Shown piece after piece: positions 1 to 64,000 of a DNA stretch of 64,000 bases; the stretch's first letter is position 1; every line of letters begins with the position of its first letter. Below the pieces are notes generated by a model. That model saw nothing but the letters and a program-made list of their open reading frames with translations, was not told where the DNA came from and did not search any database. Source of the stretch: Moniliella sp. 'wahieum'. Its lineage: Eukaryota > Basidiomycota > Moniliellomycetes > Moniliellales > Moniliellaceae. Location of the stretch: contig RSEE01000009.1 in the NCBI GenBank assembly GCA_003971905.1, positions 682,001 to 746,000 of the forward strand, written 5' to 3'. The position numbers and the translations under genes were made by a program.

Positions 1-3000
1 CAACCCGGCAACGCTGGCCAACCCACGGCCGCTGAGCGGCTGTTGGCAGCCTACCGTGCAGGCCTTCCTTTGCCTTCGGATTCTGTTCATTCGCTCGTGT
101 CTTCCACCCCTGGCGTCACACATCTGCCGTTGCTGCGGCGATCGCGGACCATGCCCAACTGGACAACTCAGACGCACAAGTGATGCAGTCTGCCTTTGAG
201 GATTCCTCCTCCATCGCCTCGGATGCTCTGACAGATGTAGTGGGAGCTGCCTCGGTGCACGGCCAAGGGCTTGGCTTTTGTGGTCCTGCGGGGGCATGGA
301 AGCAATCACTTCTCATGAACTTGTGCAAGCCCGCGCCCCCCGCTCAGCCCCCGCGTTCTCGTTCTCGCTTGGGCCTGCGCCCACGCCCAGCCTCCGCGTT
401 GGGGATCAGGGCCGAGAAGAACTTGGAAAACACGAGTTCGGACGCCAAGGCAGGCAAGGCGAAGCTGTCCTCTTTGGCAGGGCTACGCAAATACCGGAAC
501 AAGGGACCTCCTCCGTCGGCATCAGCCGCAGTTGCTGCTGCTGCGGTAGGAACCCCCTCCGCTTCCATGTTTGCTGCAGCCACGGGCAATGTGGCACCAA
601 CGGAGGCGTCTTCCGGACGCAAAATCGGACGTCGCCGGTCGTACTCCGCAGGGATCCTGGATATTGTTCGCCGCCCTGGGTCAGCAACTGGTTCTCGTCC
701 CACCTCAACAGCGCAGCCGGGCGAAGAGGTGGCTGGCAACGCGTCTCGCCCGCCGTCGCGGTCGGGATCGCGTCTGTCTAAGGTCGCTTCCTTGGTTGGG
801 TCTCGGCGACTGTCGCATGCCGCAAACCCCATCAGCTACCCCTCGGCCAATGTGGCGCACCCTGTCTCCGTCAGCTCCCATCTGGCGGCTTCGGCCGCCT
901 CGCAGGCGGCGGCGTCCGTGCATTCTGGTCGGGATGCTTCGGCTGCCACCTCGGCCGTTATGGATCCGTTCCCTTCTTCGTCGGACTGCTTGCCTCATGA
1001 AGACGATTCTGGGGTCGCGTCGAGCCGGAGATGGTCCCAGCTGACGAACCGGAGACAGGGACAGGTTCGAGTTCGTCTCAGATCCATCTCTCTCCGCGGA
1101 AGCGGTCAGGGAACCTTCCCCCATCACCTGTCGGTAGACAGTTTCCTGGTGTCTACCCTCTTCCGAGCATGACCCACCCCGATTCGCCTACCGTCCCCAG
1201 CTCGCTCGCGATGGCCTCAAGCACAGAGCGTCGCCCCGATTCCCCGACGGCTATGGCGACGCCTACGCCTCTCAGTCCCGTGCCGTCGTCGCGCTTGGGT
1301 CTGCAGGAGTCTGCGGTCTAGCAACGGGTACAGCAGTGCGCTTGAACCCACCTATTCCCTCGAGCCTCGGAACCAGCCCTTGTCCTATTCGACGCGGTGC
1401 CCTACGGCCCGACCACATTACCAATGCCGCGTCCCTTGTTCCGCCGCCGGATACGCTGTCTGGGCTGTCGCCGCGCCCGCGCAAGTTGAACACCGCGGGC
1501 CAGTCAGCCACCAGCTCGCTGGAGAGCGCTGGTTCTTCGGGTGGCGCCTCGGTTTCGGAGTCGGTGCCATCTCAGGAACAGACGAGCCCAGCCGACCGTC
1601 CGAGAAGCACTCGTGCTTCCATTGGCTCGGCCCCGCTGCTGTTGTGGCGCCGCGTTGGCGAGCGAGGTGGCAGCCTGGTGAGTCCACCACCTCGTCCCGC
1701 CACGGCCCCCGCTCTTCCCCTACGAGGGGTACGGTCAGCACAACGACCAGGTGGAGGAGCTGACTCCTGCGGCGCTACGGTTGCTAGAGGAAGTGTCCTC
1801 AAAGATCGTAGTTCGAGTTTGGCCTCCAGCCTCGCTTCTGCCGCGCTGGCCCGTCCTGGCAGCCAAGCGTCCGACGGCTCCGTCAGCGTGGTCCTATGCC
1901 TTGCGGATGCACCACAGCCATGATGGCCTTCCGGCCGTCTCGTCGCCGCTTGCCTCGTCCGAATCACGCCGTAGTTTGTCAGGGAGCCAGTCACGCCCCC
2001 GCAGCCGTGCCTTGGCTCTTACGGCGCCGCAGGCATCGTTTGCGCCTCGCACCACTTCCTTTGCATCATTTGATCAGAGATCCTCAACTCGGCCGCCAAC
2101 TCGGAGGCAGAGGTTGGCCCATCTACTGCACCCTCGAGCGCAATGCTCGCAACCCGTCCGCAGCCGTGACTCGTTCTTCTACCCCGCCGCTCTTGCTGCG
2201 CAGCTGTCGCCTCTAGCTCTTCTGTCCGTCTCTCGTCTCGGCAACACCACTCCTCCCTTCCTTCTTCGATCCGTGATTCGGGGAGGAAGAATTCGACCTA
2301 CGGGTCCTCGGAAGGGCGGGAGATCAGGTGCCCACGACGCCAGACGCCTTTTCTTCGCACCGTTCCTCTCTCATGTCCGGCTCGACGGACTGGGAAGTGG
2401 CGCTGTCGGACCCAGAAGCGGACGAAGAGTTGGTGCGGGAAGAGGAGCTGACCTCGCGCTCTTCCACCCCCCTGGCCTCTGGTTCAGCCTCAACGGGTGT
2501 GCCCCCCAGCCCATCCGGCTCAATGGGCTCCTTTGCTGCGGGTGCCTTCCGCTGGGATCCCTTGTGGAACAGCGCCGAGATGGGGGCGTCGTTGGCGGGT
2601 TCGGTGACTGGGTCGCTCCCTGGCATTCGCGCGTCATCTCGACCGACGATGGAGGGTGTGGTTTCAGTGGAAGGTATGGAGGGCGTTGTGTCTCTCGAAG
2701 GGGTGGAAGACGCGGAAGTCAGCACTGGTCCCCAGAGTCGGTGGAGGGGGAAACAACGGTTGTTCCGATGGAAGTTGACATGGTACGTGGTCCTCTCTTG
2801 TTTGGCTTTGGGCGGGAAGGTGTGCATTCGACAGCTAACTTGATGATGAACGTGCAGCCTTCTGCAACTGGGTTCTACAACTTGGCTGCCCCTTCACGCT
2901 CGATGGGTAACTTGTCGGCTGTCACGGCTGAGCGACCCCACGCGTGTCCTCAGCCGGGCGGGAACGGCCTGGTCGGAGGAGGACTCGGCGCCTGGCTCGC

Positions 3001-5067
3001 CCCGCTGTGTCCCCCTCGCCGTTTTATTCGGCCGAGAGCCTTTCGCGTTTCTCGTCTCCGGCACTCACACCGCGTTGGGCGCATGCCGCATTGCGTGCGT
3101 CCTCCTCCAGCTCCAACCCCCCTCGGCCCCAATTCAACTCAAGTCCCACCCGTCCCTTTGTGGCGGATGGTGTCCAAGCACGGGTGACGCCTAGACGGTC
3201 CATGCCCATCTTGGGCCGTTCCTCCACCTTGAACGGGGACCCATGCCGGCCGTAGCTGAGGTCTCTTCCACGTTGGCTCGCCCTTGAGCTCTGGGTCCCA
3301 CATTGCTCCCGCAACCCCGCCCCGCTCCTCTCTTCATAGCCACGTTCGTGCCTCTAGCGAGGGCAGTGCCTCTGTTCGCTGAAGCGCAGCAAGACCCGGT
3401 ACGCGGTCCATTGCGTTCGCTCCTAGCAGAAGCTGCGCCGGTCACCGTCCCCGCCTGGTCAACGAGCCGCCACGCGCCTCGGTGACCAAACGACCTGCGA
3501 CCGACATGGCGGGTCGTCGACCCATGCTTCTCCCCCTCACACTTTCGTCACGCGCAACCAGCCCGGCAGGTGCATCCGGGCGCGCTTCCTCTGCTGCCCT
3601 AGCCCGTGCTCTTCGTCGCTTTCTACGACGGCCAGTGCCGGGGAGCAGGCAGGGGCAATGGAGATCCGGCGGCGGCAAGCCCAGTCGGCGTTGGACCAGC
3701 GCTCGTTGGACGCTATGATGTCCCGTCCCTTGTCAGGGACACGGATGCGCTCGCCGTTGCCTGCATGGGGCACGTCGGGGGCGGCGGGACGCGCGTCGCG
3801 GGCTTCCTTGCCGCCGTCGGCACGGACTGCCTCGCGCGCTTCCAGCACCGAAGACGAGGTGGACATGCTGGCATTGCGCATGGCCGAGTGGTACGGGACG
3901 GGCGCGTATGTGTTCCAGCAGCGGCAGACGCAGCAAGGCCGCCGCCCGACCCGATCCGGTCGGGCTACCTTGACGTACCATCATTCGGCTGAGCCCGAGT
4001 CGGGCGTATCGGGTGGTCACGGGAGCGCCGTGGGCCGCGCACGCGGCTACCAATCCGACCAGGGCGCCGGCGCGCCCACGGATGCGGCGCTGTGGTCCGG
4101 TCCGTTAGGCAAGCGGTATTCCTTGCAGCAGGCCCCTCCGTCCACCGCCACCGCCCATGGCCGTCGCTGGTCCTCCGCCATGGGGCACGGGACGACAGGG
4201 ACAACGCTGCTGGGTTCGGCTGCGGGCGAGAAGGTTCCAGTGGGCAATGCGTTCTCCCATGCATCCAACGCGGCTGCCCGGCGCGCCTCGCTGCTCCCGC
4301 CGCGTGCCCGCAGTGCTACGCCCGCCAGCCGGGCTATGGATCGCGCGAGTATGTCGTCGGCGGGAAGTGCGCATGGAGGCCTGCTTCCCCTCACGCTCGT
4401 CCAAAGTACCGCCCCGCTGCAGCAGGCGCTGAGCCAGACTTTACTTGCCCACAATGCGCGGCGACACCGTATGAGTCTTTCGTTGCCTCCGTCGGCTGTT
4501 GCTTGCTGCGGCGGTCTCTGGTAGCGCCACACGCACTATCTCGACCCTCTCTCCCACGCCGGTGGTGTTGAGTGAGTCGGAGGCCTTCACCACCACACCG
4601 GCCACGACGCCTACGCAGTCCATGCGTGCCACTTCGGGCCCCATGACCGGCCATGGCTCGATGGGCTCTCTGGCTTCGCTTACCAGCCCCTCCCCTACCC
4701 CAGCCGCCCCGGGAGGCAACCTTTCTCCGATCAACACCACCACCCTTCCTTGCCCCACGCCCGGATCGGCAACATCTGCCACGCGCGTGTCTGCCCCTCC
4801 GTCCGCCTGGCGCGCGCTGAGAGACAACGAACCAAGCAAGGTGTCTACCTCTCCCTGCCTCCTTCTCTCGGGGTATCCGAAGCCAAGGAGGATACGGAAA
4901 CGGTGGCCGCATCTTCTGGGAAACCTTCGCCCTTGATCCCCTCTACGCCGTCCAACCCGGCGCTTGCTGCGGAGCAAGTGGCCGCCTCGGCCTCGGCCGC
5001 TGTCTTCCGCCGTCGGGCGGAGCGACAAGTCCGCCGTGCCTCGTTGCCCTACATTCCTTCCCTGTGA
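1..5067 (+). CDS. Ser/Pro/Arg-rich hypothetical protein, 5' end outside the window
   Basis: I do not recognise the family. Coding-like sequence runs across frames from the left edge to a stop at 5065-5067. It is rich in Ser, Ala, Pro and Arg, with blocks such as RRRSYSAG and SRPPSRSGSRLS, an acidic stretch near 2380-2450 and a Val/Glu-rich segment near 2650-2720. No folded domain is evident, so the protein is probably a disordered regulatory or scaffold protein. A good intron lies at 2783-2857 (GTACGT donor, CTAAC branch, CAG acceptor). The frame changes near 1040, 1330, 1750, 2330, 2745, 2940, 3650, 4500 and 4840, and composition continues smoothly across each change. That pattern suggests indels in a single gene rather than several genes. 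The start codon is not in the window. Confidence 0.5.
2783..2857 (+). other. Spliceosomal intron in the Ser-rich gene
   Basis: GTACGT donor at 2783, GCTAACTTGATG branch region near 2834 and GTGCAG acceptor ending at 2857. The length is 75 bp, a multiple of three, so it does not show up as an ORF break. Coding-like Ser/Ala-rich sequence resumes directly after it. Confidence 0.6.
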
Positions 5068-6234
5068 TGATCATCCCATTATATCCCCCCACCCTCCAAT
5101 CCTTTTGGGAGCCTGCCCTTTGTGCCTGTGCTGCCCGCTGCGTACCCATCTTGACTGCCACTTTGCTTCCTTCTTTGTCGGCGCTTCCGGGCTGCCCCCA
5201 ACGCCATCTTCCTTTCTTTTCCCCCTTCCCCCACCGTGCACGGACAGTGGGGGGGGGGGATGTGTGTGTGGTTGGGCGGCCCGGGTGCCATCTGTATATC
5301 TTTTCTTCATCTCCCACCTGCCTGCTGCCTCTTTCCCTTTGCCACCCGGAACTGCGTCCTTCCTCCTCTTCCCCATCTACCCACCAACTCACCCTTGTAT
5401 TTACCTGTGCCTCACCTTCGCTATCTTATCCCGGAACCATTCCAGTGGGCAAGGTAGATGCCGGTATAGATGGAATCGTAGACAAAAAAAGGGTACGCCA
5501 GTGAGTACCCCGGTTACCCACCTGGGCTGAAAAAGGGTACATGGACACTGCGCGGAGAGAGCCAAGGTCGCATTCTCCCTCCCCGCCAGAGAAGATCTAG
5601 TCACTCAGTCTTTGATGAGATCCAGAGTCCTGATGATGGTCGGTGGTCTAAGCGAACCAGCAACGCCTACATAGGAAAATCTAGCAGCCCGTCGCCACCG
5701 GAGTCTAGGCTGCGGAACAAAGAAAACAGAAGCGAGAAAACAACGGAACTCCTAATATGGCCTGGGGAGAGACTGAAGGGACGTTGACCACTACGAGCCA
5801 CCGGCGGCGGCTCAACATTTTTCGCTTGGAAAAGGGAAGTGATGCAGCTAGTGATGTGGGGTTGGGCTCTTCTTCATTCCCAGCATTGGCCCAAATGAAC
5901 GTCGAGCAAGCGTCCCGATCCCAGGGCTGCACCCCCTATCCAAAGAGACACACGACGGCCCAAAAATAGAAAGAAATGAGATTGGCAGTAGAAACAAAGT
6001 GGCTTATGGAAAGATCACATGCAGTTCGTGTCGAATGGTGGGATGGGATTGTAGGGGAAGAAAGGGAAAATGGCAAAACGGTGCACTAAGGGGAGGGAAG
6101 AAGGAAGCAAATGGGATACAATGTATGACAGCTAGGCTAGATGGGAGCAAGGAGAAGGCATGAGAAACGGAGTGGAGGGGGACGGTTAGAGGCAGAGGGT
6201 GAAGGGGCAACACAGGATAGAAGAGCTCAAAAGG
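5068..6234. other. Intergenic region between convergent genes
   Basis: No supported gene. The first 350 bases are pyrimidine-rich and probably hold the 3' UTR of the upstream Ser-rich gene. The rest is purine-rich on the plus strand, consistent with the 3' UTR of the sugar transporter on the other strand. Short ORFs here have no domain and no coding-like composition. Confidence 0.5.
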
Positions 6235-8306
6235 TCATGGCACATGGGCGGCAAAAGTTGGTACTTGGTCTTTGCCAGGTAGGCCCGACTCGACCCTTGC
6301 CCCAAAGGGGGAAGAAAGAAGAAGAAGAATAGCTTCAGCGGGATTGGGAAGGATGAGGATGGGCTGCTGCGGCTGCCCTGGCCTCCGCAACGGCCGACGG
6401 GCCATCGAGGGAAAAGCGCGGGTGGGAGGAGATAGAGCGGCGGAAGGGTCGGGGGCAGAAGGAAGTAACGGGGACGTTTCAGCGTTGCCTCCCGCGCCCA
6501 CGCGCGGCTCGGCGGCGTCCTCCTCATCGTCGGACGACTCTTGCGGGATGTGGGAGGTAATGTCGTCGCCAAACACGACACCCATTTCTTCAATCGGGAC
6601 GCCAGCGGTTTCAGGGTAAAAAATGTAGACGGTCAAGACTGCGATGAGGCAAAAGAGGCCGTGCATGGGGTACAAGCCATGTGATGAGGTCTTGAAGGAT
6701 CGGTGTCGTTTCTCCCACGTAATAGTTGCTGAGAAAGTTGACCGCTGTTGAGAGAGAGCGCCCTTGGCGCGAAAGGTGAGCGGCATAATCTCCGGAGGCA
6801 ACAGCCAAGGGACGGGGCCAAAGGAGGCCCCAAAGGAGAACGTGTAGCAAATCACCGACACAACGGTCAACTGAGGCGAGAAGGGAAGATCAAGCCAAAG
6901 GAAAAGTCCCGTGAGCATAAGGAAGAGGGCCTCGAGCAGACCACCATAGATTAAGATGGGACGGCGGCCCCAGCTGTCGATCAAAAACCACACGGGGATC
7001 GTTGAGCTGACATAAAGGCAAGCGTTGAGCCCAGTCATGAGCACAGCTGTAATAGAAACAGGTTAGTCCAATGACGGGTATCGATATGATCACATGACGT
7101 ACCGTCTCTTCCTTCCCACCCTGCCCGTTCAAACAAGCGGGGGGCATAAAAGCTGACCACGTTAATCCCATTCATCTGTTGTTCCCGCAAAGTGAGGAGG
7201 GTGGTGTCAGTAGACAAAGTGCCGAATGGGATGGTCACAAAACACAAACCTGAGCAAAGAATTGGCTGCTGCAGGCTACGAGGACGCGGTAACGGTACCG
7301 CTTCCACATAGCCCGGTACGAGCGGTCGCCTTGTTCACGGAGGAAGAGGACATTTTCTTGATTTCACGGTACTCGAGTCTGTGGGTGAGATGAGACGGGT
7401 GGTCAGTTTGTTGTCGCACCCCTGGCTCTCCTCGAGCGGCCAGAAATGACCGCTAAAGGGTCCGGAAGGGAACGTACTTGGCGCGTTTGTTGTGTAAATC
7501 CGTCTTGTCACTGTGAAGTTCGACTAGAACGCGCATGGCGTCCAAGTCGCGGTCCTTGTCGAGCAAGTAACGAGGCGACTCGGGCAGCACCAACGTTCCC
7601 ACGGCCAAGATGCAACCTACAATGACCTGGATGCTAAGCGGGAACCTCCAAGATACATCGCCCGCCATGAAACTTGCGCCGTACCCGATCCAGACACTGA
7701 GGGCATAACCGGTGATATTGAGTGTACTCTATCGAGGCCAGGTAGCCACGATGCTCGCGACAGAGATCTCGCTTTGGTACATGGGCACGACCATGGTGAG
7801 GAATCCGACGCCAAAGCCGGCGATGGCACGGCCAGCGGTGAGCATGAACAAGTTGAGAGACGCAGTCTGAAGAAGGCCCCCCAAACTGAAAAGAACGGCG
7901 CCCAAAAAATGGTCGCCTTGCGGCCGATGCGATCGGCGAGGGTGCCAGCTAGGAGGGCAGTGAAGAGAGCGCGAGGTCGAGAATGGCCACCACGGTCCCG
8001 ATCTGGGCAGCGGTGGGGTGGTGAAAGTACAGGAGGAAGGCGGGATGGACAATGGGCTGGACATGACGCCCTGGTCGTAGCCAAAGGCAGGACACCGAGC
8101 GAGGCAAAGATGGTGACGGCCATGAGGGGGCGCCGCAGAGGCCGAGGCGGGCCATGAGGGAGGGGGGGCGGCGGTGGGGGGGAGAAGGGGGCATGGATGT
8201 GGTGCGAGGCGGCGGAGGCGGTGGAGGCGGTGCGGCGGCGGGCGGTGCTGCTGGAGGCGACAGGGACGCTGCCATAGTCGAGGGGGACAGGGGGGGCGGA
8301 GGGCAT
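6235..8306 (-). CDS. MFS sugar (hexose) transporter, frame-broken
   Basis: Plasma-membrane proton-coupled or facilitative sugar transporter of the major facilitator superfamily. In order along the minus strand I see a FGYDQG-type helix 1 region (about 8090), the loop LADRIGRK (about 7930), GRAIAGFGVGFLTMVVPMYQ (about 7800), PESPRYLL (about 7580), QMNGINVVSFYAPRLFE (about 7160), PVWFLIDSWGRRP (about 6980), FGPVPWLLPPEIMPL (about 6800) and PETAG (about 6600). All are hallmarks of the sugar-porter family. Introns are at 7379-7477, 7176-7249 and 7047-7102. Frame breaks lie near 8085, 7960, 7745, 7340, 6770 and 6680. At 7747 a single added base restores the expected RGYLASIEYT segment. The chosen start, at 8306, begins a roughly 60-residue hydrophilic N-terminus; an upstream in-frame ATG at 8465 is less likely. 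The C-terminal tail is acidic (SSDDEEDAAEP). The substrate cannot be fixed from sequence. Confidence 0.9.
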
Positions 8307-8673
8307 GGGGACGATGGTGGTGGCGGACGGATGGAGGGGGGGGCGGCTGGGAGAGAAGAGGCGGGCAGGGGGCGCAGGACAGGCGGCCGAGGGGAGGCGC
8401 GGGCGCTGCTGGAACGACGCCGACGGGTGTGGCGGAGACGCCCTCGGCGTCCGTGCCCGCAACAAGTACGCCCTGCCGCAGTTTAGCCCTGCCCGTCAGC
8501 GCCCCGTCATTTAACCCAGCACGTGACCGTGCCCTGCCATGAAATGTTCAGCGCAGCACCCAACCCTAGCCGCCGCCCATTTGTAATCGTCGTCTGGCCG
8601 CCGCCCAGCCGAGCCTGCCCGTCCGCCAGCACCCACCACCACCCACCTCCCTTCGTCTCTTCCTCTGCGCACA
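8307..8673. promoter_or_regulatory. Shared divergent promoter region (sugar transporter / NDUFS5)
   Basis: This 367-bp gap separates the start codons of two divergently transcribed genes, so it must carry both promoters. It is G-rich on the plus strand near the transporter side and C-rich near the NDUFS5 side. I see no convincing TATA box. Confidence 0.45.
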
Positions 8674-9182
8674 ATGGCTGTGAGTGCGCGCGTTCTTGTG
8701 CCTTCGCGCACGGCCCTCGTACTGACTCTCCTTCTCCACAGTCTGGCTGGGGCTACAACGGCCGTACGTATCTCTGCGTGGAAGCTACGCGGACAGACCA
8801 GGTCGATGGCCATGGCTTGTCCCTCTCCTGCCAACGCCCATGGCCGGCCCCCGTCCTTCTCCCGCGTTTGCTCACGGACCTACTAACCTTGCCTCGCCTG
8901 TTTTTCTTCACGCCAGCTCCGGGTCGCTGCTACTACTTCTCTCCAGCAGTTCCAGCAATGCTACCTGGTCTCGGACAACCCTCAAGCTTGCCGCCCGCAG
9001 GTGGAGGACTACAACGAGTGTCTCACCACCGCAAGGCCATTGCGCGTGAGCAGCAACTGCTGGCCCAAACGCAGGTCTACCAGGCCACTCACATGGCCGA
9101 CACGCGTGAGGAAAAGAACAAGAAACATTTTGCCGACTTGGAGTGGATACGTTCCTTCCAGCATCGTACCCCGATGGCCTAG
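8674..9182 (+). CDS. NDUFS5: Mitochondrial complex I subunit NDUFS5-type (15 kDa, CHCH protein)
   Basis: Accessory subunit of NADH:ubiquinone oxidoreductase, a twin-cysteine protein of the mitochondrial inner membrane/intermembrane-space side. The start is ATG 8674, with only two codons in exon 1; intron 1 is 8680-8741 (GTGAGT...CACAG). Exon 2 encodes SGWGYNG, matching the typical fungal MASGxGxNG start. Intron 2 is 8764-8916, with a TACTAAC branch at 8881. Exon 3 then gives a PGRC segment, FQQCYLVSDNPQAC and EDYNECLHHRK, i.e. the family's conserved cysteines and the ECLHH motif. The stop is TAG 9180-9182. Two frame breaks are visible, near 8942 and near 9024; at the latter one added base restores ECLHHRK. 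Total length is about 100 residues, normal for the family. The charged C-terminus (REEKNKKH) also fits. Confidence 0.87.
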
Positions 9183-9781
9183 TCGCCTACCCCATGCGTG
9201 TCTCCTTTTCCCTTCTCTTCGTCCTCCTTGTCTTGCTGTGCCGCTCTGTCTCTCCACGGGCGCTCCTGTGAGTAGTGCCCTGACCTGAGCACTCGGCATG
9301 TGCATTGGCTCTCCATCGCGTGGGTCAGCGACTGCCCCCCACTTGCTGCAGACCAGACGGGAGGAACGAGCGGGCGTTCCCAGACAATCGGACCATTGCA
9401 TGTTCGTTAGGCTGCTCTCAGCCGCGCGCACCATAGAATTGCGAGAAATAGAGTCACCATTTCCAGCCCGCCAACATTGAAGGCCGCGCACTTTTGCTTG
9501 TGAGCTATTAGGGGAAGGCCAATGCCAAGTGCAGTGCTCGTCTCGCGTGCTACGTTCAGATTCAGATCAGGCCCGTAGGTTCCATGTGAAATCCAGAATC
9601 AGGCCACACCGAGTCCGGCAAGGGGGAACCATGTCGCTGGTATGGAGGTGCGCAGGACAGGGACGGTGCTTGTTCTACTTTGGCCAACTACGGAGGCAGA
9701 CATGGTTCATTCTTCGCATCAGATGCAGTTCCAATCAGTCTCCGACCCAGAGACTGAAAGAGGTGCAGGCATAGAACCAAT
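9183..9781. other. Intergenic region between convergent NDUFS5 and mL43 genes
   Basis: This roughly 600-bp stretch holds the two 3' ends. I see no gene, repeat array or RNA gene in it. Confidence 0.5.
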
Positions 9782-10397
9782 TTACTTGCGCTGGGACTGG
9801 GGCTGGGGCTTGGGCAGACCATCGTAGAAGCGAGTGCGGTCCTCCGAGTGCAACGACGAAAACACACCACGTGCGGCCGGGGCAAACGACTCGACCGACT
9901 TGCGGATCTTGCGCACCTTTTCTCCCGACGACTGCAGCACCATATCCATCTTTCCTCAATCTCATGCGGGCGTTTGCCCTTACGCTAACGACCTTGGTGT
10001 TGCCGTTGGCTGGGGCGCGCAACAGGGCGTGTCAGTAACGAGGAGGGGCGGAGGCCAACATGGCGAAAAGGCGGGCCCGCCAAGCGGGGGAAGGAAGCAC
10101 GGTAGGGAGGGGGGGAAGGAGGCACATACTGTAAAACCCGCGGATGATGGGGTGGTCGGTCGGCCTGTCCTGGACGACAAACTCGACAAACGGGTAGCGC
10201 TTGGCCAGCTGGACAAGCCCGAGGCGATGAAGAACGAAGTGGCGCATGCCCTCGTGCGAAGCGAGGGCGTGGTTCACCTCCACCACCACCTTGCGCACCG
10301 GCATGAGGTAGGAGCCCTGGGGCCCACCGAGGGAGCGGGAGGCCCGGCTGATGAGCAGCTTGTCCGCACTTCGTGCCAACAGTAGGGGCCGCGGCAT
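9782..10397 (-). CDS. Mitochondrial large-subunit ribosomal protein mL43 (L51/S25/CI-B8 domain)
   Basis: Nuclear-encoded protein of the mitochondrial ribosome (yeast Mrpl51 family). Exon 1 (10130-10397) begins MPRPLLLARSADKL and contains LMPVRKVVVEVN, HEGMRHFVLHRL and FVEFVVQDRPTDHPIIRGFY. That is the thioredoxin-like fold pattern of this domain, ending in the characteristic HPxIRGxY. The intron is 10010-10129 (GTATGT donor, CCAG acceptor). Exon 2 continues NGNTKVVSVRANARMR, then after a frame break near 9945 reads MDMVLQSSGEKVRKI and ends PKPQPQSQRK with stop TAA at 9782-9784. A longer ORF begins at 10547, but MPRP fits the family start and precedes the first conserved block by about 30 residues. 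Length is about 165 residues. Confidence 0.86.
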
Positions 10398-11175
10398 GGT
10401 CGTCAACAGGCGCGCAGTCGTTGTACGGACCGAGCTGGCGCAGAAGGCAGACGAGAGCACAAGAAGTCGAGCGAGCGGAAGGTGGCGGCCACCCGCATTC
10501 CGCCCTTCCAACTCTTCTTCGGCTTTCAAACTGCAACTTTCAACCAAACGACTGAAAGGTCAAACTTACCCAGTCGGCTCGACTGCAGGCATCACGTGGG
10601 ACGGTCACACATCATGCATCACGCATGGCCTCCGGCTCAGGGCCTTACGCCAATGCCAAAACACCTCCTGGGATCAGATGCCCAGTATTGACTGCCACAC
10701 TTTTGTGCACCATCGTAGCTCTACCCAGAGTGTGCCACCACCTCCGTCTATGGCATACGGAGGGAGGAGCAAGAGTGCCTTCCACAAAGAGGTGAGGTCG
10801 CAATGCTTCGATCCAAGGCGCCTACAGCGAGTGTGGCACACGTACTATAATAACCGCCCCCGCCAGCTCGGCTCACAGCCCCCTCCCCCCCCGCGCCCTC
10901 GCCATTCTGGTTTTGTGCCAACCCGCACCGATATAAGTGCACGACAATGGATGAAAAGAGACAGAGGGAAATGAATGCATAAATGATTAATGATGAGGGA
11001 GGGATGACAACACAAAAACCGAGACCGTGTCCAACAAAACAGATGCGCATGACGCGCCGACCGGAATGAAACCGCCGCCAAAACCGTCTCCAACAAGAAT
11101 GATATACAACAGAACAGCTCCAAAAAGGAATAGAATCACCGCTTCCCCCAATCGCCCTGGTCCTCCCGTCAAGCT
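10398..11175. other. Intergenic region upstream of mL43
   Basis: Holds the mL43 promoter and the 3' end of the next minus-strand gene. I see no domain-bearing ORF. Contains ATAATAACC and an A-rich stretch near 10970-11130. Confidence 0.45.
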
Positions 11176-13762
11176 TCACCCGGGCTTGCGCCGCTGGAGG
11201 GCCAGAGAGACAGACGTCAACGTGCAGGGCCTGCGCAAAAGGGGGTCATCTTGTTCGCGCAGCTCCTGGACCCGAGTCAGCAAGTGGTCCCACAGCCGGT
11301 CCAACACCATCGTTGCGGTTCCCGGAGAGAAGCGGGCATGGATACGAAGCACGTGGCGCAAGTGCGCGTCGTAGACGGTTTTTACGAGTTCGACCAGCTC
11401 GGTGGCAAACGCGCCATCCGTCAGCATGCCATCGCGCAAGCCTGTCCAGGCTGGGTGGACGATCCGGGTGGCAGCATACTCCGAATTGGGCCACGGGGCC
11501 TGGTTCATCTCCATCGAAGATGACGGAGCCGAAAAGTCTTCCTCCATCTCTAGACCACAGGACCAGACTACGTCCCAGTCCTGCTGGGACGCCAGCAGGG
11601 CGGTACGACGAGTATGCTGGGACGAGCGTAAGTAAAGCGGACGGGCAAGCATGCGTCTGGCCACATCGGGGGGTGATAAGGGCGGTGGAGACGAGGCGCT
11701 GGATGCAAGGGGAAAGGAGCGTTGTCAGCGTCGCCCAAAATTCGTATGTATCTTCCTCATCACCGTCAGACTTTGGTGTGAGGATGGGGCGAACATGAGG
11801 TAGCTTAACAGTATCGCGGGGGGAGTGGAGGGAACGGATTGCTGGCGCGAGGGAAGAGAAGAGAAGAAGAAGAAGAAGATGGGCAGCAAGATAAGCAACC
11901 AACAACACGCCCCACTGGTAAACTCAGCTGCACGAGCGAGAGGAAGGAGCACAGTTCCTGGTCAGGCTGTGAGCCGGGTTCGGAACCGATGGGGAGGGAA
12001 CGGGGAAGGAGAGGAAGCGAAAGAGGGGGAAGAGGTGCGGGACCGGCATGCATAGTAGTCTCTTGACTCGGTCACCGGTGAGCTAAGATTCGTTGGCACT
12101 CTTCCGGCTGGGGTCGTGGCTTCAGTCGCTCCCACATTTCGGTATGGGGAAAAGGAGTTCCGCTGCTCCTGTTGCACTGAAGGGGACGTTAACGGATGCG
12201 GAGAGGGCAACCATACCGTTGAGGGAAAGCCACCGGAAAATGGAATGTCCGATAATTCACTGGGAGTGGTGGGGAAGGGGCTGGGGCCCCATGGTGCCGG
12301 CACATGAATAGCACGAGGATGGGCCCAATGGAGGTCCATCAGACAAAGACCGAATCGAACGGTTCCTGGCGGGACAACAGGTACGCCGAAGGGGCGAGTC
12401 GTGTAGGTTTCAAAGGTGTGGTCCACCAAGTGGGGGGAGGCCGACGTTGCTGTGATATCGTTGGTCTTGTTCATGGATGGTCATCACTTCACGAAAATCC
12501 CCGGGCATGTCCGTATGGGAAAGAAAAGAACGGTGCCGGAGGATCCAAATTTCCTTCGGAACTCATCTGGGCCCGATAGTTGGCCGAAAAGCGTGAAGAA
12601 AACGTGAAGGAGAGGACCTCCACGTGAGTGCAAAGCTCCATATTCGACGGCAGTGATCGTTTCCCCCGCCTCTGGCAGGGGAACATGATCCACAAGTGAA
12701 TCTAACACTTCTAGCACCTTCAGCCGCAGACCAGGGACAAAATGGCCTACCCCTCCTGCCCACGCTTGCGTCGTTTGATCCGGAGTGTATGAAAACAGTG
12801 TTGCGATCGGGGAAAGTGTGCAGAGGGACATGGGGACAGTTCTAGCACGAGGACGACTGCTCGTCGTTTGGGCACCAGTACGAGAAACGTTCGATAAAGC
12901 ATTTGATGGTGTGAGCCCTCAGAATGGCAATCAGAGGAGATGTCGATAGGGTCAAGCAGCGAACCTTGGGCCGAAGACGGACGGACTGGGGGCGTCCCAG
13001 TGCCAGCAGGGCAAGCAGAGAGTGGAGCCGATGCTGAGGAGGATGTATGGGTGTTGCGGGAGTGAGACGCCAGAGAGGAAGTTAGGCCGGCCAGGCGACA
13101 AGCTGTGGCCAAGGGCCGGGTGTTCAAGTCCGAGGAAGGCCACAGAATTAGCCCCGGATGGGGCATGGGGGCCGATGAGTAAAATAACGATGCAACCAAA
13201 GAGGTCGCATTAAGTGTATTAGGCTGTGAAGCGGCACCGCGCACATGGCCGCGTAACCGAGGCGGTTGGTACGCGAAATAGTCACTGTTACTTGTTGGTT
13301 GAGCGGCAGTGTTGCCATTTTCAACGGTGCTTGGAGCAGAAGGTGTTTGATCGTAGGCAGAAAAATAGGGACGAATGTATGACCAATGCTCCCGCCGGGA
13401 GTGTGTTGATGATTCCGGAAGAAGGTCGGGAAGGCCATCGCTTTGGTACTTGGGGATGGGGGGCTTCCAGCGGAGACTGGAATGGGAAGGGAGGATGCGA
13501 TCGTCCTTTGGCCCATTGGCTCCCCTACTAGGGGCGTGCTAGGCTCATCGGATGGGCTATGGCAGGCAACTGAGGACTGCAGGGAGGGGGCATTGGGGCT
13601 AGTACTGGCGATGCGTGAGTGGGCTTGGGCTTGGCGTCGATGGGAGGGAGAGGCATGGAGATGGACTGGAAGTCGGACGGTGTAGGCGGTAAGCCGCCGC
13701 AGGTAATAGGTTCGGCGTACGGCATATACGTGACGGATTGAGGGTGGGGGCATACACGCCAA
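11176..13762 (-). CDS. Hypothetical protein, frame-broken, family not recognised
   Basis: Coding-like sequence passes between minus frames over about 2.5 kb. The 5' third is Ser/Pro/Thr-rich and disordered (for example PPTPSDFQSISMPLPP near 13650 and SSAPMPHPGLILWPSSDLN near 13140). A folded-looking segment follows at about 12830-12490 (LRLKVLEVLDSLVDHVP, LHVFFTLFGQLSGPDEFRRK), then another Pro/Ser-rich linker at about 12300-12000. The C-terminal domain, about 11860-11176, is helix-rich, with EFWATLTTLLSPCIQRLVST, MLTDGAFATELVELVKTVYD and MVLDRLWDHLLTRVQELREQ. The stop is at 11176. The start is unclear: 13762 is the first ATG of one frame, and coding-like sequence may extend to about 14037. 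An intron near 12480 is possible. I assign no function. Confidence 0.45.
11860..11882 (+). repeat. GAA microsatellite
   Basis: Short run of about six GAA/GAG triplets within a purine-rich plus strand. It falls inside the minus-strand hypothetical gene or one of its introns. Confidence 0.6.
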
Positions 13763-16129
13763 CAGGGACGGGAGCGCACAGAGAGGGGCAGGGAAACGGC
13801 GCCCACGTATGCTGATGGGGATCCAGATCGACGTGGGTAAGGGGCCTGCGGTGGTGGTGGCAATGGCAGTGGGCGCAGCAACCGAAGCCGTATAGTACGG
13901 GGGGGGGAGGAGGGGGGAGGTGGCGAAGAAATAACGGAGAAGGCGATGATGCAGTGGAAGTGTACCGACAGCTCGGCTGGCGTAGGTGGTGTGTGATGTG
14001 GGGGGCGAGGGACCTGAGGCCTGAGGGCCTGAGGCACGTTATTGACCGCTGAGTCTCAGCGCTGCGCCGCGGAGCTGAGCCCCTCAGCTGAAACCGGGGC
14101 CCGCGATATACTCTGGTAGGCTATCGGGGGGAGTGCTCCGCCAGCGCAGCGCCAGTGTGTGACAGAGACGTGCACTGGCGCACTTGGCCACCCAATCAAA
14201 CCCCCAGGGCCCGTTCCACAGGCAACAGTAACTCTAGTAACTAGTAACACTGATGTACTGGTGGCCCAGGGCTGCTGCGCTGCGTTGCAGGGCGGCCGTT
14301 TGCCGTGGAAGTGCGAGTCAAGATCTGAGACCCAACCTCAGCTTGAGAGGCCTGTCGAGAAACCAGTCGCTCCCTTCCAGCTCTCGTCAGTCTGCCCCGT
14401 CACTGCCATCGTCTATCGATATCTATTCCCGCCCTGAGGCCTGATCCATGGCTCATGCCCAGCGAACGCAAAAGGTCGAACGGTAACTCGAGACACACCA
14501 AATGCCCACCGCCCTGATTGCGCCCCATCATGCCCGTGCCGCCCACCACAGCCGAGAAGCTCGCGAGCTCCCACTCACGTGCCTTTCGCAACACTCTCCG
14601 GCTCGAGAAACCCACCCGGGATACTGTCACCCCATTTTCGCTCTTAAAAACAAAGATTTCCCACCCCCGTCTCACTCTTCCTTCTTTTTGCTCCCCCTCC
14701 ACCTAAATGGTGTGGTGGTTAGCCCCTCTCCCGGGGGAGCACGCATATATACTGAGAAGAGAGTAGAGTAATAGCTTTACGCACCCCAGCTGTTTCGCGT
14801 ATAGCTTCCGCGATGCATCATGCGTCTCAAACCCGCTTCCGTTGCTTTACCCCCCGTCTCGAGCTGAACAATCTGATTTGTTTGGGGAGAGATGCGGGGG
14901 AGTATTTAGTGTGCACATGACTATGTCCACTGTCGTCCGACCCTCTTTGGGCCCTATGTCTGCCAGGCTCCTCCTCTTGGAATAGAGCCACCAAAACAAC
15001 TCATCTCTTTCTCGGGAGCCCTGAATTATGGTCACGAGGGATCTGACCCCTCGGTCAACGTCAGAGTAGGACAAGAGAGTTGTCACCACACGTATATATA
15101 ACCCCGAGATGCCCGAGAATCATATGAGGAGAAACTCACAGTTTTGAGGACACAGGAGGAAGGGTGTACAGTATTCCTTTTACTACTCATGCGGGATATG
15201 TCGGTCGACTCAGTGGAAAAAGCAATGTGCTGATGGTTGGATTCGTTGTGATACTAGAGATCAGAGAACAAAAGGAAGGGGGGGAAGAAACCAAGAAAAA
15301 AGGCGGCGCAGTGAGCAGGAGCACGCCAGCCGCTGAGGCAAGCATGGGCCCATGTGATGCGTCTCACCGGAGATGACGCAAAGAGCGGCTACAAGTACCG
15401 AGAGCTCCAAAAGGGATGTGAAAGTGAGGCGTGGAGGAGACGCGCGCGATGATGGTGGAAGGGTCGGATCCACCAAACCAATACTTTAATTCCACACTCC
15501 GAGCTCTCTGGCTGAGCTTCGGACGGCCTTGGGCAATGGCAGTTGGGTGGTTTTTGGTGCGGTTTGTTGCTGTGACCCTTGCGGGTTCCAGTCGGTAGAC
15601 CAGGTTCCCTCGGTTCCAACATCTGTTTCCACGCTGCGGATATCGCTCAGCGTTGTGGCATGTCCCTGAGCCTGCATTCTCTCCTATGTACCTCACTGGC
15701 CCTGTGCCTAATAGTCCGGCCTCCTATTAGATGCCTCTGTAACATGTAACTAGACTCAACTGGGGCACCAATCCATCACCTTCTTCTCATCCTTCTGCCC
15801 ATCCGGCTCCCTAGGCCAACACTGTTGTCATCACCACTGTGGATCCCATAGCTACATGGATGAGTTCCATCTTGTGATTGGGGGCAGTAGTGCAAATTGC
15901 CGCCATCGCTGGCCATGAACAAATGAACTTCGAAAGAGAACCAAGTGTTCGACATGGCGTGCCGCCGGACGTACGCGGGGCAAGGCCGAGTTACGTCAGC
16001 GTTCGAAGCCTGTCCGACCAGCCCGGCCCGTCGTATCAGCAACGGACCACGACCTGCTCTACTTTTGCCGCCAGCCTCTTGTGTCCCAGAAATGCCGGCG
16101 GACCAACCTGCGCGCCGCCCGCGGCGGAT
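13763..16129. other. Long intergenic region
   Basis: About 2.4 kb between the unrecognised minus-strand gene and riboflavin kinase. I see no convincing gene. Contains a poly-G run near 13900, TATATAT near 14745 and 15095, and a purine-rich tract near 15260-15305. Small ORFs here look random. Promoters of both flanking genes must lie in it. Confidence 0.45.
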
Positions 16130-17023
16130 ATGGCGCCCGTCCAGTCCGTTCGCAACGCTCGTCCGCTCATCATTGGCCCCGCCTCGCCTGAACCCCCATT
16201 CCCCATCGTGCTCGAGGGCACAGTGGAGAATGGGTTTGGAAGGGGCGGCAAGGAGTTGGGCTGCCCAACTGCCAACTTGCCTCCCGCGGTGTTGGAAGAG
16301 GCAGAGAAGAAGCATGGGCTCACCACGACTGGCGTCTATTACGGCTGGGCGCGCGTCGTCATCACCCCTCCCGGAGCAACGGTACGCCCCTCCTCTTCAC
16401 CTCTCCTTACGTTGCGCACGCTGCCCAAACTGCGGCCCAGGTGCTAGCCTGCTTCATTGTCGGCGTCATACTCTGACACCCCCCCTCCCCCTCCTCGGCC
16501 ACGCGGGTCTTTGCTGGAAGGAACAGGAATGGGTCAAGGACAATGACCGTATTTGGCCCATGGTCATGAGCGTCGGTTTCAATCCTTTTACGGGAACAAG
16601 GTCAAGACCGCCGTACGTTCTTTATCCCTGTCGTTGTCCTTTGCCATTTATGTTTCTTGTTTGGCTAACGTGGAGCTTCTGCTATTTTTTCTCTTTTCTC
16701 TTTTGAAAACACAGGAGGTTCACATCATTCACAAGTACCCCAGGGACTTTTACGGTGCCACCGTTCGCTCCATTGTGTTGGGCTACATCCGCCCCGAGTT
16801 CAACTACACTTCGGTCGGTACGTAGCACCTTGTCTTCCCTTCTTCTCTATTTGCGTTGGTTTTCTCTCCCCACTCCCTTGGACTGGCAGAGAGGGGATGG
16901 ACTGAGAACTAACCCCCGTCCGACTGGGTAGACGATCTAATTGCCGACATTGAGACGGACAAGAAGGCTGCCATCAAGAGCTTGGACAGGCCGGGCTACC
17001 AGGCCTACCAATCCAAGATCTAA
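16130..17023 (+). CDS. FMN1: Riboflavin kinase (ATP:riboflavin 5'-phosphotransferase)
   Basis: Makes FMN from riboflavin and ATP, the first step of flavin cofactor synthesis. Four exons: 16130-16381, 16527-16612, 16715-16817 and 16932-17023, with donors GTACGC, GTACGT and GTACGT. Exon 1 starts [13 protein letters not shown] and carries [20 protein letters not shown] followed by GCPTANLP, the nucleotide-binding signature with the catalytic-site PTAN motif, and then [10 protein letters not shown]. Exon 2 has [12 protein letters not shown], exon 3 [15 protein letters not shown] and [13 protein letters not shown], and exon 4 [14 protein letters not shown] and a terminal QSKI. Length is about 177 residues, as usual for fungal enzymes. 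One missing base near 16591 breaks [11 protein letters not shown] at the end of exon 2. The enzyme is normally essential, so this break is more likely a sequence error than inactivation. Confidence 0.94.
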
Positions 17024-17677
17024 GCCTACCTTGTCTCTTTTCCATCCGACCCCATCGCGAGGGGTTCGACTCGGTGGATGGTGGATGGCGACGATGCATG
17101 CTGGTTGGTGTCCTAATTTAATCGCTCCCGCCTCGGTCACCTCGGTGATAAAATGATTGCATTTGCCCTAGTACCAGACAGCTTTTCCCAGATGGTCGAT
17201 GACAGATGAGGTCGATGAGACTGATAACGACCAGAACGGTAAATGAGAACGTTTTCACCTTTCGATGTCAGCCTGTTAGAAGGCTCCCATGTCCGCCGAC
17301 GAACGTCGACGCGGGCACCGCCGGACACGTACTGCGGTGCGTTGGCGTAACCCGGTCCGGCCTTTCAAGCCAACTTTGAAAGTCGGCATTAGGCTTCCGT
17401 TCGAATTTACCCCGCTCCGCTTAAGCTTGATCCCGCGGGCTGGCATCATGCGTCCCGGCCGCGTTGCTCCATTTCCGTCGGAGCGGCATTTCGAATCTCC
17501 CACCGGCCGACGTCTGTCCCACGGCCACGGCCACCGCTTCCGAACCCCGCTCCACACCGCTCTGCCGTGAGGGAACGGAGGGATGGGTACAGTTGGGTAG
17601 GACCTTGTCTATGTGGGAGGTGGGGGGGGCATGGGGGGCTGTATATACGAGATTCAAAAGGCAAGGCCAGAAGCCGA
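17024..17677. other. Intergenic region
   Basis: Lies between riboflavin kinase and the 3' end of the next minus-strand gene. An open frame at 17289-17570 is Arg/Pro-rich, has no domain and overlaps an equally open antisense frame, so I do not call it. Nothing else is seen. Confidence 0.4.
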
Positions 17678-20600
17678 CTATACGCAAGCTCCTGAGCAAC
17701 AGAACACAAAATGATTTGGAAGCTGTTGCGGTCCACATGAACAGGAACGAGCACAGAGAAGGTATATGGGCGTGCCCGCCAGCGCCACAACCAGGTCTCC
17801 AGGGACAGAGGGGATGGGCGAGACACGTTGGCCCACCATGGCTCCACGGCAGAGGGCAGGGTTAGCGAGAGGGCGGCTGGGCCAGTCGGCGATGACACGC
17901 ATCGACGGCTCGCACAGTGCGCGGGTGGGCAGATGCGTACTGGCGCGAAGCTGGGCCAGACGACGCAGTCGCGCGGTGGCGCTGGCGCGGATTCTGGTCA
18001 GTCCACCCGCGGCTTCCGGGCGCAGGGGGGCTGCGGGCCATCCTGAGGTTTCCGTCCCAGCACGAGTGGGAGCCGAGCAGGAACCTGGCAGGAGATTGGG
18101 CTGCGGGCCCATCCGGATGGGTGCCGTCCCAGTGCGGGTGGGGCCCGAGCAAGGACCTGGGCAGGAGATTGAGCAAGACTTGACAGAAGATTGAGCAGAA
18201 GGCTGGGCAGAAAGCTGGGCAGAAAGCTGGGCAGAAGGCTGGACAGGAGGGTGGAGAGCAGAGGGATCTGGCTTGGCCAGCGACAGCGGGCAGGGCCACT
18301 CGTCTCGCCGCCCGTCTCGCCACCCGCCCCGCCGCGAGTCTCGTTGCGAGTCTCGTTGCGAATCTCGCTGCGAGTCGCAACGTGATCCAGGGTGGGCGAT
18401 AGAACGATCGGTGCGGAACCGTCGCGGATTGACGCCACGCTGGGTCAGGTAAGGCAGGTCGGCCCGGCGGAGCTCTGGGCGGAGCCTGGACGAAGCTTTG
18501 GACGAAGTTTGGACGAAGCTCTGAACGAAGCTCTGGGCGGAGCTTGCCCTGGAGCTTGCCCTTTCGCTTTCTTGGAGCTTGTCGAGGAGTTTCCGGGGAG
18601 CTTGTCGAGGTGCCGACGAGCAGGGGCAGCTGGGGCGGTGGGAGCTTGGTGCTGGAACAGGGGCCGAGCATGGGGCCCCGTGTGAGTGGAGGGGACAAAG
18701 AGCAGTCGGCGCGGGGGCGGTTGGAGTGAACGGGCCGCAAGCGGTCCGCGAGCGGCAGCCCGAGGCTGGAGCGGTACGACTGGACGCGGCAGCTGGGATG
18801 CGGGGAGAGGTGCAGCGTGGGCGGGTAGGGGGAGGGAGAGAAGAGGAGGGGGAGGGGAAGGGCGAGGTGGAAGGCGAAGAAGGCGAGGGGAGGGGCGAGA
18901 CGTTTGCCCAGGACCGAGGCAGACGGGGCGCCATGCGCTGGCACCGGGTCGGGATGCTGGACCTGCGGTCGGGGCAAGGCAGGCGGGGGGGGGGCACGTG
19001 CGCCGAGGCGAGGAGCAGGAGCGGGGAGCGGGTTCCAGTTCGTGGGGAGGAAAGAGAGCGAGCTGGAGAAGGTTGTCGGTGCGCTCGACGCGGGTCGTCG
19101 TGCGCCTGGGGCAGAGGTCTCTTGCGAAGGGGCGGCATGCGCGCCCAGGCGCGTCGCGAGGCGGAACGAGGCTCGGATGAGACGCCGCGGCCGGGCTGGA
19201 GGCGGAGCGGGACCCTTGGGTGCTCCGCTCAGGCCTCTGCCTGGGTAGCTTCGGGCGGGCGGCGGCGTGTCGAACTCAAATGACGATCCTTGTACCGAGA
19301 CTGGGGACGGGAGGGAGGAAAACTGCCTGCGAAGCGGTTGAAGGGAGCAGGTCCAAAGGTGGGGTACTCGATGCTGGGTGAAAGTCGCTTGGCGCGCAAG
19401 CCGTTCGCGGGCGGGGGCGGAGGCAGGGGCGGGGCAGGGGGGCGGGTTGGAGATTGAGAGGGGCGTCGATGAGAATGAGAAAGGGGAGGTCATCTGGATG
19501 CTGATTGGCTTGGCGTAGTGTGGCAGGGGGAACAGCAGCGGCTGGTACGTCGGTCGGCAGATGCCGTCGCTGGGCCCGGGAAGATCGAGAAGTTGAGGCG
19601 GTGGCGGGTGCTTGGACGGAGGAGCCGGGCGCAGGGAGGTGGACCGACGGGTCCGAGAGGGAGGCATAGTGACGGAAAGCGAAGACGGCTCGGGGAGATG
19701 CAAAGAAGAGTCGGTGCTGTCGAGACCGCGGGAGCGCGCTTGGGCGAAGGAACGGGGCCTTGCGAGGCGCTGGGACGGGGCATAGCTTGGCCCGGCGGCG
19801 GCATGGACAAGCTTTCATCCAACCGGAGCGAGCGGCTGGGTTGGGGCGCAGCAGGTGCAGAGGCCGACGGCACAATACTGGGCCCAATGCTAGGCACAAG
19901 GCTGGGCTGGGAGACCAGCGCCGATCTGAGGAGGACAGGGAGGAGCGTAGCAGCTGGGACACCAACGACGGTGGAAGAGAGAGGATGCTAGGCGGAGGCG
20001 GGGCGCCGGGCAGGGCTTTTCCTGGCTCGGCTCGGCGCTGGACAAGGAGGATTCGGATGCCAAAACGTCATCTCCATGGCAGCGGCCAGAGGAGACAAAG
20101 GAAGGGTTGGAGGAAGCCGGGTGAGCCGACGCAGCGCCAGCGGGAATGGGTGTGGGAGCCAGAGCGCCACCTTCAGAGGAGCAAGGGCATGGCCAGACCC
20201 AGAATCCGGATGAGCGGTAGTAGCATTGGCAGCGGCGGCAGTGGCAGCAGCCGGAAGTGCCTCTTTGGCCAGGCTTGCACGGTCCGCGCTAGATGCTTCG
20301 CCTCTCTCTACCTCCGGTCCTGACGAAGCAACGGGGAACGCAAGCGGGTTAAAGAAGAGCGGAGCTGGGTTCTCAGTCAAGGGGTTCAGGCTGCGTTGGT
20401 CGGCGGCGGGTTGGACCCAGGGGCGCGGGACTGGGTTACGAAGGAAGAGGAGCGACGTCCCTTTTTGCGTTTGCCACGGTGAGGACGACGGCGTTTGGAA
20501 GAGGGAGGGACGTCGTTCTGGCTCGAAAGCGACGCGTGAAGGAGAGAAAGCAGGCCGGGCGCTCCACTGGACGTGGTGGTGGAGGGAGCAAAGAGATGGT

Positions 20601-21395
20601 GGACACGGTGGTAGCCTGCTGCTGGGCAGCCAGGAGGCGACGTTGATGAGCGAAAAAGGCGGTAAGACGTTCACGCACCAACCGATTCGCTTCCTGCTCT
20701 TCGCCCATGGACCAAAGCCACCTGGAGCCAGTCCAAAACGCTTCTTCCCCCGCGCCGCCTAGGTAGCGGAATTTGTCGCAGTGCACGACGAGCGTGCGCC
20801 GATCTCGGCGTGGGTGGGTGCATGGTCGGGCTCGGCCATCAGCAGATGAGCAGGGAGGGGGAAAACCTGTTTGCCTGTAGGAACCGCTGCGCCTCGATCG
20901 GCGGTTGGCCCAGCTCGACCCTCACACTGGACAAAACTAGGATGGCACCTCGCAGAGACGAGACGGTGCGGACGGGGTTGCCGAGCGCACGCCGATGGCT
21001 TGCGGCGCAGGGTTCGGTCAGCGGAGGGCGGACAAGGAGACGGGGAGACGGGGCCTGGCAATGGGCAAGCAAGGGACGTACCGATGGAATTCGGCCACAG
21101 CTGTGGCGGTCAAGTGGACCACCACCATGGCTTCGGGGTCGGACGCGACCAACCAGAAGGGCTCCTCCTTGTCGGGAAGGCCCATGGCAAACGTGAGAAA
21201 GCGGAAGACCTGGACCAATCCGCCCCCGATCGAGGCGAGCGCGTCGGGGCCCTCCCGTGGACGCTTGGTCAGGCCGGCAGAGCAGGGGGGCGGCTTGGCT
21301 AGTTCCGGGCCGTTGTCCGGATGCGCGGCGACCGCCAGCTCGTAGCCGCGGGGGAGAAGGCGCTCGCGCAGCCACGGACGCACATGGACGCTCAT
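17678..21395 (-). CDS. Large hypothetical protein: N-terminal folded region, long disordered tail
   Basis: Family not recognised. The start is taken at ATG 21395 (MSVHVRPWLRERLLPRGYEL). Exon 1 continues with GGGLVQVFRFLTFAMGLPDK and EPFWLVASDPEAMVVVHLTA. A likely intron is 20927-21081 (GTACGT...CCAG), joining EFHR to VRVELGQPPIEAQRFLQANR. After another break come LVVHCDKFRYLGGAGEEAFW and a charged helix (EEQEANRLVRERLTAFFAHQ). From about 20580 downward the chain is Ser/Pro/Ala/Arg-rich over more than 900 residues, with 12-bp tandem repeats that keep the frame near the 3' end. The stop used is 17678; another frame stops at 17862. Composition on the plus strand (Gly/Arg-rich ORFs) is the expected antisense shadow. 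The folded N-terminus could be a binding module, but I cannot name it. Confidence 0.5.
18183..18246 (+). repeat. 12-bp tandem repeat (GGGCAGAAAGCT-like), about 5 copies
   Basis: Imperfect copies of a 12-bp unit inside the disordered part of the minus-strand gene. In the likely frame they encode Ala-Gln-Leu/Pro-Ser tetrapeptides. Confidence 0.85.
18333..18378 (+). repeat. 12-bp tandem repeat (GCGAGTCTCGTT-like), about 4 copies
   Basis: A second, unrelated 12-bp unit in the same gene. In the likely minus-strand frame it encodes repeated Gln-Arg-Asp-Ser. Confidence 0.85.
18474..18560 (+). repeat. 12-bp degenerate tandem repeat (GACGAAGCTTTG-like)
   Basis: A third 12-bp-period array in the same disordered region, more degenerate. 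On the minus strand it encodes Ser-Phe-Val-Gln-like tetrapeptides. Confidence 0.75.
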
Positions 21396-22421
21396 GAGGA
21401 AGGCGACGGGCGCAGGGAGGGTGCGGGTGCGAGTGCGGATGCGGGTGCGCGTGCGCGTGGGAGGGCGGGTGGGGAAGACGACGACGCAGAGGGCGGGGAC
21501 GCGTCGAGAAGGCGCCAGGCGCGGGTGGCTGCCAGTCCGATCATCGACCATCGCGCCTCGCTCATCGCTCCTCGGCCCTCGCGCATCGATCACGTGTGGT
21601 CACGTGCCAGGACCGAGCGCGTCGCAAATGAAATCTTGCAGCCCGCGTGGATCTGGCACTTGGGGCGTTACTAATCCCCCGTCCAGCCGCGCCTCTCAGA
21701 TCTCACTGCGTATGCGCGACACGAAGCAAGCTACAGGAGGCTAGGCGGTAGCCAGTGTCGCATCTGCCTCTACACCATCCCATCCCACCTGAGCGTCGGA
21801 GAGCCGCGGTCCAGGAGCCACGCAAGAGTCGAACATGCCTTCACTGAAAGAACGACACAAGAAAACAAGCACACCAGGAGCCAAGGGAGGGGAAGAGGGA
21901 GGAGAGAGGGAAAGGAAAGGAGGTAACACGCAATGAAAAAAGGGGAAGCACGCGCGCGCGGGAGGGGGGAAAACAGAGGTGGACCTGCGCTAGCCGTGGT
22001 ATGCAGTAGCAGCGATCTATCCACTGCTGTCGTGAGGTGCGCGCCGTCACAAAAGTCAAAACAAAAAAAGAGAGAAGACCCAACAAAAAGTAGCTTGAAG
22101 GTGAAGAGAAAGAGGCTTGCAACTAGCAAACGACCAACGAGACGACAAAAAACGACCGTGGCGTATCAAGCAACGAGAAACGCGACACATCCACCGCCCA
22201 ACAGAGTACACAGCGCAGTGGGGAGCAACCTCAGGGAAAAAAAACAAAACAAAAGAAACAAGCAACGACCGTGCCAGGGGAGGAAGAAGGACCCAGGTCG
22301 AAGGTGGGAGGCGGGGGCGCCAGCCGTCCATAGCGCATGGTATGGGAAACACGAGGAAAAGGTGGGGGTTGGGGGATTAAAGGAGAGAGCAAAAGAGGAT
22401 GGGAGAGCCGGAAGAGGCCCG
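21396..22421. other. Intergenic region between a minus-strand gene start and the glucanase 3' end
   Basis: Begins with a GTGCGG/GTGCGC hexamer-like run (about 21420-21465), just upstream of the start of the preceding minus-strand gene and so in its promoter. The remainder, about 21840-22420, is purine/A-rich on the plus strand and matches the 3' UTR of the glucanase. A Lys-rich ORF at 21933-22499 looks like an artefact of that composition. Confidence 0.45.
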
Positions 22422-24203
22422 TTACCAAGACAAGCCACTGCCCCGGGCGTGTCTGCCCTGCGGGCAGAGCGGGAAGAAGAAAGAGTTGAAGAGGTGTAGG
22501 TATCGCTTAGCTTGCCGCACGCGGAAGCGGGCAGGCTGTTGAGGTAGGCTGAGGTCGATTGGCCGGCGGCCAAGGGAGGGATGGCACCAACAGCAACTGG
22601 TCAAGGAAAGAGTAGAGGGTTTGGGATGGGTTGGGCAGTGCCAAGATGGGCTGGGTCGAGTGGCCATCTTAAAGTTCCAGAAGAAGGAACCAGCGCTGGC
22701 GGCGTAGGCGTTGACTTGGGTGGAAAAGTAGTTTTGGTTCCAGGTCAAGTCGTTCAGGCCCGAGATGAGCGAATATTGTCTTGGCCATGGGCACGGGGAA
22801 GCCGTCGTAACTTGTAACCGTGGCGCACACCCTCGAGTTGATCAAGGTTTGGTTGCTGACGCTAGGGAACCAGCCGGGGTAGGGGTTGTCGTTGATGACC
22901 AGCATCGACGCATTCTTGCCCGTCGCAAATGCCTTCCAGTGCTGGCTGGCTTGGGAGCAAAGCCATGGTGGAAGAACATGCTGTATCCGGCCTTCTGCAA
23001 GGTGGCGTACGAGCGCTCATAGAAGGCTTCGGTCACGTTAAGGTTGTTGCCCTGGCTGGCGTAGTATACGCCGTTGGGCTCATTGACGGGCGAGATGGCG
23101 CTGATGACCGACTTGTACGGGTGTACGAGAGCAATCACAAGCGGCTCAGCGGTTGGTCAGACCGGTCTTGGTTTCCTGGGTCCACCAGGCTGGTGCGGTA
23201 TGTTTCGGCCAGTCGATGGTCCCAGACTGCGATCAAAGATCAAATGGAATAAGGGCATTACGCGTCAGAAGACAGTCACAGGCCAGATTCTATAGACACT
23301 GGGAGAGGAGGGAGGGAGAAGGAAAGGGTACCAACCTGAGATCCCGGCATGCCATGCAGGTCGATCAACGCATACATCTGGCGCTTCCATAGCCACCCAA
23401 GCATGCGGGTGAGGTGGTACAGTTGGGTGGAGTTGACGTATGGTTCGTCGTTGGCCAGGGGAATAAAGGGCCAAAAGCCAATGGGGATGCGGACATTGTT
23501 AACACCGTGGCGGTAGAGCGTTTCAATGTCGGCCTCTGTAACCCAGCTGTCGTAGCGCTCGCTCAGCACCTGGGATGCCTGAGAACCGACAGTTTGGGTG
23601 AAATGCCACTCGTCGTAGTCGTTGGGGGCATGCTGGGTGAACCAGTCCTCGTCCATCCACCGTTCCAGGATCAGCCATCCCCGAGACTGACACCGAGCGC
23701 CTTTCTGCTGCTGTCAGCCCAGTCCCAGAAGGGCAGCGGGGTGATTTTGGAGGGATCATTGCCGCTGCTGTCGACATTACTGCCCGTGGGGGCTTGGCCA
23801 TCGCCGCTGGAAGAGGTGCTGCCGGTATGGACGGAGGAAGGCGTGGAAGCAGACTTGTCCGAATGGTGGCCATGCAGGCCGACACCCAGACCGGCACCTA
23901 GGCCGACGCCAAGGGCGACAAGCACGGCTGCCGCGACAAGGGCAATGAGCTTCTTGTGGGAGCCAAGCGACGGGGTGCGCTTGGCGGCGCCGGCGCCTGG
24001 GAGGGAGGCGTAGGGAGTGTGGTGGGCAGGAGCAGACGCACTGGCGTCGTGGTAGCCAGCGGATCGGTGTGTGGTGAGGGCCTGCTGGCTGGCGCCGGGC
24101 AGATGGAGGGCGAGTCGGAGGCGCCAAACTCCAAGCTGGCGTTGGGGTGGCCCAGGTCGGGCTTGGCGAGACCCGGGGCCGGGAGCGACTGGGTGGAGGC
24201 CAT
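22422..24203 (-). CDS. GH5 exo-beta-1,3-glucanase with N-terminal membrane anchor, frame-broken
   Basis: Glucan 1,3-beta-glucosidase acting on cell-wall beta-glucan. The start is taken at MASTQSLPAPGLAK (24203). A Ser/Pro-rich cytoplasmic segment is followed by a single hydrophobic helix near 23970-23880 (LVALGVGLGAGLGVGLHG), giving a type-II membrane protein. A Ser-rich stalk follows, then the GH5 domain: MDEDWFTQHAP, DEWHFTQTVG, GVNNVRIPIGFWPF and MYALIDLHGMPGSQ. After the intron at 23227-23335 come SGTIDWPKH, VISAISPVNEPNG (the NEP carries the acid/base glutamate, about 23076-23084), SMFFHHGF, YDGFPVPMAKTIF and AYAASAGSFFWNFK. The C-terminal tail reads SAYLNSLPASACGKLSDTYT. The nucleophile region (about 22770) lies at a frame break and I cannot assign it. 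Other breaks are near 23150, 22960, 22660 and 23990. The exact stop is uncertain; one frame stays open to 22166. Confidence 0.88.
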
Positions 24204-24281
24204 GGGGTTAGGCAAAATGAGTGTGGTGGCGCCGGGAAGAAGGGGGCGGCAGGAAGGGGCTGTGGGGGGAGGGGGGGATGT

Positions 24282-24362
24282 GGGGACGATGGGGACGATG
24301 GGGACGATGGGGACGATGGGGACGATGGGGACGATGGGGACGATGGGGACGATGGGGACGGT
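24282..24362 (+). repeat. 9-bp minisatellite, unit GGGGACGAT, 9 copies
   Basis: Eight identical 9-bp units followed by one variant (GGGGACGGT). It sits about 80-160 bp upstream of the glucanase start, so in its promoter or 5' leader. On the minus strand the unit reads ATCGTCCCC. Confidence 0.97.
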
Positions 24363-27087
24363 GGGCTAGGGAGGCTACGTGGGATGCGGATGAGCAGGCG
24401 GCGAGGGCAGGCCAGCGGGTGGGGGAGGCAATATGCTTTGGAAGCGGCCAGCAGGACGCGCAAGCCAAGGGTAGCGCCCAGGCTGCGCGCAGCAAGGCGG
24501 CCACTGCGCCACTGCCTGGCGCTGCCGCCTGGGGGTTGGATGCGCCCCAGTGCGCAGCCAGGCGCGCGTGGCGGGCCAGGGTGCTTCGGAGTCGGCCGTC
24601 CATATACTGGTGCACGGAGGCGTGCTGTGGCGGGCGCTCAGCTGAGCAGGCCAGGGTGCTGGGTGCTGCGTATGAGCTGCTTATTCTACGTCGCAGACGC
24701 TTCTGTCGCCCACCGAAGCACGCCGGCGGCCACACCAGGTGCGCAACGGCACAACGTATCCATCGTCTCGATCAGCCTCTGCCTCGGCAGCAGGCCAGCC
24801 GCTGTTCCTAGCCCAGCGCAGGCAGCCAGGCCAGGCCGTCAGGCAGGCTAGCAGGCCTAGCCAGCCAGCTCTACATGGCAAGCAGCCCGCCTCGCCACAA
24901 GAATGTACCCAACGCTGGAAGCGTTGACCGAGTACGACTCGGCAGTCCCCACTTGTGCCCAGCTACACTCCGTCCAATCCATCCGCACCTCCCCACGACC
25001 ATGCCCACTTTCTGACATGCGACGCCAGACCACGCATGGTGGCTGATGCGGCCGTGATCGACGGGATGCATGATGGAGGGTCTGACTAGCACCATTCGCG
25101 CGCGCGTGGGGTGCCGGTGGCAGGTGACATGGCACATGGGAGGCAGTGCAGGGGCAGTGTGGGTGGGCTGGCGGCGTAGGGGCAGTGGAAGAGCGCCGGC
25201 AGGGGTCCACCTGGGTCCACCCCGAGCATGGCATGCATCATGCACCATGCATCGTGCATCATGCATCGTGCGTGGGTTGGCCCCGCAGCGCGGTCTGCAT
25301 ACTGCCATGTGCCTGTTCCATGCAGCGTACTCCCTACTTGGCGCGAGGGGGTGGGCCTGAGGCTTGACATGCTGACAGGCAGTGCGAGTGCCTCGCTTAA
25401 CTGGCTTAATTGGCCACCACAACCGAACCAACCCGACCGTGCTTGCTTGGGTAAGCACGCACGTCTTTGTTGCATCCGTGCGCCCTCTCTGCACCAACTT
25501 GACGTGCAATCCAGTGCGTATATACGCAACAGGGAATGGGACGAGAGAGCCCCATCTTGTGCGTTTTCGCTCTGTGTTCGTTCCCTGTACTCGCACAGCG
25601 ACCTACGTCCCACCCTCCCCATCATCATGTCATGTGTCCTGTGCGCCATGAACTGCCCTCCCCTCCCCATCTAAGCACCGAGCAAAGGGGCACAGCAGGA
25701 TGCGAGGCCCCAAACCGCAGGGAAGACGAGCGTGCTATCCTACAGCTCCCCCTCCTTTTCCTCTTTCACCACTTTGGCACGAAAGAAACAAGCTCGATCG
25801 ATCCATCTCAACTAGCCATGTAAAAGTCGAGCGGCATCAACGTTCGACGTTCAACTGCTTCCGCTTATACGTGCCAGACAGGGGCCGTAGTGACAACAAG
25901 GGGATCGAGCCTCCGAAACCGAATCGTCATCATGAGCTTTTGCCTTGTTACCACTGCGGGTCCAGGCCCCCCAGTGAAGAACAAAGGGGTGGATCTACCC
26001 TTCGAACCATTCTGCACCTGTGGCCACCTCGTATCTTTTCTCCGTTGGGATTCTGTGCCATGCGGAGACCATCATACTGCCGCTTGCATTCGATCCGACT
26101 TGCCAACCCAGTCGATGCGACCCGCGCGCCAGGGCTGCCCTTGGTAGTCCACCACGGCCAACCGAGGCATCCGCCATCCTTCCTAACTTCAAACCTTGAT
26201 GGGTGCGGCCAGGTGTGGTGTGGGCAAGGCGTATGCACAGCAGTCGAGTGGCACCAGCACCATATCCCCGAGCGCTGGTGGCACCAACCATAGGACAACA
26301 CTGGCTTTGAGGCCAGGCACAGTATGATGCCATCCCGCGGTAACTAGTTCCCGTACCCCCCCTGTTCCCCCAGCCAAGACAGACCGTCGGGGCAAGCTCA
26401 GCCCAGCAGCCCAGCCTGGCTGCGCACACGCGAGCACTCTACTTCTGCCGTAACCCCACGCTTGCGGACCTGCGCCCACGTGGGTTCGCGAACGGTGGCT
26501 AGGCTGGGTTCCAAAACACCCCATCCGACGCCGCGCCACGCTGCCGTCCCAAACCACAACCGTGTGCTTCCTCACGGACCATCCCACATGCACCGAGGCA
26601 AAACCGGTTCAATGGAACTGCGATGGATGCTGCGGTGCAGCCAATGCGCCGGCACCATTGGGCGTGGGGATACAAGTCGAAGAAAGTCGAGGGCGATGGC
26701 AAGAGGGGTGAGCGCCGCCGTGGCTGTGGTCACTCTTGTTGGTGGGAACTGGTTTCTCGGATGGTGGGGGAACGGTGATTTTCACAGGGGGCTCGCTGCG
26801 AAACTACATCGTCTGCTTCCCTGGCCTGGTAGGTTCTGGCGCGGCTATAGCATCTGCGATTCGGGACTAGCTGCGCACCCCACCCAGCCTAGATACGGGA
26901 GGGAACTGGCGCAGCAGACTAGGAGCCTGGTGTGCCACCGTTCTGCCTACCTCGGGTTGGTCCCATGGTGTCGTCGGTCGCGCTGGGATAGAGAGGGATG
27001 GGCTTTTGTACGCATGGCAGTACGTTGGGGAGGGTAGGGAGGGGTAGGTGTAAGTACGAGGGCGGGCGGCTCGGGTCCGGCTCTGCT
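24363..27087. other. Long intergenic region, about 2.7 kb
   Basis: I find no gene. Many short ORFs overlap on both strands with no domain. It holds the glucanase promoter at the left end, the 3' UTR of the RBAP48 gene at the right, and a short ATGCATC heptamer array near 25231. Confidence 0.45.
25231..25274 (+). repeat. Heptamer array, unit ATGCATC (palindrome ATGCAT + C)
   Basis: About six consecutive 7-bp units (ATGCATC, ATGCACC, ATGCATC, GTGCATC, ATGCATC, GTGCGTG). Same design as the arrays at the right end of the window. Confidence 0.8.
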
Positions 27088-28433
27088 TCACTCCAACTCG
27101 GCCGGGTCGACGTGGCCATCGCCAGTGATGGTCTCTTTCGGTCGCCAGAGCTGCAGGACATTGTCCTCGGCCGTGGTGACGAGGTGCCAAGGGTCGTGCG
27201 GGGCCCAGGCCAAATCACAAGGGGAGGATGTATGACCGCCATGTTGGAACACGAGTTCCGGCGCGCCATCTTCCGCATCGCCCGGGTCCTGTTCTTGCCC
27301 GATCCGCGCCAAGTCCCACAGGTTCACGCGCCGATCGGAGCCGGCCGACGCGAGCACGGTCGCTTCCGTCGGCGAAAACGCCAGACCCAAGACCGAGTCG
27401 GTATGGTGTTCCAGCTGGTGAACCGGCTGGGCGAGGCAGCGCAGATCCCACACCCGAATCAGTCCCTCGGACCCGCCCGTGGCAAGGACCTGCGCGCCGG
27501 AAAACGCGTTCCAGCTCAGCGCGTTCACTTCCGCCTCGCCAGCCACGACAGCGTGCACAGGCCCAGCTTGACGAGCATCCCACACGTGCAGCATCTTGTC
27601 GTCGCCGACGCTGGCAAAGCGCTGGGACGAGGTAGGATCAAACGCGCAGTCTTCCACCACGCTCGTATGGCCACGGAAGGTGGTGAGCGGGTCGAGGCTC
27701 GTGCGGCCTTGGGCCGCAGCAACGTCCCATAAGCATACTGTCCTGTCCTCGCTCGCAGACAGCACGAGGCCGTCCTGTTGGCCGGACCAAGCCAGGCCGT
27801 ACCCTTCCTCGGTTTGTCCACGCAGGATCAGATCCGGCTTGAACGCATCCGTCTCGGGTTCGGCAGGGTGGGCAGAACGGTCAAAGACGTACAGGTCGCC
27901 CGTCACACCATGGCTCGCCACCAACGAGGGTTGCAACGGGTTGTACCGTGCCCGGTTCACATCGCCCTGGTGCACGATGCGCTGCACCATGGTCACGCGT
28001 GCATTCGGGGAGCCAGGCACGTCTGGCCAGCGCGCCAAAAGGGAGACGGGTCAGTAAGGCGTGCGTTCAGGCGCGGGCGGCGGTGGGGGGGGGGGGGAGA
28101 CCGTCTACGCACCCTCCTCTGCATCATGCAGGTCGGCCTTGCCACTGGCAACGGGCAATTGGACGCGCGCCACTTGGAGGTAATCCGTGTCTTGTTCGAC
28201 GTCTGGGTGCCGAGGAGGATGTGGTGGGCAGCGAAGCCAGGCCGGTCGGACGGCAGGCGATCGGGGAGCCACTGGCAAGTGAGCGAGGGCCACTCGAGCG
28301 CGTGGGTGACAAGCAGGTCGTAGAGGTAGGGCGAGTGCTTCTTCCACAGCTTGTATTCCTCGGCGGTGGTGGCGGGGTCACCTGCCTCGGCGTTGGCGGC
28401 AGTGGTCAGCTTCTCGACCAGTTGGGCATCCAT
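27088..28433 (-). CDS. Histone-binding WD40 protein of the RBAP46/48-MSI1 family
   Basis: Histone H3/H4 chaperone of the MSI1/HAT2/RBAP48 group, shared by CAF-1, HAT1 and chromatin-modifying complexes. Exon 1 (28113-28433) starts MDAQLVEKL and carries EEYKLWKKHSPYLYDLLV and HALEWPSLTCQWLP, the family's N-terminal histone-binding helix. The intron is 28023-28112 (GTGCGT...CCAG). Exon 2 gives the propeller: VQRIVHQGDVNRARYNPLQP, LRGQTEEGYGLAWS, FRGHTSVVEDCAFDP, VGDDKMLHVWDAR, VNALSWNAFS, GLIRVWDLRC, HHTDSVLGLAFSP, RRVNLWDLARIGQEQ, PCDLAWAPHDPWHLVTTAED and LQLWRPKETI, ending AELE at 27088. One frame break lies near 28190 in exon 1. Exon 2 is intact. Which of the paralogous roles it fills cannot be decided here. 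Confidence 0.92.
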
Positions 28434-28829
28434 GGTGGCGTGCGCGCAAAGCAGGGTGGTGGCAGCGCTGCGGCCCACACGCCTGCCCAACCACAGCAAC
28501 CAACCGCAGCCCCAAACGCCCCGCCGAGCGACACGCGTCTGGACTTGTCTGCTGCCGGCGCGGTTGCGTCGCGGCGCGAAGAGAGGCGATGGGCTTACCT
28601 CAGCTGCCGATGGAACCAAGCACGTCACGTGCCAGGGCCAGGATGCGCTTCCACAGCAAGTGCTTTGTATGATACACCACCTAAGCTATCTACCACTGAC
28701 GACAGTCGACTACCTTCTACCGCGTGCCACACCCCGCCCGGCCTCATCCGCCGTCCGCAGCCCCGCTCCGTCCAGTCCAAGATCCAAATGAAAGTGCACA
28801 GCCACCTGCGCGGCGCTGCGCAAGGCGGC
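28434..28829. promoter_or_regulatory. Short gap between DUF1765 stop and RBAP48-type start
   Basis: This 396-bp gap must hold the 3' end of the upstream minus-strand gene and the promoter of the WD40 gene. I identify no specific site. Confidence 0.35.
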
Positions 28830-31800
28830 TTAGTTGGGGTCGTTCCACAGCGCGGCCAGTTGACCGGCAACTGCGGCACCACCGACCGTTCGCCCTCGGG
28901 CTGGGACGACATGAACTCGTCGTGCTCATGGATCGTCTGTTCGTACTCGCGCAGCGACTGGACCGCATACACGTGCAGCTTGGCCGCGTAGCGTGGTTCG
29001 GCCTGGGCGATCCGGGCCAAGGGCGCCGCCGACGCCGGTACACTCCCGCCGGGCACCCCGGCCAGCGAGGGCGCCGCCCAACTTTGTCGTTCTGATCCCG
29101 ATCCCGACGCACCTTCGTCCGTGGCCGACGTCGAGTCTGTCTCGGACACCGACGGAGCGACCAAGTCCAGTGCCGGCCCCGGCACAAGGGAGGAACGTTT
29201 GGAAAACGCGCGGGACACGCGCGAGGAGCGAATGGAGTGGATCGACGCTGGCCGGCCGGGCGCCGGGCCGCCCACGCCAGGCGGACCAGGCGGCGGCGCA
29301 TGCGCCGTTTGCAGGTCAAACGTTGCGTCAAACGAGATGCGGTCCGAGGAGCTGGACGAGCGACGGCGCAAGGTGGTCGCGTGCTGAGGCAGCGAGGGGG
29401 AGGAGGTGGCACGGCGCAAGACTGACGGGTCCTCGGGGGCGTGCTGGACGTCGGAGCTGGCTGGTCACGGTCCCTAGACTGCAGCGAAGTAGTCGACCCG
29501 GTCCGCGCTGCCGGCAGTGCCGGCGGTGGCGACGGCATGTCGGGCTGAGACCCCGACCCGGATCCGCTCTTGCTGCCCGTTGGTCTTGCGCATCGAGCGC
29601 AACCATTTGGCCGCGCGCGATGCGGTCGACTTGACAGACGGGTGCTGCGGGTCCACGTCCCAATCCTCGGGCTTGCTCAGGTCGTCGTCCTCATCCGAGG
29701 AAGGCGGGAAATAATCCGGCGACGGCGATCGCTCGATGGAGCGGGTGCGCTTGATGGTACTGACAAACGAAAGGCGGCGCCGGGACCGGGTGTCGGGCTC
29801 GTCGCCCTCCTCTCCTCGGTCTCCGAAGCTGACTCGGCAGTTTCGGGAGAAAGTTCATCGTGCCGCTCACGGACCTCGTCGAGGCGATGATTGAAGAGTT
29901 GGGCGATGATCATGGCCGTCGAGTTGCGAGGATCTTCGGGAGGCGCAGGGAAATCCGTCAGATGGCCGAGGCGGAAGACGAGCAAATGCAAAAAGTAAGC
30001 ACGGATGAGGAAGGACCAGGAAAGGAAGAGTTTTTGGAAGATAGAGGTCTTGAGCAGAATGCCCTCTACAAACCGCATCCGGTTGGCCTTTGATGCGATC
30101 ATCAGAGCAAAGTTGGAGTAGGCAAACTAGATTCCCCATACCAATCCCAATCCCAATGTCAAATGTCAACGTCAGCAATCAGTCCATCCATCGCATGCGA
30201 TCCAAAAAAAAAGAGAGAGTAGCCATCAACTTACAGCAATCGTCCGCATCAGCGTCACGGCATGATCCGACTTTTCCAACAACATCTCCACCACTTCCAA
30301 CACAAATGGCAGATCCACCACCTCGTCCACTCCCCAATCTGCCGCCTCAATCGCCGCAAAGAGCGAGTCGGTCCAGTCCAGGAGACAAAACACACCCTGC
30401 ACGTCCCAGAGCGATGTGCGACGGAACAGGGTCTTGATCTGCGTGTCGATCATGGGCAGGAAAATGAGGCCTTGCACGCCACACAGCCGCACCGAGTCCA
30501 CCACCACCGCCGAGCACCGACGATTGGCCAAGTCCAAGTTACGTGGCTTGCCCGTCGTCGAGCCCACCAACACGTTCGCCGTCTCTCCCGCATTGAATGG
30601 GGACTTTTGCGAGCTGAGGGTGGTGACGCTCATCAGTTCGCGCTGGACGAGAGAAAGGCACTTTTGGTGGATGGAGGTGTTGATATGGGCAAAGCCCGGT
30701 ACGCCAAATACCATCCTCGGCTCAGCTTGCAGTTTTGAGATGGGGGGCGCAGAGCCACGCTTGGCTGCGCCGTACAACAAGCGCGCCAACTGCCGATGAA
30801 AGTTCCGACAAAAGGAGAAAAAGAGTTCAGAGTCGTCCGACTTCCACCGGCGCAGCCAGTTGCCGCCCATCTCGACCTTGACGTCCAAGCGGTTGATCAA
30901 ATACGACGTGCCAGCGTTGCCGGGCCCCATGCTGCCGGACGAGGTGCCCGGAGAGGGGAACTTTTGGCGCCAGCGACCACCCGCCTCAAACTGGGGGAGA
31001 TACGACTTGGCATTGCGGAAACAGTAAGGGCGCAAGTGAGCAGGGAACAGTGCCAGGTACTCGTCCCACCCTTGGTCCGTCTGGGGCTGGACCTGAGCCC
31101 AGCCGGCCTCTTCGGCCAGGTGGTCCAGGGAGGCGCGCTTGATGGGCAAATCACTCAACAGCTTGCCTGCCACGCCGTCGATCCGGAACAAGGCGATGGC
31201 CAACACGCGCCCAGAGAAGATCAACGTGTTTTGGTACACGCCCTTTTTGTTCATCTCACCAATCGCAAACTCACAGGCGCGGGAGAGGAGCGAAGTGTAG
31301 CGCTCCCGATCCATCTTGAGCGTGTAGCGCTCGCGGCCTGACTTGAGCGCACGCGCCGCACTGGCTGAGGAGGTGGAGGAGGTAGGCGAGGAGACATCGT
31401 CGCTTGACAGCGCTGCCGCCGACAGATTCTCACTTTCCAACAGGCACGCCAGCGACTCGAGAATCGCACCGCGGTCCGAGCTGGTGGTCACGTGGGGCAA
31501 CTCGGCCAACAGGCTCGTCACCCACTCAAAGAAGAGCGCACGGCGATTGTCGGGGCGGACAAAGGCGTTGGCCGGGCCACGCATCGGAAGTGGGCGTGCC
31601 AGGGGGACATACACTGAATACACACCCGGTCGCTCCAATTCGAGTTGGAGAAAGGGAAGAAGAACGCTGCGGAGCGGGACGGCCTTGTCCATCGGCAAAC
31701 GATCCGCGTCGGACAAGGGGGGCGCGGCGGCCGCGTTGGCTGGGGAAGAACAGCGTTGACGGAACTGATCCAGTGCATCCTGCACCTCGGCCCATGCAGA

Positions 31801-33000
31801 GGCAGGTAGACTGGGTGGCGGCTTGGCAGGTTCCTGTACCGCATCCGACGAATGCGACGTCGCTGTCGCCGAGTCGGCAAGCTCTCCGGTATGGTTGCCG
31901 AAGCAGGCGCAGCGGCGCCGGACGAATCGGGGCGGCCAGAGGAGGAGGAAGCAATGTCATCCGAGGGATGAAAGTCGTCGTCAGAGCCACGCGACATGAT
32001 ACTGCGGGAGGCAGTAGAAGTGCTAAACCTGCTGACCTCGGTCGGTGTGGGCAGGCGAGGTTCCCGGAGAACGGAGCGAAACCCGAGTCGGAAGAGGAGG
32101 CAGCGGCAGTGGAAGCAGCAGCGGCAGCCGCGGTAGCGGCATCTGCGTAAGGAACGCCGTTGGCCAAAGCGGGGTTGTGAAAGAGTTACGAGTACTGTCG
32201 CGTTGGCGCATGAAGGCGCCTGGGGGAGGAGGGACGTCGGATGGGGTGCTATCCGGTTCGGTCTTGTGGGCAGCGGCCGAGGCAGACGGAGAGGCAGCAT
32301 GCCGGTTTTCCAAGCGGGCCAGGGTCGTAGGGTCGGGCTGGAGCCGGGGCTCGGCCTCGACCGAGGTATCAGCGGATGCTCCGAAGGCGGAGAGGGATGT
32401 GTGGCTCGGCCAGGCGAGGGCGTTTCAGAGTGATCTTCGACGGTGCTGGAGGAGTCGAGTGGGAGGCAAGCGTGGCGGAGCGCGTTTTGATGCCCGTGTG
32501 CCGAGGAAGGCGGGGAGGTGGCGGGTTGCCGGCACTGAGGGCGAGGGTGAGGGTGAGGAGGCGGGAGCATGGGAAGTGCGGTCGAAGAGGGAGCCCGTGC
32601 CGGAAGGGAGGAGGGTGTCGATGGTGGGTGCGCGTTCGGCGACGCGGGTGGGGTCAGAGGGCTGGAGGCGGGCCGAGCCAGCGCGGGGGGTTGCGTCGGA
32701 GGCAGTGTCGGGTGGGGGCAGGGGGCGCGAGGCGGGGGCGGGACGCGGGTGGGAGGGACAACGACGGTGCTGGGGGGGGGCTGCGGGCGGGGGTCGGGGG
32801 CGGTGATGGGCGCGGGGGGCGGCCAGCGCGCATAGTCGCCCGCCTTGGCGGCGGCGGCGAGCAGGCGGCGGCGCTCGGCGGGGTGACGATAAGCGCGGAC
32901 ACGCGGGCGCCGGTGTGGGCGACGGGCAGCAGCACACGCCGGGCGGCGGGGGGGGCGTCGGGAGCGCCGGGGCGCGCACCGACGTCAGCAGCAGCAGCAT
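28830..33000 (-). CDS. DUF1765-type fungal protein
   Basis: Large fungal-specific protein of the DUF1765 family; function unknown to me. The N-terminus (33000 to about 31800) is Pro/Ser-rich and frame-broken. The conserved core is a clean ORF at 31785-30235, with LLPFLQLELERPGVYSVYVP, KKGVYQNTLIFSGRVLAIAL, NWLRRWKSDDSELFFSFCRN, GVQGLIFLPMIDTQIKTLFR and CLLDWTDSLFAAIEAADWGV. The intron is 30127-30234. It continues with ANRMRFVEGILLKTSIFQKL, FLSWSFLIRAYFLHLLVFRL and an acidic/Ser-rich stretch. After a break near 29540 come a second disordered region and a C-terminal motif, LREYEQTIHEHDEFM...VPQLPVNWPALWNDPN, ending in TAA at 28830-28832. The start is uncertain; 33000 is one candidate ATG. The family assignment rests on memory of the domain. 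Confidence 0.78.
30127..30234 (-). other. Intron in the DUF1765 gene
   Basis: GTAAGT donor at 30234 and ATCTAG acceptor at 30127; 108 bp. It joins LMRTIA to FAYSNFALMIASKANRMR in frame, restoring a conserved block. Confidence 0.8.
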
Positions 33001-33409
33001 GGCGGTGGCGGTGGGGAGAGCATCCACGCCCGCAGCCGAGGGGGCCGCGGCGACGCGTGAGCGCGGTGGGTGAGCGTGGGCGTGGCGCCGCCAGCCCACC
33101 GGCCCTGGCGGGCTGGGGGCACGGCGCCAGTCTTGCGCCCGCTGCGCGCGCCCGGGGCTGCGGGCATTAGCGCTTGCATAGCGCTTAGTCTTGCCCCGGC
33201 GACGGGGGTTGCACCGATGCGCCAGCGGTGGGTCCTTACGTACGCAGGCACGGCGCCGGGACGCCCGCCTGAAACGTTCAGGGGACGGCGCCCAAAAGAC
33301 ACGCGCCGCTGAAAAACGGCTGAGGTCAGCAACTTTTGCTGCTGCTGGGCTGCGCGCCGATCTGCCTGCTGGTCCCCCACCGCTCCTCCTTCCCGCCGGC
33401 GTGCTGGGC
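33001..33409. other. GC-rich divergent intergenic region
   Basis: Separates the presumed start of the DUF1765 gene from the zinc-finger gene, so it probably acts as a bidirectional promoter. Very GC-rich; no site recognised. Confidence 0.35.
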
Positions 33410-35910
33410 ATGGTGCTGTCCGAGCTGCCCCACAGCATGCTCAACGGCCCCGCCCCCAACCCCAGGCCCACCCGCCAGCGACCCCAAGCTGCCCGCCCCC
33501 ACCCACCCCACTCCCGCCGCGCCCGACACGGAGCAGGAGGTCACGACGACGATCTCGAGCAGGCCGTCCGTCTCGTCACGGCCTCGGCCGCGGCCCGGCC
33601 CGCAGCCAAGGCGCACCACATGCCCAGCACCCCGCCCGCGCCCTCGCTCGCCTCCCACATACCTACCGTCTCTCCCTCTTCCAGTCCCACGCCACCATCC
33701 CCTCCCCTCGCCCCACTCGCCTCCGTCCCGTCCGCCCCGCGCATCCTCCGGCGCTCCACCCCCTCTGACCGTCCTCGCCTCCCTCGTCCTCGGCCCACCC
33801 GCTCGCCTCCCACCCCACCGCGTGCAGAGTGCCACCCCCCGCGGCCCTGTGCCCGAACCCAGGACGCTCCCCTCCTTCCTCCCCTCCTACGGCCCCAAAC
33901 CCGACCGGACCCACACCCTTCCCAGGCGGTGCATTAGCCCAAGCGAGCTGGCGCTCAAACGCCCCCGCCTCCTGGGTCCACGGCCCCGATCCGCACCCCA
34001 AACGGCGCCCCAGTACCCGGCGGCGGACCAAGGAGGGCGATCCAACACCGTGGCGCTGCACCGACTGTGGCCGGTGCTACTCGCGTGCCGAGTATCTACG
34101 CCGCCATCGGCGTACCCACGAGAAAGTGCGTCCGTGGAGCTGCGTATGTGGGAAGACGTTTGGCCGGTCGGATGTGCACGCGGCACCGGCGACAGTGCCG
34201 CATGGCACATGTCGCTGCCCTCGATACCGGCTTGGCCCAACCAGCTTGTCTCCCGGCCAGCACAAACTGTCGGGCTGGGAAGCGGCGGAGCGGGAGCGGG
34301 AACGCCGGGAACGGGCGCGGTGCCCAGTCCACCTGCCACCGTCGCTGCCTCTCGACGGGGTGCCAACCCGCAAGCCGCCAGTCCGCCCGCGCCCGGGGCC
34401 AGCCAGCCGTTTGGCCACATGGAGTTTCCGCACGCAAGGCTGTCTGCGGGCGTGGCACCGCCGCAGCCGGGCCAGGGTCCCGGTTCAACTTGTCCCGGCA
34501 GCCAGCCGGGCGAAAGGGTCGGGACAGGGCTTGCTAGTCCTTCGCCCTCTCTGCTCCGGTTCTGGCCAGGACCATGGGAGCCAAAAATGGCCACGACTAC
34601 GGCCGTGACCGTGACCATGACCATGACAATGACCATGACCCTGATCATGACGACCACGACTGCAACCACAGCCGTTCCCATTCCCATTCCTTTTCGCTTT
34701 CTGGTGGCGCCGACGCGCACTTCTCGCCCCACTGGCAGGACGTGAGTGGGGACTGTGCCACGCCGGCGCTGGCCAGCACGAGGCCACACGCCTCTGGCGA
34801 CGAGCTGGGCGAACTGGACTTGGGTGTCTGTCGCAGTCGCCGGGGACGATGCTGACGCCTGCTGAGAGTGGAGGTGGATTGGCTCGGTTGCAAGGCGAGA
34901 CGAGCGAAGACGCGATGCACTTTGATCCACTTTCGGTGCCGTGCCGCAATTTGACCCTGCGATGAGGAAGGAGAGGACACGAAGTGCTGGCGTCGCTGCG
35001 GCGGTTACTTGAAGTGCATGGGGACGACGGTCCCGTCCAAGATGATGCGGAAGGCCCAGCCCACGCTCCCCCCCCTGCCCCGGATAGCGACCGCGACGAC
35101 CACCTGGACCTCTCCGTCTTCCCGCCCGCACCACCGAGCAAGCGGAGAGGCCGGACCTGCCCGCGATTTGGCCGTTTTGGCAACTGCCGTAGCCGAGCCC
35201 AACGGCCCCTCCGAACCCACCACGGAGCGGGCTGGAACGAGGGAAGGCGACGAAGCAGGGAGACCGATTAGCTGGCATGGGCTCGGTCCCGGTTCATCCC
35301 AAGCACGAAACGGAAGAGAACGAAGAAGAAGATGCGTTTGGCCATTTCCCCTGACATTTGAGTTCCGGGTGCTTCCGACGCTGTGCCGGAGGAGGAACGG
35401 GGTGAGGGGTCGATGCCACAGCCGGACCATGCGGGGTTGCGATGCACGTCCGTTCACCCTCTTCCTCTCCGGCTGCCTCCCCCGCACCCGAACCCAAACC
35501 CGAACCCGCCCTATATTCCGCCTGCTCGGGTGCGCAGCAGCGCCAACGCATTTAGTGCTGGCACCGAAAGCGCGTCCGTCTCTCCGGCGTCGGTCCTGCG
35601 CGGCATGGCCGCCCGCACGGCTGGCGTGCACGTCGTCTCCCTTTCTTCCGACTGCGTGCGCTGTCGCCCCCGCCCTCTTCGGTTTCGGCGCGAGGATCGA
35701 GGAGAGGAGGAGTGTGCTTCGGTGGTCGCCATACCCACTGCGCTCGACCCGCTGGAGGGAGCGGAGTCAGTGCTGGAGTTGGAAGAGCAGGCGGAGATGG
35801 CTTTCCCGCCGGGGCATACGGTGTGGCGGGCGAGAAGAGGTGAGGGCTTGCTAAGCCCAACCCAACCAAAACAAACCAAAACAACCAAACCAACCCAAAA
35901 CGACAAATGA
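33410..35910 (+). CDS. C2H2 zinc-finger protein (putative transcription factor), frame-broken
   Basis: A pair of C2H2 fingers at about 34048-34206: PWRCTDCGRCYSRAEYLRRH then RRTHEKVRPWSCVCGKTFGR, followed by SDV and, after one indel near 34173, TRHRRQCRMAH. The first finger has CxxC...HxxxH and the second CxC...HxxxxC, an atypical second half. The upstream segment is Pro/Ser-rich and disordered. Downstream lies a His/Asp-rich stretch (about 34585-34690) with HDHDNDHDPDHDDHDC, then acidic and Arg-rich segments to about 35854-35910. The start (MVLSELPHSMLNG, 33410) and the end are uncertain, and the part after about 34860 could be a separate gene. The fingers suggest a nuclear DNA-binding regulator; the target is unknown. 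Confidence 0.62.
34606..34662 (+). repeat. 6-bp repeat (GACCAT-like) in the zinc-finger gene
   Basis: About nine imperfect GACCAT/GACGAC/GATCAT units. In one frame it encodes alternating His-Asp, in another Thr-Met. Confidence 0.85.
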
Positions 35911-37140
35911 AAGTCAACTGCGCCATCTGTAGTGTCGGTACCGCGTGGCTCGAGAAGAGGGCCTCGGTTCCCGTGGACGGGAAAGCGGGGGCAGTGAGTG
36001 CGTGGCTGCAGAGCAAGCTATCTGCCTCGTCGAATCGCTCCCTGCACATTCTTTTTCGTTGCAAACATTCCCCATACACTTGTGTTTTGCCCAAAAGCAT
36101 CTTCAACATATTGATTGTCTTCAGTGGTCTGCTTGGGGGGGGGGGGGGGAGACGCAGGGCAGGGTGCGTGGCAGACGGTGCGTTGCTTGGATCGGAAAGG
36201 ATGGTCAGGACGCAGGATCTATAGAAGAAGAGCCCGAAGGGGCTGAGCCAGCCTGGGCCTGCTCGTCCTGGGACGGGGCAAGCAGCCTACAAAGGCAGTG
36301 AGGGGGGCTCAACGTGAGGAAGCACTCTCTTCAACTGCAAGATTCACGTGGGAGCGCCAACTGGGACGGGTGATGATGTTCCTGGGCGGGCAGCAGCGAG
36401 GCGGGCAGGGCCAGGGCATGGGCCGCTGGCACCGCAGCCGCAGGGCGCGGGGCGCTGGGTGGAGGCGGGGGGCGGGGCAGACAAGACAGCGATAGGCGGC
36501 GATATCAACAGCCGATGGCCACGCGCCGCCACTACGCCATCCCCAGTCGGTCGCTGCTGCCCGGTGGGTTCCTGGCTGGGGAGTGCAATGCAGGATGCAT
36601 GATGCCCCTGGCCGCTCCTGCGCCGGGTGGGCGCTGCAGCGCTCTGCCTGGCGAGGGGCACATGGCCGGCACTGGCCGGCACGACAGCAACTGGCTCGGC
36701 TCGCCCAGCAGGTGGGATGCTCGGCGGGATCATCGATCGAGCAGGCTCGGCAATCGATCAGCGATCGCAGCGTCCCCATCCACCGTGCAGAGTGCCCGTG
36801 GGGCGACGCGGGGGGGGGGATTAATGTACGCGGGCTGGTTACGCTTACGAGTGGTGCGCCAGAGCGCCCGCTCGGGGCTGGGCTCGGCGTGTGCGTTGGG
36901 CGTGGCATGTGGTGCGCTGGCCAGGCTGGAGCTGCTGGAGCACACGGCACGAAAACCAGACAGCCCAAGCGAGCATGGCAGCGGAAACCGACGCACTCTG
37001 GTCCGCCATCCGCATCCTCCCCATCATCCACACCCTCTGCGTGCGCCCCTTGCGTCCAGCACCTTCCTTCTTTCCTTGGGTGCCCACAGCCGCTTGCCTC
37101 CACCACGCCCTCGCTCTCCTGCCGCGTATCCACCCCCCCC
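35911..37140. other. Intergenic region
   Basis: No supported gene. Contains a 13-base poly-G run starting near 36136, GC-rich sequence with CGATCG-type words near 36730-36770, and the promoter of the next plus-strand gene. Confidence 0.4.
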
Positions 37141-38885
37141 AGCATGGTCGGCTTCCGCGCGCCCCGTCCCGACCCCGCCAGTCCCAACGACGACGGCCTG
37201 CAGCCTCCCTTCACCCCCGACCTCGTCCACAGCCCCAGCCCTGTCAGCTGCACCAGTGCCACCACCAGTCCATCTGCTGCCCCCCTCGCCCCTCCTGCCC
37301 GCCCGCCCCGCGCTCCGCACCGCGCCCATCAACCCCACCCCACAGCGCCCCTCCACCCACCTGGCTCGACCTCGATCTGGACCCCAGCCCTGCCTGCCCT
37401 CCCCTCCCTTGCCCTTGGGGGTAGCCCCGATGGACGGGGTGCAACAGGGCGCCGAACAAGACAACCCCCTCACCTCTCTTCTCCTTTCCCCCCGCTCGTC
37501 GCCAGCCCCGTCGACATGAGTCTTCCCCCTTCGAGCCCCATACCGCCTGCTCCGCTTCCCCCAATGGCCACCGTCGCCGCCTCCCCCCGCGCCTCCCTCT
37601 CCACCACCACCACCACCGTCGCCAGCCTCCTTGGCGCCTCGTCCCGCCGCGCCTCTATCGCGCCTTCCGACCGGCACCCCAGTCTCACCCCGTCCACCGC
37701 GCCCAACCGGGGTTCCTGCGCAGCCGCCAACGCGCCGCCCAGCAACAACGCCACCGCTCCACCGATGACGCCGGCAGTGCGCCCCCGCGTCCGAGCAGCC
37801 GGAAACGGAAAGCCAACTTGGGCGCCCTAGCCAATTGGAAGCGCAGGACGGGTCCGACAGCTCCTCGACCGCTTCGGGCTCGCTGTCTTCGCTGTCGCGC
37901 GACCGAGGTCGTGGTCCGCAGACCGCCACGGGTTCCTCCAAGACGTGCGAGAAGATCGCGTTGGGCGTGGAAGCGCTGGCGCAACTGTTGGCGCAGTCGG
38001 CGGCGCTGCGTGCAATGGGCGCGGTGCAGGCTGAGGAACCGTGGTGGGAGGCCGCGCTGACGCTCGTCCACTTTGCAGGCCTCTATCCCACGCCCGAAAC
38101 TGAACGGCACCATTCGCTCGCGTGCCTCTTACGTCTCTTCCAACCCATCCCGCTCGCAGCGGGCGGCAAGTCCGAGCTGACTGTGCCCGAGGCAGCCATG
38201 TTTGAGTCGCTGCACGACGACCCGACCGGGTGCAGCTTGATTTCGGATCCAGTCGTAGGCCAGGCGGTGCAGACCTACCTTCGTTCCACCCGTGCCCTCC
38301 CGGCTGCCGGCCCTCTCCGCAGCTCCGTTTCTGCCACCCCTTCCACACCCGTGGGGGGGGACACGCGCCTGGCCCTGACCCGCTCCGCCGGATTGTCCCC
38401 TCTGACGCCCGGTGGCAGCTTGCTCGCCTCGGACCTGCCCCGAGCGCCGTCTTGTCTGCCCGACGGCGCGACCGTGTGCTAGCAGCAGCCGCCAAGGGAA
38501 TGCGACGCACCTGGGACGTGACGCAGCTCGTCTTGCTCGGCGGCTCGGTGCCGGCGGGTCAAGTGTTGGAAGTGGGCGTGATGCGCGGTCGGGCGGTACC
38601 AGATGCGAATGGGGTGCGGCCCTACGTCGATGCACCTTCCCTCCTAGCCGGGCGAGGCAGCGTCAGCTCCTCTGGCGGCTCCACCGCCTCTGCACCAGCA
38701 CGAAAGGCGTCCGACCCCTCTGCCTCCGTTAGCGTTCCCTCGCCCTCTCTCCGCCCGTCGGGCGGCGCGCTGGAGTTGTACCCCATCTCCGGCCGCTTGG
38801 CCGCCGCGGCGGCGACCCGCTGGCGGGCTTGCTCGGCTACGTTTCGCTCACTTTGGCCCAGTGTGCCGATTCGCTGTACGATTAG
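37141..38885 (+). CDS. Hypothetical protein with Pro/Ser-rich N-terminus
   Basis: Family not recognised. The start is taken at 37144 (MVGFRAPRPDPASPNDDGLQ). The first 200 residues are Pro/Ser/Thr-rich. After a frame break near 37830 a folded-looking helical segment follows: KTCEKIALGVEALAQLLAQS, EEPWWEAALTLVHFAGLYPT, HHSLACLLRLFQPI and SDPVVGQAVQTYLRSTRALP. A second Ser-rich stretch comes next, then after a break near 38460 RTWDVTQLVLLGGSVPAGQ, ALELYPISGRLAAAA and finally DPLAGLLGYVSLTLAQCADS ending LYD at 38883-38885. The segments share one composition and read in one direction, so I treat them as a single gene of about 570 residues. No function is assigned. Confidence 0.55.
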
Positions 38886-39919
38886 TCCCCCCCCTCTCCT
38901 ACCTTGGCCCACATCCACTTCCCCACCCCCTCCGCCCCAAATGGGCAGACCACATACCGTTGCTGTCGCAACCACTGCCATTGTCGCCAGTATCGCCCTT
39001 CTTTTTGGTGTTTGCCTGTTGCCCGTGTGCCTTCTGTGGATACCTATAACATTACGGTTTACCTCTGCCCAACACTCTCTAGCACTCTAAATCGATACCT
39101 GCGGGGTCATGTGGGCTTTCACGACACCGTTTTCCGCCTTGTGGGGAGGGAACTCTTGGAATGAACTAAACGTGTCGCATGAAGCATGTGGAGAGGTGAG
39201 GGCAGAAGAGCGTATCAGCTTTCTCTGCCCTCTTTTGGGGCAATACCAAGCACACAGAACATCAGCGTCCCGGTTTCCACCCCCAGTCCATGTGAATTGG
39301 CCACTGGGAACCTACGTATCGTAGGGCGCTCGCGTTCTACCGCGAAATCAAGCTCCTCGGTTGGGCCCGTATTATATGGCACGTGGGGCCCAAGCATAGG
39401 GGACCGCCATAAAAAGAGAGACAAGATTGGGAGAGCACAGTGGAGCAGTGGAGCAGTGGAGCCAACAATGCAGGGGTCGCGTCTGTCGAATTGGCCTCGG
39501 ACATGTCCACACCGAGTTATAGGTGTACCATATCACCACAATGCGATGCGATGAGATCATGGGACACTGTGACATCGTGATACATTACTTAGACATAGCA
39601 TAAGCTCTCCTCCGGTATGGGTATGGGCATGCTTCCACAGCGTCCCTTTCCCCCGGTCGAAGGCCGTTCGTCTTTCTCCGCTGCTTGGGAAAGAGATGGT
39701 GAGCAAGGCGCGGATTCCCAGTTGGCCACCGGTCCCGTCCCGGCTCCCCCGCTTCTGCTGCCTAAGTACTTCAGTACTTCAGTTCTTGTACCCTCAGGGG
39801 TGTGGGGCCCTGTTGCGATTAGCGCCCTAGCAGAGAATCCGGTATTCGGGCAATGTGTGTCGATCAACCAGTTGGATTGGGCATTGGGACCTTCCGTCGC
39901 GTCCTGCCTTGGCGTCTCA

Positions 39920-39957
39920 TGCACGTCAGGCACATCAGGCACGTCAGGCACGTCATG
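39920..39957 (+). repeat. 9-bp tandem repeat (CACGTCAGG-like), 4 copies
   Basis: Units differ by one base (CACATCAGG in one copy). Confidence 0.85.
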
Positions 39958-40383
39958 TAGTGACTTAGAACAAAAGGCGTCTTCGGCCTTACCGGTTCCC
40001 GGGTACCGGTTACCACCCGTTTTCCTCGACACGTATAGCGTCCATGTCCTTCGAAACTCAGTCTCTTCGTGTCTCCATCCACCTGCTTTTTCAGCTTTTT
40101 GGGGCGTCCGTGTCGTACAAGAGGGAGGCATAATTGCATGGAAGGTATACAAGTGATGCCATAATGACGCATGCATGACGCCTTTCCATCGTTATTAATG
40201 GCTGTGCATAGCAACATGGCTGTCCTTCTCCAGAGCTTCCCCGCCCCCAACGCCTTTGGGCTTTCCCTGGCTTCCCACAACCCACCCCCTGTGGGGCTCT
40301 TTTCCGAAAGCTTGTTCAGTCCCTGTGTCCAAGGTTTGCAAAGGAAGAAGAGATGGATTCTGGACCAGAAAGCGACGCTTAAC

Positions 40384-40419
40384 GTACGTTCAACGTTCAA
40401 CGTTCAACGTTCAACGTGC
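40384..40419 (+). repeat. Heptamer array, unit GTTCAAC, 4 copies
   Basis: GTTCAAC is an odd palindrome (GTT-C-AAC). The array is preceded by AACGTAC and ends with GTGCAC. Confidence 0.9.
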
Positions 40420-41048
40420 ACTGATCCAAGCGTGTGGCGCATGGGTTTGACAAATTGTCCCTCGCCAGAAAGCCAGGCCCCTCCTTGCTCGTACATAGAA
40501 CCCATCCTTCCGAGCTGGAGATAGGAGAAAACCGAATACAACCCTGCGGGCAGGGGGTGTCACATATGTCACACGTCACATGTCGCATGCCAAATGTAGC
40601 CGGCAACCGGCTGGCCTCCCCGGGAAAGGCGCCGGTAGAGCCGGAAGAGCGCAGAGCGAGAGCTTAGATACCTTGCAGGGCGTTTAGAACTCAGAGCGGC
40701 TCGGGGTGAAATTTGAATTTGACGTTTGATTAAGATTGCGATTAGATTATGAATGTAGTGGATGGGCTTCGGGGGCTGCCCAGGCACGCACACGCAGGCG
40801 ACCGTCACCGGGTCACCGGGGACTAGTCCCTGACTGGTACCTGGTACGTATGGCACATCACTGGTGGCACGTCGATGATGTATGTACAGACGGCCAGTTC
40901 ATTTTTTTGTCCGTGTCGTATGCTTTGGGAGTCGTGTGAGGTGGCGGGGGCTGGGCGGGCGTTGGGCGTTGGGAGCAGTCGCGTGTGGGATGGCCTGGAT
41001 GCAGATGGCGCGGGGCCGCGGGTGGCGAGAGGTGGTGTAGTGCAAGGT

Positions 41049-41080
41049 GCGACTAGTGTCGGCTAGCGCCTTCTGGCGCC
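41049..41080. repeat. Imperfect inverted repeat
   Basis: CGGCTAGCGCC and GGCGCCCTAGCCG flank a TTCT loop and could form a hairpin. GGTAACCGGTGACCGG follows directly. Confidence 0.5.
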
Positions 41081-41960
41081 CTAGCCGGTAACCGGTGACC
41101 GGCCTGAAGACGTAGGCTCTGTGAGAGACAGGCGGTTGGCCTGAAGCTTTTGAAGGGTAAAAACGTCAAGCGTGTACCGACAACATCGTTGCGGGATCGC
41201 TCGAATCGTTGCGTGGTGCCTCGATGCAGGATGCCCTGCACTGTCCCTCGACAAAACCCTGTTTTCGAGCCGAGCAGAAAAGGAAAGCGCTAGCGGCAGT
41301 TTAGATAAAGTACCAACGCGCTAACGATTGGCGCTTCGCGTGTAGCGCTTGCGCTCAGTGGCTCAACACATTCTCCTTTTTTCTTGTGGACATTGTTGGA
41401 TCGAACGTATATAGCTGCAAAGGCAAAAGCATGGCGGATCACGCTGACCTGTGACTGCGGTGACCGGTGTGCGTCCCATGTCCCATGTCACAGGTGATCG
41501 AGATCAGTGATAGAGAAAGGCCGGGGTACACGCTGGTGTAAGCGCGAGGATGGCTGATGGGTGAGATCTGTGATCTCAGATGGAATGGACACACTCCGCA
41601 AGGCGGTGGATATGGATTTGTTGATGCAGATAATGTGCGGAGGGAGGGGGGAGAGGGGGCGAGGCGTGTGAGCGTGTGAGCGCGGGAGGCGGCAGGTACG
41701 GTGCCTGTGAGTACGCGTGCAGCCACTGGTGAATCTAGGCGGTGGATTGGGGCCGGGGGCCGGGGGGCGGTGTGCGCGGCGTGTGCGCTGGCGCGTGTCA
41801 CAGTCACACCCTGCCAGCTATCGGCCGCACGCCCGCGAGCAGCCGCTACGTAGCAAGACTGCCCCGACAGGAGGTTGCGCCGCTAGGGTTATGCCGGGGG
41901 GCGCCACCAGCCCCCACCGTCGCCGCACGGGGCCGCCCTGGCGGCGTGGCGAGGCGTGCG

Positions 41961-41994
41961 GCGTGACGCGTGACGCGTGACGCGTGACGCGTGC
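41961..41994 (+). repeat. Heptamer array, unit GACGCGT, about 4 copies
   Basis: ACGCGT palindrome plus one G, reiterated without interruption. Confidence 0.92.
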
Positions 41995-42539
41995 GGTGCG
42001 GCTGGCCATGTGCGCGGGCTGGGCGAGCACATGCGGTCGGGCGGTGCTTAGTGCTTAGTGCTTGGGGACGCCGGGGCTGGCCGGGGCAGTGTTTGGTACC
42101 TGCAGCTGGTAAACTCAGTCCTTCGCCCAGCCGTGCCTGGCCCATGCTCAGCGTCACCCACCCGCCCCTCACATCCCGCCACGCCCAGGCACACGCCATC
42201 CCCAGCGCTTCTTCTTCCGCCCCGCCCCCCCCCCCCACCACCACCACCTGCCCAGATGCTGTCCGTGCCCTCCCCCGCCCCCCCCGGGCGCGCACCTGGC
42301 CCATCCACCCACCCTCCCCGCCGAGTCCCTGTCTGCGCCTGGCTCCACCTCCAGCTCCGCCTCCAGCTTCGCCTCCACCTCGGCCTCCCCCGCTTCTTCC
42401 GCCGACCCCCCACGCATCTTCACTCGACCTGCTCGCTCCGCCCTGCGCCCCCGTCGACAGTAGGTTACCCCCCCCGCCCCCCTTCGCGCCTGTCGGCCAA
42501 GCGATGCTGACGGACGGACGGACGGACTGACTGACTATC

Positions 42540-45500
42540 TTGTCTCGCCCGCCAGGACCCCCGTTCGCACGCCCAGCAGTCCAGTACCCGAACTTCTGCC
42601 GAGCCACCCGCACTTTGCTCCTCGCCCGCCCCTTGCACCATCCCCATGCTGACGGCGGTGAACCCCGTGCGGTCCCGCTCCTCCTCCCAGTCGCAGCACG
42701 TACCGGACCTAGTCCCCCCACTCGCCTCGCCGTACTCCCGCCCGTCTATGGCCTCTTCCCTTGCCGCCACCCCTCGACCGATCGGTTGTTGGATCCTTCG
42801 TTGCCGACCTGCAACAATCTGGCAAGCGCCCCCCCCTGCGCCTATTTCTCCCCGCTCTCCTACCTTACCCCACAGGCCCATCCATCGCAGGTGCCCAGCA
42901 CCGCGCTTCCCAGGAATACGGCTGCTCTTCCCGCGCTGACCATGGCGCTGCCTTCGCCCTCCCAACCCTCAGTGCTCAAAGACACCTCTGACAGTTCACC
43001 ACGAAGAGCCGCCTCTTCCGCTTCCGCGTCCACCATCGCCCCGACCTTCTCCCTCTTGCGCGCTCGGGCCGCCCAACGCGCCGAAGGGTCCAGCAGCCGC
43101 GACGATCTGTCGGTGTCCTTGTCGCGCCAAACGTCGGGAACCGAAGCGGCGAGAGCACTGAGTTCGCCCGCGATCAGCCCTTTGGACCCCTTTCCGTCCC
43201 GCCGCTCTGGTACGCTCCGTTCCTTGTTTCGCCGGAGGCCGCCTACGTCCCCTGCCCAATCGTCCGGTCCAAGTGAAAGGGGGGAGGACGATGGGAAAGA
43301 GGAGGAGATGGAAGTGTCGCCATATGACACCTCGACACCATTTGCCTTTCCCACATTGGCTGCCGGCTCGGACGGCGGCGGCAACATGTCGCCGACCCAG
43401 CGGAGCGAGGTGGGTGCCGACAAGGTGGCGCCAGCGCCGGCGGATGAGGCGGGTGTGGGTGAGTCGGCGCGACAGAGCGAGAAGCGAGGGGAGACGACCA
43501 CCACGTTTGCCCCCGCGTCGCTCACTCCGTTCAAGTTGCCTGGCAGTGGGACGCTGCAGCCCATGCCCAACGAGACGCCGCACCACTTTTTCCAACGCGC
43601 CGTGGTCAACGCTGCGCCCGGCGACATTATCTCGAGCTTGGCCGGGTACGGGGACCGGTTTTATCTGGCTGCGCTTCGGGCGGGGATGGAGCGGTACGAC
43701 TACGCGGGGGACCCGATCGACATGGCCATGCGCAAGTTTTTGTTAAACGTTTCGCTGCCGCAAGAGGCACAGCAGATTGATCGAGTGCTGGAGGCGTTTG
43801 CCAATCGATATACCACATGCAACGCCGACATCTTTACCGATCCAGGTACGTTGCCCCTTCTTCCGCCCTAGCGTCAGGGAACCGGAAAGTGAATTCGCGT
43901 ACTTACTCATGTGTACAGACTCGCTCTACATTCTTGCCACCTCGATCATGCTACTGCACACGGACCACTTTAACAAGAACCTCAAGTCCAAGATGAGCAA
44001 GGCGGACTATGTGAAAAACACGGCGGGCATTGTACCGTTGATGCAGGCGAACGAGATGCTAGAGTATGTGTATGACAATGTGACGTGTGCGCCGTTTGTC
44101 TACCCCGAGCAAGCTAAGGACAAGAAACGATTGAAAGCCAAGGTCAACCCGTACTCGTTGCTGGCCACAACCGCTACCGCGATCTGGCCAGCGACTTGGC
44201 CCGCCTCTTCACTCTGCACCCAACGTTGGCGGTGGACCACGATTACACGACCTTGGACGCTGCCAAGCTGGTGCGCCATTTCAGTGAATCCCCCACCATC
44301 CGAACCGCCAGCTACACGGCCTCACCCATCGCCATGGCCTCTCCTCGGCGTTGGCCGTGTACACGTCGGGGCATGTGCCGCAAACGGAAGTGATCAATAC
44401 AGTACGAGTGACCAAGTTGGATCTGGTTCACGGACGGGAAGAATCCGATTCGATTTCGGTACGCAAACCGGTCGCGTCCAACTGGTCCTCCTCCAGTTCG
44501 CGCACACGACGCTGGGGGTTGCTGCTGACCAGCAGCCAGCTGGTCGTTTTTAAAGACGCGCCTATGCTGACATGTTGCTCCGATCTTGTCCAGTGCGCCC
44601 AGGACCCAGCCAAGGCAGAGGAGGTGGTGCCCAACTTTGCGCCCGACTGTCTCTTGCATCTGTACGATGCCGTGGCATTTTGCGATGAGCAAACCGATAA
44701 GGTTCCCAACGCCTTCAAAGTCCGCAGCGACAACCCCACCACTGGCGTCCAACGCTCTTTTTTCCAGCCTTCGTCCGACGGGCGGAGCGGACAGATTGGA
44801 TGGCCAAGATCAACTTTGCTGCGACGATGCGCTGGGCCGGGGTACGCAAGGTGGATGGACTGTCCAAGGGGGAAGTGATTGCGTTGGCGCGCATGCGCCG
44901 TAGCTCGGCGGCAACTGCATGGTCTGGCATCTGCCCCGTACCAGCGCCCTTACCACCAGTAGTGGCGGCAGCAATCCTGACGCTGGCGATCCGCAACGCC
45001 GTCCCAGCTCGTCATCGGTGCCACGGGCGAGGGGGTGACGGACGCGTTGAGCGAAAGCATGAGCCAGCGCGAGTCGATGCGGGAGACGCGGCTAGCCGAG
45101 CTGGAGGCGCACTTTGAAGCCAAGTTGGCTGCGGCGACGGCAGTGATTGAAAAGGCAGAAGCGACGATGGATTTGACCCAACGGACCGCACGGCACTTTA
45201 GCATCATGACGCCACTGCAAAAGAGTACCAAGGACCGTCTGATGTCGTGTGCGATCGGCTTGGCCAATCGGCTCAACCAGCTGTACCTCGACACGTTCAA
45301 AGCCCATCTCCGCCGTGCCATCCTGCTCTGTCCCATGGACCCGGGCCCGCTCGGCCGCCGCTCGTCGATGGCCCATGTCATCAACTCGTACCCCTTTGGC
45401 ACGTCGCCCGCGGGCGAATTTAGCTTGACGGCACTCCAGAAACAGCTCAACGCGTTTAGCTTTACTCGTGTGACGCGCCCGCAGCCCAGGCAGACCGTCT

Positions 45501-45830
45501 GTCGGTCGGAGGCGCCGAGGGACGCGCCCGTGCCTCCTCCACGCTCTCTGAACCGGCGGGACGGTGGCGCAAAGCGACCTCTCGAACGTCGTCGGTTGCT
45601 GTGCCACCCTCGATACCTTCCAGCTTTGGTTCGGCCATGGAACCAGAGCAGGTCAGCGCTGTTGGCTCACCTTTCCTTGGCCTGCCGGACCCTGGCTGGC
45701 GTCCTCGGGGCGCACGTCCCTACCGCCCCTGACACCCGGATCGGAAGCCAAGCCCCCCAACTCGCTCCTCTCTCTCCTGCTTCGCCCCAGCAAGAAGAGC
45801 AGGACAAGATGGGGGAGCAGTTGTAACTGA
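42540..45830 (+). CDS. ARF guanine-nucleotide exchange factor with Sec7 and PH domains
   Basis: Activates ARF-type GTPases in membrane traffic. After a Ser/Pro-rich N-terminus comes the Sec7 domain: DPIDMAMRKFLLNVSLPQEA then QQIDRVLEAFANRY, containing the glutamic-finger Glu of the LPxEAQxIDR motif. The intron is 43846-43918 (GTACGT...TACAG), and the domain continues DSLYILATSIMLLHTDHFNK, MSKADYVKNT and NEMLEYVYDNV. A PH domain follows after a break near 44170, with MLTCCSDLVQ, DAVAFCDEQTDKVPNAFKVR and WMAKINFAATMRWAGVRK. Then come a coiled coil (MSQRESMRETRLAELEAHFE) and the helical MTPLQKSTKDRLMSCAIGLA typical of Syt1/Yel1-like fungal proteins. Breaks are near 44170, 44350, 44795, 45000 and 45480. 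The start is uncertain: 42942 has a good GACCATGG context, but coding-like sequence extends upstream. The stop is near 45828-45830. Confidence 0.9.
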
Positions 45831-48699
45831 GGTTCGCTTTCCCTCCCACTGTCTGCTTCTCTCCCTTTTTGTCCCCTTTGGCGGAGGCGCCAAAAGGCAG
45901 GTTTGAAGACGAAGACTGGTCGGGAGAGGAGGTTTTGTTCGCAGGAAGGGTGCCACGGTTCCTATCCTTGTGGGCTCTCTTGCTTTCTTTTACTGGCTAA
46001 AAGAGGCCTCTTATAACGCGTATTATCTCCTTGTCGCCCCTCTTTCTCTCTTCTCGTATCACCATGTGTACTTATTTTTCCGCCCGTTTACACCGAAACC
46101 CCCCCTCCACCCTTTTGTTGGTACCGCCATATGTATTTACTTCCCCCCCCACTCCTCACTAGGACGGTTAGGACGATAGCCCAACAGAGTGAGAGCATCC
46201 TTCTTTGAGCAAAGGGTGTGCTGTGACTTGTGGTCCGATGGGAGAGCAGCAGGTCAAGTACTAATTGCCAGACGGATGAATGGAATAATCGCGGTATAAT
46301 CATTGAACACAGTGTATGCGCTAACTACTGACTGGGGCCGGGCCAGGAGTCTACCTCCCGCGCCTGTACAAGATTATCCCGTGGATTCTCAACGTGTGCT
46401 ACAAGAGACTTTCCAAACCGGAGGTCGCGTGGATACGACGGAGTGTGGTAGACATCCAAGCGGTGAACCATCCACTTTGAGACTCATCACTGTATTCGTT
46501 CCACCGCCCAAACGTCTTGCTTGCCATAATCTTGGGGGCGTATAGTATCCTCGTGTCGTCATATAACCAGAGAGAAGAAGGGCTCTTGGGTGCGTGTCAG
46601 GAAACGGAGATGGGGGAAGGGAAGCAAATGGATTGCATACATCTATGGACGCACAGGAGGTATATGTACCTCCTCAGGAAGGGGGCACAGTCGAGAGGTG
46701 GACACAGGATCTCCCAACTGATAAGAATCACGCCATAGTGCCCATACGGGCCTAGTGGGCCAAGGGCCCCCTAGCACGGCGTGAGTCTGACAGTGCGGCT
46801 GTGGTATTCGGAACTCTGTCGCATTCTGCTGGCTTCCAGCAGTCGAGGCAGCACCTTATCCCAGCAGTCCAAATACGTTGCGGTTCGCTCGAGCACCACC
46901 CTCTGGACTCGATGTGGAGGTGGGGGCCGGGCATTGACCGTACGAACTGAAGGATGGGCCCCACACCGACTCGTCCAAGGCACCACACCTGGACTGGGTG
47001 CCGGCGCAAGCCTTGAATGGCATGCCACCACAATTGCACATGCTGCGGATTCAACGGCTCAAGAATGGGGCTGGCGAACCGTTGAGCGTCTGGAGCAGGC
47101 CCTTTCGGCACTTCTCCCCTGTCTAATCCTCCCCTCCCACGCACGTAGGCAGGACCACAAGTCCATCCTCCCGAATCAGGGCCAGTTGTCGTTCGGCGCA
47201 CGTGCGAAGGTTGGCGGCGGGTTCTGGCGCCCTTGATCTCGCCAACAACGCCAGTGGAACACAGCCGGTAATCAGCCCCCCACAGCCGATGGGACGGATC
47301 ACAACACAAAGCAGGGCCGTCGCAGATGCAGGCCCATCCCAACGTCAGGGCCGAAAGTCAAATAAGAAAAGAAGCGTGGATTGGCCTTTGAAGAGCGCAC
47401 ACGTTCTTTGACGAACATGTATGCGCCCAGTACCTTCACTTATTCCATGCCCCCGCCGTCAACCGAGACTGAATGGGCTGCTCGCACCGACTGGGTCGGG
47501 TCACTCCTCTTCCGGCGGTCGCCAGCATTGAAGCGGCTCGCATTGGCACCTTGCCTCGTCCCCAACAGATCGTCCGCACCGAAGTGGTTCGTGCCACCTC
47601 CCCCCTCTGCCATCCCAAATGCGGTGTAATGCAGGGGGCGCGCCTCCCATCGGGCACTCAAGGCTGATGGCCAGAGGTCGGGCGCTCCCTTTTCAGGCTC
47701 CGCTGCAGGGACAATGTCTCCCCTTGATGAATGAGCTTTTGCATGTGTGGGTTGCTCGCCACCATCACAAGTACCCTGATCCTCTCCCCCGTTCTCCGAC
47801 GAAGGAGGGACAAGCTCCATTCTCTCGTTTCCTGTTACGATCGATCTTTTCCGGTTGCGTCCAGAATCAAACACGTTTTCTCGATCAGACACATAGCCTT
47901 GATCTAGCACGTTACAATCGCCAACCAGAAAGGTTTGGCCTGTGCGGTTTCGACGTACCTTTTGGAAATCTGGGTTGGACAAGTGGACATGTGGCCTGGT
48001 GGACTTTTGGGCTTGTGGTACCACGAACGGGGCTGGGTCACTCGCCGGCACCTGGCCTGGGGCTTTCATCCGCCGTTGCCCCTGACCCAGGAGAATCGGC
48101 GAGGCAGATGGAGGCGGTCATGCAGGGGCCGCAAAAAAGCATCGCATGGCTTCCCATCCGCTCGGTTCGCACATCTCCCAAGTCGTTCCGCGTGGTGGCG
48201 ATGGTGGTGGGCAATGGCGCGAGTGCTGGGCATGACGGCATAAGCGAGCCAGTCTCTCAGCGCGCTCTTTTGTCGGCGTAACGACGACCGCATCGTAACT
48301 TGCTATTGCCGCTGCGGGCTGCCATTGCACATTTCAAATCCATCCCCTCCGCTTTGCCCAAGGGATGTCCAAGCGGATCTAGGGACGAGGAGCTGCTGTA
48401 CATGTGGCAAGGTGGGCAGTGCACACCGGCTCGGCCCGTAGTATACCGTGTCTGAAGCCTCCGGGGCTTAGGCGCTTAGGGACGGGTAGAGGCAGGGGAG
48501 GACAAACACTGCCGACTTGCGTCGTATTTCTCCGTCAACGCGTCCATGCAGGTCCAAGAGCTGTGGATGACCTAATCACGTGGGCCACCGAGCCGAGTTG
48601 TGGGCGTCGCAACTGACATCCTCCCGGGCCGTAACCATTCCCGTACCTCGCCATGGCCAACTCTCAGCTTCCAGCCCCCCGCGCGCAAAAACATCAACA
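45831..48699. other. Intergenic and decayed-repeat DNA upstream of the Ty3 relic
   Basis: No intact gene. 46390-46600 resembles the right end of the window (63830-64000) and is listed separately. 46750-48300 has long but featureless overlapping ORFs on both strands and could be the decayed gag and leader of the retroelement; I see no gag domain. Confidence 0.45.
46390..46605 (+). repeat. Dispersed repeat copy (family R, right part)
   Basis: Aligns by eye with 63835-64000. Shared words in order are GACATCC, GAACCAT, TTGAGACT, CGTAGTATCCTC or CGTATAGTATCCTC, GTCGTCA, AACCAG and GGCTCTTG followed by GTGCGT. Divergence is substantial, roughly a quarter to a third of positions. Confidence 0.65.
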
Positions 48700-48804
48700 A
48701 CAACGATTAATGACTACGAGCCGATGGACTAGATGGAGTGGAGGTGTCCGTGGGGCAGATTCCGGCTCACTGTTGAAGTCGACAGTACGCCAGTCACACC
48801 CGTG

Positions 48805-49160
48805 AGGGTGATCTCTGCATGCGTTGCGGGCACGCGGGTCATTGGCGTAACGAGTGCCCCTTGGGCCAGAATGGCAATTGCCCCGGGCAGTGTGGCCGTC
48901 GGTTTTGGCCCCAAGGGATGTCTAATCGGAGTCGCCGGGCCAAGGGGGGTCGGGCCAGGCGAACGAGAGGGCAGCTCGTCGAGCGCGCTGGAGCAGGCGC
49001 GCCATAGGGGCAGGGGCCCCGCCGGATGTGTGCCACGTCCACCTACTCCTGCCGACGGTCGTCTAGCTACCGCGCCTACATGTTTCCAGACGGACTTGGG
49101 CACGCAACCACGTTATTAAGCCTAGTGGACACGGGGGTCGAGAGGTCGTTTATTGACCGC
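48805..49160 (+). pseudogene. gag zinc knuckle and protease remnant
   Basis: C-x2-C-x4-H-x4-C nucleic-acid-binding knuckle in one frame (about 48811-48860), then about 250 bp later the DTG protease active site in another frame. The parts are in the normal Ty3 order but broken by frameshifts and stops, so the segment is non-functional as read. Confidence 0.75.
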
Positions 49161-49549
49161 GGAGAAGTGCGCATTACGGGTACGTCCTGACTCCCCTCCC
49201 TGCCCCCCGCAGGTGCGGCTATTGGATGGGCGAAGGATCTGGTCAGATCAGGTTACTCACTCTTTCCTTTTGTCTTTTAACCTAGGAAGTCGAACGTTCA
49301 GCCACGAGTTCCTCGTTACGTCGATTCCGCGTATGCCGCGGTCTTGGGTACCAACTTTCTGTACGCCAATAAGGTGTCGCTCTCCTTTGCTCGAGATGGT
49401 TCAGACGAGCTTAGCTTTAAGGGCGATGGTCCCCCGATCGAGTGTTGTGGCATCATGAACATAATTACGAGCTTCAACAAGATGACGATCTCGTCGGCCG
49501 GCAAGTGTGGGTCCACGATCAGGGAGGTGGTGGCTACGCCCTGAGAGAT

Positions 49550-50733
49550 TCAAGGTGCTCAAGCCGAGACCGAGACTGATAGAGGCGTACAAGGACCAAT
49601 CGCCCGAGGGAGAGGTGATCGAAGCCATACGGGGGCTCAAGGAGCACGACAGTGGATACGAGGCCATCGTGGCGGGAGTGGAAGAGGGCTGTATACCGCA
49701 GGGATATGAGGTGCGCAACGGGTTTCTCTACTTCCAAGAGGCGCTCTACGTACCCGACCGTCCGAATCACTGCGGTATATACCTTACTTTACGATCACCA
49801 CGACAAGCCCGAGGTTGCGCACCAAGGAAGAGAGCCCACGTACGATCAGCTGAGGCCTTGGTACGATTGGCCTGGAATGACCTTCGATGTGCGTCGCTAC
49901 GTGGGAATGTGCTCGTCGTGTCAAACTGCGAACAGCCGCCGCCATCGCCCCTATGGTTTACTGCATCCGTTGGAAATACCAGCCCGGCCTTGGTCCAGTT
50001 TCAGCATGGATCATTTCGGTCCCTTGCCAGAGGGAGGGCTTGGAAGCAAGGGTGAGACGCTGAACATGTGGGGGTTGATCAGCTGTCCAAGATGGTGGTG
50101 CTCATGCCATACAGCTCGAGCGACACCGCAGGTCGCTTGTTTGAGCGGCTGACGGTGAAGGTGTTCCACGTGTGCGGGTTGTCTACCCAGATCGTGAGCG
50201 GCAAAGGTCCCTTGTCCACTTCCTCCCAGGTGCGTGGCTTTTGCGACAAAAATGGCATTAGCCAATGCATGGCCACTACCCAGCACCCCCAGTCCGATGC
50301 GACTTGATTACGACTCATCTGCGCCAATTCGTTAGCCATATACAATCCGATTGGGTCGAATACCTTCCCTCAGCCGCATTCACGCTCAACACTGCTCACT
50401 CCGCCTCAACAGGATTGTCTCCGTTCTACAGCATGCATGGGTTCCCGTCGCGCAAACCAGGAGACCCAGCCGCCCAGCCGGGTGGGCCAGAGGAGGAACA
50501 TCAAGTGGTCCAGGCCGAGGTAACTGAGGCGGCCAAGGAAGCTTTGGAAAAGGCACGCAAGCGAGCCAAGCGCTATGTCGATCGGCTCCGGAATGAGGAA
50601 ACCCCGGATGCTTCAGACACGTTACTACGACCCACAGCCGGTGCGTCCGCAGCCTTGCCGCATGTGCAGCCGCCTCCGCTTCATGCCCAAAGGCCTCTCC
50701 GTGCGTGTGCGGCTGATGCATGCCCGCAGTGAG
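49550..50733 (+). pseudogene. Ty3/gypsy integrase remnant
   Basis: The linker EAIRGLKEHDSGYEAIVAGV is followed by the HHCC zinc-binding module (HDKPEVAHQG about 49800, GMCSSCQTAN about 49905-49935). The core then starts with SFSMDHFGPLPEG (first catalytic Asp, about 50009). Near 50191 the expected second catalytic Asp of the SDRG/SDKG motif reads Gly (IVSGKGP). TQHPQSDAT follows, then after a break LRQFVSHIQSDWVEYLPSA, NTAHSASTGLSPFYSMHGF and a Lys/Arg-rich coiled segment to 50733. Frameshifts occur near 49780, 50050 and 50305. Confidence 0.82.
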
Positions 50734-51128
50734 AGGTCCTTTTGACGACTCGACGTTCGCACCCGACGAACTTGGAATAGTGACAAGCCCAGAGCACGCT
50801 GGCGAGGAGGGGTCTGACAGGCTGACCCCAAAATGGGTGTGATCCAGCCAGTCTCCTCGTTGCGAGCACCCGCAAGAAGGGTGTGCCTTGCAACCCCAAT
50901 GGGGTAACGAGCAGCACACTGCCCCTAACCCACCCCCTGCGCTGGATGTGGGACAGACCAAAACAGGATACTTAGAGTTTTGGTTTTGATGCAGCATATG
51001 CTTCTCTCTACCTGTGATCCAATCCAATTAAATACCGCGGTCCCCTCCTCTTCTCGCCCTCCTCCTCACCACCATCACCATCCATCCATCCCCTCCCCTA
51101 CCCGCTACCCAGTCACCTCACGAAGACC
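50734..51128. other. Possible 3' flank or LTR of the Ty3 relic plus promoter of the next gene
   Basis: No gene. TTAAATACC near 51028 followed by a pyrimidine-rich leader with CCATCACCATCACCATCC precedes the next start codon at 51129. I could not find a matching upstream copy to prove an LTR. Confidence 0.35.
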
Positions 51129-52553
51129 ATGCCTGCAATAAGCAACGCAACCGGTGCCAGCGGCAGTGTGCCGCTCCTCCACCCCAGCGCCAAGCACACC
51201 CGGGCGGATATGGAGGCCGATGACATCTTCCAATCCGACGTCTTTGGCCGGCCGGCAAAGCGAGTATGTACCCTTTTCCTTTTGCTCACACTGGGCGAAG
51301 AATCGTCCTAACATGAAAGAACAGCTACCGACGGTCCATTCACCTCCCGTTACCAGTTCCCCCACCGCGTCTGCTTCACCCAGCCCAATGGCCAAGCGCC
51401 CGTTTTCGTTCCTGCGAGACGAGGATGAGGAGAGGACATAGGGACTCGTACCCCCCGTCCTACCAAGAAGCTGCGCTCAAAACAGCTCCCCAAACCGGAG
51501 CCCAAGTGGAAGTCAAAGCTCAAGACTACCTCCGCGAGCGGGTGGAGGTACCCGGCGAACGATTTCTTTACCGCCACGTACCCAATAGGAGCATGATGAG
51601 AGGGGGGGGCGCAGGGAAGCGAACCGTCATGTTCAATGCCGACCTTGAGGTGATCCTCGATCAGTTTGAACAAAATCTCCGCCATCTTGGAGCCAAAGCG
51701 TGGGACGACAACACCGCTTCCTCCTCCTCCGAATCGTCAGACGAGGAGTAGGACGACGGGGGGTGAGTGAGGAATACTCGGAGCCCCATGAGGCCTCGGC
51801 GCAGGACCTGAGCAACATGGGGGCGTCATGCCGGTTTGGCCTGAACCATGATTTGTTCCGTTCCACCTAGTCCGAGAAGAGGACGATGTGGACACAACAG
51901 ACAGTGGACCATCAAGCTCACACCTTGGTCTCACTTTGATCGTCCCACCCTCCTCCACATTTGCGAAGGAGGTGAACGAAGCTGGCAAGCAACGACGACC
52001 CTTCAAGTTCTACGATCCCGCTTATGGCCCCCGACGACCGGGGGAGTCTGATCCGCATAAAGAAGAGCAAAGCGATGGGCACCTCTTCCCTCACCCTGAT
52101 CCCCTGCACACCTTTGCCCCAGGGTGTGCACAGACAAACGGCGACAGGTTCCGTCCCTTCTGGCACGGCACCTTCTTTCTTCCCAATACACACTTCAGGA
52201 GTTTGCGGTGCAGCAAGTGGGGAGGCCCATCGCTCCACCATCTGTCTATGAAGCAGCAATGCAAGTTTTTCAACAGCCCCGAATGGGACCGCCACCAAGA
52301 GTTGAAAACGAAGATTGAAGCGGCCTTGGAGAAGGACAAGCGGAGCGTGGCCGTGTGGCGCGCGGAGACGTGGCCACTTAAAAGGCAATTCGAGCCAGCT
52401 CACATTGTCGAAGCCAAGATGCTGACTGAGTTTGGCTTCAGTGTTTCGTGGCCAATGCCCCATAACGCGCAAGCGGGGGTGGGCATTGAGCTGATCGGGC
52501 TGGATAACATGGGGTGGTACTGGCCCCCTTGGCTGACCAAGGTGATGGCGTAG
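51129..52553 (+). CDS. Hypothetical protein, broken or multi-exon, next to the retroelement
   Basis: Family not recognised. The start MPAISNATGASGSVPLL has a good context. An intron at 51264-51324 (GTATGT, CCTAAC branch, ACAG) joins VFGRPAKR to LPTVHSPPVTSSPTASASPS. A frame change near 51435 follows, and a segment ends SSESSDEE with TAG at 51749. A candidate intron 51761-51869 (GTGAGT...CCTAG) leads into EEDDVDTTDSGPSSSHLGL, FAKEVNEAGKQRRPFKFYDP, FKFYDPAYGPRRPGE, CKFFNSPEWDRHQELKTKIE and FGFSVSWPMPHNAQAGVG, ending at 52553; another frame stays open to 52819. Acidic and Ser-rich regions alternate with a more structured C-terminal part. It may be one gene with an error at the 51749 stop, or two genes. 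No function is assigned. Confidence 0.42.
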
Positions 52554-53561
52554 ATGCACACTACTTGGCCAACCTGGAGCCTGGCCTCCACCTCTTTGTC
52601 GTGGCCATGGTCGACGTGCCTAACTTTTTCCCAACTGAACAAAAAAGGCGGAAGAGCACTACGTCTGTAGTGCCAGAACCTCGGTGGTTGAGACTCTCCC
52701 CCTCGCCGCCCCCACTTTTGCCTCATTCATCCTATGGGTGTACGCCACCCTTCCAAGTCCCGTCTCAGAATCGTACGACGGTTTGCCTGGTCCAATTTGC
52801 CCACGACTCTAAAGATTGATAGCAGAGTAGATATAGGAAAGAGGCCGATGAACTCACCGGACCGTCAGTAGAAAAAGGTAGCTCGGATCCATCCCCATTT
52901 CCATGGTTGGAAGTGTTGCGGTCAACAATGTAACGATTAACATATTCTACTTTTAGGGCATAGGATGGCCACGTCCTCGTCGCTCTTCATTCCTTCTCAG
53001 CCAATGGCATCCGACCTTGCTTGCACAACAGAGCGCATCACTTTTGTTCACCCATAACCCCCTAGCAGCTCTCAAACATCCCAACCTCTCCGTCCCCGCT
53101 TGCCGAATGCTCCAGGTTCCATCACTCGCGAAAGTCACTACTACCATCGCTTTCCTTCCACGCAACCTCGTCTCCACCACCTCCACACCGGCTCGTTGTG
53201 GGTGTGAGTGTCGAGGATGGAACATACGAGCTAGATGATGGGAACCCGTGCCGACTGAGTAGGGGAGCGGGGGGGCGGGAGTGTGCGGTGCAATCGATCT
53301 TAGGCGGGGTGGGGTGCGCTTGTGCCCCCTGTACTGGCCATATGTTCGCTGAGAGAGATGTGACAGGGTTAGGACATAAGACAGCAGCGGAGAGAGATCT
53401 ATAGAGAGACAGAGTGCAATTAAGATCAAAAACAGGGGATGCGAGTAGGTAGCATACAGGCCCATGCAGAAAGCAGGCCTTGGAGGAACAGTAGTAGGTG
53501 GCGCAGGAGGGTGGGAAAGCATGGAGATGACAATGCAATGACCGGATAGAGATGCGCGGGA
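52554..53561. other. Intergenic region
   Basis: May include a 3' extension of the previous gene to 52819. The rest has no supported gene; it carries 3' ends of two convergent genes. Confidence 0.4.
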
Positions 53562-56364
53562 CTAGAACGATACTGTAGGATAGTCGCCAGGCCCAGATAC
53601 AGGAAGGCGGCCGTAAAGCGGGGTAAATAGGTCCTCCATCGGCGACGTGTCGCTGAGCGTGACTGCCGGCAGCGTTGATGCGGGCAGAGGCAGTGCTTCC
53701 CCCCTACCCCCTTGGCCAATCGGCATGGGAGATTGAGAAATGATAGAGGCCCTTCGGGTGGAAGTGGTCTCTTCTTCTGGCAATGCCACGGGGGGCATCG
53801 GGGTGGAGTGGAAACTGAAGTCGCGTAAGCTGTCTGATAGAGCTGTACTCGTGGGGTGGGCAAGGGAAAGAGCGAATGGCTCGATCCTCGGTCGTTCGCC
53901 TGACCTAAAAATCGAGGCGGCGATCCAAAAGGGGTGGTGGAAAGGGGTGAAGGGGATGAGCCCAACTGGAAGTCCGACATGGCCCTTGACAGAGGGAGCG
54001 GTTGTTTCTCTTCTTCTCGCGGGGTTTGGAGGAATGGAATGGGCGTGGTGGGCAAACTGCTGCCGTCCAAGGGAGACGCCATTGCTCGTTCAGGGCGCAA
54101 AGACCAAAGACCCTCTGCACCTTCTGGATGTAGGCCGTTGGAACTAGGCAAGCTGAGCCCTGACGATTGCTGCGTCGCAGCCATACCGATCCCAGCACCC
54201 ATCAAGTACTCCATTGGTTTGGGTGAGATGGACAGGCGGGATGGGTAGCTTGTCGGCGGCTGATAGTCCCGTGTCACATTTGACAACGTCCGCTTGCGCA
54301 ATAGGGTTGGCATCGCCTGCAAGTGAGCCTGGGGCGATAAGTGCAGTGAGGGGTCTGAAGGCGGCGAGAGGAGGCCAGCATGCAGATGCCCCTGCACCGA
54401 GAGCGAATGGGATTGGTTCTGCCCGGGTCTCTCCAGCGGATCTAGCCCACTGGCGATCGACGTAGACTGCGAGGGTTCCGGCGCACTGGACGACGGAGGG
54501 ATAGATAGGGCATACCGTCAAAAGACGGCATACCCTGCATTGGCAAATTCAGCGACAACGCGTTAGACGACGACACTGAGACAGCCATGTCGGGCGCTCC
54601 TGGGGCAAAGAGGGGAGGCGCGGGCAAGAGTTGCTGGTATTTTATAGGGTATGAAGCCGTGGGCAAAGCACTGGTCATTGTTTGTGTTGTATCCATCGAA
54701 CCATGTAGCCCGTTAGCACGCGCTGTCGTAGGCCGCGTGAGAAGAGAGATGCGTGCTGCAGGTGAGGACTGCGACGGGGTGGGTTCCATGCACTCAAGGT
54801 CCCAAGCCAGAACAAGTTGCACCGTGCCCACTTTCTGACCAGATGAAAGCTCGTCGTCTCCCTCCGACACCTTGTTGCACGATTGGGGAAGCATTGGTTC
54901 ATTGGCCACGACAAATTCTTGGATCAGCGAGATGCCAGCAACGGCCATTGCAAGGGCAGCGCGTTCGCTTGGTTCTTTGCCAAAAGTTGCTGATTCATTG
55001 GGCTTCTGGTAGTTGACGGGATGGTTCCGACTCAACAAGTCGGCCCAAAAGTCGGTGGCAAAGGGGGCATAGTGCATGTAGGAATACTGAGGAGCTCCTT
55101 CGCCTGCCTTGTCCGTGATCGACTGAGTGGAGATGTGTCTGGGATGATCCAGGGGCTCAATGAGAGAAAGAATGCGTTTACCATGGGAAAAGACAGTGGT
55201 AACGGATGTGAGCCGGCGCGAATCGGTGCTGCTGATAGTCAGCTGGGTGCTGAACTGGTCGAAGTCAGGAAGAAAAACGTCGGCCTGCGGGATACTGAGG
55301 GGGCGTAGATGTGCAGGAAGGGGCAAGACATTCGGTCGAACATGTGGAGCAACTGGGGAAACCGGACTTGGCCCAAATGTATTGTGTCGATACTCTTGCT
55401 CCCGCCAATCAGGCTGGTGCAGGGAACAGCACCGGGATCCATGGTAGTGTACATGTGCCGATTCTCACTGTCGCTGCAGTGAACCCACATAGAAAAGCTC
55501 GAGGGGATCATGTGTGGCATTTGGTCCGGCGGGGGAGGCGCAGTGACGGTAGGGTCCGTAAAACGAGTAACGTTGCCCTTGATCGTTTCGGTCACGTTTT
55601 CCCAGCCCGGAACACCGTATGGGCCACTCAGGCCGCCGTACCCTGAACTAGCCAGCGTAAGAGCATACATCATCCCACCCGCCGGCACATAGAAGTCATC
55701 TTCGGAACGTGGTTCGGCGATGAGGTGCAGAAACTCAACGTCATCTTTACGTACATTCTTGAGGACTTGGATGTGGCTCGACACCTGCTTGCGCGTGCGT
55801 TGTTTGCCAGTCTTGCGATGGATGTAGTCAGCAATGAGCTCGTTGCGCCCACAGGCCTTGCCATGCACCAACACTTTGCGTCTCCCAAGTTTGGGGATGA
55901 ATCGAAGCGCTGGTAAATATAAAAAAGTAAAGGTCAATGGTGAGTCTACAAAAGACAGCGGAGAAACACTCTGTTCGTTACTTACCCTCCCAAAACGCCA
56001 CTTCAACATCGTCAGGCCATACATCCGTGTTCTTCGCAATCGTACCCTTGCTGGACGCTGACTTAATAGGGGTACTATTAGGCGTCGTTTGGTCCGGCAG
56101 ATTAGGTTGCGAAGGTGGAACGGTAGAGCCCCCCTCAGAAGTAGTAGGATCCACTTGGGTGGATGACGCAGGGTCAGGGGCACGGAGGGGGGTGCTTGGA
56201 CCAGGCTCGGATTTTCCGTCGGGGGGTTGGAGAGATGATGTGGATGAGCTGACCGTGGGGGCGAAGGCATCTTCCAAGCTACTGGTGCTGGTACTGGGAG
56301 TGACCCCTGCCGTATCGACGGAAGCATGGGTGCGCCGGCGCTTATGGGTCGTGGCAGCCCTCAT
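53562..56364 (-). CDS. TEA/ATTS-domain transcription factor
   Basis: DNA-binding regulator of the TEF-1/AbaA/Tec1 family. The start is chosen at [17 protein letters not shown] (56364), a basic segment followed by a Ser/Thr/Pro-rich linker. Exon 1 ends [12 protein letters not shown]; the intron is 55910-55985 (GTAAGT...ACCAG). Exon 2 continues [40 protein letters not shown] and [20 protein letters not shown]. This is a complete three-helix TEA domain including the recognition helix with [10 protein letters not shown]. The following region ([69 protein letters not shown]) resembles the beta-rich C-terminal cofactor-binding domain of the family. The tail is Ser/Pro-rich to the stop at 53562. Breaks lie near 55320, 54500, 54250 and 53800. 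The exact targets are unknown; relatives control development and filamentation. Confidence 0.93.
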
Positions 56365-57508
56365 AGTCAGGTCGGGGTCGAGGCTGAGGTCGAGCTGAGG
56401 GCCGGAGCGGCTGGGGCGTCCGGCACAGCTTCCTGGGTAAGGGCAGACGAGGGAGAAGGCGATATGTGGGCAGCAAGGCAGAAAGGAGGTCCTGGGGGCG
56501 TGGCCGCTTGTGCAGGCGGCGCAGAAGCTGTGGTTGCAGCGGGATCCGATGACGGCAGCCACGGTTCAGGCATAGCAGCGGCAGGCGGGGGGCTGGGAAA
56601 AGGGAGCGTTGGCGGTGAACGCTGAGCGTTGGCAGTGCCGTGGGGGAGAGGGGAGGCGGTAAGACGACGAGCCACGAGAGGGAAGCGATGGAGGTGGAGC
56701 AGAGGAGGCAGGGGAGGCACACAGAGAGGGGACCGCAGACGGAGCAGACGGGGGAGGGGGCAGAGAAGGAGCGGTTATTAATTATTGCTGCAATGGCCGA
56801 GCTGGGTTGTGCCGCTACTCCCTGCCGCCCAGTGCTGCACCCGCGCAGGCCAGCGCTCTGCAACACCCGGCGACTATGCTGCGTGCATGGAGGTCACCGG
56901 TCACCGATAGTGGGGAACGGGGGTCGATTGATCATATTGATGGCAGATGGCAGATGGCTGACCGGCATCCACTATATCCACACTGCACCCGAGTTGCAGC
57001 GGGTGAATATGGTGAATGGTGTCCAAGAGGAAAGCACGGCGCCACTTTGGGTGCCCGGTAGCAGCGGCCAGTGTCCTGGTGGCTGGAGGCGAGCCGGTGG
57101 TGACCGATGATCCGGTGAAATATGGTCGATGAGGTCGATGATGTGGATGATGCACGACGCGTGACGTGTGATATACGATACAATTGTCTCTGGTGGGACG
57201 CGTGGCGCACGACCGGTACGTGTAGCTGCCCCGCAGGGTGCAGTCTGAGATCTGTTGAGATCTAAGGTCTGGATCTGACCTCCATCTAGCCTTCCCTGTG
57301 CCTTCCCTCTTGAAGCTCTTGAAGAGCTTGCTTGACGCTCCTGAAGCTCTTAAGCTTGAAGCTCTTCAAGACGAAGAAGCTGCAATGTCCAACGCCACTT
57401 TCAGGCCAAAGCGTCACAGGCCACAGTAACCTGTCGACATCCTGCATTGCTTATTGTTTTTACTACCAATCGTCCTGCCGTTGATTAGAGCCAAACAACG
57501 GTCACATC

Positions 57509-57533
57509 GCCACTAGTCACTAGTCACTAACCA
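57509..57533 (+). repeat. ACTAGTC heptamer array, about 3 copies
   Basis: ACTAGT palindrome plus C. A second, looser set lies at 57855-57930. Confidence 0.8.
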
Positions 57534-57723
57534 AGAGCTGGAGACGGAGCCTGAGGTAGGCCTGAGGCCTGAGGGCCTGACGCGTGACGGAGCCCGATGG
57601 CCGACTGCATTTGGGGCGTACGCTGGCGTACTTTGGTTGCTGCGATGCGGTGGGTGTGGATCATCGATCAGCTCTGAGCCTGAGCGCTCAGGCCGAGCGT
57701 TCATCGTGACGCGTGACGCGTGT

Positions 57724-57783
57724 GAAGCTTGAAGCTTGAAGCTTGAAGCTTGAAGCTTGAAGCTTGAAGCTCTTGAAGCTTGA
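57724..57783 (+). repeat. GAAGCTT heptamer array, about 8 copies
   Basis: AAGCTT palindrome plus G, about seven tandem units and a terminal TCTTGAAGCTTGAA variant. It is immediately preceded by GACGCGTGACGCGTG, i.e. two units of another heptamer. Confidence 0.95.
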
Positions 57784-57794
57784 ACGGGAATGTT

Positions 57795-57845
57795 CAAGTT
57801 GAACGTTGAACGTTGAACGTTGAACTTCAACTCAACGTTCAAACG
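57795..57845 (+). repeat. GTTGAAC heptamer array with an inverted copy
   Basis: Three GTTGAAC units in tandem, flanked on both sides by the opposite-strand form GTTCAA/TTCAACTC. This could form a short cruciform. Confidence 0.85.
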
Positions 57846-58309
57846 TTCACACAGTCACTGGTCACTAGCTCCTGTAGTCACTAGTAACTAGCCACTCTAG
57901 TCACTAGTCACTAGTCCCCTAGTCCCTAGTCAATGTGTTCCCGTTTAACAATGGTCGAACGCAGTACAGAGCGTTTGAATCAATCGAATCGATGAATGGA
58001 AATGGGCATAACATGTAACAATACTAATTGATCATTGAATATGGATCCTCGATAATAGCGGAAATGGACCATGGTGCATGGAAGAGCAGCGCATGTGACG
58101 CGCTGGTACGGTAGTAGGTACAGTGACGCAGACAGGCAATGGCCCGTCGACCCCTGCGCGTTGCGCGTTGCGTTCATGCACATTGGACCCAGCCGGCTGT
58201 TCCAGCGCAAAGCTTAAAGCTTAACGCCTAGCGCTGAACGTAAGCTTTCAGGCCCTAACACTTACAATTTAACGCTTTTAAAGCTCACCAAATCGTGTCA
58301 GGACCACAG

Positions 58310-58334
58310 TACCAGTACCAGTACCAGTACTCCG
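58310..58334 (+). repeat. CAGTAC hexamer array, 4 copies
   Basis: Four uninterrupted CAGTAC units, sharing GTAC with many nearby words. Confidence 0.9.
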
Positions 58335-58876
58335 TGCCAATATTCAATCGACATCGATCAGGTGGAAGTTATCCCTGGGATCTCATCGATCTCATCCTAT
58401 ACATCCTATCTCAGTCCGATCATCGGTACTTCGGGGTACAAAACATGTTACAATCATCGATCATCATTAGTATGGAGTGTCTCACGTTCAGTACGTAGTT
58501 CAGTAGTCAACCTGAGTACTCAGTTACTCAACTCCTCAATACACCCAACGTTCAGTGTTCAACCTCAGTGCTCCTCGGTACTCGATACTCTGTGTACTCA
58601 ACCTCAGGCCTCAACGTCAGTCCTCACGATATACCCAACCCAGTAACTAGCTTGCCTCGTAACCGTCATGGATCTTGAGGGCCTCAGGCTGAGGACTCGT
58701 ACCGGTGTCGGTACCACCAAGTACTCGTATAATACGCAACACCCAGTACACTCAGTATTCAGTGGCCTGGGCCTGACCCTCAGGCCTCAGGCTGAGGCCT
58801 GACCGGCTGACCTCGGGCCCTCAGGGAGGGATTTGAACTTTGGGCCTGGTGCAAAGAAGGCTGGAAGCAGGACTAT

Positions 58877-58900
58877 CGGTCACCGGTCACCGGTCACCAG
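58877..58900 (+). repeat. GGTCACC heptamer array, 3 copies
   Basis: GGTCACC is an odd palindrome (GGT-C-ACC) repeated three times. Confidence 0.9.
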
Positions 58901-59231
58901 CGAATGATCAGGCAATCATTTAATGACACATGAAGCGCTCAGACTGAGCGCGCGGGATCCAGTCCCAGCAGTATATACTGACGGAGATGTACTGCTAGTC
59001 CACAACTTTTTTTTGTTTTGGATTCTTTTTGAGGCTCAGGCTGAGCGCTCAGGTTGGGTACTCAGGTACTCAGTACTCAGTGGGTACTCCGTCTGAGAAA
59101 TGTGAGATCTGAGGCCCTGAGAGGCCCGAGGCCTGAGGCCCTGAGGCACAAGGCGCTCAGCTCAGGCCTGAGGACTCTCAGTCCGAGTAGTCACGTCGTC
59201 ACAATCATTTGTGAGTTGTGACATGTGAGCA

Positions 59232-59283
59232 TGGTAACCGGTAACCGGTAACCGGTAACGCGTAACGCGTAACGCATAACGTT
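59232..59283 (+). repeat. GGTAACC array passing into GCGTAAC array
   Basis: Four GGTAACC units followed without a gap by three GCGTAAC/GCATAAC units. One heptamer appears to change into another while keeping the 7-bp register. Confidence 0.92.
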
Positions 59284-59379
59284 TACTAGTTCCGTTCCTA
59301 GTTAGTTACTAGTTACTAGTAACTGTCGTGACGCGTGATGTGTGATGTATGTGATTATTATTCGCCGTCTTAATCATCC

Positions 59380-59455
59380 CACTATACTCTGTACCGACAG
59401 AGCTTAAGCTGGGACGAAGAAACGCTGCGCCTAAACCGACCAGCCTTTCCTGCTT
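59380..59455 (+). repeat. Dispersed repeat family R, left-part copy A
   Basis: Contains GACAGAGCTTAAGCTGGGAC, then GAAACGC and GCCTAAACCGACC, in the same order as at 61785 and 63660. Upstream and downstream flanks diverge. Confidence 0.75.
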
Positions 59456-59977
59456 GTGGAAGCGGGTCGGGGTGGTGGTGGGGACGGTCGCTTGTGGACG
59501 TTGGAGGAATTCTGTGGGCGCAGTGGGGAGTCGGAGGGAAGGAAGAGCAAGAGAAGGGGACAAGGGATTGTGCGTATATATATGTAGGGCAAGGAGGCTA
59601 GATCTCTAGCTCTCTCTCCACATCTGTGGGTACGCGGGTGTGGGAGGCGAATGATGTTGTAGTCTTAGATCTCAACACAAGTGGGTCGGAACCCTGGCAT
59701 TGGCCAACCCCAAAAGCTCTATATTATAGCACTGAAGCTATGAAGGAGGTCAATAAATCCCCGGAACGGAGCCCATGCGCTTTCCATTGCATGTCGCAAC
59801 AGGTCAGCCCGTGTGTTTTACACTGCTTGCCTGTTTTTGCCGCCACTACGAATGAGCTGCGCACACTATCGGCTTCAAGCTTCAACAGATTCATGATTTC
59901 CACGGTTCCTTCGTATCGATATATTCCTTCGTATCCACTTTTTGCAGCTTTTCAACTCAACGCCAGGCCTGAACGCC

Positions 59978-60010
59978 TGAACGTTGAACGTTGAACGTTG
60001 AACGTTGAAC
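59978..60010 (+). repeat. GTTGAAC heptamer array, 4 copies
   Basis: Same unit as at 57795 and, on the other strand, 40384. Confidence 0.92.
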
Positions 60011-60348
60011 TACTCTATCGACGATTCTTCTCCACTATACATTTCTGTGGAGGCAAGTGATTACAGTGGCTACTCTTTTAGTATAGCTATCTGCCTATAG
60101 GCCTACTCTTCTTCGACGCAACATAGTAGCTGGCATAAAACGCAAAACCAGAGACCAATATTCTATTCATGGGACCTACGCCTTTTCTCTCAAAGCAATA
60201 TTGAGACGTTCGCCCCTTTTGCTATTCACGCGCTCATCGCCTTCTGCCCCACATTCTCCAAGCCAAGCCTTCTGTCCGCGTCACCGGTCATTCTTCAAGT
60301 CACCTGATGCACCTGTTGCATGGTAGCCTAGTTTTCCTCTGTTCGTTT

Positions 60349-60394
60349 GACATGTGACATGTGACATGTGACATGTGGCATGTGACATGTGACA
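60349..60394 (+). repeat. ACATGTG heptamer array, about 6 copies
   Basis: ACATGT palindrome plus G; one unit has the variant GCATGTG. Confidence 0.93.
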
Positions 60395-60682
60395 AGCGTC
60401 CACTTTATATATTCAGTAGTGCTGCCATCTGCATCACCAGGCCGAACCGGGGACCGGAGAGTCCAGTCAGAGACCAGGGGGTGGTACGATTATTCATGTG
60501 GATGAGGAAACAGCAGCAGGGTGTGGACATTGGACTTAGAACAAAAAAGGTGGCTTATGAAAAAAGAGGGACAACACAGAAGAAGAGCAACACCTTTGTC
60601 TCCAGGGAATCGGAGTGTGCGAGACACGGGAGCCTGTGCCTTAGTGGTACTTGGAGTGGGATACAGTAGGACACAATCTAAG

Positions 60683-60742
60683 GGTAACCGGTAACCGGTA
60701 ACCGGTAATCGGTAATCGATCGGTAATCGAGTATCGAGTACT
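60683..60742 (+). repeat. GGTAACC to GGTAATC heptamer array
   Basis: Three GGTAACC units drift into GGTAATC units and then GATCGGTAATCGAGTATCGAGTA, again mostly in 7-bp register. Confidence 0.88.
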
Positions 60743-61064
60743 GCCAAATGGAGAAGTACTGAGACCGATGAAACGTGTGAGACGTGTACTATGGCTCGGA
60801 AGAAGGCGTTGTATCCCGATTAAATCTGTGGGACGCATCCCGTATATGCGTCTTTGATAGGCCCCATTATCCGTCCCAATTGCTGTTCCGATGGAAAACA
60901 AGGTGAAATACTATATGGGCCATCTCCTCCAATGGACCAAATGTACTGCCACACCACACCACTCTCCTCGTTGCTGGCTTCTTGATCTCTCCCTTTTGCT
61001 TCTCTCACGCCCTTGTCCTAAGGCCCTCTAGGATCTGATTGCGTATAGATAGTATTCACTGACC

Positions 61065-61165
61065 TTGGTGGCGCTTCCAAGTAACCCCCGCAAGATGAAC
61101 GGTTCGGTTTAGACGTAGCGTTTCCCCTGTCCAGCCTTAAGCTCTGTCAATGAAATGGACGTGGT
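61065..61165 (-). repeat. Dispersed repeat family R, inverted copy B
   Basis: Read on the minus strand it gives CATTGACAGAGCTTAAGGCT, then ACAGGGGAAACGC, CTAAACCGA, CCGTTCATCTTGCG and a GGAAGCGCCACC end. This closely matches 63670-63755 on the plus strand. Confidence 0.82.
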
Positions 61166-61513
61166 CTAGAGAAAGGACCTCAATCTCATTGACGGCCAAT
61201 CCTTATCGACATTCACTATCATTATTCGAGTTTGCATCATCAGGTCATGAAACTACTATCAGTGCATTTAGTATTTAGCCTCTCATCGGTCACCAGACGC
61301 GGCTCGTCGCGCTCATCGTGCGTTTGTGGCTACTGAGGTCCCTTCACTCTCTCCCTCCCGAAGCCTGTATATAGGAGCTCCGAGATGTTTTCGCGCTTTT
61401 ATTTTCTGAGTGGGGCCCCCGGGCTCATACCACCACGCACCACCAATCGCTATAGGGCAATACCACCACCCTCAAGAGGGCTCTCAGAATCTCATACCTC
61501 AGGTTACTCTCAT

Positions 61514-61632
61514 GAAGCTTGAAGGACCTCAAGCTTCAGCGCTTCGAACTACAAGCTTCAACCTTCAAGCCCTTCAAGCTTCAAGCCTTCAAGCTTCAAG
61601 CCCTTCAATCTTGAAGCTAATAGCTTGAAGGG
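61514..61632 (+). repeat. AAGCTTC/AAGCTTGAA-rich cluster
   Basis: A dense run of AAGCTT words separated by CAA, CAACC, GAAGG and similar, more degraded than the 57724 array. Both strand orientations of the unit are present. Confidence 0.8.
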
Positions 61633-61777
61633 TCAGAACCCAGATCTCAGGCTATAGGCCGGTCAGGCCATCATGCATAGGTCTCAGGACCCCATTTACC
61701 AGTTACCGGCCTTACCCACCTTCCCTCCCTTTAACTTTTCAGTCCACAAAAGAAACATCTCTGTAGCTGTATCTCTC

Positions 61778-61860
61778 TTGTGCATCCATATCATTGACAG
61801 GGCTTAAGGCTGGGACTGGGAAACGTTACTTCTAAACCGACCCGGAGGACCTTGTGATTT
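61778..61860 (+). repeat. Dispersed repeat family R, copy C
   Basis: GCATCCATATCATTGACAGG, then GCTTAAGGCTGGGACTGGGAAACG and CTAAACCGACCC, matching 63658-63722 over the same extent. Confidence 0.8.
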
Positions 61861-62779
61861 GCAAATTACGCAGAGAGTTGCGCGTCTACACGTCTACGTG
61901 CGCGTAACGCGTAACGCTTGGTGCATGCAATGGTGTGCGTGACGCGTGACGGTGTCTTACTAGCACTCGCGTCACGCGTCACTCGTCACTGTTAACGCGC
62001 TGACGGGACAACATCGAATACTGACAATGGCAAAGTGCAAAACACTCTCAACGTTCAAAACACTCTCCCGAAGAGGGTTTTGGTGTGTCCCTTTATCAAG
62101 TAACGCGTATAATGCGCGTAAATTGTAACACCGTCGTCTTCGGGATATATACTACCTGCTACCGCTTATCCCCTCATTAATCATCACACATGTCGCATGC
62201 ATTATTGCCAAAACTCTCCTCAGACTGTTTGCTGTGGATGACGCCGATATGATAATAGTAGCCTGTGGGCAGTAGTGACATCATTGAAGCAACAGTCGCA
62301 TTTTAGTGATATCAAAATGACCGACAACAGCGGCTCAGGCAGGCGACCATACGCAATGACTCTAGTGACTGCAGGATCTCATCGCCAAGCCCGGGGCCGA
62401 CGCGGTATTTGTTATAGATACCTCAGGACGTGCGTGATAGCTCTTCTCGGTGACGGTCATTAGATTGATCCGAAAGTCCAGAGCCGCGTAACGGGGGGAT
62501 GTACATGTAATCCGCGGGAATTCGAAAGGGATAGAAAGATGAGTTTTTCAGAGTATCTTTCTATTTTTCTTCCTCGCGGCGTTACAACGGTGCAATGGTT
62601 CTTTCGTCTTCCCCGGTCATGCATCATGCATCATGGGATTATAGGGTCACCCACCACACAATGACGACTGTGTTGTTCCTATTTAATTTCCTTTGTGGAG
62701 AGCGATACCATACTATTCCTCTCCGGTCTCTCACTTGTATATATATCCTTCTCGTCTTGTCCGCGCCAAGCCAATTATT

Positions 62780-63045
62780 AAACCAGTGGAGTCGCCAGCA
62801 GGTCAGGACCCTCTATTGGTGCCTGCCATTCCCTTCCCCACCGGATGTACTAGCACGTGAGAATGAGAGAGGTATAATATAGATAGGCATATTGTGAGCG
62901 ACGGTGAACGTTGAACCATCTCCAAGGCTCATCATGCATCACCCGACGACGGTTTTTCAGCCCCCATACAGGTTATTGGCTGTCTTCGTGGCATAGTATC
63001 CGTGCGTCGTCATGACCAAGGGGAATAAAGCTTGAAGACTCTTCA
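62780..63045 (+). repeat. Dispersed repeat family R, right-part copy
   Basis: Shares AACCAG, TCGCCAG, TCAGGACCCTCT, GAACCAT, then GCTGTCTT, TAGTATCC, GCGTCGTCA and ACCA with 63765-63975, in the same order. Confidence 0.7.
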
Positions 63046-63060
63046 GCGTGCCCCTGGTGC

Positions 63061-63288
63061 TTGACATTCTTGTCGCATTTCACTTGTTCCAACAGTCATC
63101 GAAGTAACTCCAACTCGTTATTGTACCGGCATTTCAAAAGACGTTACGGTTCCCTCGTGTACCACCTTCCGGTACGCAATCGTCGCCTCGAGTCCTTTGT
63201 GCCCGGATCATGCAAAATTAAGATATGGTTCACTCCTATTCCTGATCCTCCAAAGGCTCTAGGTCCCAACATCACTCGATCGCTATAA
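63061..63288 (+). other. Small ORF of unknown status between two repeat copies
   Basis: A 75-codon open frame from MTFLSHFTC to a stop at 63288, with CKIKIWFTPIPDPPKALGPN near its end. It could be a remnant of a mobile-element protein or chance. No domain recognised. Confidence 0.2.
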
Positions 63289-63654
63289 TATTCTGTGATG
63301 TACGCCTCAGCGCCTGTCGCCCATGCCTCTCGTCTCTCGTCTTCCTCTGGACCGTAGACTCGTTATATTGTACATATATCAGTGTCCGTGTTGATGAGCA
63401 GTGTGTAACGATGGGGGGCGGTGAAAAGGTGAATCATGAGATGGAATAAAACTGTAGACAACGGAACGGTGGGACAGTGGACAATGGGACGATGGAGCAG
63501 TGGCCCAGCGCCCAATATAAGCCGGACCGTGGGCCCTGTAGTCTGCTATTAGTTTACTATCTCAGAAAGGCTGTAGTACTGAGAGGTGGAAAGGTTCCCA
63601 ATATCTCGCTGGAGCTGGACCGAACAAGCCAAAAAGAAAATGACTTTTTTGCTA

Positions 63655-64000
63655 CTCTGCATCCACATATCATTGACAGAGCTTAAAGCTGGGACAGGGG
63701 AAACGCCACGCCTAAACCGACCCGTTCATCTTGCGTGTTTGCTTGGTAGCGCCACCCCTGTTAGGGAACCAGGGGGATCGCCAGGATATCAGGACCCTCT
63801 GGTTCTCGCCATCCGGTCCCGTACCCTAGGAAGCGCGTGTGGACACGAATGAACGTGGTTGACATCCGAGCGAGGAACCATTTCCATTGAGACTGAGTAG
63901 CCAAATCCTCCCAATGCGCAAACATCTTGCCCGCTGTCTTGGTGCCGTAGTATCCTCTCGCGTCGTCAAAACCAGGGGGAAAAACGGCTCTTGAGTGCGT
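63655..64000 (+). repeat. Dispersed repeat family R, most complete copy D (runs off the window)
   Basis: Carries both the left part (ATTGACAGAGCTTAAAGCTG ... CTAAACCGACCC) and the right part (TCAGGACCCTCT ... GTAGTATCCTCTCGCGTCGT ... GGCTCTTGAGTGCGT), so the other copies look like fragments of this unit. It reaches at least the last base of the window. Confidence 0.78.

Follow-up and report, generated by a model that had tools for sequence, protein, structure and literature searches.

The window is a 64-kb stretch of the Moniliella sp. 'wahieum' genome (assembly GCA_003971905.1, contig RSEE01000009.1, positions 682,001–746,000, forward strand), and feature coordinates given here are positions within it. 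It displays short tandem arrays of 7-bp palindromic units and, related to these, isolated 12-bp sequences. The units are written xyTNAy'x', where x' and y' are the complements of x and y, the centre is T-N-A and xy is nearly free; the 12-bp sequences, termed scars, are written xyTNA-y'x'-xyTNA. A diverged second copy of the region (L033) is referred to as the homologue.

GGTCACC is present twice at 56892–56905, as in the homologue, and three times at 58877–58898, where the homologue has five copies. Two AGTCACT arrays, at 57511–57529 (19 bp) and 57897–57916, are each 7 bp shorter in the homologue. A CGTGACG array (57705–57722) is followed by a CTTGAAG array (57723–57771), and four copies of GTTGAAC (57798–57825) are missing from the homologue. 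At 59233–59275 the unit switches in register from GGTAACC to GGTAACG to CGTAACG; the intermediate GGTAACG is non-palindromic and was presumably the founder. An AGTTACT array (59303–59320) has one more unit in the homologue. The GTTGAAC array at 59978–60010 (33 bp) and the CATCATG array at 62617–62635 (19 bp) both start at TNA and have lengths of the form 7n+5. A TGTGACA array with one interruption (60348–60394) shows a 7-bp difference from the homologue, three GGTAACC units at 60683–60718 are followed by GGTAATC, CGTAACG is present twice at 61903–61916 (three times in the homologue) and CGTGACG twice at 61938–61951. Arrays of GTTCAAC (40386–40417), of CGTGACG (41961–41993) and of a degenerate CATCATG-like unit (25232–25271) are also found.

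Two isolated scars, CGTCA-CG-CGTCA (57578–57589, minus strand) and GATCA-TC-GATCA (57659–57670, plus strand), lie within the same 117-bp stretch, which is missing from the homologue. CCTCA-GG-CCTCA (58602–58613, plus) and CGTGA-CG-CGTGA (59327–59338, plus) are common to both copies, and CATCA-TG-CATCA (62930–62941, plus) has a substitution in the homologue. TGTTA-CA-TGTTA (58009–58020, minus) is an unclean case in which the homologue is 9 bp shorter. The scar at 59217–59228 (plus) is clean: the window reads TGTGA-CA-TGTGA-GC and the homologue TGTGA-GC only.

A sequence-only reading had described a family of palindromic heptamer arrays, and counts in the window and in arbitrary stretches confirm that these are real; the array coordinates it listed agree with a recount, although the array at 25231 proved degenerate. 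Thirty exact period-7 arrays of at least 16 bp are present in the window, 20 of them with a palindromic unit, and all 10 arrays of at least 21 bp have one. A 264-kb set, consisting of the window and 20 arbitrary 10-kb stretches (200 kb), contains 41 period-7 arrays of at least 18 bp; 27 are palindromic, while by our own arithmetic the share expected of random heptamers is about 11%. The same test gave 0/12 palindromic units at period 5, 0/5 at period 8 and 0/9 at period 9, and 53/123, 9/16 and 4/39 at periods 3, 4 and 6, where the share is high because short units are palindromic more easily. Thus the excess of palindromic units, which that reading had proposed as a test, is present in the sequence read (at most about 0.36 Mb of 69.5 Mb), and the outcome "no excess" was not found.

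Two unit designs had been distinguished, a 6-bp palindrome plus one base and an odd 7-bp palindrome; in tandem these are one and the same. Expansion irrespective of sequence is contradicted, as a TNA centre is all but obligatory: it is present in each of the 32 palindromic arrays of at least 17 bp (264 kb). The remaining 22 of 54 period-7 arrays of this length are non-palindromic, and non-palindromic runs make up 97 of 197 period-7 runs of at least 14 bp. Many different units are affected, so that the rejection of a single ancestral satellite is upheld, and the in-register shifts of unit were rightly taken as a clue. Avoidance of genes holds crudely, with 12 of 241 TNA scar junctions in long frames (stop to stop, at least 250 codons) that cover 37.9% of positions. 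The possibility that the arrays are fixed parts of one transposon family was not borne out: when two array-rich window stretches were compared with 288 kb, the array flanks were unshared and matches at arrays ended near the array edges.

The elementary object is the 12-bp scar and not the array; isolated scars form a larger class, of which the arrays are the tail. Sixty-six isolated scars were listed in a 314-kb set, which takes in the window (chosen for its arrays) and the homologue, and 5 of these were seen in both copies. Of the 16 xy pairs that could occur they display 14, and N takes all four values, a variety which a single protein would not allow, and of 40 scar places in the window tail 18 differ between the homologues. 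It is thus very improbable that the heptamers are selected binding sites for a heptad-reading protein, even though the scars lie mostly outside long reading frames and the other 22 of the 40 places are unchanged.

The dependence on TNA is seen in several counts. In the 200-kb set (the arbitrary stretches alone), palindromic TNA heptamers are followed by their own copy in 24 of 604 cases, compared with 0 of 2,516 for the other three centres; in 314 kb the figures are 101 of 1,138 (101 counts overlaps; 79 without them) and 1 of 3,907. An order-2 Markov control for 200 kb predicts 0.35 TNA junctions and 96 are observed, while ANT (3 observed, 0.75 expected), CNG (3 and 2.85) and GNC (5 and 3.2) gave few. 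Among 12 cores compared in 314 kb, TNA shows 78 left-type junctions, 62 right-type and 101 perfect palindromic tandems, and the 11 control cores show 1–5, 1–7 and 0–3, respectively. The corresponding numbers in the 200-kb set are 40, 32 and 24 for TNA, 1, 2 and 0 for ANT, 3, 0 and 0 for CNG, and 4, 1 and 0 for GNC.

The tandem unit of CNG triplet repeats is likewise dyad-symmetric, with one free base at its centre; these repeats slip readily through self-complementary folding and grow by slippage of a fixed unit. They differ from the arrays in having no 12-bp scars and no TNA rule. Pure replication slippage, in which self-complementary, hairpin-stabilised heptamers slip more easily and nothing is cut, appears unlikely here. 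A microsatellite makes no sequence demand on its unit beyond repetition, whereas palindromic heptamers repeat when centred on TNA and almost never when they have another centre, although the latter are judged to fold at least as well. In addition, no earlier repeat is needed for isolated scars in single-copy sequence, for the 9-bp form or for scars whose site is non-palindromic. Array lengths do differ by 7 bp between homologues, and slippage probably adds to growth.

The repeat in the scar is 7 bp long. With one gap base the repeat continues in 23 of 35 cases, with two gap bases both are continued in 27 of 46, and with three all are continued in 0 of 7 (both strands); since continuation stops at 7 bp, the unit is NNTNANN. 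The inner two bases of the scar, the insert, are the reverse complement of the adjoining edge of the directly repeated site, and the insert length is nearly always 2 nt: a 2-nt insert after five retained bases occurs 342 times for TNA and 2–13 times in 7 control cores. Runs of length 12 in phase 0,5 number 64 for TNA and 5 for three controls together. The scar centre is even (y'x'/xy) and the insert is on exactly one side, scars with inserts on both sides being absent (0) among 11,625 TNA cores. Both unit types around one non-palindromic heptamer are found at 4 of these 11,625 cores and at 0 of 61,592 control cores.

Whole-genome pattern counts agree with this. DGTTNAACGTTNAB is found 1,241 times and its reversed pattern 79 times; HTCTNAGATCTNAH is found 1,814 times and its reversed pattern twice. 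The two N are identical in 80 and 89 of the first 100 matches listed per pattern, where chance gives about 25, and therefore the repeat is direct, not inverted. A CGTGACG 20-mer has 201 matching places in the genome and its reversed spelling has 0. Extrapolation gives about 33,000 scar junctions genome-wide. The scar grammar, the TNA core, the 7-bp limit, the one-sided insert of nearly always 2 nt and the direct repeat of N are all matters of counting.

Three minor classes should be mentioned. Plain non-palindromic duplications number 22 for TNA against a raw control range of 18–64 (314 kb); per 10,000 cores TNA has 18.9 and the controls 15.9–20.2, and in the 200-kb set TNA, at 20.5, is somewhat above the controls (8.0–12.4). 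A 4-bp palindrome between two TNAs with no matching flank occurs 31 times, within a raw control range of 9–40 but per core 2–5 times as often as at three palindromic control cores; either the decay of former scars or a shortcoming of the model could explain them. Where the left copy is full, 1-nt inserts number 23 (controls 3–11), and 13 of these can also be read as the 2-nt form.

Scarred and unscarred homologous sites exist side by side, again by counting. Diverged second copies of three loci contain unscarred sites, some non-palindromic; for five small differences that were singled out, the unscarred site is non-palindromic in 3 and palindromic in 2. At locus C18, GTTCAAT-AC-GTTCAAT stands against GTTCAGT in the homologue, a difference of 9 bp, or 7+2. 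Indel lengths over the three homologue alignments peak at 7 (15 cases), 9 (8) and 14 (6), and array copy number changes by whole 7-bp units. By parsimony (no outgroup), the scar at such sites was probably gained rather than lost. One further query, L018, yielded no full-length homologue, and another, L011, was dropped as a pair, its sequence being a repeat.

The scars were probably left by excision of a DNA transposon that duplicates a 7-bp target, the breaks having hairpin ends that are opened 2 nt from the tip. A cut-and-paste element, or its transposase, would use the target NNTNANN, so that xyTNAzw is duplicated on both sides. On departure of the element both chromosome ends would be closed as fully paired hairpins, and a hairpin opener would cut 2 nt from the tip. 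At one end the 2-nt mirror overhang would be kept and filled; the other would be trimmed back by 2 nt, less often by 1 or 0. The predicted joint is xyTNA-y'x'-xyTNAzw or, from the other side, xyTNAzw-w'z'-TNAzw. Such a scar holds the palindromic heptamer xyTNAy'x', and a repeat of the reaction there would give an exact 7-bp tandem copy. Exact duplication of this heptamer by further events would thus account for the palindromic arrays as well as for lengths of 7n+5 and in-register changes of unit; palindromic arrays would be the fixed point of the reaction, with copy number later altered by ordinary slippage. In simulation, this single cut-and-repair rule is enough to give such arrays.

The earlier interpretation of the arrays as a heptamer-expanding process is thus partly supported: a process does work on many units, but the palindromes are at least partly the product of the event. 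Hairpins and repair, both among the causes it had guessed, form part of the transposon reading, while the 7-bp-repeat scar with its 2-nt mirror insert had been missed. Two simpler origins are disfavoured. Element ends left behind do not suit the main classes, which need matching flank, and may be a minor source through the unflanked 4-bp palindromes between TNAs. A simple staggered cut with fill-in should leave many plain 7-bp duplications, and these are at or somewhat above control level.

A search for the agent gave the following. A scan for terminal repeats and target duplications over 288 kb recognised no element flanked by NNTNANN duplications. In a 338-kb scan, 2 of 4,821 TNA pairs qualified, which is in the range of the other cores, and there was no excess of 7-bp TNA duplications. 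None of 9 indels of at least 18 bp in the three homologue alignments is an NNTNANN-flanked insertion by our own reading of the ends. The hAT profile (PF05699) gave two sub-threshold matches and none over the cut-off; the one at C13 is judged spurious, as it sits in an unrelated coding frame by our reading. The KDZ profile (PF18758) gave no match. Control genomes gave no hAT or KDZ match either, so that the absence of these domains is unproved. A long-inverted-repeat family at 63652 shows no 7-bp duplication (ends of 20 copies and one paired copy). In a near-identical-copy family (L011, 3000–3900), the assumed left end is internal to the repeat in each of the five further copies compared, and no target duplication was seen at one right end. 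As a lead only, the segment at 56906–58877 carries the 6-bp inverted repeat GATAGT/ACTATC at its two ends and is bordered on the outside by GGTCACC arrays.

We infer the hairpin step, and can only infer a transposon as agent, since the searches found neither a matching element nor hAT or KDZ domains over threshold. The same cut and repair could proceed with no mobile element: NNTNANN would be cut directly by a hairpin-forming nuclease or a domesticated transposase, for example in programmed DNA removal, during mating or in meiosis, and the scars would come from mirror-insert joining. Scars are very common, yet no element with a matching target duplication was recognised in the part read, and hAT scars described in print (PMC5873905) are less uniform. 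We regard this explanation as rather doubtful, as a 7-bp direct repeat is what target duplication gives, and direct cutting with a simple stagger should leave plain duplications in number. Of similar low probability is a genome-wide cut-and-mirror system that depends on no present mobile element and is run by a RAG- or hAT-like enzyme which makes hairpins and may be domesticated. If true, it would have an opener fixed at 2 nt and tens of thousands of uniform scars, and non-palindromic DNA would be turned into palindromic arrays.

The transposon reading has relatives among known systems. The target duplication of the hAT element Ac/Ds is 8 bp. Ac/Ds scars in yeasts and plants resemble those described here in the short palindromic insert at the joint, formed through hairpins and end joining, and 28 different scars are given for 128 clones (PMC5873905). 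The hAT scars described there are variable inverted repeats whose centre is the complement of the element-adjacent base, whereas here the repeat is 7 bp, the centre is even and mostly one scar type and its mirror are found. The complemented-base rule does not hold here; the 1-nt conversion classes (7 and 2 cases) are within the raw control range (314 kb).

Fungal hAT7 elements, including those of rust fungi, and the Kyakuja (KDZ) elements of mushrooms have 7-bp target duplications (PMC12730594), which in the present genome are seen in the scar alone. The scars agree with a hAT7-type origin in having a direct repeat of exactly 7 bp and a palindromic (P) insert at the joint. The description of hAT7 in the part of that text compared contains neither a TNA consensus nor scar arrays, and scars are not described there for Kyakuja (PMC12730594); here the domain searches gave no hAT match above the cut-off and no KDZ match. 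V(D)J coding joints are alike in their even palindromic insert, 2 nt on average, with Artemis opening hairpins mostly 2 nt from the tip; they differ in having no 7-bp target duplication and belong to a vertebrate immune process (PMC3528771). A literature search for the arrays or the scar type recognised no description, as judged mostly from search listings; one paper on mononucleotide palindromes in mitochondria (PMC7218506) is unrelated.

These scars suggest a route to simple-sequence arrays in which what a cutting reaction leaves behind copies its own substrate in improved form; palindromic arrays would then be the fixed point of the reaction and not a product of slippage. This natural genome would keep a legible archive of double-strand-break repairs, tens of thousands in number, with the end processing visible in bulk: the hairpin opened 2 nt from its tip, one overhang retained and the other trimmed. 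An agent that can be searched for is also predicted, either an element or a domesticated enzyme.

Arrays of period 7 are conspicuous in this genome, and palindromic units among them are in excess far beyond chance, as the sequence-only reading had proposed. That reading also separated two unit designs, a 6-bp palindrome plus one base and an odd 7-bp palindrome. The palindromic design holds but the separation does not, because the first design, once repeated in tandem, also contains the second; both are xyzNz'y'x' (primes denote complements). The reading overlooked the identity of z, which is T: each of the 32 palindromic arrays of at least 17 bp has a TNA centre. In 200 kb of arbitrary stretches (L009–L028), a palindromic heptamer is directly followed by its own copy in 24 of 604 cases with a TNA centre, but in 0 of 573 (ANT), 0 of 997 (CNG) and 0 of 946 (GNC). 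In 314 kb that include array-rich DNA and its homologue, the counts are 101 of 1,138 for TNA (the 101 copies become 79 when counted without overlaps), 0 of 877 for ANT, 1 of 1,540 for CNG and 0 of 1,490 for GNC. No comparable effect was seen at period 5 or period 9. A separate period-9 array on TGGGGACGA (window positions 24281–24365, 9.4 copies) is non-palindromic and apparently unrelated to the heptamers.

The excess of exact period-7 runs over controls is numerically largest at 12 bp, where 88 runs have a TNA centre vs 6, 8 and 4 for the other three centres. A single phase, xyTNA-y'x'-xyTNA (termed a scar), accounts for 64 of the 88. Of the 16 possible xy pairs, 14 are represented among the 66 isolated scars listed, as is each of the four N; 5 of the 66 occur in a stretch and again in its homologue. 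When every pair of equal cores 7 bp apart was classified, 12 cores being compared, a strong excess was confined to TNA and fell into three classes: 78 cases of xyTNA-y'x'-xyTNA, 62 of its mirror form xyTNAzw-w'z'-TNAzw and 101 of the perfect palindromic tandem. For TNA, 22 plain non-palindromic duplications were counted, and 7 and 2 cases of the two mirror versions with 1 nt, all within the raw control range. Per core, plain duplication is level with controls in the 314 kb; in the 200 kb it is somewhat raised (20.5 vs 8.0–12.4 per 10,000 cores), and 4-bp palindromes between TNAs without a matching flank are raised 2–5 times per core. These two increases are loose ends of the scar model.

Whole-genome counts of two scar patterns against their own reversed spelling (which has the scar structure around an ANT core) are 1,241 vs 79 and 1,814 vs 2, the second reversed pattern containing TCTAGA and being perhaps rare for independent reasons. 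Among the first 100 matches listed for each pattern, the two N are identical in 80 and 89, respectively, thus the repeat is a duplication rather than a fold-back. When the left copy was allowed to be separated from the 2-nt insert by gap bases, the repeat continued in 23 of 35 one-gap cases and over both bases in 27 of 46 two-gap cases, with continuation over all three bases in 0 of 7 three-gap cases. The duplication therefore spans a 7-bp site with N as its centre of symmetry, xyTNAzw, of which the left copy has lost 2 bases, 1 base or none. Most inserts are of 2 nt (342 vs 2–13 in controls). Where 5, 6 and 7 bases are retained, 3-nt inserts were counted 8, 5 and 0 times; inserts of 1 nt behind a complete copy were counted 23 times (3–11 in controls), 13 of these also fitting a 2-nt reading. 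Mirror inserts on both sides of one joint number 0.

Repetition of this event could build the arrays. A first event at xyTNAzw would give xyTNAy'x'-xyTNAzw, a run of 12 bp (7 + 5), and a second, on the palindromic heptamer so formed, would give a perfect tandem copy; since each further event would do the same, lengths of 12, 19, 26, 33 and 40 bp are predicted. Runs of 12 bp (88), 19 bp (10), 26 bp (2) and 33 bp (2) are found, and one 40-bp array, at position 5666 of L028. Other lengths also occur (13 bp, 33; 14–16 bp, 46; 17 bp, 10; 21 bp, 5), which chance one-base extension, palindromic founders and slippage would be expected to give. Edges of 49 arrays, including those of the array-selected stretches L001–L008, fall at the unit boundary in 27 of 98 cases and at TNA in 20 of 98 (14 expected at each of seven positions); a third peak (20 of 98) lies one base past the unit boundary, where chance extension adds. 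A left-type and a right-type event on one founder would leave two palindromic units flanking a non-palindromic heptamer. The array at window position 59233 (GGTAACC, GGTAACG, CGTAACG) is such a case, and three more were found, one in L018 and two in L033 (the homologue of the window tail), with 0 in 61,592 control cores. Simulation of the scar rule alone gave TNA-palindromic arrays of the observed lengths; with clustered events it also gave a few longer than any observed. Slippage probably contributes to the long arrays.

Array units enter junction counts more than once; so counted, TNA scar junctions number 96 in the 200 kb (0.48 per kb), where an order-2 Markov model expects 0.35 junctions; by extrapolation the genome would hold about 33,000. 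They reach 7.3 per kb in the last 7.7 kb of the window. Only 12 of 241 lie inside long reading frames, which occupy 37.9% of positions, as expected of 7-bp insertions. A minus-strand frame with a TEA/ATTS domain (window positions 55239–56327) adjoins the scar-rich stretch.

Short direct repeats that carry a mirror insert are a signature of transposons whose departure leaves chromosome breaks with hairpin ends. Opening of both hairpins 2 nt 3' of the tip would leave a 4-nt 3' overhang on each end, and filling of one with flush trimming of the other would give exactly both observed mirror classes. Artemis is described as opening hairpins mainly 2 nt 3' of the tip (PMC3528771), palindromic Ac/Ds inserts from hairpins are described in Candida, Saccharomyces and plants (PMC5873905), and fungal elements with 7-bp duplications are described as hAT7 and Kyakuja (PMC12730594). 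Described hAT scars are less uniform than those of this genome. We consider a transposon origin reasonably probable, the loose ends of the per-core recount giving it slightly less weight.

No element with 7-bp scar-type duplications was recognized in scans of 288 kb and 338 kb or in any of the nine larger homologue indels. Neither a hAT nor a KDZ domain scored above cut-off; the control genomes gave none either, so this negative does not prove absence. That an enzyme makes the scars without any mobile element appears unlikely. A repeat element with long inverted repeats extends from window position 63652 to L029:3547 (C9:745652–749547); its ends are diverged, those collected from 20 copies and one paired copy showed no 7-bp duplication, and window positions 63640–63860 have at least 42 matches, counting itself and its other end. 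Positions 3000–3900 of L011 (contig C3) have six copies at 100% identity (rounded, query included) on different contigs and many more at 81–91%; judged by identity, this is a recently active repeat, and about 1.8 kb upstream is DNA common to the five other copies too. Window positions 56906–58877 (about 2 kb) have GGTCACC arrays outside both ends, as does the homologue on contig C18, and a terminal 6-bp inverted repeat, GATAGT/ACTATC; the arrangement may be fortuitous, or it may represent an element bearing the predicted duplication of its target.

Scar places in window positions 56000–64000 are identical on C18 in 22 of 40 cases and different in 18. At 59217, TGTGA-CA-TGTGA-GC in the window stands against the non-palindromic TGTGA-GC in C18. 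At 58548, C18 has GTTCAAT-AC-GTTCAAT and the window the non-palindromic GTTCAGT, a difference of 9 bp, i.e. a full 7-bp copy plus 2. At position 3549 of L022, TAAAC-GT-TAAAC corresponds to a single TAAAC at a non-palindromic site on contig C19, also readable as a plain tandem step, GT being the next bases there. The palindromes GATGATC (57105) and GATCATC (58417) occur once in the window and twice in C18, and arrays change by whole units (GGTCACC, 3 vs 5; GTTGAAC, 4 vs 0). We infer the polarity of these differences by parsimony. Indels in three alignments number 210 (1–5 bp), 8 (6 bp), 15 (7 bp), 3 (8 bp), 8 (9 bp), 1 (10 bp), 2 (12 bp), 4 (13 bp), 6 (14 bp) and 11 (beyond); many other differences at scar places are not clean cases, being single substitutions or messy stretches. 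A 36-bp insertion in the C18 copy (L033, about 3114–3150) contains a period-8 array on GTTCACGC adjoining a TNA scar and is possibly a variant of the scar process.

The assembly is 69.5 Mb in 223 contigs (window, C9:682001–746000), and the window genes are eukaryotic, with TEA, Sec7, WD40 and DUF1765 domains (domain scan, four frames); the source is probably a fungus. A diverged second copy was found elsewhere in the assembly for three of five query stretches, with aligned-column identities of 0.953 (window positions 56000–64000 vs C18), 0.936 (part of L022 vs C19) and 0.956 (part of L028 vs contig C22). No full-length homologue of the L018 query was found in the assembly, and the L011 query is a repeat. 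Second copies at about 94–96% aligned identity point to a genome that may be diploid, dikaryotic or hybrid, and they make allele comparison possible.
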